DNA from: Dehalococcoidia bacterium
GTDB lineage: Bacteria; Chloroflexota; Dehalococcoidia; Lucifugimonadales; GCA-2717565
DNA length: 40,103 nucleotides
Reading direction: 5' to 3'
NCBI GenBank assembly: GCA_009692865.1
Contig: SHYH01000008.1
Coordinates: forward strand, 1-40,103
Below the pieces are notes generated by a model. It had not been told where the DNA came from. It saw nothing but the letters and a program-made list of their open reading frames with translations, and ran no database searches. This document shows, piece by piece, positions 1 to 40,103 of this stretch (position 1 is the stretch's first letter; every line of letters starts with the position of its first letter). Made by a program: the position numbers and the translations under genes.

Positions 1-102
1 GCTCGGCTGTGTTCGTACTGGAGGCGCAGGCGGCTTAGATCATCCATGGAAAGCTATTAAGGCCTTAGGTCGGTAATCTCAACCAGTGTGTTGGTTTCTG
101 GC

Positions 103-177
103 TGGAGCGGGAGATGGGAATTGAACCCACGACAACCTGCTTGGAAGGCAGGCGCTCTACCACTGAGCTACTCCCGC
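103..177 (-). tRNA. tRNA-Gly (anticodon TCC)
   Basis: Read on the minus strand, a complete cloverleaf starts at 177 with acceptor GCGGGAG. The anticodon arm is a CCTGC/GCAGG stem with loop CTTCCAA, giving anticodon TCC for GGA/GGG glycine codons. The T arm carries GGTTCAATTCC and the closing acceptor strand is CTCCCGC. The discriminator is T at 106, and CCA (105-103) is encoded in the DNA. No protein gene lies next to it on this strand. Confidence 0.96.
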
Positions 178-297
178 TCGGAGAGGGGTGCGCAACGAAA
201 AGCGACAGGGCACGTCCGTCGGATGCCTTTTTCATTGTAACGAACGGTGAAAGCCTTGTCGAGGCGGGAGGCCTGTTTCCTGCTGCGCTCTCCCTAC

Positions 298-327
298 TTG
301 TACCGTAGGGCCGTAGGATGCTAAAAT
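298..327 (+). promoter_or_regulatory. candidate sigma-70 promoter before the phosphatase gene
   Basis: TTGTAC (298-303) and TAAAAT (322-327, five of six to TATAAT) are separated by 18 bp and lie about 55 bp upstream of the phosphatase start. The -35 match is poor, so this is only a candidate. Confidence 0.3.
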
Positions 328-384
328 CGCTCGGTTGTATCTTGGAAGCGTGGGGGCAGCGGCAGCTTGGTAACGTTTCAGGAC

Positions 385-960
385 ATGAATTTCAGCTTTG
401 TGGCCCCCAACGTCCTTGCCGGCACCCGTACACCGTGGAGAGAGGCGGAGGTGCGTTTCCTGAGGGAACAGGGAATCACCACCCTGATCCGGCTGCAGGA
501 GCCGGAGCGCCTGCTCTATTCCAACGAGGCCATAGAGCAGCTAGGCGTCGAAGTGTTTCACTACTCCATCCCCGACGGCGGGGCTCCGTCGGTTCGGGGG
601 ACCCAGAAGATCATCGAGTTCCTTCAAGAGGCCCTTGCCCAGGGAAAAGTGGTTGCCGTGAGCTGCGGGGCAGGCGTTGGGCGGACCGGCACCATCCTGG
701 CCTGTTACCTGGTGACCCAGGGCATGACGGCAGAGCAGGCTATCCCTGCCCTCAGGGGCATTCGCTCGCCCTCCATCGAGACAGTATCCCAGGTCACCGC
801 CGTGTATGACTATGAGCAATTCCTCCTCTCCCAAGCCACCGCTGCCCTCGGCGCCACACGTCCCCAGCCCGTGGACGTGGGCGCGGAAGCTCCCCCCTCG
901 AGCCACGATGTGAAAGCGGAGGCAACCGACGCAAGCGGCGCCCTGGCCCGCAAAGAGTAA
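385..960 (+). CDS. dual-specificity protein phosphatase family protein
   Basis: A 191-residue soluble protein of the DSP/protein-tyrosine-phosphatase fold, expected to hydrolyse phosphoester bonds through a cysteinyl-phosphate intermediate. The P-loop reads SCGAGVGRTG (Cys94, Arg100), and a candidate general-acid Asp lies in IPDGGAPS about 35 residues earlier, as in the family. The residue before the catalytic Cys is Ser, where almost all members have His. The last ~35 residues are Ala/Pro/Glu-rich and look disordered. I took ATG 385; a TTG at 367 in frame would add six residues, and neither has a strong ribosome binding site. It stands alone between the tRNA and the large membrane protein. 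The true substrate (protein, nucleotide or lipid) cannot be told from sequence. Confidence 0.82.
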   Translation: MNFSFVAPNVLAGTRTPWREAEVRFLREQGITTLIRLQEPERLLYSNEAIEQLGVEVFHYSIPDGGAPSVRGTQKIIEFLQEALAQGKVVAVSCGAGVGRTGTILACYLVTQGMTAEQAIPALRGIRSPSIETVSQVTAVYDYEQFLLSQATAALGATRPQPVDVGAEAPPSSHDVKAEATDASGALARKE

Positions 961-1072
961 CAAGTCCCGACTCACCGTTTCCAACCTCTCAGGATGTTGG
1001 TGTCTTCTCCCTTGACTGAATCTGCTGTTCTCCTTGCCTATCTGTCACCCGCCTGGAGCATCCGTCGTGCGA

Positions 1073-1078
1073 TACAAT
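1073..1078 (+). promoter_or_regulatory. candidate -10 element just before the GT39/DUF2298 gene
   Basis: TACAAT ends 10 bp before the ATG at 1089, so transcription from it would give a nearly leaderless mRNA. No convincing -35 is visible. AGGG six bases before the ATG is the only Shine-Dalgarno-like sequence. Confidence 0.25.
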
Positions 1079-1088
1079 AGGGTTTCCC

Positions 1089-4000
1089 ATGTTGCACTCT
1101 GAAGAGCAGGGTGTCGTGGCGCCAGAGCGGAGCCCGGCTGGACCCCACAGCCGGCGCGTCGCCTTCCCCCTTGTCCTCCTTCTTCTGCTGCTCTTGGCCG
1201 TAGCCCTAGGAATGCGCCTCTATGGCCTGAACTGGGACCAGGGCGGCCTGTTCCACCCCGACGAGCGCGCCATCTACATGAAGGTGTGGGACATGGCATT
1301 CCCCACCAACGACCTCAGCCTCCTCCTGAAGGCCGACGAGAGCCCCTGGAACCCCCGCTGGTTCCCCTATGGCAGCCTCCCCCTCTACCTGCTCAAGGCC
1401 GGTCAGGAGCTTGTGTCTCCTTTCATGGCCCTGGATTTGTGGGGCCTGCGCTGGGTCGGGAGGGCCCTCTCGGCGCTGGCGGACACGGGCACCGTGGCGG
1501 TGATCTTCCTGATGGGGAGGCGCCTCTTTGGCCTTCGCACCGGCCTGCTGGCGGCCCTCCTGCTGGCCTTTGCCGTCATCCACGTTCAGCTCAGCCACTT
1601 CTTCGCCGTGGAGACCCTCTTCACCCTCTTCATCGCCCTAGCCCTGTTCTTCCTGCTTCGAGTGATGGAGAGGGGCAGGCGCCGCGACTCGGCCTGGGCG
1701 GGCGTCTTCGTGGGCCTGGCCCTGGCCACCAAGGTGAGCGCAGTCCCCGTGCTGGCGGCGGTGGGGGTAGCCTATCTGGTGTACGCTCTTTCACCAGAGG
1801 GGCAGCGCTTCTCTCTTGGGCGACCCGCGTGGCGACAGTTGGGACTGGCCCTTCTCGGTGGACTCCTCACTCTGGGGGTGGCAGGAGTCTCCTTCACGAT
1901 AGCTGCCCCCTATGCCCTCCTGGACTGGCGCACCTTCCTTGCGGACGTGCTCTACCAGGGGAACATGGTGACCCGCGAGTACGACCTTCCCTACACACGC
2001 CAGTACATAGACACCCCGGCCTACTGGTACCAGGTCCAGCAGCTTGCCACCTGGGGCCTGGGCCTTCCCCTGGGCATCGTGGCCTGGGCGGGGCTCCTCT
2101 TTGCCCTGGTGTACGGGTGGCGAAGCAGGAGCAAGGGGGTGCTTCTTCTCCTGGCGTGGGGCATCCCCTACCTTCTCATCACCGGCGCCTTCCAGGTCAA
2201 GTTCCTACGGTACCTCCTGCCCATCACGCCTTTCCTGGTACTCTTCGGCGCTCACCTTTTGGTGATGGCCGTTGACGCCGTGGCGTCGCGCCGCCCCCGA
2301 TGGCTGTTCCTCGCCCAGGGTGGCGTGCTCCTGGTACTGGCGGCCACGGCCTTCTACGCCTTCGCCTACCTCGGCATCTACGCGCAGCCCCATACGGCCA
2401 ACCGCGCCTCCCAGTGGGTCCAGGACAACGTCTCCCGTGGCTCTGTCCTCCTCACCGAGCACTGGGAGGAGGGGTTCCCCAACCTGAAGGACTGCCGGCA
2501 TTATCCCTCCGACTGCTACCGGTTCCGCGTACTGCCCATGCATGAGGCAGACACCCCTGGGAAAGAGACCGACCTTGCGCAATCCCTGGCCGAGGGGGAC
2601 TACCTCCTCTTCTTCAGCAACCGCCTCTACGGGACCATCCCGCGACTGCCAGGGCGGTACCCCATGAGCACCCGCTACTACCAGGCCCTCTTCTCCGGGG
2701 AGCTGGGGTACGAGCTTGTCCACCAGGAGACCTCCTACCCAAACCTGATGGGGGTCTCCTTCGTGGACGACACCTTTAGCCGCCCTCGACTGCCCGTCCC
2801 TGCGCCGCCGCAAGGATACCAGCCATCGCCGGTGAGCTTGGACCTGGGCTACGCCGACGAGGTCTTCATCAACTACGACCATCCCAAGGTGCTCATCTTG
2901 AGGAACGTTCAGCGCCTCAGTCGAGACCGGCTGCTGGCGTTGCTGGATGTTCCCCCCTACCTAGGGCCATCGGGGCGTTCTTCCCAGATAGAACGCGCGG
3001 GTGGGCCCCTGCTGGGGCTGATGCTGACGCCTGAGGAGGTCCAGGACCAGCAAGAGGGTGGCACCTGGGGGGACATCGTTCACCCCGAGGGATGGGGCAG
3101 CCGGTTCGTCCCCTGGAGTTGGCTCTTGCTGCTGGCGGCGATCACGGGAGCAGGGCTGCCTCTCGCCCTGCTCCTTTTCCGGTCCCTGCCCGACAAGGGC
3201 TACCTGTTCGCCAAGCCCTTGAGCGTCCTCGTGGTTGCCTACGTCGTATGGCTGCTGGCGAGCCTGAAAGTCGCCTCCTTCTCTGCCCCCACCATCTATC
3301 TGGCTATTCTGGGAGTGGCGGGCGTCTCCTTGGGCCTGGCCTATTTCCAGCGCCAGCGATTGTTGGCCACAGTGAAGGAGCATTGGCGGCTGTGGCTGGT
3401 GGAGGAGGCGGTGTTCCTCGTGGCGTTTTTCGCCTTCCTCCTCATCCGCCTGGCCAACCCCGACCTGTTTCACCCGTGGCGGGGCGGCGAGAAGTTCATG
3501 GAGCTAGCCTATCTGACGGCTGTCACCAAGTCCATCTTCATGCCTCCCTACGACCCCTGGTTTGCGGGTGGCGTTCTCAACTACTACTACTACGGGTATT
3601 TCATCATCGCCGTGTTCATCAAGGCACTGGCAATAGCGCCTGCGGTGGCCTTCAACCTGGCCATCCCCCTCCTCTTTGCCCTCATGGTAGGGGGCGCCTT
3701 CTCCCTCGTGTACAACCTGACGGCCCTCTCTCCTCGCAAAAGGGGGCTGGGAGGGCTGGCTTGGGCGGCCCTGGGGGCTGGGCTCACCGGGGCCCTGTTC
3801 GTGGCGGTCCTAGGCAACCTGGACGGAATGGCCCAGGTCCTCCAAAACCTCTGGAGGGCGGCGCAGGGCCAGGGCCTCATTCCCTTTGACTTCTGGCGGA
3901 GCAGCCGGATGATGCCCCCGGACCCCCCTGGCTGGGAAATCACCGAGTTCCCCTTCTGGTCCTACCTCTTCGCCGACCTGCACCCCCACATGATGGCCAT

Positions 4001-5669
4001 TCCCTTTACCCTCCTGTCCCTGGGATTGGCGCTGACGGCCTTCCTGGAGCTCCAGAAGAGAGGATGGTGGCGAACGGTACCCGTGTCGTGTGCTCTCGCC
4101 CTTGCCCTGGGCTCTCTGTGGCCCCTCAACACCTGGGACTACCCCACCTATGCTGGGATAGGCGTGGCGGCCCTGGTGCTGGGTGTCCTCGTTCGAAGGG
4201 GGGTGAGCCGTGGCGCCTTGGGGGTAGGCCTGGCGTTTGCAGGCGTGACGCTGGCCGTGAGCTACCTGCTCTTCCTGCCCTTCCACCTTCGATTCCAGGG
4301 ATTCAGCGGGCTGGTCCTGAGCGAGACCCAGACGGCCCTCTGGCAGTACCTGGCCATCCACGGGCTCTTTGTGTTCATTGTGGGCGCCTATCTCGTAAAG
4401 GAGGCGGGCCCCGGCCTCTTGCGCCCCGATGCAGCATCGGGGTCAAGAGCTACCCGCCTTTCAGGGCCTCTGCCGTCAGCAGAGGTAAGTCCTGCCTCCT
4501 CTTCGTCAGGTGATGCCTTCACCGGTGAGGGTGAGATGCCTGGGACGGTGGCCTCACCCGCTGCTGAAGGCCCTGCTCGCGAGCAGGCCTTCTCCGCCCT
4601 CGTTCGCAGACCTTTCCCCCCTGGCTGGCTGGCCTTTTTCCTCGCCACGGGCGTGATGGCGCTGGCGGCCGGCCTGGCGGTGGCAGGGTGCCTCGTGGCA
4701 GGCGTGCTCCTGGTGGGCCTGGGGCTCGTCCTGCACCTCTTGTGGAGAACCATCGCTTCCCAACGAGAGGGCTTTGCCTTAAAAGTCCCGGAGAGGAGGA
4801 GTTCAGTGGGAATGGGCTCGCCCACACCCACGTCGGCGATAGCCAGCACAGGGCACGCCCTGCCTCCAACCCTTTTCGCCCTCCTCCTGCTCGGGATGGG
4901 GCTGGCCGTCGGTATAGGGGTCGAGTTGGTGACGGTGAAGCCCGACGTAGACAGGATGAACACCGTGTTCAAGTTCTACGAGCAGGCCTGGGTCCTCCTG
5001 GCGTTGGCCTCGGCCTTCCTCTTGTGGCGCCTCCGATGGGGGCTGGCGCTCTCTCCTGTCCTTCGACGAGTGCCTAAAGGGATATGGATGGTGTTCCTGG
5101 GGCTCCTGTTGGTCTCCGCCCTGGTATTCCCCGTCCTTGGCGCCAGGTCCCGCTTGCAAGACCGGTTTCAGGTGCTGCCCTGGACCCTCGACGGGACGGC
5201 CTACATGCAGGGGGCCGTCTACAACGACCCCCTGGGAGGCGCCCTGGAGCTGTGGTGGGACCTGGAGGCCATCAGCTGGCTCCAGGAGAACGTCAAGGGG
5301 TCCCCAGTCGTGCTGGAGGGCGTCACGCCCCTCTACCGTTGGGGTAATCGCATCTCGGTCTACACAGGTTTGCCTGCCATAGTGGGGTGGGACTATCACC
5401 AGGCCCAGCAGCGGGGGATCCATAGCTGGGAGGTGCAACGACGGAGAGCCGTGGTGGACCAACTCTACACCACCACGAACGTCGCGCTCACCCTGCGACT
5501 GCTGGGAGAGCATCAGGTGCAGTACATCGTCGTGGGCGATCTGGAGCGGCTCTACTATCACGCCGAGGGGTTGGAGAAGTTTGCTAAGATGGAGGGGCAG
5601 AGCCTGGAGCGGGTGTACCCTGCTAACCTCGGAGAGGGGAAAACCGTTATCTATCAAGTGAAGGGTTGA
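1089..5669 (+). CDS. fused GT39-type glycosyltransferase and DUF2298 (Chlor_Arch_YYY) membrane protein
   Basis: A 1526-residue polytopic membrane protein made of two halves. Residues ~20-620 resemble GT39/ArnT-like lipid-linked sugar transferases: TM1 is followed by the acidic pair Asp58-Glu59 in FHPDE, then many hydrophobic helices and a soluble domain from about 440. Residues ~760-1526 are DUF2298, named for the run of four tyrosines here at 832-835 (NYYYYGY). GT39 and DUF2298 proteins are known side by side or fused in Chloroflexota and archaea, and are linked to surface glycosylation; the exact reaction is unproven. Residues ~1112-1170 and ~1240-1258 are Ser/Pro/Ala-rich loops encoded by palindromic repeats found elsewhere in the window, so they look like in-frame insertions. 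The frame is open throughout, with no frameshift. The start is the ATG just before TM1. Confidence 0.88.
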   Translation: MLHSEEQGVVAPERSPAGPHSRRVAFPLVLLLLLLLAVALGMRLYGLNWDQGGLFHPDERAIYMKVWDMAFPTNDLSLLLKADESPWNPRWFPYGSLPLYLLKAGQELVSPFMALDLWGLRWVGRALSALADTGTVAVIFLMGRRLFGLRTGLLAALLLAFAVIHVQLSHFFAVETLFTLFIALALFFLLRVMERGRRRDSAWAGVFVGLALATKVSAVPVLAAVGVAYLVYALSPEGQRFSLGRPAWRQLGLALLGGLLTLGVAGVSFTIAAPYALLDWRTFLADVLYQGNMVTREYDLPYTRQYIDTPAYWYQVQQLATWGLGLPLGIVAWAGLLFALVYGWRSRSKGVLLLLAWGIPYLLITGAFQVKFLRYLLPITPFLVLFGAHLLVMAVDAVASRRPRWLFLAQGGVLLVLAATAFYAFAYLGIYAQPHTANRASQWVQDNVSRGSVLLTEHWEEGFPNLKDCRHYPSDCYRFRVLPMHEADTPGKETDLAQSLAEGDYLLFFSNRLYGTIPRLPGRYPMSTRYYQALFSGELGYELVHQETSYPNLMGVSFVDDTFSRPRLPVPAPPQGYQPSPVSLDLGYADEVFINYDHPKVLILRNVQRLSRDRLLALLDVPPYLGPSGRSSQIERAGGPLLGLMLTPEEVQDQQEGGTWGDIVHPEGWGSRFVPWSWLLLLAAITGAGLPLALLLFRSLPDKGYLFAKPLSVLVVAYVVWLLASLKVASFSAPTIYLAILGVAGVSLGLAYFQRQRLLATVKEHWRLWLVEEAVFLVAFFAFLLIRLANPDLFHPWRGGEKFMELAYLTAVTKSIFMPPYDPWFAGGVLNYYYYGYFIIAVFIKALAIAPAVAFNLAIPLLFALMVGGAFSLVYNLTALSPRKRGLGGLAWAALGAGLTGALFVAVLGNLDGMAQVLQNLWRAAQGQGLIPFDFWRSSRMMPPDPPGWEITEFPFWSYLFADLHPHMMAIPFTLLSLGLALTAFLELQKRGWWRTVPVSCALALALGSLWPLNTWDYPTYAGIGVAALVLGVLVRRGVSRGALGVGLAFAGVTLAVSYLLFLPFHLRFQGFSGLVLSETQTALWQYLAIHGLFVFIVGAYLVKEAGPGLLRPDAASGSRATRLSGPLPSAEVSPASSSSGDAFTGEGEMPGTVASPAAEGPAREQAFSALVRRPFPPGWLAFFLATGVMALAAGLAVAGCLVAGVLLVGLGLVLHLLWRTIASQREGFALKVPERRSSVGMGSPTPTSAIASTGHALPPTLFALLLLGMGLAVGIGVELVTVKPDVDRMNTVFKFYEQAWVLLALASAFLLWRLRWGLALSPVLRRVPKGIWMVFLGLLLVSALVFPVLGARSRLQDRFQVLPWTLDGTAYMQGAVYNDPLGGALELWWDLEAISWLQENVKGSPVVLEGVTPLYRWGNRISVYTGLPAIVGWDYHQAQQRGIHSWEVQRRRAVVDQLYTTTNVALTLRLLGEHQVQYIVVGDLERLYYHAEGLEKFAKMEGQSLERVYPANLGEGKTVIYQVKG
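4424..4592. repeat. cluster of three palindromes inside the DUF2298 coding region
   Basis: Stem-loops at 4424-4442 (CCCCGATG, loop CAG), 4467-4485 (CCTCTGC, loop CGTCA) and 4566-4592 (stem with one bulge) follow each other. The 17-base core of the first, CCCGATGCAGCATCGGG, recurs at 19651-19667 in an intergenic hairpin. They encode a low-complexity loop and do not break the frame. Confidence 0.75.
4814..4861. repeat. second in-frame repeat, GCTCGCCCACACCCACG / AGGGCACGCCCTG type
   Basis: GCTCGCCCACACCCACG here is close to an intergenic sequence near 12128 (one base different), and the adjacent palindrome AGGGCACGCCCTG recurs at 12212-12224 and, with one change, at 20317-20329. In the protein it encodes a Ser/Pro/Thr loop near residue 1245. 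Confidence 0.6.
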
Positions 5670-5686
5670 TGTACAATGCCCCTTCG

Positions 5687-5882
5687 CTAGTGTCCCGTAT
5701 CGGAGATTCTCCGAAGAATCCCGGGGGATCGGTAAGGGGGGATACCCCCTTACCGGGGGTCTGGGGGTATCCCCCAGATACAATACCCCCCCCTCTCCTG
5801 CAGGAGAGGGGGCCAGGGGGTGAGATATACGCCCTGGAGATGGGGCACTCCCTGTGCTGAGATTTCAGGGACGGAACACTAG
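5687..5882. mobile_element. MITE-like element with CTAGTGT inverted ends
   Basis: The left end CTAGTGTCCCGT (5687-5698) and the right end ACGGAACACTAG (5871-5882) are inverted repeats matching at 11 of 12 positions. The 196-bp interior has no ORF of interest and carries the palindromic repeat at 5735-5825. With its flanks it fills the 365-bp gap between the DUF2298 gene and yihY. No clear target duplication is seen. Confidence 0.55.
5735..5825. repeat. palindromic repeat A1, copy 1
   Basis: Nested hairpins, ending in a CCCCTCTCC-TGCA-GGAGAGGGG stem followed by CCAGGGGGTGAG. The same order of elements (GGGGGTCTGGGG-like, CCCCCAGATAC, C-rich hairpin, CAGGGGGTGAG) recurs at 25301-25394. Confidence 0.75.
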
Positions 5883-6034
5883 ACACTAGAAGGTGTCCCG
5901 CAATCGACGCCTGGGGAACGCAGGCCCGGTCTCGCCTGAGCGGGAGGACTATCGGGAGGCTGGGGGTGAACCCCGCTTGCCTGGGAGCAGGCATAAGGGT
6001 ACGCTGATGAAGACAGCATTGAGGTGATAGGTTG

Positions 6035-6949
6035 ATGTTCCTTTTGAAGCTCTTCTGGCAGGCGGCGGTGCTCCTCCGCGACCTGGTCAACGACTTCCTG
6101 GGCAAGAACTGTATGCAGTTGGCCGCGGCGATAGCCTTTTACGCCCTCTTCTCCCTCTTTCCCCTGGTGCTGGCGCTGCTCGCTGCCCTGGCATTCCTGT
6201 CCGGCTCCGGCACAATGGCGCCCCAACTGGCGCGCGAGATCGGAGCGCTGATTCCTGTCTCCAGCGACGTCTTGAGCAACACCCTGGAAGGGCTCATCCG
6301 CGCTCCTGCTGTGACGGGGGTCTTTGGTGTCCTCGGCCTCCTTTGGGCCTCCACTGTGGTTTTCGGCGCTATCCGGAAGGGGATCAACGCCGCCTGGGGC
6401 ATTGCTCAGCCTCGCCCCTTCCTCCAGGAGCGCCTGATGGACTTCTCCCTCCTCCTGGGCGCCGGCGGCCTGCTGCTCATTCCCATTGTCGCGGCGATGG
6501 TGGCGCCGGCCGTGCAGCAGGCTGGCAGCCTGCTATTCTCAGCCGATGCATTTTCGGGGGAAAGGCTGTGGGGCCTAGGGCAGTCGTTAGTCGGGTCCCT
6601 TCTGGCCTTCCTTACCTTCCTCGCCCTCTACTTCTATCTTCCCAACACTCCCGTTCGCCTCCGGGTGGTGTGGCCCGGGGCCCTGTTAGCCACGGCGGCC
6701 TTTGAGGTAGCCGAGGGTGTTTTTGTGTGGTATGTGGAGGCATACCCCTTCTACGAAGGGGTCTACGGGCCTATCGGGTGGGTGGTGGCCCTCCTGGCCT
6801 TCGTCTACGTCTCAGCGGTGATCCTCCTCTTTGGAGCCGTGGCCACTGCTCACTGGGCGGCCTGGGTCTCTGCCCGAGGCGGCGTGGAGACTCCAGAACG
6901 TGGACGTGGCAGCGAGAGCGCCCCTGCGGCCCCTATGAAAGGAAGGTAG
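6035..6949 (+). CDS. YihY/BrkB family inner membrane protein
   Basis: A 304-residue protein with about six hydrophobic helices, typical of the YihY/BrkB family once wrongly called ribonuclease BN. The family signature is visible near the N terminus (LAAAIAFYALFSLFPLVLAL) and in the middle (STVVFGAIRKGINAAWGI). The cellular role is not established; export or envelope transport has been proposed. ATG 6035 was chosen over TTG 6032 because GAGGTGATAGG lies just upstream. The stop is 3 bases before htrA, so the two genes are probably co-transcribed. The last 25 residues are a polar cytoplasmic tail. Confidence 0.88.
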   Translation: MFLLKLFWQAAVLLRDLVNDFLGKNCMQLAAAIAFYALFSLFPLVLALLAALAFLSGSGTMAPQLAREIGALIPVSSDVLSNTLEGLIRAPAVTGVFGVLGLLWASTVVFGAIRKGINAAWGIAQPRPFLQERLMDFSLLLGAGGLLLIPIVAAMVAPAVQQAGSLLFSADAFSGERLWGLGQSLVGSLLAFLTFLALYFYLPNTPVRLRVVWPGALLATAAFEVAEGVFVWYVEAYPFYEGVYGPIGWVVALLAFVYVSAVILLFGAVATAHWAAWVSARGGVETPERGRGSESAPAAPMKGR

Positions 6950-6952
6950 GTT

Positions 6953-8062
6953 ATGAGCTGGCGGCACTGGGCATCGGCTCTTCTGGTGGCATCCCTGGCG
7001 GGGTCCTGCGTCACCCCTACTTCTACTCCCCTGCCCACGGTGACGCCTTCACCCACCTCCTCGGCTGTCCCCTTGTCCCCCTCAGCCCTGGAACAAGGGT
7101 TGCCCAGCGTCGCCTCCGTGGTGGAGAGGGTGACGCCTGCCGTTGTGGCCGTGAGCACCGAAGAGGTGCAATCGCAGTTCTTCTTCCAGGTCATCGTCCC
7201 TGGAGCGGGCACCGGCGTCATCATCCGCTCCGACGGGTACATCGTCACCAACAACCACGTAATCGAAGGGGCCCAGCAGGTTACCGTCACCATGGCCGAC
7301 GGGCGCTCCTTCACCGCCACGGTGGTGGGGCGGGACCCCGAGGGAGACCTGGCCGTCATCAAGATCGACGCCCAAGACCTCCCCACGATCTCCTTTGGCA
7401 GCTCTGACGGGCTCCGCGTGGGTGACTGGGTCATCGCCTTGGGCAACGCCCTGGGATTGGAGGGAGGGTCTACCGTCACCCTGGGCATCGTCAGCGCTCG
7501 GGGGCGCACCATCCTGACCGATCCGGTGCGGCGCATCTACCTGTTTGACGCCATTCAGACGGATGCCGCAATCAATCCGGGGAACAGCGGTGGGCCTCTG
7601 GTGAACCTACAAGGCGAGCTGGTGGGCATTAGCACTGCCATTGAGTCTAATGCGCAGGGCATTGGCTTTGCCATCCCGTCGGAAGTGGTGAAAGCCACCG
7701 TCGCCAACCTCATCAGTAGTGGGCGCGTGACCAGGGCCTACCTGGGGGTAGAGACTGAAGAGATGACGCCCAGGATCGCCCGCCAGATGGGGGTGGAGTT
7801 CCAGCCCGGCATTGTGGTGCTGAGGGCTGTGTCGAGCACCCCGGCCGGCCGCGCGGGCCTTCAGCAGGGGGACATCCTGATCAAGCTGGGCGGTGAAAGG
7901 ATCAAGAGCGATGCGGAGTTTCGGCGGGCCCTGTGGAGGTACCAGCCAAGGGATACGGTGGAGATGGAGTTCCTCCGCGACGGGAACGCTCGCACCACAG
8001 CTGTCACCCTGGGAGAGCGGCCACCCACAGCGGCCCTGCTGGGGCAGGTGAGCCTGGCGTAG
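6953..8062 (+). CDS. HtrA/DegP-type trypsin-like serine protease with one PDZ domain
   Basis: A 369-residue secreted protease. The N terminus is a signal peptide ending in LAGSC, a possible though non-canonical lipobox, so it may be a lipoprotein. A Thr/Pro/Ser linker follows (~20-45). The trypsin-like domain carries the triad His102 (NNHVIEG), Asp132 (GDLAVI) and Ser212 (GNSGGPL). One PDZ domain covers ~270-355 (YLGVE, GRAGLQQGDIL). HtrA proteins degrade or refold damaged envelope proteins. It sits 3 bases after yihY, suggesting an envelope-stress operon. The following 160 bp is repeat DNA. Confidence 0.93.
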   Translation: MSWRHWASALLVASLAGSCVTPTSTPLPTVTPSPTSSAVPLSPSALEQGLPSVASVVERVTPAVVAVSTEEVQSQFFFQVIVPGAGTGVIIRSDGYIVTNNHVIEGAQQVTVTMADGRSFTATVVGRDPEGDLAVIKIDAQDLPTISFGSSDGLRVGDWVIALGNALGLEGGSTVTLGIVSARGRTILTDPVRRIYLFDAIQTDAAINPGNSGGPLVNLQGELVGISTAIESNAQGIGFAIPSEVVKATVANLISSGRVTRAYLGVETEEMTPRIARQMGVEFQPGIVVLRAVSSTPAGRAGLQQGDILIKLGGERIKSDAEFRRALWRYQPRDTVEMEFLRDGNARTTAVTLGERPPTAALLGQVSLA

Positions 8063-8069
8063 CCCGTGC

Positions 8070-8172
8070 GCTCATCCTTCGACGGGCTCAGGATGAGCGA
8101 GGTTTTAAGGCCGCTCGTGGTTCGACAGGCTCACCATGAGCGGCTCACCCTTCGACACGCTCAGGGCGAGCG
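8070..8172. repeat. three TTCGACRGGCTCA-type palindromic units
   Basis: Unit 1 (8070-8098) has GCTCATCC/GGATGAGC arms, unit 2 (8111-8143) CCGCTC/GAGCGG arms and unit 3 (about 8144-8171) GCTCACCC/GGGCGAGC arms. Each encloses TTCGACRSGCTCA. A further partial unit is near 13618-13646. They lie between the convergent genes htrA and ileS. Confidence 0.8.
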
Positions 8173-8226
8173 GACCTGGGGCGAAAGACCTTCCTAAACA
8201 TGGGTGCAGGGCAAGCCATGTCCCTC

Positions 8227-11200
8227 TTACCCACCAGTCCGCTTCGCCCCCAGGGTCACCTCTTCGCCCTCCAGGGTCAGGGCCTCTGTGAAGGCCCCGG
8301 CTGGGGGGACGCCCTCAACGAGCCGCTCCGCCAGGGTCTCCTGCTGGATGTAGTCGGCGAACCGCTCCACCACTTGCCGGACACGGGCAGAGCCGCCGTA
8401 CCAGAGGGTGATGCGGTCTGCGATGTCGAAGCCCGCCTCGCGGCGCAGGTTCTGGACCCGGTGCACCAGCTCCCGGGCCAGGCCCTCCTCCAGCAACTCC
8501 GGCGTAAGGGTTGTCTCCAGGGCCACCAGGTAGCCTCCCTCCTGAGCCACCGCAAAGCCATGTCCCTCTTGGGACTCCACCAGCAGGTCGTCGGGCTGAA
8601 GGTGCAGCCCGTCGATCTCCACCGTGTCTCCGGCCCGCACCCTGCGCGCAATGGCTGATGCGTCCTCCTGAGCCAAGGCTCTGGCCAGTTGGGGCGTGCG
8701 GGACCCGTAGCGGGGGCCCGCCACGGCCTGGTTCAGGCGCACCCGGAACTGCAGCACCTGCTCCTCCTCCTCCAGAAGGGCCAGTTCTGAAACGTTCAGT
8801 TCGTCAGATACCTGGTCCGCCACCCTTTGGAGGAGTGCTTCCTCATCCCGTGTGCGGGGCTTCACCCAGACTCGGCGCAAGGGCTGCCGCACCTTCACCT
8901 TGGCCTTGCTGCGGGCGGCTCGGCCCAGGGAGGCGATCTGTATGGCCAGGGCGGTGGCCTTGACCAGCTCCTCGTCCACCAGAGACGGGTCTGCCTTGGG
9001 CCAAGGGGAGAGGTGGACGCTGTCGAGCGCCTGAGGGTCTACCGAGCGCACCAGGTTCTGGTACATCGCCTCGGCCAGGAAGGGCGTGAAGGGGGCCATG
9101 AGGTGGGCCACGGTCACCATGCACTGGTAGAGGGTGGCGTAGGCTGATGCCTTATCGGCGTCGTTCCCGCTCTTCCAGAAGCGGCGTCGGCTGCGGCGGA
9201 CGTACCAGTTGGACATCTCCTCCGTGAACTCCTCGATGCGGCGTCCTGCATCTGTGGGGTTGTACTCGTCCAGGAGGGCGGTCACCTCGGTCACCAGCGT
9301 GTTCAGGCGACTGAGGGCCCACCGGTCCAGGTTCGAGGTGGGCTGGGCTGCCTGGGCGGCCTTGGGGTCGTAGCCGTCCAGGTTGGCGTAGGTGACGAAG
9401 AAGCTGTAGGTGTTCCAGAGGGTCAGGAAGAATCGACGCACCGTCTCGCCCACCAGTGGAGAGGAGAAGCGGCGGGCGTTGCCAGGCGCAGTGGCGGTAT
9501 ACAGATACCACCGCAGGGGGTCTGCCCCGTGGGCGCGGATCACCTCCCAGGGGTTCACCACGTTGCCCCGGCTCTTGCTCATCTTCTCGCCCTGCTCGTC
9601 CAGAATCAGCCCCAGGCAGATGACGTTGCGGTAGCTCGGCTCGCCGATGATGAGGGTGGACAGGGCGTGAAGGGTGTAGAACCAGCCCCGGGTCTGGTCC
9701 ACGGCCTCGCAGATGTAGTCGGCGGGGAAGAGATGCTGCTCCCTTAGCTCCTTGAAATCGCCGTCGGACATGACATGGGCCTGGGCGAAGGGCATAGCAC
9801 CGGAGTCAAACCAGGCGTCCATGACGTCCGGGATGCGGCGCATGGCGCCACCGCACTGGGTGCAGCGGAGGACGACCGCGTCTATGAACGGCCGGTGCAG
9901 GTCTGGGAGCGCTGCGGCGTTATCTTCCTGTATCCGGAGGCCTTGCAGCTCCTCCACGCTGCCAACGCAGTCAAGGTGCTGTGGGTCCCTTTCGCACCGC
10001 CAGACCGGCATGGGAGTCCCCCAATACCGCTCCCGGGACAAGGCCCAGTCAACGTTGCCCCGAAGCCATTCGCCGAACCGTCCCTCTTTGACGTGCTCCG
10101 GATACCAGTTGATCTCCTGGTTGCCGGAGATAAGCCTATCTTTCACATTGGTGGTCCTGATGTACCAGGATGACTTGGCGTAGTAGAGCAACGGCGTGTT
10201 GCAGCGCCAGCAGAAGGGGTAGGTGTGACGGATGACCTCGCGTTTATAGAGGAGGCCACGCTGGTGGAGGTCTTGCATGATGTCCTCGTCGGCCTCTTTG
10301 ACGAACTTACCTGAGCCTGGCAGCCCTTCCTTGGCAAGGTTGCCCTGAAGGTCAACGGTGTGGAGCGTGGGCAGGGAGTAGGCGCGTCCCAATTCCATAT
10401 CCTCTGCGCCGTAGGCGGGGGCGATGTGCACGACGCCCGTGCCGTCCTCCATAGATACGAAGTCGGCTGGAACAACGTGGTGAAGGTAGCCGGCTAGAGC
10501 GGTAGGGTAGAGGGGATTGTAGAAGAGGCCATGCAAATCGCTGCCCTTCATGGAACAGATTTCCGCCCAGTCTGGGCCAAGCACGGCGTCTTTCCGTGCC
10601 TTCGCAATGATCAGGCGTTCCTGCACCTTCCCGAGGGGAGCCTGAACAAGCGCGTACTCCTCATCGGGATTCACGGCCAGAGCCACGTTGGCCGTCAACG
10701 TCCACGGGGTGGTCGTCCAGGCCAGAATACACGGCCTTTCCTCTTCCCAAACACCTCTTCTGTAGCCCAAGGGAGCAAGGGCAAACCCAGTGCCCCCAGA
10801 ACCAGTACCCTGAATGTCGGAAAGCCTGAAGCGCACAAACGCAGACGGGTCGGGGGTGTTCTCCTGGTAGCCCAGGGCCACCTCGTGGGAGCTGAGGCTG
10901 GTCACGCACCGTGGGCAATGGGGTGTCACCCGGAAGCCTTCGTACAGCAGGTCACGCTCCCAAAGCCGCTTGATGATCCACCAGCAGCTCTCCATGTAGT
11001 CCCTGTCCAGGGTGACGTACGGGTGCTTCATGTCTACCCAGTAGCCCACCCGCTCAGTCAGGGCCTCCCACTCTTGAACGTAACGAAACACACTCTCCCG
11101 GCAGCGGGCGTTGAAGGCCTCGATGCCGTACTCCTCGACCTGCTGCTTGGTGGTGATACCCAGCTCCTTCTCCACCTCCAGCTCCACCGGCAGGCCATGG

Positions 11201-11463
11201 GTGTCCCAGCCCCCTTTGCGAATGGGGCGATACCCCTGCATGGCCTTGTAGCGGGGGATGATGTCCTTGAACACCCTGGAGAGAACGTGGTGGATGCCCG
11301 GGTTGCCGTTGGCCGTGGGCGGGCCGTCGAAGAGCATGAAGGTGGGGGCATCGGCGGGCTTCTCCTCCTCGCTGCGGCGCTGGATGTCCCGCTCCCTCCA
11401 GAGCTGCAGGACCTCCTCTTCGAGCAGGGCGAAGTTGACTCGGCTGGATACGGGTTTGAACAT
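8227..11463 (-). CDS. ileS: isoleucine--tRNA ligase
   Basis: A 1078-residue class I synthetase that charges tRNA-Ile. The HIGH-type motif is GIHHV after the substrate-binding stretch FMLFDGPPTANG; the signature KMSKS is in GEKMSKSRGNVVNPWEV. Cys pairs CPRC, CWRC and CTQC likely bind zinc. Length and the DTHGLPVELEVEKELGI region fit the long, eukaryote-like (type 2) IleRS, a class known for mupirocin tolerance; the typing is inference. The frame is open far upstream to 12057, but ATG 11463 is right: homology begins there, AAGGCGGT lies 7 bases ahead, and a good promoter sits just before. It is transcribed alone, divergently from the CsoR-type gene. Confidence 0.96.
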   Translation of the reverse strand: MFKPVSSRVNFALLEEEVLQLWRERDIQRRSEEEKPADAPTFMLFDGPPTANGNPGIHHVLSRVFKDIIPRYKAMQGYRPIRKGGWDTHGLPVELEVEKELGITTKQQVEEYGIEAFNARCRESVFRYVQEWEALTERVGYWVDMKHPYVTLDRDYMESCWWIIKRLWERDLLYEGFRVTPHCPRCVTSLSSHEVALGYQENTPDPSAFVRFRLSDIQGTGSGGTGFALAPLGYRRGVWEEERPCILAWTTTPWTLTANVALAVNPDEEYALVQAPLGKVQERLIIAKARKDAVLGPDWAEICSMKGSDLHGLFYNPLYPTALAGYLHHVVPADFVSMEDGTGVVHIAPAYGAEDMELGRAYSLPTLHTVDLQGNLAKEGLPGSGKFVKEADEDIMQDLHQRGLLYKREVIRHTYPFCWRCNTPLLYYAKSSWYIRTTNVKDRLISGNQEINWYPEHVKEGRFGEWLRGNVDWALSRERYWGTPMPVWRCERDPQHLDCVGSVEELQGLRIQEDNAAALPDLHRPFIDAVVLRCTQCGGAMRRIPDVMDAWFDSGAMPFAQAHVMSDGDFKELREQHLFPADYICEAVDQTRGWFYTLHALSTLIIGEPSYRNVICLGLILDEQGEKMSKSRGNVVNPWEVIRAHGADPLRWYLYTATAPGNARRFSSPLVGETVRRFFLTLWNTYSFFVTYANLDGYDPKAAQAAQPTSNLDRWALSRLNTLVTEVTALLDEYNPTDAGRRIEEFTEEMSNWYVRRSRRRFWKSGNDADKASAYATLYQCMVTVAHLMAPFTPFLAEAMYQNLVRSVDPQALDSVHLSPWPKADPSLVDEELVKATALAIQIASLGRAARSKAKVKVRQPLRRVWVKPRTRDEEALLQRVADQVSDELNVSELALLEEEEQVLQFRVRLNQAVAGPRYGSRTPQLARALAQEDASAIARRVRAGDTVEIDGLHLQPDDLLVESQEGHGFAVAQEGGYLVALETTLTPELLEEGLARELVHRVQNLRREAGFDIADRITLWYGGSARVRQVVERFADYIQQETLAERLVEGVPPAGAFTEALTLEGEEVTLGAKRTGG

Positions 11464-11487
11464 ATGCTGCACCGCCTTAATGGCACT

Positions 11488-11516
11488 AGAGTACGGAGGA
11501 TGCTCAAGGGTGTCAA
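11488..11516 (-). promoter_or_regulatory. ileS promoter
   Basis: On the minus strand, a perfect TTGACA (11511-11516), 17-bp spacer and TACTCT (11488-11493). Transcription would start about 18 bases before the ileS ATG, too short a leader for a T-box. Confidence 0.6.
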
Positions 11517-11560
11517 GAGGAGGGCTACTGCTCAGGAACTGGCACCAATCCCTATCTGCA

Positions 11561-11607
11561 CCGCACCCTTCAGGGTGCGGCATTATGCCCCCGCCTTCAG
11601 GCGGGGG
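11561..11607. repeat. two adjacent REP-like hairpins with TTCA loops
   Basis: CCGCACCC-TTCA-GGGTGCGG (11561-11580) and CCCCCGCC-TTCA-GGCGGGGG (11588-11607): two perfect 8-bp stems with the same loop, 7 bases apart. They lie upstream of the ileS promoter in the divergent ileS/csoR spacer and have no U tract. Confidence 0.7.
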
Positions 11608-11685
11608 TACGGGAAAACCCTGTTGAGATAGAACCTCCGCCCGTAGAAGGTGACAAGCTGCGCCCAGCGTGATACTTTGGGAGTG

Positions 11686-11702
11686 TTGGGGAATATACCC
11701 AA
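11686..11702. promoter_or_regulatory. candidate autoregulatory operator of the CsoR-type repressor
   Basis: TTGGG-N7-CCCAA, a perfect 5-bp inverted repeat ending 25 bases before the repressor ATG. Its centre contains a -10-like TATACC (11694-11699), so a bound repressor would cover the promoter. G/C-tract dyads are usual for CsoR/RcnR regulators. No good -35 is visible. Confidence 0.35.
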
Positions 11703-11727
11703 GACCAGACCCAGGCGAGGTGTTGCT

Positions 11728-12039
11728 ATGACTTCGAAAAGGCTCCCCGTTGTGGACCTTTCCATCTACCTGACCCCCGAGTTGGAGGAGGACCTCAAAA
11801 ATCGCCTCAGCCGCATCGAGGGCCACGTCCGTGGCGTCAAGAATATGCTGGCCGAGCACCGCGACTGCGACGACATCCTCACCCAGGTGGCGGGAGTCCA
11901 GGCCGCCACGCGACAGGTGGCCATCCTCCTCCTGGAGGGGCACCTGGAGACCTGCGTCGCCGAGGCTATGCGCATCGGCGGCAACGGGAGCCCTGCCGTA
12001 AGCCGGTTCAAGGAGAGCCTGGCCCGGGTCCTGAAGTAG
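11728..12039 (+). CDS. CsoR/FrmR-family metal-sensing transcriptional repressor
   Basis: A 103-residue all-helical DUF156 (CsoR/RcnR/FrmR) regulator. Cys47, His72 and Cys76 have the same 25- and 4-residue spacing as the Cu(I) ligands of CsoR, so copper or another soft metal is the likeliest signal; a thiol/persulfide sensor of the same fold is the alternative. The helix with RIEGHVRGVKNM is the conserved family core. ATG 11728 has GAGG seven bases upstream; the frame is open back to 11650 but without family homology. No copper ATPase or chaperone lies beside it, so targets other than its own promoter are unknown. Confidence 0.9.
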   Translation: MTSKRLPVVDLSIYLTPELEEDLKNRLSRIEGHVRGVKNMLAEHRDCDDILTQVAGVQAATRQVAILLLEGHLETCVAEAMRIGGNGSPAVSRFKESLARVLK

Positions 12040-12118
12040 CACACTCCAGGTTCCCACTGTCCAGCGAGACGCCAGCCCTCTTTACAAGCCGGCGTTTCTT
12101 GTTTTGAGGAGGAAAACG

Positions 12119-12230
12119 TGGGGCAGGCTCGCCCACATCCACGCCCCGGCTATCGAGGCCTCTGCACTCTACCTGAGCGTTTGCCCTGAGTCACCGATCG
12201 TAGCGTGGGTCCAGGGCACGCCCTGGTGGG
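12119..12230. repeat. dispersed repeat pair before the RNA methyltransferase gene
   Basis: A GGCTCGCCCACATCCACG stretch begins at 12127 and CGTAGCGTGGGTCCAGGGCACGCCCTGG begins at 12199. The second recurs at 20302-20329, and both parts recur inside the DUF2298 gene (4814-4861). A shorter relative, GGGTGCAGGGCAAGCC, is at 8203-8218. Confidence 0.6.
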
Positions 12231-12236
12231 ATGCGG

Positions 12237-12242
12237 TATAGT
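12237..12242 (+). promoter_or_regulatory. -10 element for a probably leaderless mRNA
   Basis: TATAGT ends 7 bases before ATG 12250, so a normal start point would coincide with the start codon. No Shine-Dalgarno sequence lies between them. No -35 is recognisable, because the upstream bases belong to the repeat. Confidence 0.35.
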
Positions 12243-12249
12243 AGTGCTC

Positions 12250-13470
12250 ATGAGCACCGAACAGAAGGAACCCCGGCACCAGGCCACCCTCCAAGAAGAA
12301 CCGCAGCGCCTCACCGTCGCCCTGGTGGGAATGGGCAAGCAGGGCGAGGCTCTGGCTTACTACCAGGGTGAGCCGCTTCTGGTCCTGGGAGGCATCCCCG
12401 GCGAAGAGGTGGTGGTAGAGGTCCTGAGGACCCGTCGGGCCAGGGCCGCCCAGGTGGTCCAGGTGCTCAAGCCCTCTCCCCATCGGGTAACACCGCCCTG
12501 CCCTTATTATGGCCCCTGCACCGGCTGCCAGTGGCAACACATCGCCTATGAGCACCAGTTGGAGCTCAAGCGCCAGCGGCTTCAACGGGAGTTCGATCGT
12601 GCGCCCGAGATCGGCCCCGTCGCCGTCCAGCCGACGCTTCCCGCCCCTGAGCCCTACAACTATCGCAACCACGCCAGGTTCACCATCAAGAGAGGAGCCC
12701 TGGGCTTTGTCAACCGGTTCACCCGACGCTTCCTCAGCGTGGAGCAGTGCCTGCTCATGCACCCGTGGATTAACGAGGCCCTGGCCCAGCTTCAAGACCG
12801 GTGCGAGGAGACCACCCAGATCTCCATCCGCTATGGCGAAAACACAGCCTCCTGGCTTATCCAACCCCGCCTGAAGCGGCCCGACATCTCCCTGGCCACA
12901 GGCCAGACCCACTACGAGGAAGCCCTGTTAGGGAACCGGTTCCGGGTCGCCGGCTCCTCCTTCTTTCAAGTCAACACGCGCCAGACAGAGCGGCTGGTGC
13001 AGTTGGTGGTGGACCGTCTCCGCCTTTCGGGGCAAGAGTTCCTGGTGGACGCCTACGCGGGTGTGGGGACGCTGGCCATCCTCCTGGCCCCCTATGCGCG
13101 GCGCGTCCTGGCTATTGAGGACTCGGCCTCGGCGGTGAGAGACGCCATCGCCAACGCCCACGGATTGGCCCAGGTGGAGTTCCTCCAGGCCAAGACGGAA
13201 GAGGCTCTTGGACAGCTTCCCGAGCGTCCGGACGCTGTGGTGTTGGACCCTCCGAGGGTGGGATGCCGCCCCGAGGCCCTGGAGGCCCTGAAGCGCCTGG
13301 CGCCCCGCCGGGTGGTGTACATCTCCTGCGATCCCGAGGCCCTCGTGAGGGACCTTCGTCAGCTTTGCCCGGACCCCTATCGTGTGGAGGAGGTCCAGCC
13401 CGTGGACATGTTTCCCCAGACCCATCACATCGAGGCCGTCGCTACCCTGGCCTTGCGCGAGGGGAGCTAG
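12250..13470 (+). CDS. RlmD/RumA-like RNA (uracil-C5-)-methyltransferase
   Basis: A 406-residue SAM-dependent enzyme of the TrmA/RlmD family, expected to make 5-methyluridine in 23S rRNA or tRNA. A TRAM-like N terminus is followed by an iron-sulfur motif with Cys84, Cys90, Cys93 and Cys167. The SAM-binding loop is VDAYAGVGT (~266-274), DPPR is at 333-336, and the catalytic Cys360 lies in SCDP, with the general-base Glu near HHIEAVATL. The Fe-S cluster fits RlmD/RlmCD rather than TrmA, but rRNA site specificity cannot be read from sequence. ATG 12250 starts the homology; the longer frame from 12205 is repeat DNA. Confidence 0.92.
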   Translation: MSTEQKEPRHQATLQEEPQRLTVALVGMGKQGEALAYYQGEPLLVLGGIPGEEVVVEVLRTRRARAAQVVQVLKPSPHRVTPPCPYYGPCTGCQWQHIAYEHQLELKRQRLQREFDRAPEIGPVAVQPTLPAPEPYNYRNHARFTIKRGALGFVNRFTRRFLSVEQCLLMHPWINEALAQLQDRCEETTQISIRYGENTASWLIQPRLKRPDISLATGQTHYEEALLGNRFRVAGSSFFQVNTRQTERLVQLVVDRLRLSGQEFLVDAYAGVGTLAILLAPYARRVLAIEDSASAVRDAIANAHGLAQVEFLQAKTEEALGQLPERPDAVVLDPPRVGCRPEALEALKRLAPRRVVYISCDPEALVRDLRQLCPDPYRVEEVQPVDMFPQTHHIEAVATLALREGS

Positions 13471-13542
13471 GACTGGATTGCGTAAGTCCACGCGCACAAG
13501 ATCCTGCCCTGCCCCGCTCACCCTGAGAGCGGGTGAGGGAAT

Positions 13543-13646
13543 TGTCATTGCGAGAACGTCCCCGCCCGTGGCAATCTGGGGCAGGGCCCCCTCATGTGCC
13601 GAGTCCGTGATTCCCTCACAGGCTCTGAGCCTGTCGAACCATGAAC
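13543..13646. repeat. partial TGTCATTGCGAG repeat joined to a GGCTC...GTCGAA unit
   Basis: TGTCATTGCGAG (13543-13554) followed by GTGGCAATCTGG matches the left half of the element at 31653-31775. The right inverted end is absent. An AGGCTCTGAGCCTGTCGAA palindrome of the 8070-8172 family follows. Together they fill most of the 230-bp gap before the MFS gene. Confidence 0.65.
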
Positions 13647-13700
13647 GGCTTCCTCTATCGCGCTTTTTTGCAAAGATGTGCTAGGAGCGGTGGCGGTCTC

Positions 13701-14954
13701 ATGAACCCTTCATCCATGCAGCCCGCTGGACAAACAGCCGTCAGCCCTTACCGGTGGGTGATCTTGGGTCTTCTTCTGCCTCTCAACATGGCCACTGGCC
13801 TCAACTTTCTGGCGCCCACCCCCCTGTTCCCCCTGATCATGGAGGACTACGGGCTCAACCGTGGGATCGTGAGCCTTCTGGTGGTGGCGGTTGCGGTTGT
13901 CTTTACGATCTTCCTCATCCCGGGAGGCCTCATCGTGGCAAAGCTGGGTCCCAGGAAGACCATCGTGATAGGGGGGTCCCTGGTGGCGGCAAGTGTCCTA
14001 ACGCCACTGGCCCCTAATTTCTGGGTCCTAGTAGCCTTGAGATTGGCCTTTGGCGTCGGCGCCAGCATTCTGTTTCCCTCCACCAGTGCGGTGGTGGTCC
14101 AGTGGTTTCGGCGCCAGGAGCTGCCGGTGGTCAACGGCCTCAACCTGGCGGGCCAGACCGGTGGAGTTGCCCTGGCCCTGTTTCTCAGCGTTCCTCTGGC
14201 CGACGCCCTGGGGTGGAGGTCGGCTCTTGGGGCCTTTGGGGCTATGGCCCTTCTGGGCACCGGGGCCTGGCTGCTCATGGGGCGCTCAAGCCCTGCCCAG
14301 TCCCGCCTGAGCAGGACGACTCCCTCCTTGGGAGAGGTGGTCCGGACCTTGAAAGGGAAAACGCCCCTGCTGCTGGCCTTCGCCACCGTGGGGCCCAACG
14401 CCCTGTTCATTGGCTTCAGCTCCTGGTTGCCCACCTACTACAACGAGGCCAAGGGGATACCCCTGGCCCAGGCCGGGCCCCTGGTGGGCCTGATCTCCCT
14501 GATAGGCATTGTCATGAACCCCCTGAGCGGCGTGCTCCATGCAAGGGTGGGCCTCCGCCGGCCCTTCCTGGCGCTGGCAGGGGTCCTCATCCCCCTGGCG
14601 GCCCTGGGAGCCATCCTGTTCCAAAACGTTGCGCTCCTGGCCGCCTCTGCCCTGATCCTGGGGGGCGCCTCGTGCCTCTTCCTCACGGCACTCCTGACCA
14701 TCCCCATGGAGCTCCCGGGGGTCACCTTGGAGAAGGTGGCGGTAGTGACGGCCGGTATCCTGACCCTGGGGAACGTCACCACCATCCTTTCGCCCCTCTT
14801 CGTCGGCATGATGACCGACGCCCTGGGCTCCTACCTCCCCAGCCTACTGATCCTGGCCCTCATGCCCATTACTCTCGTCATCGCGGCGGCCTTCTTGCCG
14901 GAGACGGGCCCTCGAGCTGCCAGAACGTCTGGCACTCCTGTCCCAGGCAGCTAG
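13701..14954 (+). CDS. major facilitator superfamily transporter
   Basis: A 417-residue integral membrane protein with about twelve hydrophobic helices in two halves. The MFS loop 2-3 motif appears as GGLIVAKLGPRKTIVIGG near residue 80, and again in the second half as GVLHARVGLRRPFLALAG. The general layout resembles the nitrate/nitrite-cyanate type of MFS proteins, but no substrate can be assigned. ATG 13701 (MNPSSM) was preferred over an upstream in-frame start at 13641, which lies within repeat DNA; AGGAGCGG is 10-15 bases upstream. It is a single gene, followed by a repeat. Confidence 0.88.
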   Translation: MNPSSMQPAGQTAVSPYRWVILGLLLPLNMATGLNFLAPTPLFPLIMEDYGLNRGIVSLLVVAVAVVFTIFLIPGGLIVAKLGPRKTIVIGGSLVAASVLTPLAPNFWVLVALRLAFGVGASILFPSTSAVVVQWFRRQELPVVNGLNLAGQTGGVALALFLSVPLADALGWRSALGAFGAMALLGTGAWLLMGRSSPAQSRLSRTTPSLGEVVRTLKGKTPLLLAFATVGPNALFIGFSSWLPTYYNEAKGIPLAQAGPLVGLISLIGIVMNPLSGVLHARVGLRRPFLALAGVLIPLAALGAILFQNVALLAASALILGGASCLFLTALLTIPMELPGVTLEKVAVVTAGILTLGNVTTILSPLFVGMMTDALGSYLPSLLILALMPITLVIAAAFLPETGPRAARTSGTPVPGS

Positions 14955-15000
14955 CAGGTGGGATGGTGTGTGGATGGAGGGCTAAAGGCCGCGGGGCAAT

Positions 15001-15108
15001 GGGAGTCCAGTCCCGACTCATCGGGATTGGCAGGGGTCTTCCCGACTTGTCGGGACAGATACAATTCCTACCCCCTTCCTGGCCAGGAAGGGGGTAGGGG
15101 GATGGTCG
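15001..15108. repeat. palindromic repeat A2, copy 1
   Basis: CCCGACTCATCGGG and CCCGACTTGTCGGG mini-palindromes, then CAGATA and a CCCCCTTCCTGGCCAGGAAGGGGG hairpin followed by AGGGGGATGGTCG. The same order is found at 23522-23626. It lies just ahead of maf. Confidence 0.75.
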
Positions 15109-15151
15109 AAAAAGCTCTTCATCATTTTGCTCGTGAAGGAATGGTAGGGAG

Positions 15152-15787
15152 ATGAAAAGGCTAGTCCTGGCGTCGGCGTCTCCCCGGCGGCGGGATCTCC
15201 TAGCCCTCCTGGGCCTTCCCTTTGAAGTGCGGATCGCTCCAGGGGAGGAGTCGAAGCCGCAGTCAGGCGAGCTTGCTGAAGGGTCGGTGCGGCGTCTGGC
15301 GCTGGAGAAGGCCCAGGCGGTGGCGAACAACTCAGGGGACGCCTTGGTGCTTGGGGCAGACACCCTGGTGGCCTTGAAGGGAGAGGTCCTGGGCAAGCCC
15401 GCAACGCCTGCCGCGGCCATCTCCATGTTGCAGCGCTTGCGAGGGAGGCGGCACCGCGTGATGACAGGCGTCGCCCTGGTTGATAGCCTCACAGGAAGTA
15501 CATGGGTGGACCACCGGGCCTCCACCGTGGCGATGAGACGCTACACCAGCGAGGAGATGCGCCGATACGTGGCCTCGAGCGAGCCGATGGACAAGGCGGG
15601 CGCCTACGCCGTGCAGGACCCCTCCTTTGCACCGGCGGAGCGAGTGGAGGGGTGCTTGCTCAATGTAGTGGGGCTTCCCCTCTGCCTAGTGGCGTTCATG
15701 CTGAGGCAGGCGGGCCTGAGCCCAGCGGTGAAGGAGAAGGAAGTGGCGGCCCGGTGTCCTGACTGCGCGCTAGTCAAGGGAGGGTAG
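15152..15787 (+). CDS. maf: Maf-like nucleoside triphosphate pyrophosphatase
   Basis: A 211-residue protein that hydrolyses dTTP/UTP or modified nucleotides to the monophosphate, a house-cleaning role often linked to septum formation. It starts with the family signature LASASPRR, keeps the GADTLV segment with its catalytic Asp, and has MDKAGAYAVQ and VVGLPL near the end. After the domain it carries a ~25-residue tail ending in CPDC, which most Maf proteins lack. The ATG follows GGTAGGGAG. The stop is 2 bases before the tatA-like gene, so the two are likely one transcript. Confidence 0.93.
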   Translation: MKRLVLASASPRRRDLLALLGLPFEVRIAPGEESKPQSGELAEGSVRRLALEKAQAVANNSGDALVLGADTLVALKGEVLGKPATPAAAISMLQRLRGRRHRVMTGVALVDSLTGSTWVDHRASTVAMRRYTSEEMRRYVASSEPMDKAGAYAVQDPSFAPAERVEGCLLNVVGLPLCLVAFMLRQAGLSPAVKEKEVAARCPDCALVKGG

Positions 15788-15789
15788 CC

Positions 15790-16083
15790 GTGTTCGGCAT
15801 GGGGTGGATGGAGATTCTCTTTATCCTGGTCATCGCCATGGTGTTCCTGGGGCCCGACAAGGTGGTGGATGCAGGCCGCATGCTGGGGAGAATGTTGGGG
15901 GAGATTCGCCGCAGCACCGATGAGGTGACCCGCACCCTCTCCCTGGACCAGGCGTTCCTGGGGGACGACCAGAGGGCCAAAGCGCCTCAGGCGCCGCCTC
16001 TTGCACCCGAGGGGAGCCAGCCGCGGGTCGAGGATGTCCCCCCAAAGGCGGTCCCCCCAGAGGCAAGCGAGAAGAACGGCTAG
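15790..16083 (+). CDS. TatA/TatB-like twin-arginine translocase component
   Basis: A 97-residue protein with one N-terminal membrane helix (GWMEILFILVIAMVFLG), the hinge LGPDKV, and an amphipathic helix (GRMLGRMLGEIRRSTDEVTRTL). This is the layout of TatA/TatB, which form the pore or receptor for folded, twin-arginine-tagged proteins. LGP at the hinge and the long Pro-rich tail are closer to TatB than to short TatA, but the split is uncertain. It starts at GTG 15790 with GGGAGGG upstream. No tatC is nearby. Confidence 0.85.
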   Translation: MFGMGWMEILFILVIAMVFLGPDKVVDAGRMLGRMLGEIRRSTDEVTRTLSLDQAFLGDDQRAKAPQAPPLAPEGSQPRVEDVPPKAVPPEASEKNG

Positions 16084-16152
16084 CCCCTGGGCGCCCTTTT
16101 GGCTATACTTCTTTTGGCGCTCCGCCGCAGCTCCGCCAATCACCAGGGCAGG

Positions 16153-16227
16153 GCCACCGTAGCTCAGTGGCAGAGCAGCTGTTTCGTAAACAGCAGGTCC
16201 TCGGTTCAAATCCGAGCGGTGGCTCCA
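16153..16227 (+). tRNA. tRNA-Thr (anticodon CGT)
   Basis: The acceptor GCCACCG pairs with CGGTGGC. The anticodon stem CTGTT/AACAG encloses TTCGTAA, giving anticodon CGT for the threonine codon ACG. The T arm has GGTTCAAATCC and the discriminator is T (16224), with CCA encoded at 16225-16227. A TATACT -10-like sequence lies about 45 bases upstream. Confidence 0.95.
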
Positions 16228-16296
16228 GACAACCACACCATCAGGGACGATCTCGTTACCCCTCCCCACGCCGACGACAACCCAGCAAGGTGAGGA

Positions 16297-17421
16297 ATGA
16301 CGCGAAGGGCTGGCTTCGTCTATAGCGACATCCTCTCCCGGCACATCCTGCGGAAGAACCACGTCATGGTGCCCACCCGCCTTCGCTACACCTACGAACT
16401 CCTGGAGGCCTATGACGTGTTCCAGCAGCCCGGCGTCCAGGTGGTGGAGCCTCGCCAGGCCACCGAGGCGGAGCTGTTGACCTTCCACTCCCAGGAGTAC
16501 GTCGACGCCGTCAGAAGCCTCAGTCGAGGGGAGGGCACCTACCCGCCTGGCCGCTACGGCTTCAGCCAGAAGGGGGACAACCCCATCTTCTCCGGCATGT
16601 ACGGGGCCTACCTTTGGAGCACTGGGGCCTCGGTGAAGGCGGCGGAGCTGGTGGCCGGCGGGCAGTTGGACGTGGCCTTCAACGCCTCGGGGGGCCTCCA
16701 CCACGCCATGCCCGACCACGCCTCAGGCTTCTGCGTCTTCAACGACCCCGTCATCGCCATCAACGCGCTCTTAGGCCGGGGCCTTCGTGTGGCCTACGTG
16801 GACATTGACGCCCACCACGGCGATGGCGTCCAGCACGCCTTTTACGGCACCGACCGCGTGCTGACCATCTCCCTCCACGAGGCGGGGACCTTCCTCTTCC
16901 CCGGCACGGGCTTCCCCGACGAGAGCGGAACGGGCCAGGGAGTTGGCTACGCCGTGAACGTGCCCCTCTACCCCTACACCGACGACGCGCTGTACCTGTG
17001 GGCCTTGCGCGAGGTGGTGCTGCCCCTGGTGCGCCGCTTCCAGCCCGACGTGCTGGTCACCCAGCTTGGCATTGACACCCACGTTCAGGACCCCATCACC
17101 CATCTGGTCCTCACGGTCCAGGGGTTCGCCCAGGTGGTGAAGGAGTTGGGGGAGATGGGCTACCCGTGGCTGGCCCTGGGCGGTGGCGGCTATGACCTCC
17201 CGGCTGTGGCGAGGGGCTGGACGCTGGCCTTCGCCGCCATGGCGGGCGTGGATCTGCCCGATGAGATTCCCCAAGAGTACCAGGAGCGGTACGGGATCAA
17301 GCGCCTGCGGGACCCTGAGCCGCCCCAGGTGGACTCCCAGATGCGCGACCAGGCCCGGCGCTACGCCGAGCAGACCGTGGCCTCGGTGAAGCGTCTCATC
17401 TTCCCCCGCCACGGGCTGTAG
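16297..17421 (+). CDS. AcuC-type histone deacetylase family protein
   Basis: A 374-residue zinc hydrolase of the arginase/deacetylase fold. Catalytic features are complete: His135-His136 in GGLHHAM, zinc ligands Asp171, His173 and Asp260 (DIDAHHGDGV, QLGIDTH), and the transition-state Tyr299 in GGGGYD. It most resembles AcuC, which in Bacillus deacetylates acetyl-CoA synthetase; other members act on acetylpolyamines. No acuA or acs is nearby, so the substrate is inferred. GAGGA lies directly before the ATG and the gene starts 70 bases after tRNA-Thr. It converges with the GT39 gene. Confidence 0.92.
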   Translation: MTRRAGFVYSDILSRHILRKNHVMVPTRLRYTYELLEAYDVFQQPGVQVVEPRQATEAELLTFHSQEYVDAVRSLSRGEGTYPPGRYGFSQKGDNPIFSGMYGAYLWSTGASVKAAELVAGGQLDVAFNASGGLHHAMPDHASGFCVFNDPVIAINALLGRGLRVAYVDIDAHHGDGVQHAFYGTDRVLTISLHEAGTFLFPGTGFPDESGTGQGVGYAVNVPLYPYTDDALYLWALREVVLPLVRRFQPDVLVTQLGIDTHVQDPITHLVLTVQGFAQVVKELGEMGYPWLALGGGGYDLPAVARGWTLAFAAMAGVDLPDEIPQEYQERYGIKRLRDPEPPQVDSQMRDQARRYAEQTVASVKRLIFPRHGL

Positions 17422-17486
17422 GGCGCTTAGGGCCTAGGCGGCCAGTGAGTTGTACGGTCTCAAAGCCGATGACGTATGTCCACCGG

Positions 17487-19484
17487 CTATGGGCTCTGGC
17501 GTCGGAACAAGCTCCCCTGCCGCAGGCCGGCTTCGTAGGAAACATCCTGCCACGTGGTTCGGATGTAGCTGAGGATAGGGTCTTGCTGTGTGCGGCCCGG
17601 CGGCCCCGTGCCCCCTGCTTCGCCTGGCATTAGAAAGTAGCGCAGGTCGCCTCGCGCCACCATCGCCTTGAAGGAGGCGACCGTGAAAATCGGATCGCTG
17701 CCGGAGAACCCGCCGATGGCCACCGCAGGGAATCCGGCGATGATGAAAGGCGCCGCCTCCCGCGCAGAAACCGTTCCTAGGTCGTACCTGGCGCCGGCAT
17801 CGCCCTGCTGGAGGATAAACGCTTCGATAACGAGTTCACGCTGTCCGGCTGGGCCGCCTGCCAACCCTTGAGGCGGACCCTGGGGGCCAATGCTGGCGCC
17901 AGGACCCGCTCCAGCTATTCGTCCACCAAAGTGAAGGCCAAACACCAGAGGTATTGCCAGGAGGGCCACGCCTCCGATGGCCATGCCGACTCCCGCCAAT
18001 GAGGTCTCAGCCAGCCTTCTCCATAGAGCCGATGCTAGGACGGTGCAGGCCAGGAGCGCGGTGACAAGAGCTACCGCGACGATCAGGTCTCCCACTAAAC
18101 CTTGGGACAGGAGTGCCTGGTACACCACGCCGCCAAGCAAGGCCGCAGGCGCAACCCAGGACAACAGCGAACCCCTGCGAAACGTTTGCCACACCGCTCC
18201 AAACCCTATGCCGATGACCGCTGCCATAGGCGTCGCCATGCCCACCAGATAGTAAGGGTGCGTGGTGGTTGCGTTGGCCACACCGAACACGACGGCCGCC
18301 GTGACCAGCCATCCCACCCACAGGACAGTCTGTCCTCTGGCGGAAGAACCCCTGAAAACCCTCAGAAGTTCGAGGGGACCCCTATAGAGGCGTTCCGACA
18401 ACAGAGCCGTTATGGCGACAACGAGCATCAGGATGGCCATTGGAAACAGCCAACCCAGTTGGGCCGCCAGAGGATTGACAAACAGGCCGAGCACACCGCG
18501 GTCTGCGACATCGGGGTTGATGCCAGGCGGCCCCAGAGGGGTGCCGTTGGCCTGGTTGCCAGTGGCCTGATAGGGTGGAACCCTCTGCAGCGGTCCAGGG
18601 GTCTGCTGAGCTCCTGGAGGGAGGAGAAGGTCTCCTGCCGCACCCTGCTGAGGCTGGGCTGGCCGGGCGCCTATGAAGGCCCCGAAGCGATTAAGGCCGT
18701 TGTATTCAAAGATCAGGGTCCAGATGGAGTTGTCTCGCGTTGAGCCGATGTAGGGCCGGCTGTCAGCAGGCGTAAGGGCAACAAAGGTGGCCCAAGAGAA
18801 TGAGATTGCGAGCAGCACGGCTATCGTAACCGTAGTCCGGATGGCCAATGTACGGCCAGGGACTCTGGCGCTCAAGAGATAGTAGAGCAAGAAAGCCGGC
18901 AGCGGTACGAAGGCGACGAGCATCTTGATGTTGAAGGCAAGCCCGACGAATAGACTGAACGCGAGTAACCACCGACGCTTGCCAGTTTGCGCAGCACGGA
19001 TGATGCATACCGCCGCCAGCAAGAGCGCAAAGCTGAGCAGACCATCGGGCTCATTTCGACTGTCAATGACTATGCTGACAGGTGCCACCACAAGGACTGC
19101 CGCGGCCGCCACTGCAGCAATCCGCCCGAACCCCCTCTTGATGACGACGTAGAGGACGATTGGCGCCAGGATACCCACAATCGCTTGTGGCAGATTCACC
19201 GACCACGCGCTGACGCCGAAAAAGCGGGCAAAGACAGCGTGAACCCAGAATGCCCCAGGGGGTTTGTCCACCATGACAGCGCCCCCCGGGTCAAAGGAGC
19301 CGAACAGGAAATTGTGGGGGCTGTGGAGCATGGAGGCGACCGTTGCAGTGTAGTACTGGTTGTCAAACTCACCTACACGGCTGAACCGTGCCCACACCCC
19401 CACGACGACAGCCAAAGCGAGCCACACGTCGACTGCCTGGACCGACCTTCTTGCTGCAGCTAACCTTGCCGTCAACGATCGCAT
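17487..19484 (-). CDS. GT39-family (PMT/ArnT-like) glycosyltransferase
   Basis: A 665-residue polytopic membrane protein that should transfer a sugar from a polyprenyl-phosphate donor. Motifs of the family are present: FDNQYY after TM1 (acidic residue in the first outer loop), VDKPPGAFW, and DSRNEPDG. About ten to twelve helices follow, with a Pro/Gln-rich loop at ~285-335 and a C-terminal extracytoplasmic domain (~570-665) holding FIIAGFPAVAIGGFSGSDP. This layout is like the 'YkcB' mannosyltransferases common in Actinobacteria and Chloroflexota. GAGG is 7 bases before ATG 19484. The codon choice looks less C-ending than in neighbouring genes, which may mean transfer. It stands alone. Confidence 0.88.
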   Translation of the reverse strand: MRSLTARLAAARRSVQAVDVWLALAVVVGVWARFSRVGEFDNQYYTATVASMLHSPHNFLFGSFDPGGAVMVDKPPGAFWVHAVFARFFGVSAWSVNLPQAIVGILAPIVLYVVIKRGFGRIAAVAAAAVLVVAPVSIVIDSRNEPDGLLSFALLLAAVCIIRAAQTGKRRWLLAFSLFVGLAFNIKMLVAFVPLPAFLLYYLLSARVPGRTLAIRTTVTIAVLLAISFSWATFVALTPADSRPYIGSTRDNSIWTLIFEYNGLNRFGAFIGARPAQPQQGAAGDLLLPPGAQQTPGPLQRVPPYQATGNQANGTPLGPPGINPDVADRGVLGLFVNPLAAQLGWLFPMAILMLVVAITALLSERLYRGPLELLRVFRGSSARGQTVLWVGWLVTAAVVFGVANATTTHPYYLVGMATPMAAVIGIGFGAVWQTFRRGSLLSWVAPAALLGGVVYQALLSQGLVGDLIVAVALVTALLACTVLASALWRRLAETSLAGVGMAIGGVALLAIPLVFGLHFGGRIAGAGPGASIGPQGPPQGLAGGPAGQRELVIEAFILQQGDAGARYDLGTVSAREAAPFIIAGFPAVAIGGFSGSDPIFTVASFKAMVARGDLRYFLMPGEAGGTGPPGRTQQDPILSYIRTTWQDVSYEAGLRQGSLFRRQSP

Positions 19485-19640
19485 AAGCCGACCTCAAGCC
19501 TATTCGACAAGAAGCGGACTGCCGTGTGTCCTCCTCTACCACGAGCCTCGGGCAACCCCCCTCACCCTGATCTTGTCGAAAGGTGAGCCCACAGGTAGCG
19601 CAGGTATCGGCCCCCCTCAATACCCGACCGCCCCGCCAAA

Positions 19641-19677
19641 ACGAAGCCGTCCCGATGCAGCATCGGGACGGCTTCGT
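19641..19677 (-). terminator. perfect 17-bp hairpin downstream of the small helical gene
   Basis: A 17-bp perfect inverted repeat (19641-19657 / 19661-19677) with a CAG loop lies 28 bases past the stop of the minus-strand gene. Only TTT follows on that strand, so it may be a weak terminator. Its core CCCGATGCAGCATCGGG is the repeat unit seen at 4425-4441, so it may simply be a repeat. Confidence 0.5.
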
Positions 19678-19704
19678 GCGTATTGCGAAAATGTCCCAGC
19701 GCCG

Positions 19705-19977
19705 CTAGGAGCCCTGGGCTTGGCCTGAGAGGACGGCCCGCGCCTCCTCCTTCAGCTCCTGGTCGTCGCAGTCCTGGAGGGTGGAGTAGATGGCCTTCTT
19801 GATCATCTGGAGCTTGGCGGCGTCGGGCTGTGAAGAACCTTCATACTCCTTCAGGAGCCGCTTCAACTGTTCCAGACGCTCCAGGAAGTGGAGCTGGACC
19901 TGCGTGTACGGGCGGGCTTCGGAGCCCTCAGTGGGATTCCCGGATTGGGTCATGTGCTGTTGCCGATCTTCGCTCAT
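19705..19977 (-). CDS. small helical protein of unknown function
   Basis: A 90-residue acidic, cytoplasmic protein that I do not recognise. Residues ~32-85 look fully helical, with heptad-like Leu spacing (FLERLEQLKRLLKEYE) that could form a short coiled coil, then DCDDQELKEEARAVL. There is no signal peptide or membrane segment. ATG 19977 was chosen because GGGGGTGAG lies 4 to 12 bases upstream; the frame is open to 20076 but less protein-like. It is probably a monocistronic gene, bounded by the hairpin at 19641-19677 and the repeat block at 20137. Confidence 0.7.
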   Translation of the reverse strand: MSEDRQQHMTQSGNPTEGSEARPYTQVQLHFLERLEQLKRLLKEYEGSSQPDAAKLQMIKKAIYSTLQDCDDQELKEEARAVLSGQAQGS

Positions 19978-20136
19978 CGCCCTCACCCCCTTTTGGTGTC
20001 CGAGGGATGTGGAGACAGCTCCACCTCCCAGTGTACAGGCCCCACGGAGCCGTTGCAAGTGCTCCAGGACAGCCAAAGGTATGCTTTTCTCTGGCCTTTG
20101 CCTAAAATACCATCCTGAGCGGATGTGAGGTTTTGT

Positions 20137-20330
20137 CCCCTCTCCCTCACGGAGGGAGAGAGTTGGAGTGAGGGGGCTTACACCCTCACCCTTCCCCTCT
20201 CCCTCCGTGAGGGAGAGGGGATTTCGTCACGATCTCTGAGCGAAGCGAAGAATCTAAGACCCCTCGCACCCAAAAATCGCCGTCTGCCCTAAACCACCTA
20301 CCGTAGCGTGGGTGCAGGGCCCGCCCTGCT
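20137..20330. repeat. repeat block between the small gene and dnaK
   Basis: It holds hairpins CTCTCCCTC-ACG-GAGGGAGAG (20140-20160) and CCCCTCTCCCTC-CGT-GAGGGAGAGGGG (20194-20220), with a GTGAGGG/CCCTCAC pair between them. Then come an AGCGAAGCGAAGAATCT stretch and the CGTAGCGTGGGTGCAGGGCCCGCCCTG repeat, whose end overlaps the dnaK stop codon. Nothing else is seen in this 351-bp gap. Confidence 0.75.
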
Positions 20331-22227
20331 AAATCTCCCGGAACTCGCCCTCCACCGTGCCGCTCCCAGGGGGAGGCTTCGGCCCACCCTCAGGGCCTGG
20401 TCCCCCTCCCGCGCCCGACCCCGCCTGGCTGTACACCGCCGCGCCAACCGTCTGCACCGCCTGGCCCAAGTCCTCGAAGCGGGAGCGAATGGCGGCGAAA
20501 TCCTCTTTCTGGAGGGCTAAGCGCAGATCAGCGATCTTCTGCTCGATCTCCTTCTTGAGGTCTTCCGGCACCTTGTCCTTGCGCTCTATAAGGAGCTTCT
20601 CAGCGCTGTAGGCAAGGCCATCGGCCTGGTTGCGCAGCTCCACCTCCTCCTTATGGCGCCGGTCCTCCTCGGCGTGCTGCTCACCCTCGCGAACCATCTT
20701 GTCGATCTCCTGCTGGTTCAGACCCGAGCTTGGATGAATGGTGATGCGCTGCTGCTTCTCGGTGGCTTTGTCCCTGGCCGATACGCTGAGGATGCCGTTT
20801 TCGTCGATGTCAAAGCTCACCTCGACCTGGGGCAAGCCGCGAGGCGCGGGCAGGATGCCGTCCAGGATGAACCGCCCGATGGACTTGTTGTCCCTGGCCA
20901 GGGGGCGCTCCCCCTGCAGGACGTGAATCTCCACGGAGGTCTGGTTGTCGGCGGCGGTGGTGAAGTTCTCCGCCTTGGCGGTCGGAATGGTGGAGTTCCT
21001 GGAGATGAGGGTGGTCATCACGCCGCCCAGGGTCTCCAGCCCCAGGGTCAGCGGCGTCACGTCCAGCAGCAGGATGTCCTTGACCTCCCCCTGCAGAACG
21101 CCGGCCTGAATGGCCGCGCCGACAGCCACCACCTCGTCGGGGTTCACACCCTTATTGGGCTCCTTGCCAAACACCTCCCGCACCTTCTGGATCACGGCGG
21201 GCATACGGGTCATGCCACCCACCAGGACCACCTCGTTGATCTTGTCGCGAGTCATGCCTGCGTCTTTCAGGGCCTGGATGCAGGGGCCCACGCTCCGCTC
21301 GATGAGGTCGGCCACCAGCTGCTCCAGCTTGGCGCGGGTCAGGGTCTTCACCAGGTGCTTGGGCCCGGTGGCGTCGGCCGTGATGAAAGGCAGGTTGATC
21401 TCCGTCTGCAGCACGCTGGACAGCTCGATCTTGGCCTTCTCGGACGCCTCCCGCAGGCGCTGGAGGGCCATCCGGTCCCTGCGGAGGTCGATGCCCTGCT
21501 CCTTCTGGAATTCGTCGCACATCCAGTCCATGACACGCTGGTCGAAGTCGTCGCCGCCCAGGAAGGTATCGCCGTTGGTGGCCTTCACCTCGAACACACC
21601 ATCGCCCAGCTGGAGGACGGAGACGTCAAAGGTGCCTCCCCCCAGGTCGTAGACGGCGATGGTCTCGTCCTTCTTCTTATCCAGGCCGTAGGCCAGAGCG
21701 GCCGCCGTGGGCTCGTTGATAATGCGCAGCACCTCCAGCCCGGCAATGCGTCCGGCGTCGCGAGTGGCCTGGCGCTGGCTATCGTTGAAGTAGGCGGGAA
21801 CGGTGATGACCGCCTGGGTGATCTTCTCCCCAAGCTTGGCCTCGGCGTCGGCCCGCATCTTCTGAAGGATCATGGCCGACACCTCTGGCGGGGCGTGGGT
21901 GTGGCCCCCCATCTCCACCTGGGCGTCGCCGAGGGCGTTCCTGGTCACCTTGTAGGGCAACCGCTTGATGGCGTCCTGGGCCTGGGGGTCGTCGTGCTTG
22001 CGGCCCATGAACCGCTTGATGGAGAAGACGGTGTTCTCCGGGTTGGTGATGGCCTGCCGCTTTGCGGCATCCCCCACGTACCGCTCCCCCGTCTTGGGGT
22101 TGATGGCTACCACCGAGGGCGTCACGCGGCGGCCCTCTGCGTTCTCGATGACCTCGGGCTCGCCTGCCTCGATGACCGCCATGCAGGAGTTCGTCGTGCC
22201 CAGGTCAATTCCCAAAACCTTTGGCAT
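20329..22227 (-). CDS. dnaK: molecular chaperone DnaK (Hsp70)
   Basis: A 632-residue Hsp70 that binds unfolded proteins in an ATP-driven cycle. The ATPase domain opens with [13 protein letters not shown] and has the phosphate loops YDLGGGTFD and GGMTRMP. The [11 protein letters not shown] linker region leads to the substrate domain (~385-500), then a helical lid and a Gly/Pro-rich tail ending [15 protein letters not shown] is 8 bases before the ATG, inside the end of grpE, and the gap to grpE is only 3 bases. It is the last gene of hspR-grpE-dnaK. A dnaJ gene, often found in such operons, is not here. Confidence 0.98.
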
Positions 22228-22230
22228 AAG

Positions 22231-22803
22231 TTACGCCTCCTCCGAAGGAATGTCTCGCTTTTCTTGTGATGCCTTTTGCTCTGCCTCGGCCCGTTTGGCC
22301 ACCACCACCTGGGCGGGCCGCAGCACCTTGCCGTGCAGCTTGTACCCCTCCTGGACCACGCCGATCACCTCGCCATCCGCGTGGTCCGGGCTCTCCTGAA
22401 AGAGCAGGGCCTCGTGCTCCCAGGGGTCATGGCTCTTCCCAAAGGCTTCGATGGTCGTCACCCCCTCCCGCTCCAGGACACGCCACAGCTTGCGGTGGAT
22501 GAGCTCTACCCCCTCGCTCCAGGAGGCGTGGTCCCCCTCGGCGGGGGCGCTCTCCAAGGCGCGGCGGAAGTCGTCCACGACGGTCAGCAAATCCAGGATC
22601 AGGCGGGCGTTGGCGCTCCGCTGGATCTCCTGTCGCTCCTCCTCCATACGACGGCGGTAGTTGATGAAATCGGCCTGAGTGCGTTGCGCCAGAGCGCGGA
22701 ACTGGTCCCGCTCGCGGCTCGCTTCCTCCAGCTCCGCCCTAAGCTGCTCCAAGGTAGAAGCCTGGGCCTCCTGTGGCTGCTCCCCTCGCTCTTCCTGGTT
22801 CAT
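22231..22803 (-). CDS. grpE: nucleotide exchange factor GrpE
   Basis: A 190-residue partner of DnaK that releases ADP. The N-terminal half is a long coiled coil (EQLRAELEEASRERDQFRALAQRTQADFINYRRR in part), followed by the four-helix and beta domain with VDDFRRALES, GVELIHRKLWRVLEREGVTTIEAFG and VVQEGYKLHGKVLRPAQVVVAK, all standard GrpE features. It has normal length and lies between hspR and dnaK with short gaps. Confidence 0.97.
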   Translation of the reverse strand: MNQEERGEQPQEAQASTLEQLRAELEEASRERDQFRALAQRTQADFINYRRRMEEERQEIQRSANARLILDLLTVVDDFRRALESAPAEGDHASWSEGVELIHRKLWRVLEREGVTTIEAFGKSHDPWEHEALLFQESPDHADGEVIGVVQEGYKLHGKVLRPAQVVVAKRAEAEQKASQEKRDIPSEEA

Positions 22804-22834
22804 ATGGGCTTCCCATCCGTGACGTACGCTTGCA

Positions 22835-23356
22835 TTATCGCTGGGGCTCCTTGGGAATGGAAAGGTTCAGCAGGGCGAACATCTCGTCAATGTGGCGAGT
22901 GACCAGCTCGATAGCCTGGCTAGGGTCTGGGGCCTTCCCCATCTCCCAGCGAAGGCGCAGGAGGTGGTTGACCAGCTCCAGGACAAGCTCCACCCCCGCC
23001 AGGTTCATCCCTCGGTCGTCCACCAGATGCTTGATGAGGCGCAACCGGGCGATGTCTTCCTCGGAGTAGAGGCGCAGCATGCCCCCCGTCCGGTTGGGGG
23101 CCACCAACCCCACTCGCTCGTACTTCCGCAGGGTCTGGGGGTGCATGGAGAGGAGGCGGGCGGCAACGCTGATGATGTAGACACCTTCGATCTCGACCGC
23201 ATAGACCCGTCCCGTCACCTGAGCGCCAGGGAAAGGGACAGGAACGTCCGAGGAGCTTGCCGCAGCTTCCTGCGGCGCTTCCCTCTCAGACGGAGCGGGG
23301 GACGGAATAAATGTCCAGGCCCGTTGCCGCCGGGTCTCCCTAGGAGGACGCTCCAT
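22835..23356 (-). CDS. hspR: HspR-type MerR-family heat-shock repressor
   Basis: A 173-residue regulator. Residues ~63-130 form a MerR winged helix: YIISVAARLLSMHPQTLRKYERVGLVAPNRT, as in HspR (LHPQTLRxYER), then the wing and a helical region. HspR is known to repress dnaK operons by binding inverted repeats called HAIR, with DnaK as co-repressor. The first ~60 residues are a Pro/Ser/Ala-rich extension longer than usual, so translation may start later, but ATG 23356 has GGTGAG upstream. It heads the hspR-grpE-dnaK operon and lies 51 bases from a HAIR-like operator, which implies autoregulation. Confidence 0.9.
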   Translation of the reverse strand: MERPPRETRRQRAWTFIPSPAPSEREAPQEAAASSSDVPVPFPGAQVTGRVYAVEIEGVYIISVAARLLSMHPQTLRKYERVGLVAPNRTGGMLRLYSEEDIARLRLIKHLVDDRGMNLAGVELVLELVNHLLRLRWEMGKAPDPSQAIELVTRHIDEMFALLNLSIPKEPQR

Positions 23357-23406
23357 CGTTTCTCACCGCCGCACCGGGAGGCCTTGACCCCACCGGGTGA
23401 TCGCAT

Positions 23407-23449
23407 GTAGTATATCCCTTGACATGATCCATGTCAAGGGATATACTAC
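23407..23449. promoter_or_regulatory. symmetric divergent promoter with HAIR-like HspR operator
   Basis: A perfect 20-bp inverted repeat (23407-23426 / 23430-23449) around ATC. Each strand carries TTGACA, a 17-bp spacer and TATACT: plus strand 23419-23424 and 23442-23447, minus strand 23432-23437 and 23409-23414. The centre, 23418-23438, is CTTGACA-N7-TGTCAAG, close to the known HAIR site CTTGAGT-N7-ACTCAAG. The minus promoter drives hspR-grpE-dnaK; the plus promoter points to the zinc-ribbon gene. Confidence 0.8.
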
Positions 23450-23521
23450 CCTTCGAGTCGACCATAGCACTGTTGGGCGGGAGAGGGAGAGCCCCACAAG
23501 GCCAGGAGGATCCTGAAAAAG

Positions 23522-23626
23522 GGGAGTGCACTCCCAACTCATCGGGATTGCCGGGGGTTTGGGGGTGTCCTCCAGATATGGTTTCCACCCCCTTCCTGAC
23601 CAGGAAGGGGGACAGGGGGATGGTCG
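23522..23626. repeat. palindromic repeat A2, copy 2
   Basis: GGGAGTGCACTCCC, then ACTCATCGGGATTG, a G-rich stretch, CCAGATA and the CCCCCTTCCTGACCAGGAAGGGGG hairpin followed by CAGGGGGATGGTCG. It aligns in order with 15001-15108. It sits between the plus-strand promoter and the zinc-ribbon gene, so it would be in that mRNA leader. Confidence 0.75.
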
Positions 23627-23735
23627 GATGGGTTTTCATCACCCTGCAGAAGGATCCAAACGCACACACGGAACGTTTAACAAGTGAGAGTCAGGAGCGG
23701 GCCGAGGCCCGCAAGCGAAGAAGGAGGTGATGGAG

Positions 23736-23921
23736 ATGTTACTTCTCAAGGCTTGTCCCAAGTGCGGCGGCGACATGCACGTTGGCGGAGACCTGTACGG
23801 GTCCTACGCCAGCTGCTTGAACTGTGGGTATCTCAAGGACGTTGAGGACGGCGACGACGTTCGGAAGCGCCTGAAGGTAGTAGCGACCCTGCGAGAGCAA
23901 ACGCAGAAGCAGGCGGCGTAA
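23736..23921 (+). CDS. small zinc-ribbon protein
   Basis: A 61-residue protein with two Cys pairs, CPKC near the N terminus and CLNC about 20 residues later, which should bind one zinc ion as a ribbon. The rest is a short basic/acidic helix. I know no function for it. The start is set by a perfect AAGGAGG (23721-23727): ATG 23736 is 8 bases after it, while GTG 23727 and ATG 23730 are too close. The nearest upstream promoter is the plus-strand half of the HspR operator, so it may be heat-responsive. A strong terminator follows. Confidence 0.8.
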   Translation: MLLLKACPKCGGDMHVGGDLYGSYASCLNCGYLKDVEDGDDVRKRLKVVATLREQTQKQAA

Positions 23922-23942
23922 GGGCGGCTTGTCGTGGACCAA

Positions 23943-23978
23943 ATGAAGCCCCCCGTTGGAACGGGGGGCTTCATTTTT
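23943..23978. terminator. intrinsic terminator between the convergent zinc-ribbon and cinA genes
   Basis: A perfect 15-bp stem (23943-23957 / 23960-23974) with a GC-rich centre and a GG loop, followed by a T run on the plus strand (23974-23978). Three As precede it, giving a weaker T run for cinA on the minus strand, so it may work both ways. Confidence 0.88.
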
Positions 23979-23984
23979 CTCGGG

Positions 23985-25229
23985 TCAGCGTTGGGCTGCC
24001 ACCTGTTCCGTTACAAACCGGTACAGCTCCAGAAGCGCGTGCACGGTGGCCGCCCGCTTCACCAGGGGCCTTCCCCTGATATAGCGTCCCTCGACGCTCC
24101 TCGTCCTGCCCTGGAACGAGAGGCCCAGGAAGGCCATCCCCGGTGGCCTTCCTTCCAGGGAAGCGGGCCCCGCAACCCCGGTGATGCCCAGGCCCACATC
24201 GGCCTCGGCCCGCATGCGGGCCGCCTCGGCCATGGCCTCGGCCACAGGGGCGCTCACCACGCCATGCACCTGGATCAGCTCCGGCGGCACACCGTGGGCG
24301 ATCTTCATGGCAGCGGTGTAGGCCACAAAGCCCCCCTTGAAGTAGTCGGAGCTTCCCTGCACGTCGGTGATGCTGCTGGCCAGGGCGCCGCCCGTAAGGG
24401 ACTCCATGGTCGCCAGGGTCAGGTGATGCTCTCGCAGCAGGGCGCCCACTCGTGTCTCGGGGGTCTCGTCGTCCACGCCCCAGAGGTAGCTCTCCAGGGC
24501 TTGGCGTATCTCCGCCTCCATAGGGGCAATCAGCCTCTGGGCCTCCGCCGGGGTGGCAGCGCGGGCGATGATGCGGAGGTGGACGCCGTCGGCCTTGGCA
24601 TAGATGCCCAGGTAGGGGTTCTCCTGGCCAAACAGGCCGTGGATGGCAGCGTCGATGGCCAACTCCCCCAGGCCGAAGGTCTTCAGGGTACGGGTCACGA
24701 TGACCGCGTCCTGGGGCCGTTGCTGAAGGCGGGGCAGCACCTCCTGCTCCCACAGGCCCTGCATCTCGTGAGGCGGGCCCGGCAGTGCGATGATGAGTTT
24801 GCCGTCCTTCTGAACCCACAAGCCGGGGGCGGTGCCTTGCCGGTTGGGGAGGGCCTGGGCCGACGGGATGCGATAGGCCTGGCGTAGGTTTGCAGGGGTC
24901 ATGGTAGCCCCCCGGCCGGCGAAGAGGGACCGCAGCCCCTCGACCAGAGCCTCATCCAGCTGGAGCTCCTCTTTCAGGAGGCGGGCGATGGCTTCGCGGG
25001 TCAGGTCGTCCTGGGTGGGTCCCAGGCCGCCAGTGGTGATGACCACGTCAGACCGCTGGAGGGCCCGCGCCAGCGCCTCTGCCAGGTCCTCCACGCTATC
25101 CCCCACCTGAGCAATACCGCGAACGGTGAGGCCCAAGGCGGGCATGCGGGCCGCCAGGAAGGGAGCGTTTGTGTCCACCAACTCGCCCATGAGAATCTCC
25201 GTCCCAATGGAGAGAATCTCCACGTTCAT
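23985..25229 (-). CDS. cinA: CinA-like protein (COG1058 domain plus PncC amidase domain)
   Basis: A 414-residue protein with two domains. Residues 1-170 are the molybdopterin-binding-like COG1058 domain (SIGTEILMGELVDTN, TTGGLGPTQDD, LPGPPHEM), linked in homologues to ADP-ribose pyrophosphatase activity. Residues ~255-410 are the nicotinamide-mononucleotide deamidase domain PncC (TDVQGSSDYFKGGFVAYT, GITGVAGP), part of NAD recycling. The PncC motif normally written ESCTGG reads ESLTGG. GGGAG lies 6 bases before ATG 25229. It is monocistronic, with a repeat upstream and the terminator at 23943-23978 downstream. Confidence 0.95.
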   Translation of the reverse strand: MNVEILSIGTEILMGELVDTNAPFLAARMPALGLTVRGIAQVGDSVEDLAEALARALQRSDVVITTGGLGPTQDDLTREAIARLLKEELQLDEALVEGLRSLFAGRGATMTPANLRQAYRIPSAQALPNRQGTAPGLWVQKDGKLIIALPGPPHEMQGLWEQEVLPRLQQRPQDAVIVTRTLKTFGLGELAIDAAIHGLFGQENPYLGIYAKADGVHLRIIARAATPAEAQRLIAPMEAEIRQALESYLWGVDDETPETRVGALLREHHLTLATMESLTGGALASSITDVQGSSDYFKGGFVAYTAAMKIAHGVPPELIQVHGVVSAPVAEAMAEAARMRAEADVGLGITGVAGPASLEGRPPGMAFLGLSFQGRTRSVEGRYIRGRPLVKRAATVHALLELYRFVTEQVAAQR

Positions 25230-25300
25230 ACCCGTCTCCCCTGTCCGAAATTTGAAGGGGTTTCTAGTGCCACGTCAGGCTATGGGGGCATTCCTCCAGG

Positions 25301-25394
25301 GGTGCAGGGGGAGAAGCCCCCGCCGGGGGCCTGGGGATGTCCCCCAGATACTATAACTCCCCCTCTCCTGCAGGAGAGGGGGTCAGGGGGTGAG
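25301..25394. repeat. palindromic repeat A1, copy 2
   Basis: GGGGGAGAAGCCCCC, then GGGGGCCTGGGGATGTCCCCCAG and ATACTATA, ending in the CCCCTCTCC-TGCA-GGAGAGGGG hairpin and TCAGGGGGTGAG. The order is the same as at 5735-5825. A CTAGTGCCACGT at 25264 resembles the end of the element at 5687, but no matching right end is found. Confidence 0.75.
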
Positions 25395-25479
25395 GCATAC
25401 ACTCTTAGTAAAGGATGCGCTCAATGTACCCTGCTCTGGGTGGCGGGGCACTAGCCGCTTCCACGGAACGCCCCATGCC

Positions 25480-26493
25480 TTAGCTGGATGGGCGCCCTGC
25501 CGCCGGGGCGTGAGGCGGGTTCTGAGCTATGGCCGTGAGGCCCTCCACCCAGTGCGTGTCCACCACGACCAGGGGGGGGAACCCTAGGAGCTTGGCGTAG
25601 TAGCCCTGGCCGTCCTCCGTCTTCCTGCCTATGTCCCACTCCAGACTGCGGAACGCCGGCACGTTGCCTTCCTCGGTGGACACGATGCCCAGGAACTGAA
25701 TGCGAATGACCGCTGTAGGGTTGTGCAGGCCATACGCATCGGTGCCCTTCAGGTCGGGAGCAGCCTGGTATTGCAGGGTCGGCCCTGCCAGGAGAGAGAT
25801 CACCTCCGTGTCCCAGCGCTGCGTGTCCACAGAAGGCCGCAGTTCCGCATCGTCGCTTGTGTTGAACTGCCAACCGCGATCGCTGTCCTGGATGAAAGCC
25901 ACCTTGGCGCCCCGATAGGTCACGTCAATCTGGTCTACCAGATCGGCGGGGCCCTGGAAATACCACTGAGGGTAGGGGGGCCGAGTCACCATGGCCGCAA
26001 GGACATCCCCCCATGAGGAGTCCACCAGGTACACCTCGGGCGAGCCCTCCAGTTTAGCGTAGTGGTTGGCGCCGTCCTCGGTCGTATTCCCTAGCAGAAC
26101 ATTGAGCTCGCGGTTTCCCTTAGCGCGGATGCTGATCCGCCCCTGCGGGTCTGCCAGTCCGTAAGGGGCCAGGTCCTCCACCTGCTCGAACAGCAAGCGG
26201 TTTGTTCCAGGCCCAGAGAGGAGGAGGGTGGTGCCCGCCCATCGGTCGATGTCCACGGGGGTCTTATGGGCATCTTCAAAGTACCAGTCGGCCCGCGTTG
26301 CCCCCTGGACAAAGGTGTACTCCTTGCCCTGGGAGAACACCGTCACCTGGTTGATATCGGCGTCGCTGAGGGCGTAGAAGAACCTGGTGATCCGCTGGCC
26401 CTCCTGGGGCGGGGGGTGAAGCTTGTTCAACACCAGGTAGCCGGCCACCAACGCCAGGAGCAATAGCAGGATCAGCGAGGTTCGAAGGCTCAT
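25480..26493 (-). CDS. DUF4340 domain protein, part of the Gld-like export cassette
   Basis: A 337-residue protein anchored by one N-terminal membrane helix (SLILLLLLALVAGYLVL), with the rest outside the membrane. It has the repeated beta-rich DUF4340 pattern: 'ADWYFE', 'DRWAGTTLLLSGP', 'YGLADPQGRISIR' in the first half and 'WQFNTSDDAELRP', 'YGLHNPTAVIRIQF' in the second. DUF4340 proteins commonly follow GldG-like genes; their task is unknown. ATG 26493 directly precedes the membrane helix; the longer frame to 26610 overlaps the end of gldG. It is the last gene of a four-gene operon, 31 bases after the GldG-like stop. Confidence 0.87.
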   Translation of the reverse strand: MSLRTSLILLLLLALVAGYLVLNKLHPPPQEGQRITRFFYALSDADINQVTVFSQGKEYTFVQGATRADWYFEDAHKTPVDIDRWAGTTLLLSGPGTNRLLFEQVEDLAPYGLADPQGRISIRAKGNRELNVLLGNTTEDGANHYAKLEGSPEVYLVDSSWGDVLAAMVTRPPYPQWYFQGPADLVDQIDVTYRGAKVAFIQDSDRGWQFNTSDDAELRPSVDTQRWDTEVISLLAGPTLQYQAAPDLKGTDAYGLHNPTAVIRIQFLGIVSTEEGNVPAFRSLEWDIGRKTEDGQGYYAKLLGFPPLVVVDTHWVEGLTAIAQNPPHAPAAGRPSS

Positions 26494-26524
26494 GGTAAGG
26501 CAAGTTCCTGGAGAGGTTCTGGGA

Positions 26525-28303
26525 TTACTGGCGGCGCCACCACACCACGGCCCCAAAAAGCAGGATTGACGCCGGCAGCAGGAAGAGGCTGGAGTAGCGA
26601 ATGAAGTCAAACTCCTGCTTGTTGGTCACCAGCTCCCGAAAGACCACGGGCTTGGGGCGAATGGAGATGAGGTTGTAGTCCTGGGCCAGCCAGTTGAGGG
26701 CATTCAGGAAGAAGTCGCCGTTGCTGTAGGCGTAAAAATACTTGTTGGTGGCGAAGTCCGTGTCACCGAAGACGACGATCCTCGTGGGGTTTGCATCCCC
26801 TCCTGGCGCGACGGCGTTGGCGTCTCCACCAATGGGAGCTACCGCCTCCGCCGCCAGGGCCACCACGTGAGGTCCCAACGTGTCCCGCGTGGAATCCAGG
26901 GCGTTGTCGGCCTGGTCCGGCGTCAACCAGCTATCCGCGGTGGTGTGGGCCAAAACAGTCACCCGCAGGGTCTGGGGTAGCTCCTTCAGGGCAGGCGCCA
27001 CGGCTACGGACCCAGGATAGAAGGTCACGTCCAACTCCCGGGTGATGGTGACAGGGTTCTCGCGGGGAAACTCGGCGGACACCGACGCTTCGGACCGCTC
27101 GTACTGGTTGCGCTGGAGGATGGGAGTCCTGGGATCGCTGGTGACGGAGCTCCCCTTATCCACAACGAACCCCGGGTTCTGGTCTACCAGGGCCAGCGCG
27201 CGCTCCAGGGGGTCCTTGATCTTCGCCAGGTCTCTCTCGTCGGGAGGCTGCCCCGGAAGCACAGCCACACCCCAGTGGGCCAGGAGCTGACGCCAGGCCC
27301 GCGGGACGGTGGTGTCCACCAGGAACAGGGCGTTGCCGCCCTTCGCCAAGTACCCCTCCAGCAGCGCTCGCTCGTTCACAGGCAGCGTGAGGAAGCCGTT
27401 CTCCGGCCCTGCTATCACCAGCACCGCGGCCTCTTCCAGCTTCCGCTCGGCCCCCTCCTCGCTGAGGCTCAAAGGCTCCACCTGATAGTTGTCGGCCGCT
27501 ACCCCCTGGGCTGCCAGGCCGAGGCCCGTGTCCTCCGTGACCTCTTGAATGCTCCGCTCACCGTGGCCGGCCAGGAAGAACACCTTCTTCCGCTGCTCTC
27601 CCGTGACGATGAGAAGGGCGCTGGTGAAATCCTGCTCGGTCACCGGGGGCGTGTACACGGTAGAGTTGGTCCCCGGTCCTGTGGCCTCAAAGACGATGCT
27701 GCTGAACTGGGTAACGCCGTACTGGCGCGCAGTGGAAGGGTCCCGCTCCGGGTCCACAAAACGGTAGGTGAACTGCGGTGAGCGTCGCTTGAACTCGTAG
27801 AGGAGATCTTCGGCCTGGCGGCGCAGGGGGGCCTGGGTGCTCTCGGTCGGCACGTAGAAGGCGGTGGCCTGTACGGGCTGTTGCAACCCCTCCAACACCT
27901 TCACCGTGTGGTCGGAGAGGGTGAACTGGCGGGTGGCGGTGCTGTCGTAGCGAAGCTCCCTCTGGAACAGGATGATGTTAGCCACTGCCAGGAAGGCAAA
28001 GAGGAGGGCCACCATAGCCAGGGTGTTGGCGCTGTACCGGCCACGGCGACCCGTCACGGTGGCAATGACCGTCCCAAGAGAGGCCAGGCCCGCCAGGACC
28101 AGGAGCGCCAGTCCCACGAGAACCACCGCCTGGGCGAAGGGCTGGAGGTCCTTGGACCACAGGAAGAGCGCGCTCCCTCCCACCGTGGCGATGGCGCCCG
28201 CGGCCGCCAGGATGGGGCTCAACTCCCTCAGAAGCCTGCGGGCGCGCTGAAAGAGGGAGAGTTCTTCTGCGTTTTGAGGGGCAGGGCTCGTGCGTCTGCT
28301 CAC
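26525..28303 (-). CDS. GldG-like ABC transporter auxiliary protein
   Basis: A 592-residue membrane-anchored protein. Three hydrophobic helices lie within residues ~30-120, followed by a large extracytoplasmic region of the GldG/ABC_transp_aux type (FTLSDHTVKVLEGLQQPVQ; FLAGHGERS; FGDTDFATNKYF), and one C-terminal helix before WWRRQ. GldG proteins work with a GldA ATPase and GldF permease. In Bacteroidota these were named for gliding, but wider homologues occur in non-gliding bacteria. A duplicated GGDAN around residues 480-495 is a local repeat. It starts 3 bases after the permease stop, so the genes are translationally linked. Confidence 0.9.
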   Translation of the reverse strand: MSRRTSPAPQNAEELSLFQRARRLLRELSPILAAAGAIATVGGSALFLWSKDLQPFAQAVVLVGLALLVLAGLASLGTVIATVTGRRGRYSANTLAMVALLFAFLAVANIILFQRELRYDSTATRQFTLSDHTVKVLEGLQQPVQATAFYVPTESTQAPLRRQAEDLLYEFKRRSPQFTYRFVDPERDPSTARQYGVTQFSSIVFEATGPGTNSTVYTPPVTEQDFTSALLIVTGEQRKKVFFLAGHGERSIQEVTEDTGLGLAAQGVAADNYQVEPLSLSEEGAERKLEEAAVLVIAGPENGFLTLPVNERALLEGYLAKGGNALFLVDTTVPRAWRQLLAHWGVAVLPGQPPDERDLAKIKDPLERALALVDQNPGFVVDKGSSVTSDPRTPILQRNQYERSEASVSAEFPRENPVTITRELDVTFYPGSVAVAPALKELPQTLRVTVLAHTTADSWLTPDQADNALDSTRDTLGPHVVALAAEAVAPIGGDANAVAPGGDANPTRIVVFGDTDFATNKYFYAYSNGDFFLNALNWLAQDYNLISIRPKPVVFRELVTNKQEFDFIRYSSLFLLPASILLFGAVVWWRRQ

Positions 28304-28306
28304 GGC

Positions 28307-29023
28307 CTATCTCCACCTCCGGCTTTCCACCAGACGTACGGTAAGGAACAGGAACAGAGCGACGAGGCTCACGTAGTACCCGACGTCTTTGGTGGAAAGG
28401 ATGCCCCGGAGGAAGTCGTCCATGTGGCCGGTGAGAGCCACCTCGCCCAGGATCGTCGAGGCCGCCCCCTTTACCTGGTCCGCCGCCTGCTGCATGAAGG
28501 TCAGCAGCAGCAGAACGCCAAAGCCCACGGCGGCGGCGACGATCTGATTGGGGGAGAGGGAGGAGGCCAGAAGCCCCACGGCCAGGGCGGCGGCCCCGTA
28601 CAGAATGAAGCCCAGGTAGGCCACCAGAAGCGGCAGTGGGTCGGGGTCGCCGAAGAAGAAGAGGAGGAGTACGAACCAAAGGGTGAGCAGCAGAGTGCCC
28701 AGGAAGATGAACAGCGTAGCCAGGAACTTGCCCAGAACGATCTCGTAGTCTCGCACGGGGGCGGTCATCAGGAGCTCCAAGGTCCCCAGCTTCTGCTCCT
28801 CGGCAAGGAGGCGCATAGTGATGATGGGGGCCCACACCGGCATGACCAGGAGCACGGCCCGGTCCAGGAATCCGCGCACCGAGGCCACAGGGAAGGGAAC
28901 GCTAATGGCGTCCACAAAGAAGAACCCCGTGATGCCCACGAAGACTGCGCCAACGATGTACGCCATGGGAGACGCAAAGTAGGTCTTGGTCTCCTTCCAG
29001 GCGATGGCCCAGATGTTCCGCAT
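28307..29023 (-). CDS. GldF-like ABC-2 type permease
   Basis: A 238-residue membrane protein with six helices, typical of the ABC-2 permease group of GldF/NosY: the N-terminal AWKETKTYFASPMAYIV, the cytoplasmic segment RLLAEEQKLGTLELLMTAPVRDYEIVLGKF that contacts the ATPase, and hydrophobic stretches after it. It forms the channel for the ATPase encoded just upstream. ATG 29023 lies 2 bases after the ATPase stop. The open frame upstream to 29371 overlaps the ATPase gene and is not used. Confidence 0.92.
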   Translation of the reverse strand: MRNIWAIAWKETKTYFASPMAYIVGAVFVGITGFFFVDAISVPFPVASVRGFLDRAVLLVMPVWAPIITMRLLAEEQKLGTLELLMTAPVRDYEIVLGKFLATLFIFLGTLLLTLWFVLLLFFFGDPDPLPLLVAYLGFILYGAAALAVGLLASSLSPNQIVAAAVGFGVLLLLTFMQQAADQVKGAASTILGEVALTGHMDDFLRGILSTKDVGYYVSLVALFLFLTVRLVESRRWR

Positions 29024-29025
29024 CG

Positions 29026-29970
29026 CTACTGCTCCTCGGAGGTGGTGAGGCGCAGGAAGATCTCCTCCAGGCTCATCTCCACCGACTGGAGCCTCAGGAG
29101 TCCCCAGCCGCGCTGCACCACCAGGGTGGCGATGGGCTCCCGCAGGTCCGCTCCCGGGCGAGCCTCGATGACGTAGGTGGCCACAAGGCCATCCCCCTGG
29201 CGGCGCACGTCCTGCACGCCGTTCAGCTCTCGCAAAAGGGGCATAACCTCGGCGCTGGGGCCGCGGACCTCCGCCTCGATCCGCTGAGTGCTCCGGAGAT
29301 GCGCTGACAGGTTGGCCGGGGTGTCTATGGCCACCACCCGGCCTTCGTGAATAATGAGCACACGGTCGCACACCATGCTGACTTCAGGCAGAATGTGGGA
29401 GCTCAGGATGACGGTGTGGTTGCCCCCCAGGCCTTTGATAAGCTGCCGGGTCTCCACCACCTGGATGGGGTCAATGCCGATGGTGGGCTCGTCCAGAATC
29501 AGAACGTCGGGCTCGTGAAGGATGGCCTGGGCGATGCCAACCCGTTGGCGGAAGCCCTTGGAGAGCTTGCTAATATAGGTGAGGCGGTACTCCTCCAAGT
29601 GGCAGACGCCAATGACCTCGGCGATGCGATGGGCCATCTGCTTGCTCGCCATCCCCCGCAGGGTGCCCATGTAGGTCAGGTAGTCGGTCACCGTCATTTC
29701 CGTATAGAGGGGCACCGTCTCGGGCAGATAGCCGATGTGCCTGCGGGCCTCCAGGGACTGGGTGTTGACGTCATACCCGGCGATCCTGGCGCTCCCCGAG
29801 GTCGGGGGCATGAACCCTGTGAGGATGCGCATGGCGGTGGTCTTGCCTGCGCCGTTGGGCCCCAGGAACCCCAGGACCTCCCCCCGTTCCATTTGGAAGC
29901 TCAACCCCTGGATCCCCAGGAGGCTCCCGTAGTACTTCGTCAGGTTGTCGGCTTCGATCATTGCTGGCAT
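29026..29970 (-). CDS. GldA-like ABC transporter ATPase
   Basis: A 314-residue ABC ATPase. Walker A GPNGAGKT is at 37-44, the signature is LSKGFRQR, Walker B is LILDEPTIGID, and the switch His is in SSHI. A C-terminal domain of ~90 residues (RIEAEVRGPSAEV...) is typical of the CcmA/GldA group. ATG 29970 has AAAGGGG 6 bases upstream; ATG 29961 is an alternative. It is the first gene of the operon ATPase-permease-GldG-DUF4340. The exported substrate is unknown. Confidence 0.93.
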   Translation of the reverse strand: MPAMIEADNLTKYYGSLLGIQGLSFQMERGEVLGFLGPNGAGKTTAMRILTGFMPPTSGSARIAGYDVNTQSLEARRHIGYLPETVPLYTEMTVTDYLTYMGTLRGMASKQMAHRIAEVIGVCHLEEYRLTYISKLSKGFRQRVGIAQAILHEPDVLILDEPTIGIDPIQVVETRQLIKGLGGNHTVILSSHILPEVSMVCDRVLIIHEGRVVAIDTPANLSAHLRSTQRIEAEVRGPSAEVMPLLRELNGVQDVRRQGDGLVATYVIEARPGADLREPIATLVVQRGWGLLRLQSVEMSLEEIFLRLTTSEEQ

Positions 29971-30086
29971 GGGAAACCCCTTTGGGACAGAGAACCCGTA
30001 GGACACTCAGAGGGGAGAATCGCCCCGCCACCCCATACCCAAAAGACCGTGGAGAACAAGATCGGCGTAAGAGAGCCCATCCGATA

Positions 30087-30116
30087 ATTATAGGCCATTG
30101 ACGACAAAGGCTGCAA
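30087..30116 (-). promoter_or_regulatory. promoter of the Gld-like export operon
   Basis: On the minus strand a perfect TATAAT (30087-30092) lies 18 bp after TTGCAG (30111-30116). The start point would be about 110 bases before the ATPase ATG. Confidence 0.5.
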
Positions 30117-30215
30117 CATGCCCGCTTGTGGCTGTCTGAAGGTGTCACATACACTACGATGGGCTGTGGGCATCGGATTCTTTCTCCAAGGCCTCCCTCT
30201 GGTACAATAGGCGTA

Positions 30216-30407
30216 GGGTAAAATCTCGTTCAAGCCACCAATTCAGCTTTGGAGCAGGTTGAGTCCCGACACATCGGGATCGAGTGTTGCAGGTTCTTTC
30301 GGAGAGGCACGGGGAACCATTTCTTGCAAGAAAGCGTTCCCCGAAAGCCCTTCCCCACGAACCCTCATCCCCTGCTCGTCCCAGGTGGCCGTATTGGGGC
30401 TTTACCC
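30216..30407. mobile_element. MITE B, copy 1 (upstream of recF)
   Basis: A 192-bp non-coding element with ends GGGTAAAATCTC and GGGGCTTTACCC. The outer 7 bases are perfect inverted repeats, and the right end is the exact reverse complement of the left end of copy 2. Shared internal blocks with 39790-39970 include CAGCTTTGGAGCAG, GGTTCTTTCGGAGAGG, a GGGGAACC...GGTTCCCC-type hairpin and CTCGTCCCAGGTGGC. A CCCGACACATCGGG unit (30265-30278) is found only in this copy. Confidence 0.8.
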
Positions 30408-30434
30408 ATAGGTTTATTCTTTGGAGGGCGGGCC

Positions 30435-31613
30435 GTGTACGTCGCCTCCCTGCACCTGCGCAACTTCCGCAACTACCAGCGCCTGGACATCACGCTGCCC
30501 CAGGGCCTGGTGGTCTTCACCGGCGCCAACGCCCAGGGGAAGAGCAACCTTTTGGAGGCCGTCTACCTGCTGGCCATCGGCCGCTCGACACGGGCCGGCA
30601 ACGAGGGGGAGATGGTAGGCTGGTGGGCCTCTGGATCGCCTCCCCATACCCAGGCGATGGCCGCCGTCGCCACCTGCCAGGGCAGCCTTCAGCTCCAAGT
30701 GGACCTGGTAGGCCAGGCACAGGTGGCGGGAGACGGTTCAGGCAGCGCGAATCCCTCCCCCTCGGTGCAGAAGCGGGTCCGCGTCAACGGTGTGCCCCGC
30801 CTGGTCTCCGGGCTGGTGGGCCAGTTCAACGCCGTCCTGTTCGACGCCTCGGACATCCAGGTGATCGAAGGGGCCCCTGCCCTGAGGCGCCGATACCTGG
30901 ACGTTCTCCTCTCCCAGGTGGACCCCGCCTACCTCCGAGCCCTCCTGCGGTACCAGCGTGTTCTGGCCCAGCGAAACCAGCTCCTGCGCCTCATTCGAGA
31001 GGGCCGCGCCAGGGGGCTGGAGCTGGAGTTCTGGGACGGTGAACTGGCCCAACAGGGGGCCTACCTGGTGGCCTCCCGGCTTCAGGCGATGGCCGGCCTG
31101 ATGCAGTTGGCGGGCCCCATGTACGCCCGGTTGAAGGGCGGCGAGGAGCAGCTTCAGCTAGAGTACCTGGCCACCGGGCCGCAATCCCAGGAGCAGGAGG
31201 AGCTGCGGCAAGGCCTCATGGAGGCCCTAGTGCGGGGAAGGCAGCGGGAGGTGGCCTTAGGGTCAACTCAGGTGGGCCCCCACCGAGATGATATGCGGAT
31301 CACAGTCGCAGGCCGTGAGCTCGGCGTCTTCGGGTCCAGGGGGGAGCGACGCTTGGCCGCCCTGGCCCTCCGCCTGGCGGAGGGGGAGTTCCTGGCCCAG
31401 CGCCGGGGCGAGCAGCCGGTGATGCTCCTGGACGACATCCTCTCGGAGCTGGACCAGGTGCGCGGCATGCAGGTGATGGAGGCAGTGGCCCGCTACCAGC
31501 AGGTCTTGCTCACCACCACCGAGGCGCCCCCTCTGGCATGGGGGGCCATCACGCCTACGGCGACCTTCCGCGTGGCGCACGGAACGGTGACACCCTTGCC
31601 GGGTGTACCCTGA
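30435..31613 (+). CDS. recF: DNA replication and repair protein RecF
   Basis: A 392-residue SMC-like ATPase that loads RecA at single-strand gaps with RecO and RecR. It starts with LHLRNFRNYQRL, has Walker A GANAQGKS at 30-37, the signature region GSRGERRLAALALRLAE, and Walker B VMLLDDILSELD. QVGPHRDDM is the conserved RecF segment. GTG 30435 with GGAGGGCGGG upstream starts the homology; the longer frame from 30249 runs through the MITE. It is not next to dnaA, dnaN or gyrB here, unlike many bacteria. A Ser/Gly insertion at ~97-110 is unusual but modest. Confidence 0.94.
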   Translation: MYVASLHLRNFRNYQRLDITLPQGLVVFTGANAQGKSNLLEAVYLLAIGRSTRAGNEGEMVGWWASGSPPHTQAMAAVATCQGSLQLQVDLVGQAQVAGDGSGSANPSPSVQKRVRVNGVPRLVSGLVGQFNAVLFDASDIQVIEGAPALRRRYLDVLLSQVDPAYLRALLRYQRVLAQRNQLLRLIREGRARGLELEFWDGELAQQGAYLVASRLQAMAGLMQLAGPMYARLKGGEEQLQLEYLATGPQSQEQEELRQGLMEALVRGRQREVALGSTQVGPHRDDMRITVAGRELGVFGSRGERRLAALALRLAEGEFLAQRRGEQPVMLLDDILSELDQVRGMQVMEAVARYQQVLLTTTEAPPLAWGAITPTATFRVAHGTVTPLPGVP

Positions 31614-31652
31614 GGCACGGCCCGTTATGGGGTTCCCGAAGTTCGCCGTCAA

Positions 31653-31775
31653 TGTCATTGCGAGCCCCGATGCGACATCGGGGCGTGGCAATCTGGCTGC
31701 GGGGGGCATCCTTCCACCAGATTGTCCCGATGCCATCGGGATCGTCCCGACTTGTCGTGACTCCTCGCAATGACA
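31653..31775. mobile_element. MITE-like element with TGTCATTGCGAG ends
   Basis: Perfect 12-bp terminal inverted repeats: TGTCATTGCGAG at 31653-31664 and CTCGCAATGACA at 31764-31775. The 123-bp element contains a CCCCGATG-CGA-CATCGGGG hairpin (31665-31683), GTGGCAATCTGG and further CCCGA/TCGGG palindromes. A left-half copy is at 13543. It has no ORF and lies 40 bases after recF. Confidence 0.8.
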
Positions 31776-31825
31776 ATTTGTAGGCGTAGTTTAGGTACAG
31801 GCTCCCTGGGAGGGTGAACAGCAAC

Positions 31826-32119
31826 ATGGATTGGCGAGTCTCCATAGCTCTGCTTCTGGCCGGCCTGGTGACAGGCCCTCTCATCATTCTGGCCCTTCTT
31901 CTCTCCGCCCCGCCTGACCTGGGATCAACTGCCATTGCCTATAGCCTCTTTGCGCTGCTCCTGGGCGGCCTTGCCTCCCTGGTCCCAATCACTATTGTGG
32001 CCCTGACTCACGCGCGATCACAGCCTCGCTGGTTCCGTGCGAGCCTGCTCTTTCTGGGCCTGCCTGTTCTGTTGATCGCGGCGGGGGCTGCTTGGGCCGT
32101 CCTTCGAGTGTGGGGCTAA
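31826..32119 (+). CDS. small membrane protein of unknown function
   Basis: A 97-residue protein with three hydrophobic helices (about 7-27, 35-60 and 72-95) separated by short polar loops; the second loop holds THARSQPRW. I recognise no family. ATG 31826 follows GAGGG at a spacing of 11; GTG 31814 in frame would add four residues. It lies between the MITE after recF and a repeat-containing spacer, so it appears to stand alone. Confidence 0.6.
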   Translation: MDWRVSIALLLAGLVTGPLIILALLLSAPPDLGSTAIAYSLFALLLGGLASLVPITIVALTHARSQPRWFRASLLFLGLPVLLIAAGAAWAVLRVWG

Positions 32120-32168
32120 ACGCCTCGGTCCTTTTCCGGCTGAACCCCGAGCTCGCTTACCTTACAAC

Positions 32169-32233
32169 CTTGACGCTTGCCGTCAAGCGCGGGCCCTGCC
32201 TTTGAATTGTCCTCTCCCTTTTAGGGAGAGGAC
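32169..32233. repeat. two hairpins after the small membrane gene
   Basis: CTTGACG-CTTGC-CGTCAAG (32169-32187) and a perfect 11-bp stem GTCCTCTCCCT-TTT-AGGGAGAGGAC (32209-32233) followed by GGGGCGAGGG. The second belongs to the same CTCTCCCT...AGGGAGAG type as 20137-20220. Neither has a T run. Confidence 0.6.
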
Positions 32234-32263
32234 TGGGGCGAGGGTACCCGCGCCCTACCCCTC

Positions 32264-32292
32264 TTGACAGACGCCGCCTGAGCATTTAGTAT
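32264..32292 (+). promoter_or_regulatory. promoter of the PF03773-type permease gene
   Basis: A perfect TTGACA (32264-32269), a 17-bp spacer and TAGTAT (32287-32292). The leader would be about 105 bases. Confidence 0.6.
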
Positions 32293-32402
32293 GCCTTACT
32301 GCGTATCGCACTATTCCTTATACTGGCCCTGCGGGCGGCTGTTCCCGAGACCCAGCGGGTCACAGTCCTGAACGAACGGTAGGCCCTCAATAACAAGGGG
32401 GG

Positions 32403-33752
32403 ATGGTGGCACAAGGCGGACAGGCCGCGACCCAACGCCGTGGGGGCTACTACCTCAGCCTGGCGGCTTTTGCTGCATCGGTGGCCCTCCTGCTTTTCAC
32501 TGTCGTCGACATTCGAAGGGCCTTCCTGTTTCCTGCAGCCGACTACTTCAGGGTCGGGTCTCCCTCCACCATCCTCTCCCTTGACGCGCGCCATGTGCCC
32601 CTCCTCGCCCTCGGCATCCTGGGGGCATGGCTTGCCTACGGCTTTATGGTCCGACTGGAGCGTCGCCTCAAAGGCCCTGAATCGAACCTGAGTACCCTGG
32701 CCCGACTCCTTGCCGTTGTCATCGGTGTGTTGCTGGTGGCCGATCTGTTCATCTATAGAGGGGTCCCGGCGGCGAGAATCGCCGAGACTGGGAAGCTGGC
32801 AGTGGGGCAGGCGATCCCGCCCTACGCCTTTCAAGGATGGCTTTTGCCTCTAGGACAGGGCCTCAACTACATGGCCCTGGTGTGGCACGCCACCGCGCTG
32901 GGGATCCTTCTTGGCGCTCTGTTCCTGTGCGTCGGCCAGGAGTTTCTCACGCGACTGCTGGGAGGGAAGGGCTTCAAGGCCCATGTGGCCGGGGTCGTCC
33001 TCGCCGTTCCCCAGCCCTTCTGCTCGTGCTGTGCCGCGCCCGTCGGCGCAGCCCTCTATCGAGGGGGGGCTTCCTTAGGGCCGACCCTGGCTTTCGTGGT
33101 GTCGTCGCCCATGCTGAACCCCACCGCCCTGATTCTGGCCACCCTGCTCCTGCCCGGCGAGTACGCCCTGCTCCGAATCGCCGGCGGGCTAGCGGTGGGC
33201 GTCCTCTTGACCTACGTCGTTTCCCTGGTGGCCTCCCGGTGGGTCACGATCCCACTGGTGGAAACCAGACCGAACCGCCTTGCGAAGGCCTCTACCAGGC
33301 TGTTGGAGGGCTATGCTCGGCTGTTCCGCTTCGGGGACGACCTTGGAAGGGTCGTGGACTCCCCGGCGAACCTGGTCTCCAGTTGGCTGTCCATGGCGTG
33401 GAAACTCGCCAGAGTGGTGGTCCCAGTCCTCCTGGTCAGCTCCGTGGTGACGGCAGCCATCGTCATGGCGTTGCCGTTGCCTAGCGGCAACCTTCTGGGG
33501 GTGATCGCCGCCGCTGCCTTTGGCACCCTCCTGATGGTTCCCACGTGGACGGAGATTCCCATCGCGGCGGGGCTCATAAAGGAGGGCCTGTCCGGGCCGG
33601 CAGCCGCACTTCTCTTGACCCTGCCTGCAGTCAGCGTTCCGGGCCTGGCCATAGTTGCGGGCGCCGTCCGAAGCCTGCGGGTGGCCCTGCTTCTGGGGCT
33701 CTCGATCTTCGTGGCGGGTGTGGGAGCAGGTGTTCTCTTCCTGGGGGCGTAG
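32403..33752 (+). CDS. permease of the DUF318/ArsP_1 type (PF03773-like)
   Basis: A 449-residue membrane protein with about ten to twelve helices. The diagnostic stretch is PFCSCCAAPVGAALYRGGASLGP followed by AFVVSSPMLNPTALILA, the conserved Cys-containing half-repeat of PF03773 permeases; a second half-repeat contains PTWTEIPIAAGLIKEGLSGP. Relatives export organoarsenicals or other metal-thiol compounds, so metalloid efflux is a reasonable guess, but no ars genes are nearby. The N-terminal ~170 residues, with four helices, are an addition not found in short ArsP proteins. The start ATG follows AAGGGGGG closely. Confidence 0.82.
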   Translation: MVAQGGQAATQRRGGYYLSLAAFAASVALLLFTVVDIRRAFLFPAADYFRVGSPSTILSLDARHVPLLALGILGAWLAYGFMVRLERRLKGPESNLSTLARLLAVVIGVLLVADLFIYRGVPAARIAETGKLAVGQAIPPYAFQGWLLPLGQGLNYMALVWHATALGILLGALFLCVGQEFLTRLLGGKGFKAHVAGVVLAVPQPFCSCCAAPVGAALYRGGASLGPTLAFVVSSPMLNPTALILATLLLPGEYALLRIAGGLAVGVLLTYVVSLVASRWVTIPLVETRPNRLAKASTRLLEGYARLFRFGDDLGRVVDSPANLVSSWLSMAWKLARVVVPVLLVSSVVTAAIVMALPLPSGNLLGVIAAAAFGTLLMVPTWTEIPIAAGLIKEGLSGPAAALLLTLPAVSVPGLAIVAGAVRSLRVALLLGLSIFVAGVGAGVLFLGA

Positions 33753-33835
33753 GGGAAGACCCTTGCGCTCTGGCCAGGATGTACCGTCTTCGCCGCTCGT
33801 TGCTGCCTTTGCTGCATCACCAAGAGCGTTCCCCC

Positions 33836-34789
33836 TTACAACTGGTGAACAACCGTTAGCAAGGGAGGCCGCCCACCGACTTTTCTGTATCCGGGCTGGA
33901 TTTCCTTCCGGTACCACTGTGATAGTGCCCGCTTCTTGCTGGGAGCGAAGTGAGCGATTGCCAGCGTCGTTGCAGAAAGGCCAAAGGAGAGAGCAAAGCT
34001 CGTTTCTCGCTGCGCATGACTCGGGTCACGTAGCTGAACGAACGCAGCCTTACCATCGGAAGCAGCCAGGATTCCACCCGAACGGATATCAATAACGTGC
34101 ACCTGACTCGACCAATAGCGATACATGATCTGGTAGATTGCGGACATCCCGACTCGATCTGCTAACTACTCAATGCTCGAGGGGCCATTGAATAACCTGT
34201 ACCATTCGGGACCCCCGCGCTTATTGACTGCCTTAATCTTCTGGACCTCCTCTTCGATCGAAGCATATTTCGGCGATTCCAAGGCCTTCTCGAGATCTTG
34301 AACCGATTCCTGTCCATTTTCGAGCAACGGCATGGCAAAAGTATCTCGAAGATACACATCCCTGTCCTTCGCCGCCAGTAGGGCGATCCTCTCTGGGGGA
34401 CCCTCAATACCCAATTGTCCAAGTTTCATTTGCCCGTGAATCTCCGCCAAGGTATAAGCTCTGGCTCTCCTAGAGCTGTCCTTTTCGAGAATGTAACGAA
34501 CGTAGATCAGCGATTCGAGGGTTGCCCTCAGGAGGCTGAACGATGGATACGCCGCCGAACTCCGCACGAGAATCCCAACGCTGTCGAGCGTTTCCAAGAT
34601 GTGACGATATAGTGGCATGACTGGATCATGCTCAACCCGGCCGCTCGTGTCATCGCCGCACCACGCGATGACATGGGTACCAAAGTAGACGACCTACTGA
34701 ATCAAATCTGCGAAGCCTTGTAGAACAGGAGTCGCCTGCGCAGCTGTATCTGACAAGGGCCACCGATCCGAAATGGGTTTCGTTGGCAC
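33836..34789 (-). pseudogene. DUF5677-like gene interrupted by two in-frame TAG codons
   Basis: One continuous frame of 318 codons, from GTG 34789 to TAA 33836, is broken only by TAG at 34694-34696 and 34166-34168. All three segments read as good protein: first ...TPVLQGFADLIQ, then VVYFGTHVIAWCGDD...RHILETLDSVG...LLRATLESLIYVRYILE...WYRLFNGPSSIE, then LADRVGMSAIYQIMYRYWSSQVHVIDI... The order (R..LES helix, WY.LFNG, Y..S.QVH) resembles DUF5677 proteins, from memory only. In both places Gln (CAG) would fit, so two C-to-T changes in a dying gene is the plain reading. TAG is used as a normal stop by yihY, htrA, maf, tatA and others here, which argues against recoding. Base composition is lower in GC than around it. 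Confidence 0.65.
34166..34618 (-). CDS. central open segment of the TAG-interrupted DUF5677-like gene
   Basis: The longest uninterrupted piece, 150 residues from ATG 34618 to TAG 34166. It is helical and charged, with no membrane segment. Coding-like sequence continues in the same frame for 25 codons before this ATG and resumes after the stop, so this is more likely a fragment than a complete gene. No ribosome binding site precedes the ATG. Confidence 0.45.
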   Translation of the reverse strand: MPLYRHILETLDSVGILVRSSAAYPSFSLLRATLESLIYVRYILEKDSSRRARAYTLAEIHGQMKLGQLGIEGPPERIALLAAKDRDVYLRDTFAMPLLENGQESVQDLEKALESPKYASIEEEVQKIKAVNKRGGPEWYRLFNGPSSIE

Positions 34790-35005
34790 AGTCGAAGCAT
34801 CCTCGGATTTTCTCTACTTTGCTCGATAGTCAGCCCCATGATACAACCGCAGACATTTGGCGTGACAGTGATCGGCGGGGGGGAGCTTTCGGAACAGTCG
34901 ATGGGGTAGCGAGCCCTAGCAGGAATGCTGGGGAGGGTTGCGTGACGGGCGTCTGGTCAGCATCAATCGCGTTGAGGAACGACGCCACCGCCGCCAGCGT
35001 CACCG

Positions 35006-35848
35006 TCAGATAGGGGTATCGCCCCGCCAATCGCTTCCCTCGGTGAGGCGCAGGAAGTCGGCGTGAAGGGCAGGGTTGGCGGCAACGATGCTCTCGCTAG
35101 CGTGGGTGGCGGGCTTGCCATCCTTGTCCGTGATCACGCCCCCTGCCTCGCGCACCAGGAGAATCCCGCTGGCGATGTCCCAGGGCGAAAGCAGGTGGTG
35201 GAAGTACAGGTCGATGCGTCCGCTGGCCACGTAGGCCAACCCCAGGGCCGCCGACCCCAGGATGCGGATGGTCTGCATGCCGGGCCAGAGGTTCACCATC
35301 AGCTTCAGGGCGTTGCGGGCCCGCTCGTCGCTGTACCCCATATCGAAGGCGAGCACCGCGTCCTTCACTCTGGCCTGGCGTGCCGCCTGGATGGGCTTAC
35401 CGTTCAGGGTGGCTCCCTTCCCAGTCTCGGCCAGAAACAACTCATCCCGCAGCGGATCATAGGTCATGCCCAGGACAACCACATCTCCCCGGGCCAGGCC
35501 GAGGACCACGGAGAAGACAGGAAGACCTGAGGCGAAGTTCCGTGTGCCATCCAGGGGGTCCATAACCCAGGTGTAGCCGGAGTCCGATGGCACCTGGGCC
35601 GACTCCTCGGCCAGGATACCGAAGGAGGGAAACTCCCGTCGGAGAAGCCGGATGCTCTGCGCCTCCACCAGGTGGTCCAGGTCGGTAACCACGTTCCCGC
35701 GCCCCTTGGAGGTGACCTGGAGCTCTCCCTGGAAGTGGTCGCGCAAAAGGGCCCCTGCCTCCATCACCACCTGAAGGGCCACCTCGCGGGCGGTGCGGCC
35801 GCTGGCGGCGGGGGGGAATGGGGTGGAGGGGGTGGCGTTAGAAGTCAC
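35006..35848 (-). CDS. inositol monophosphatase family protein
   Basis: A 280-residue Mg-dependent sugar-phosphate phosphatase of the IMPase/FBPase/CysQ fold. The metal ligands are visible: Glu81-Glu82 (ILAEES), DPLDGT at 97-102 and the C-terminal WDIASG. GNVVTDLD supplies the usual Asp before them. The substrate may be myo-inositol phosphate, fructose bisphosphate or PAP; sequence alone does not decide. GTG 35848 was chosen as the start; it overlaps the end of trpS by 11 bases, which suggests coupled translation. The frame is open further into trpS but without homology. Confidence 0.88.
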   Translation of the reverse strand: MTSNATPSTPFPPAASGRTAREVALQVVMEAGALLRDHFQGELQVTSKGRGNVVTDLDHLVEAQSIRLLRREFPSFGILAEESAQVPSDSGYTWVMDPLDGTRNFASGLPVFSVVLGLARGDVVVLGMTYDPLRDELFLAETGKGATLNGKPIQAARQARVKDAVLAFDMGYSDERARNALKLMVNLWPGMQTIRILGSAALGLAYVASGRIDLYFHHLLSPWDIASGILLVREAGGVITDKDGKPATHASESIVAANPALHADFLRLTEGSDWRGDTPI

Positions 35849-36863
35849 GAAGCGCTGCAAGGGAAGGATTCCCAAGGAGGCCCATCTTCTCCCGCACCTC
35901 GGCAATGGTCTCCCTGGCGATGACCGAGGCGCGGCGGGCCCCTTCGGCCAGGACCTCTTCGACGTAGCCGGAGCGGGCGGCGATCTCCCTGCGCCGCTCC
36001 CGGAACTCGGCCAGAGCATTGTTGATGCCCTCGGCCAGAATCCCCTTGCACTCCACGCAGCCTCGAGTGGCGCCGGTGCACTGCTGGTAGATGTCCTCCA
36101 CCTTGCCCTGGCTGAACAGCTGGTGGAGCGCGTAGACGTTACACACCTCGGGACGCCCTGGGTCGGTGCGGCGGAGTCGTTGGGGGTCGGTGAAGGCGGT
36201 CAGCACCCGGCGGCGGGTCTCCTCGGGCGATACGGCCAGCTCCACGTGGTTGTCCAGGCTCTTGCTCATCTTCTGCTGGCCGTCCAGCCCCACAATGAGA
36301 GGCGTCTCGGTCAGCTTGCCCTTGGGCTCCGCGAAGGTGGGGCCGAACAGGTAGTTGAACCGCCGAACGATCTCCCGAGCCAGCTCCAGGTGGGGCATCT
36401 GGTCCTCGCCTACCGGTACGGTATCCGCCTTATACAGGATGATGTCGGCGGTCATGAGCACGGGGTAGCCCACCAGGCCGTAGCTGACGCTCTCCTCGGT
36501 CTCCTCCATCTGGCGGACGCGGTCCTTGAAAGTAGGCACACGGAGGAGCCAGCCCAGGGGGGTAACCATGCCCAGGAGCGTGTGGAGGACCATCACCTCC
36601 GGCACCCACGACTGAACGAAGACGATGCTGCGCTGGGGGTCGATGCCCGCCGCCAGCCAGTCCAGAGTCATCTCCCGGATGTTGGCCTGGATATCGCGAG
36701 TGTCGGCCGGGGTGCTGGTGGTCAGGGCATGGACGTCCACGGCGCAGAAGATGCACTCGTACTCCTCCTGGAGGGCCACCCAGTTCACCAGGGCGCCCAT
36801 CCAGTTGCCGAGGTGCAGCCGTCCCGAGGGGCGCATGCCCGAGAAGACGCGTCCTCGATCCAT
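35838..36863 (-). CDS. trpS: tryptophan--tRNA ligase
   Basis: A 341-residue class I synthetase that charges tRNA-Trp. It begins VFSGMRPSGRLHLGNWMGA (HIGH-type LHLGN), has GYPVLMTADIILYKAD and VGEDQ for the amino acid and ATP pocket, and KMSKS at 198-202. The segment GCVECK, common in one TrpRS group, is near residue 280. ATG 36863 begins the homology; the frame to 36899 adds 12 unrelated residues. It is transcribed together with the inositol-phosphatase-like gene. Confidence 0.96.
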   Translation of the reverse strand: MDRGRVFSGMRPSGRLHLGNWMGALVNWVALQEEYECIFCAVDVHALTTSTPADTRDIQANIREMTLDWLAAGIDPQRSIVFVQSWVPEVMVLHTLLGMVTPLGWLLRVPTFKDRVRQMEETEESVSYGLVGYPVLMTADIILYKADTVPVGEDQMPHLELAREIVRRFNYLFGPTFAEPKGKLTETPLIVGLDGQQKMSKSLDNHVELAVSPEETRRRVLTAFTDPQRLRRTDPGRPEVCNVYALHQLFSQGKVEDIYQQCTGATRGCVECKGILAEGINNALAEFRERRREIAARSGYVEEVLAEGARRASVIARETIAEVREKMGLLGNPSLAALRDF

Positions 36864-36990
36864 TGGCCTATACCCCCTAGTCGTCGGCGAGTGTAGCATA
36901 CGTACAGGGGGCCAGCAAGGCGAATTATAGCCACAGACAACGTTGCGAGAGGGCGTGTGCCCGCCTGAGGGGGTATTGAAGACTGTATAG

Positions 36991-37103
36991 TGTCAACAAT
37001 GTCTTGACATCCTTGACATTTGTCATCATAGATCATAACACTAATTTCGTAACCCCCCCAGTTGCTTCGGTGCCTGGGCGCGAGACCCCCGCAAGGGGGT
37101 CTC
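36991..37103 (+). promoter_or_regulatory. candidate control region of the NYN-domain gene
   Basis: TGTCAA-N7-TTGACA (36991-37009) is a perfect dyad, followed by another TTGACA at 37013. These could be -35 elements, but no good -10 is seen (CATAGA at 37027 is the best). At 37082-37103 a perfect 9-bp stem GAGACCCCC/GGGGGTCTC is closed by a GCAA (GNRA) loop. The hairpin ends 35 bases before the start codon. Confidence 0.35.
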
Positions 37104-37138
37104 TGCATGTTTATAGAGGTATGTTTCTCTTTGTCACA

Positions 37139-37801
37139 ATGACTACCTATGTCTACATTGACGGCTTCAACCTTCACACCGGGGCTGTGAAGGACACGCC
37201 GTTCAAGTGGCTGAATCTTTCCGAGATGTGCCGTAGGCTGCTCCCAAGCCATCAAATTGCTCTTATCCGTTACTTCACTGCCCGTGTGATAGGGTTTGAC
37301 CACGACCCGCAAACACCCGCTCGCCAGGACGTTTTTCTCAGGGCCCTACGAACACTACCCAATCTCGAAGTCCACGCTGATGGTTGGTTTGCGAGGCGTA
37401 TTCAAAGGCTTCCTCAATATCCTTTGGTCTATCTGCCGGAAGGGCAGAAGCCACCTGTTAGACCCCCACAGCTAGTCCAGGTTCTGCGGTTCGAAGAAAA
37501 GAGAACCGATGTTGATATTGTCACACGCTTGCTGATGGACTGTTTCTTAGATCGCTTTGATGACGCTGTGGTCATTTCCAATGATGAAGACCTGGCTCTG
37601 CCCATCCAGATGGTTCGTAACGAATTCAAAAAGAGGATTGGGGTTATCAATCCTCACAACCGAGATGAGGTCAGCAGTGGCCTCAAAGCGGCTGCGAGCT
37701 ACTCCTTTCGGACCATCAACAGGAAAATTCTGGCTGAATCCCAGTTCCCTCTAGTCCTAACAGACGCTCAATGCCCCTTCCAAAAACCTTCCTCCTGGTA
37801 A
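37139..37801 (+). CDS. NYN domain (PIN-like, LabA/DUF88) protein
   Basis: A 220-residue soluble protein of the NYN fold, a PIN-like metal-dependent nuclease family. The N-terminal strand holds Asp8 in VYIDGFN, the middle has RTDVDIVTRLLMD, and the fourth acidic site is ISNDEDLALPI, matching the usual D..D..D pattern. Likely an RNase, but no activity can be claimed. No toxin-antitoxin partner is adjacent. ATG 37139 directly precedes the domain; ATG 37121 is possible. The gene is less GC-rich and less C/G-ending in codons than its neighbours, which suggests horizontal transfer. Confidence 0.82.
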   Translation: MTTYVYIDGFNLHTGAVKDTPFKWLNLSEMCRRLLPSHQIALIRYFTARVIGFDHDPQTPARQDVFLRALRTLPNLEVHADGWFARRIQRLPQYPLVYLPEGQKPPVRPPQLVQVLRFEEKRTDVDIVTRLLMDCFLDRFDDAVVISNDEDLALPIQMVRNEFKKRIGVINPHNRDEVSSGLKAAASYSFRTINRKILAESQFPLVLTDAQCPFQKPSSW

Positions 37802-37850
37802 TTTCCTTCCCCGCCACAAATGTGAATAACGCTCAAGGTGGCCGCTCGCC

Positions 37851-37879
37851 TTGTCTTGAGCCTAAACGGGTGCTACGAT
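37851..37879 (+). promoter_or_regulatory. candidate promoter of the Cys-rich protein gene
   Basis: TTGTCT (37851-37856), 17-bp spacer and TACGAT (37874-37879), each four of six to consensus. The start point would be near 37886, just before AGGAGG at 37894. Confidence 0.4.
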
Positions 37880-37906
37880 AGCTGCAGCTTATCAGGAGGC
37901 GCCAGC

Positions 37907-38227
37907 ATAAAATTCATCGTCAAGAGCCCTCTCAACAAGGCGGACGTGGTGGAGGTCCGCTACGACTGCTTCTGTGGCTGCAAACCTCGGGCCCAGTACC
38001 AGCGAGGCACCGATGAGGCCAACCACGAGCACTGCTGCTGCGGCCAGGTCCACTTCGTGGGCGCTCAGGCCGAGGACCGCCTGAAGGCCTACCTTGCCGA
38101 GCGCGCCACCACGGGCATGGACGACGACGTAGGTGGCTACACCTTGCACGCCCAACAGGTGAAGGCCCCCTGGGGCGACCCCGTGGCCGTAGCCTACGCG
38201 GTGCCCCACCATCCTCGCAAACACTAA
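37907..38227 (+). CDS. Cys-rich small protein of unknown function, apparent ATA start
   Basis: A 106-residue protein with a dense Cys/His cluster: CFCGC near residue 20, then NHEHCCCG about 20 residues later, which probably binds zinc, copper or an iron-sulfur centre. The second half has KAYLAER and ends HHPRKH. I recognise no family. The start is unusual: AGGAGG (37894-37899) is 7 bases before ATA 37907, and ATG, GTG or TTG are absent at that spot. An upstream GTG at 37838 is in frame but lies before the likely promoter and has no Shine-Dalgarno sequence. A G-to-A change of an ATG or a true AUA start are both possible. Confidence 0.65.
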   Translation: MKFIVKSPLNKADVVEVRYDCFCGCKPRAQYQRGTDEANHEHCCCGQVHFVGAQAEDRLKAYLAERATTGMDDDVGGYTLHAQQVKAPWGDPVAVAYAVPHHPRKH

Positions 38228-38301
38228 CCTTCAGGGCGCCATCGTCTCCGCTCTATGAACCACCCCCCAATGCGCCTTCCGGCGCCCTCTCGGAGGAACA
38301 G

Positions 38302-39021
38302 GTGAGCCAAAAGCCTCTCTCGCAGCAACGGGAAAGGACACTGGGACTGTGGAACAACGGCTCTTTGCGCGCCGCTATCTTGGGCGTCAACGATGGGTTG
38401 GTCTCCAACTTCAGCCTGGTCATGGGGGTGGCTGGCGGCACTGGGGACCCGCGATTTGTGCTCTTAGCGGGAGGCGCCGGGCTCATGGCGGGCGCCTTCT
38501 CCATGGCCGCCGGAGAGTACGTCTCCATGCGGGCCCAGCGGGACCTCTCCGAGCGGTTGTTGGAGCTGGAGGCCCGCGAGCTCCTGGAAGAGCCCGAGGA
38601 GGAGACGGAGGAGCTTGTCCTCATCTACCAGCGCAAAGGGCTGACGAGGCAGGAGGCCGAGACGGTAGCCAAGCGCATCATGGCCGACCCGATAGTGGCC
38701 CTGGACACCCACGCCCGGGAGGAGCTGGGGCTTGACCCCTCGCAGCTCGGCTCGCCTTGGGCGGCGTCCCTCAGCTCCTTCGCTGCCTTTGCCGGTGGGG
38801 CCTTCGTGCCCATTCTCCCTTATCTGGCGTCTGTCGGAGACTCCGCGTTCCTGGTGAGCATCGTGCTCAGCGCGGTGGCCCTAGTGGCCGTGGGCACCCT
38901 CCTGGCCTACCTCTCAGGCAAACGGGTCTGGTGGGGCGCCCTGCGGATGCTTCTGGCGGGGGGCATTGCCGCCGGTGTCACCTTTACCATTGGGAGCCTC
39001 TTGGGCGTGGCCCTGGCGTAA
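38302..39021 (+). CDS. VIT1/CCC1 family iron/manganese transporter
   Basis: A 239-residue membrane protein of the vacuolar-iron-transporter family, which moves Fe2+ or Mn2+ out of the cytoplasm. It shows AILGVNDGLVSNFSLVMGVAGG in TM1, GLMAGAFSMAAGEYVSMRAQRD in TM2, an acidic and helical cytoplasmic metal-binding segment (LEEPEEETEELV), and three further helices near the C terminus. GTG 38302 has GGAGG 8 bases ahead. It lies 74 bases after the Cys-rich gene on the same strand and might be co-transcribed with it; both could be metal-related. Confidence 0.92.
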   Translation: MSQKPLSQQRERTLGLWNNGSLRAAILGVNDGLVSNFSLVMGVAGGTGDPRFVLLAGGAGLMAGAFSMAAGEYVSMRAQRDLSERLLELEARELLEEPEEETEELVLIYQRKGLTRQEAETVAKRIMADPIVALDTHAREELGLDPSQLGSPWAASLSSFAAFAGGAFVPILPYLASVGDSAFLVSIVLSAVALVAVGTLLAYLSGKRVWWGALRMLLAGGIAAGVTFTIGSLLGVALA

Positions 39022-39067
39022 GCCGGCAGCTACGCCTCCGCTTTCTGGACTGACCGCAGAGCCCGCC

Positions 39068-39733
39068 CTATTGCCTGTTCCCAGGAACGGACAGCAGCAA
39101 CTGCTCCAGGGGCATATCCGCGAGAGAGGCCAGTCGAAGATCGGCCTGGTCCAGAGGAAGCTGGCGCGTCAATGGGTTCGGCACCGCCACACAGAAGACC
39201 CCCGCCCGTTGGGCAGCCATCACACCGTTCGGTGAGTCCTCCAGGGCCACGGCCTGATGGGCAAGCGAGCCAAGGGCAGCCAGCAGCAGGTGGTAGACCT
39301 GTGGGTCCGGCTTCGTAAGCCTGACGTCGTCAGAGCACTTGACGGCAACAAAGGCGTCCGCCAGGCCCAACCGGGCCAGGTGACCCGTCACCCACTCCCG
39401 CGAAGAGCTGGAGGCCACTCCCAGCTTCAAGCCCAATCGCCCAGCAGTGGCTATATACTGCACAACTCCTGGTAGGATGGCCTGGGCCTCGATAAGCTCC
39501 GTCGTACGCTGGCGGTACCTGACCCGCACCGCCTCCCGGTCCACCGGCCTGCCAAGCTGTCCCTCCAGGTAGGAATAGGGGTCAAAGGCGTCTGAGGTGC
39601 CGATGGCCTGCGCCCAGACGGAAAGCGGCAACGAGCTGCCATGCTCGTTGTAAATCTCCTGCCAGGCCCGGAATGCCGCGCCTTCGGTATCCAGGATCAG
39701 GCCGTCAAAGTCGAACAACACTGCTTGTATCAT
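39068..39733 (-). CDS. HAD-superfamily hydrolase, beta-phosphoglucomutase-like
   Basis: A 221-residue phosphatase or phosphomutase. Motif I is DFDGLILD (Asp8 nucleophile, Asp10 acid/base), the cap domain follows (~15-85), motif II is ASSSSRE, motif III has the Lys of KPDPQVY, and motif IV is EDSPNG. This is the layout of the PGM-like HAD family, which acts on sugar phosphates or phosphoglycolate; the substrate is open. It converges with the VIT1-like gene, 46 bases apart, and the start ATG 39733 lies near MITE B copy 2. Confidence 0.9.
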   Translation of the reverse strand: MIQAVLFDFDGLILDTEGAAFRAWQEIYNEHGSSLPLSVWAQAIGTSDAFDPYSYLEGQLGRPVDREAVRVRYRQRTTELIEAQAILPGVVQYIATAGRLGLKLGVASSSSREWVTGHLARLGLADAFVAVKCSDDVRLTKPDPQVYHLLLAALGSLAHQAVALEDSPNGVMAAQRAGVFCVAVPNPLTRQLPLDQADLRLASLADMPLEQLLLSVPGNRQ

Positions 39734-39789
39734 GCACTACCTACATGAGACGTTCCTGGCATACCACCGTCCTGCAGGCTATTCCAAAA

Positions 39790-39970
39790 GGGTAAAGCCC
39801 CGCTCGAGCCACTAATTCAGCTTTGGAGCAGTTTGAGCAATTCATTAAGTAGTGCGGGTTCTTTCGGAGAGGTCTGGGGAACCCTTTCTTACAAGAAAGG
39901 GTTCCCCACAAACCCTTCCCAAACAAATCTCACCCTTTGCTCGTCCCAGGTGGCTGTTTGGGGACTTTGC
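39790..39970. mobile_element. MITE B, copy 2 (next to the argS stop)
   Basis: It starts with GGGTAAAGCCCC, the exact reverse complement of the right end of copy 1 (30396-30407). The right end GGGGACTTTGC is worn down and stops 2 bases before the argS stop codon. The central hairpin GGGGAACCCTTTCTT-AC-AAGAAAGGGTTCCCC is a perfect 15-bp stem. In this copy the block CAATTCATTAAGTAG replaces the CCCGA palindrome of copy 1. Confidence 0.78.
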
Positions 39971-39972
39971 AA

Positions 39973-40103
39973 TCACATCCGCGCCGGCGTCTCCATCCCC
40001 ATGAGGTGCAGGCAGCGGGCCAGCGCGTAGCGGGCGGCGGCTGTCAGCTTCAGACGTGCCTTGGTGAGCGGCACGTCGGGCGAGATGACCCGGCACTGCT
40101 GGT
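39973..40103 (-). CDS. argS: arginine--tRNA ligase, C-terminal 42 codons (partial)
   Basis: Read on the minus strand from the window edge: QQCRVISPDVPLTKARLKL, then AARYALARCLHLMGMETPARM and a TGA stop at 39973. This is the usual C terminus of ArgS, the anticodon-binding helix bundle (CRVL...AR L.L..A.R..LA..L.LLG...PERM). The rest of the gene lies beyond 40103. This stretch is absent from the supplied open-frame list because it has no start in the window, so it was found by reading. Confidence 0.88.
   Translation of the reverse strand, partial: QQCRVISPDVPLTKARLKLTAAARYALARCLHLMGMETPARM

Follow-up and report, generated by a model that had tools for sequence, protein, structure and literature searches.

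The question raised by this locus is what a 43-bp inverted repeat (positions 23407-23449), placed between a chaperone operon and a small gene that reads the other way, does for the transcription of both, and how it came to be so symmetric. The window, that is, the whole stretch of DNA analysed (40,103 nucleotides), is contig C53 of the 1.41-Mb draft genome of a Dehalococcoidia bacterium, 82.7% complete. The repeat is formed by two 20-bp arms (23407-23426 and 23430-23449) that are 100% complementary and are separated by the three nucleotides ATC. A reading of this DNA made from the sequence alone (the sequence-only reading) had presented it as a 43-bp perfect palindrome; both arms are indeed exact, but the centre ATC is asymmetric, so that it is properly described as having 20-bp perfect arms and strictly there is no 43-bp perfect palindrome. 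No other close inverted repeat in the whole window has arms as long, and a chance origin is ruled out, as no arm was longer than 13 bp in 20 random sequences drawn from a first-order Markov model with the length and composition of the window.

On the left of the repeat, hspR, grpE and dnaK are contiguous on the - strand. The gene hspR (22835-23356) encodes a MerR-family heat-shock repressor of 173 aa with a MerR_1 match, and its identification as HspR is confirmed by the NCBIfam equivalog cut-off (NF047375, 106.9 bits against 105); it is encoded together with the chaperone genes grpE (22231-22803; PF01025, 154.7 bits) and dnaK (20329-22227; PF00012, 869 bits; TIGR02350). Directly 3' of dnaK and on the same strand there is an ORF of 123 aa (19705-20076) with no Pfam match, and downstream of both lies an inverted repeat with 18-bp arms (19641-19677), which is perhaps the operon terminator.

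Two promoters are predicted within the 43 bp. TTGACA-17 bp-TATACT had been reported on both strands, and each copy was found (11/12 bases). The promoter directed towards the small gene, which encodes a zinc-ribbon protein, spans 23419-23447 on the + strand, with the -35 box TTGACA at 23419-23424, the -10 box TATACT at 23442-23447 and an expected start at about 23454. The predicted hspR-grpE-dnaK promoter spans 23409-23437 on the - strand, with TTGACA at 23437-23432, TATACT at 23414-23409 and an expected start at about 23402. The two -35 boxes are, as had been proposed, the halves of CTTGACA-N7-TGTCAAG, seen at 23418-23438, and the -10 boxes stand at the outer ends; therefore, the promoters overlap completely and face outwards, with some 52 bp between their predicted starts. 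Four promoter-like sites occur in the palindrome region against 0.1 expected from shuffled sequences, and a search of the own genome for the strict mirror promoter returned the hspR site as its sole match. Taking overlapping divergent promoters to be an outward pair with overlapping elements and a gene of its own for each, the site appears to be such a pair by its sequence, by the conservation of its -10 boxes and by the presence of the divergent gene.

The sequence CTTGACA-N7-TGTCAAG is a putative HspR operator, and it had been regarded as a Streptomyces HAIR element altered in the two final bases of both halves. The difference itself agrees with the HAIR consensus CTTGAGT-N7-ACTCAAG (quoted in PMC6102357), with which the site shares 10/14 bases, too few for it to be counted as a Streptomyces HAIR. 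It is instead the normal operator of its lineage. Upstream regions of hspR were sampled from the same order, with loci picked from the best hspR matches, and TTGAYA-N7-TRTCAA was present with 11 or 12 of the 12 specified bases in 120 such loci, at a distance of about 90-420 bp upstream of where the conserved HspR domain begins. The dyad, whose lack of conservation in relatives the sequence-only reading had named as grounds for its own rejection, is therefore conserved. Among 108 non-redundant loci the half-site consensus reaches TTGAYAYR, which gives TTGAYAYR-N3-YRTRTCAA for the lineage and leaves the earlier N7 spacer only partly free. No Streptomyces-type HAIR was found in the sampled loci of the phylum, the best matches being 8-10/14 at most, and nothing relevant to HspR or HAIR in Chloroflexi was found in the literature searched. 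Judged by its sequence, TTGAYA-N7-TRTCAA is the ordinary HspR-type operator of the lineage, and its conservation at hspR, together with the motif at a cbpA-like gene and a second hspR, points to binding by HspR. This other occurrence lies in the own genome (L007, C56:1434-4730), where the operator TTGATACGATCTGTATCAA (locus position 523, 12/12) is upstream of a cbpA-like J-domain gene that is followed by an hspR paralogue (1501-1797). For the Clp ATPase gene of the own genome (C38), no operator was found in the nearby stretch examined.

For the comparison of the promoters, all loci were turned one way and a -10 box was accepted when at least 4/6 bases of TATAAT were matched. On the hspR side, 87% of the 108 loci have the -10 box with a spacing of exactly 17 bp (101/108 with 16-18 bp). 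Its mirrored counterpart is found at exactly 17 bp in 62%, compared with about 7% at control positions, where far offsets range over 3-12%, and the consensus of this left-hand box on the divergent strand is TATAAT. When A2 and T6 were required and a spacing of 16-18 bp was allowed, 69/108 loci, belonging to 26/35 families, kept the mirrored box, whereas control windows gave 9-13 loci. An iterated search started from the window protein detected a divergent homologue of the zinc-ribbon gene, at most 300 bp from the operator, in 75/108 loci. Both the exact spacing of the mirrored box and this conserved neighbour speak for the divergent promoter that had been proposed. A strict mirror pattern gave 16 sites in 15 of 294 genomes of the class (none with the reversed control), 15 of them upstream of hspR and the remaining one, in genome G027, upstream of a ClpB/ClpC-like gene.

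The divergent promoter also covaries with the gene that it faces. The mirrored -10 box occurs in 57/75 loci with the zinc-ribbon gene against 12/33 without it (p=1.6e-4), and the divergent half is exactly TTGACA in 44/75 against 5/33 (p=2.3e-5), although both of these locus-level p-values are too small because the loci are related. The association of the divergent TTGACA with the gene holds at family level (p=0.0013), while that of left -10 strength does not reach significance there (p=0.16). The -35 box on the hspR side is not lost where the gene is missing (64/75 with the gene, 31/33 without), and where a gene of the same strand abuts the operator the mirrored -10 box is absent in 8/11 cases. 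Such a distribution would be expected if the second half-site were adjusted to serve as a -35 box only in loci that have a divergent gene to transcribe. The correspondence is imperfect: the family partner of the window (G001) keeps both -10 boxes and has lost the zinc-ribbon gene, and families f23, f28 and f31 possess the gene and lack a clear mirrored -10 box.

The zinc-ribbon gene (23730-23921, + strand) begins about 276 bp from its predicted start of transcription, after a long untranslated region that contains an inverted repeat with 10-bp arms (23588-23611), and it is single copy in the own genome. It is followed by a hairpin with 17-bp arms (23941-23976) that is terminator-like on both strands, with a scan match on the - strand, and that probably ends both this gene and the convergent gene at 23985-25229, which we take to be cinA-like. 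With its own predicted promoter and this hairpin, the right side has the look of a self-contained unit of promoter, gene and terminator. The protein has 63 aa, the pattern CxxC...CxxC and a C-terminal AA; 65/75 homologues end in AA or VA, preceded by a variable stretch. In the AlphaFold2 model (pLDDT 79), zinc-ribbon-like strands are accompanied by a helical tail of lower certainty, and comparison with solved structures and folds gave no significant matches. Every profile match of the protein is below its curated cut-off, including that to the Lar restriction alleviation family (PF14354, 25.6 against a Pfam cut-off of 28.6 bits). It resembles Lar_restr_allev, Zn_ribbon_Top1, LysW and Thermus ZifS in its size of around 60 aa, its two CxxC pairs and its zinc-ribbon fold, and differs from all of them in its link to hspR and its AA/VA end. 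As this end is similar to a ClpXP degradation tail (degron), it is plausible, by analogy, that the protein is a short-lived, heat-induced product.

All these features are best explained, and we consider it probable, if the 43 bp constitute an HspR operator set within two fully overlapping, outward sigma70-type promoters, with a single HspR dimer shutting both, so that the chaperones and the zinc-ribbon gene would be induced together. The -35 hexamer of each predicted promoter would be one operator half-site, with the -10 boxes at the outer ends. In Streptomyces, HspR is aided by DnaK. Under conditions without stress, an HspR dimer, likewise aided by DnaK, would occupy both -35 boxes and keep both promoters closed. 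From this arrangement we infer heat induction and exclusive occupancy: on release of HspR, RNA polymerase would bind facing either side, but not both sides at the same time, and transcription would thus be divided between hspR-grpE-dnaK on the left and the zinc-ribbon gene on the right. In E. coli bidirectional promoters, competition between polymerases matters only at raised activity (PMC12825309), and here it would count after heat shock.

Such an arrangement can be placed among known systems. The site shares with HspR/HAIR systems (Streptomyces dnaK and clpB; Helicobacter pylori cbp, gro and hrc) the presence of hspR in the chaperone operon, the inverted repeat with a 7-bp spacer, the CTTGA core of the half-sites and the overlap with a promoter; on the other hand, its half-sites end in CA instead of the GT of HAIR and are themselves -35 hexamers, and it has a second, opposite promoter with its own gene. 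The E. coli bidirectional promoters described by Warman and Grainger have one shared -10 element and starts 10, 18 or 23 bp apart (PMC12825309). They are also nearly symmetric DNA on which polymerase can sit either way round, not both; however, the -10 boxes of the window site are separate and at the outer ends, each -35 box lies inside the spacer of its partner, and the distance between its predicted starts is beyond the 10-23 bp of that class. In E. coli bioA/bioBFCD (BirA) and Tn10 tetR/tetA, one repressor region serves two overlapping outward promoters. The predicted layout of the window site is like theirs, and to our knowledge neither of those operators consists of -35 hexamers that mirror each other exactly. 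As far as can be read from the DNA, the window site is of the HspR regulon type, and would work as two divergent promoters controlled by a single operator. The coincidence of the operator halves with both -35 boxes, on the same bases and across many families, is what is new in comparison with the known systems, and it would make repression of the two directions hard to separate by mutation. It is also predicted that a conserved, uncharacterised small zinc-ribbon protein is a heat-shock product in SAR202-type Chloroflexota.

The arms pose a problem of their own, since exact symmetry extends 10 or more pairs past the operator in 9/108 loci against 0.06 expected, and in 7 against 0.13 when the arms are shuffled within families. 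Arm sequences are unlike between families f1, f7, f27, f34 and f41, and one further perfect palindrome (G216) lies outside the order. Promoter function fails to explain them, because palindromes also occur without the divergent zinc-ribbon gene (L065, L052) or at the Clp ATPase-like gene of G027, and because the non-promoter positions d=11-13 covary too. Perfect arm symmetry is therefore, to judge from these sequences, a recurrent phenomenon separate from the mirror promoter, and its presence without a divergent gene makes arm homogenisation the likely process behind it. The simplest account is template switching, a known type of mutation in bacteria (PMC7202029), by which one arm is copied onto the other. 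Members of genus g65 with and without the palindrome have similar right arms but different left arms; some of the non-palindromic ones have a left arm of the GATGATAC type, where the palindromic ones carry a copy of the right arm, which suggests, from arms compared by eye, that the copying went from right to left.

The same observations could be taken further, to the point where the mirrored -10 box is nothing but a by-product: template switching between operator arms (quasipalindrome correction) would have copied the flank of the hspR promoter, and divergent transcription would be incidental. The excess of perfect arms, their unrelated sequences in different families, the covarying non-promoter positions, the palindromes that lack the zinc-ribbon gene and the g65 arms are all in line with this, and yet we hold it to be unlikely, since both the left -10 box and the TTGACA of the divergent side go with the presence of the zinc-ribbon gene and most loci with the mirrored box have no symmetric arms, so that their left -10 boxes give no sign of copying. 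Still less probable is an enlarged binding site as the reason for the extended symmetry, in which flanking HspR dimers would sit cooperatively on the outer arms, a model put forward for the Helicobacter pylori operator of 70 bp. HspR from that species does require flanking non-conserved sequences (PMC6102357), and G027 has palindromes at two HspR-type sites, but the outer arms are unconserved between families except for the -10 positions. That the repeat acts as an RNA hairpin or terminator, being neither promoter nor operator, is very improbable in spite of its length and perfection: there is no T run after either arm, the terminator-like hairpin is elsewhere (23941-23976), and relatives keep the -35/-10 spacing and not the pairing of the arms. 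A reading as an RNA element is also disfavoured by an Rfam scan, which found no family near its cut-off.

The operator shared by two opposing promoters remains the preferred reading, and a tentative idea, possible though doubtful, would connect it with the arms. The symmetric repressor site may seed template switching during replication and so repeatedly copy the promoter arm onto the other strand, turning a one-way promoter into an exact mirror two-way promoter in a single step, which selection would keep where a divergent gene can use it, in this case the zinc-ribbon gene as a new member of the HspR regulon. These loci provide natural replicates of the recurrent formation of promoter palindromes. 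In G027, the HspR-type site upstream of the ClpB/ClpC-like gene (L295, G027:C12, 214-276) carries mirrored promoters in a nearly perfect palindrome, and at hspR the same genome has another palindrome, which is perfect and very long.
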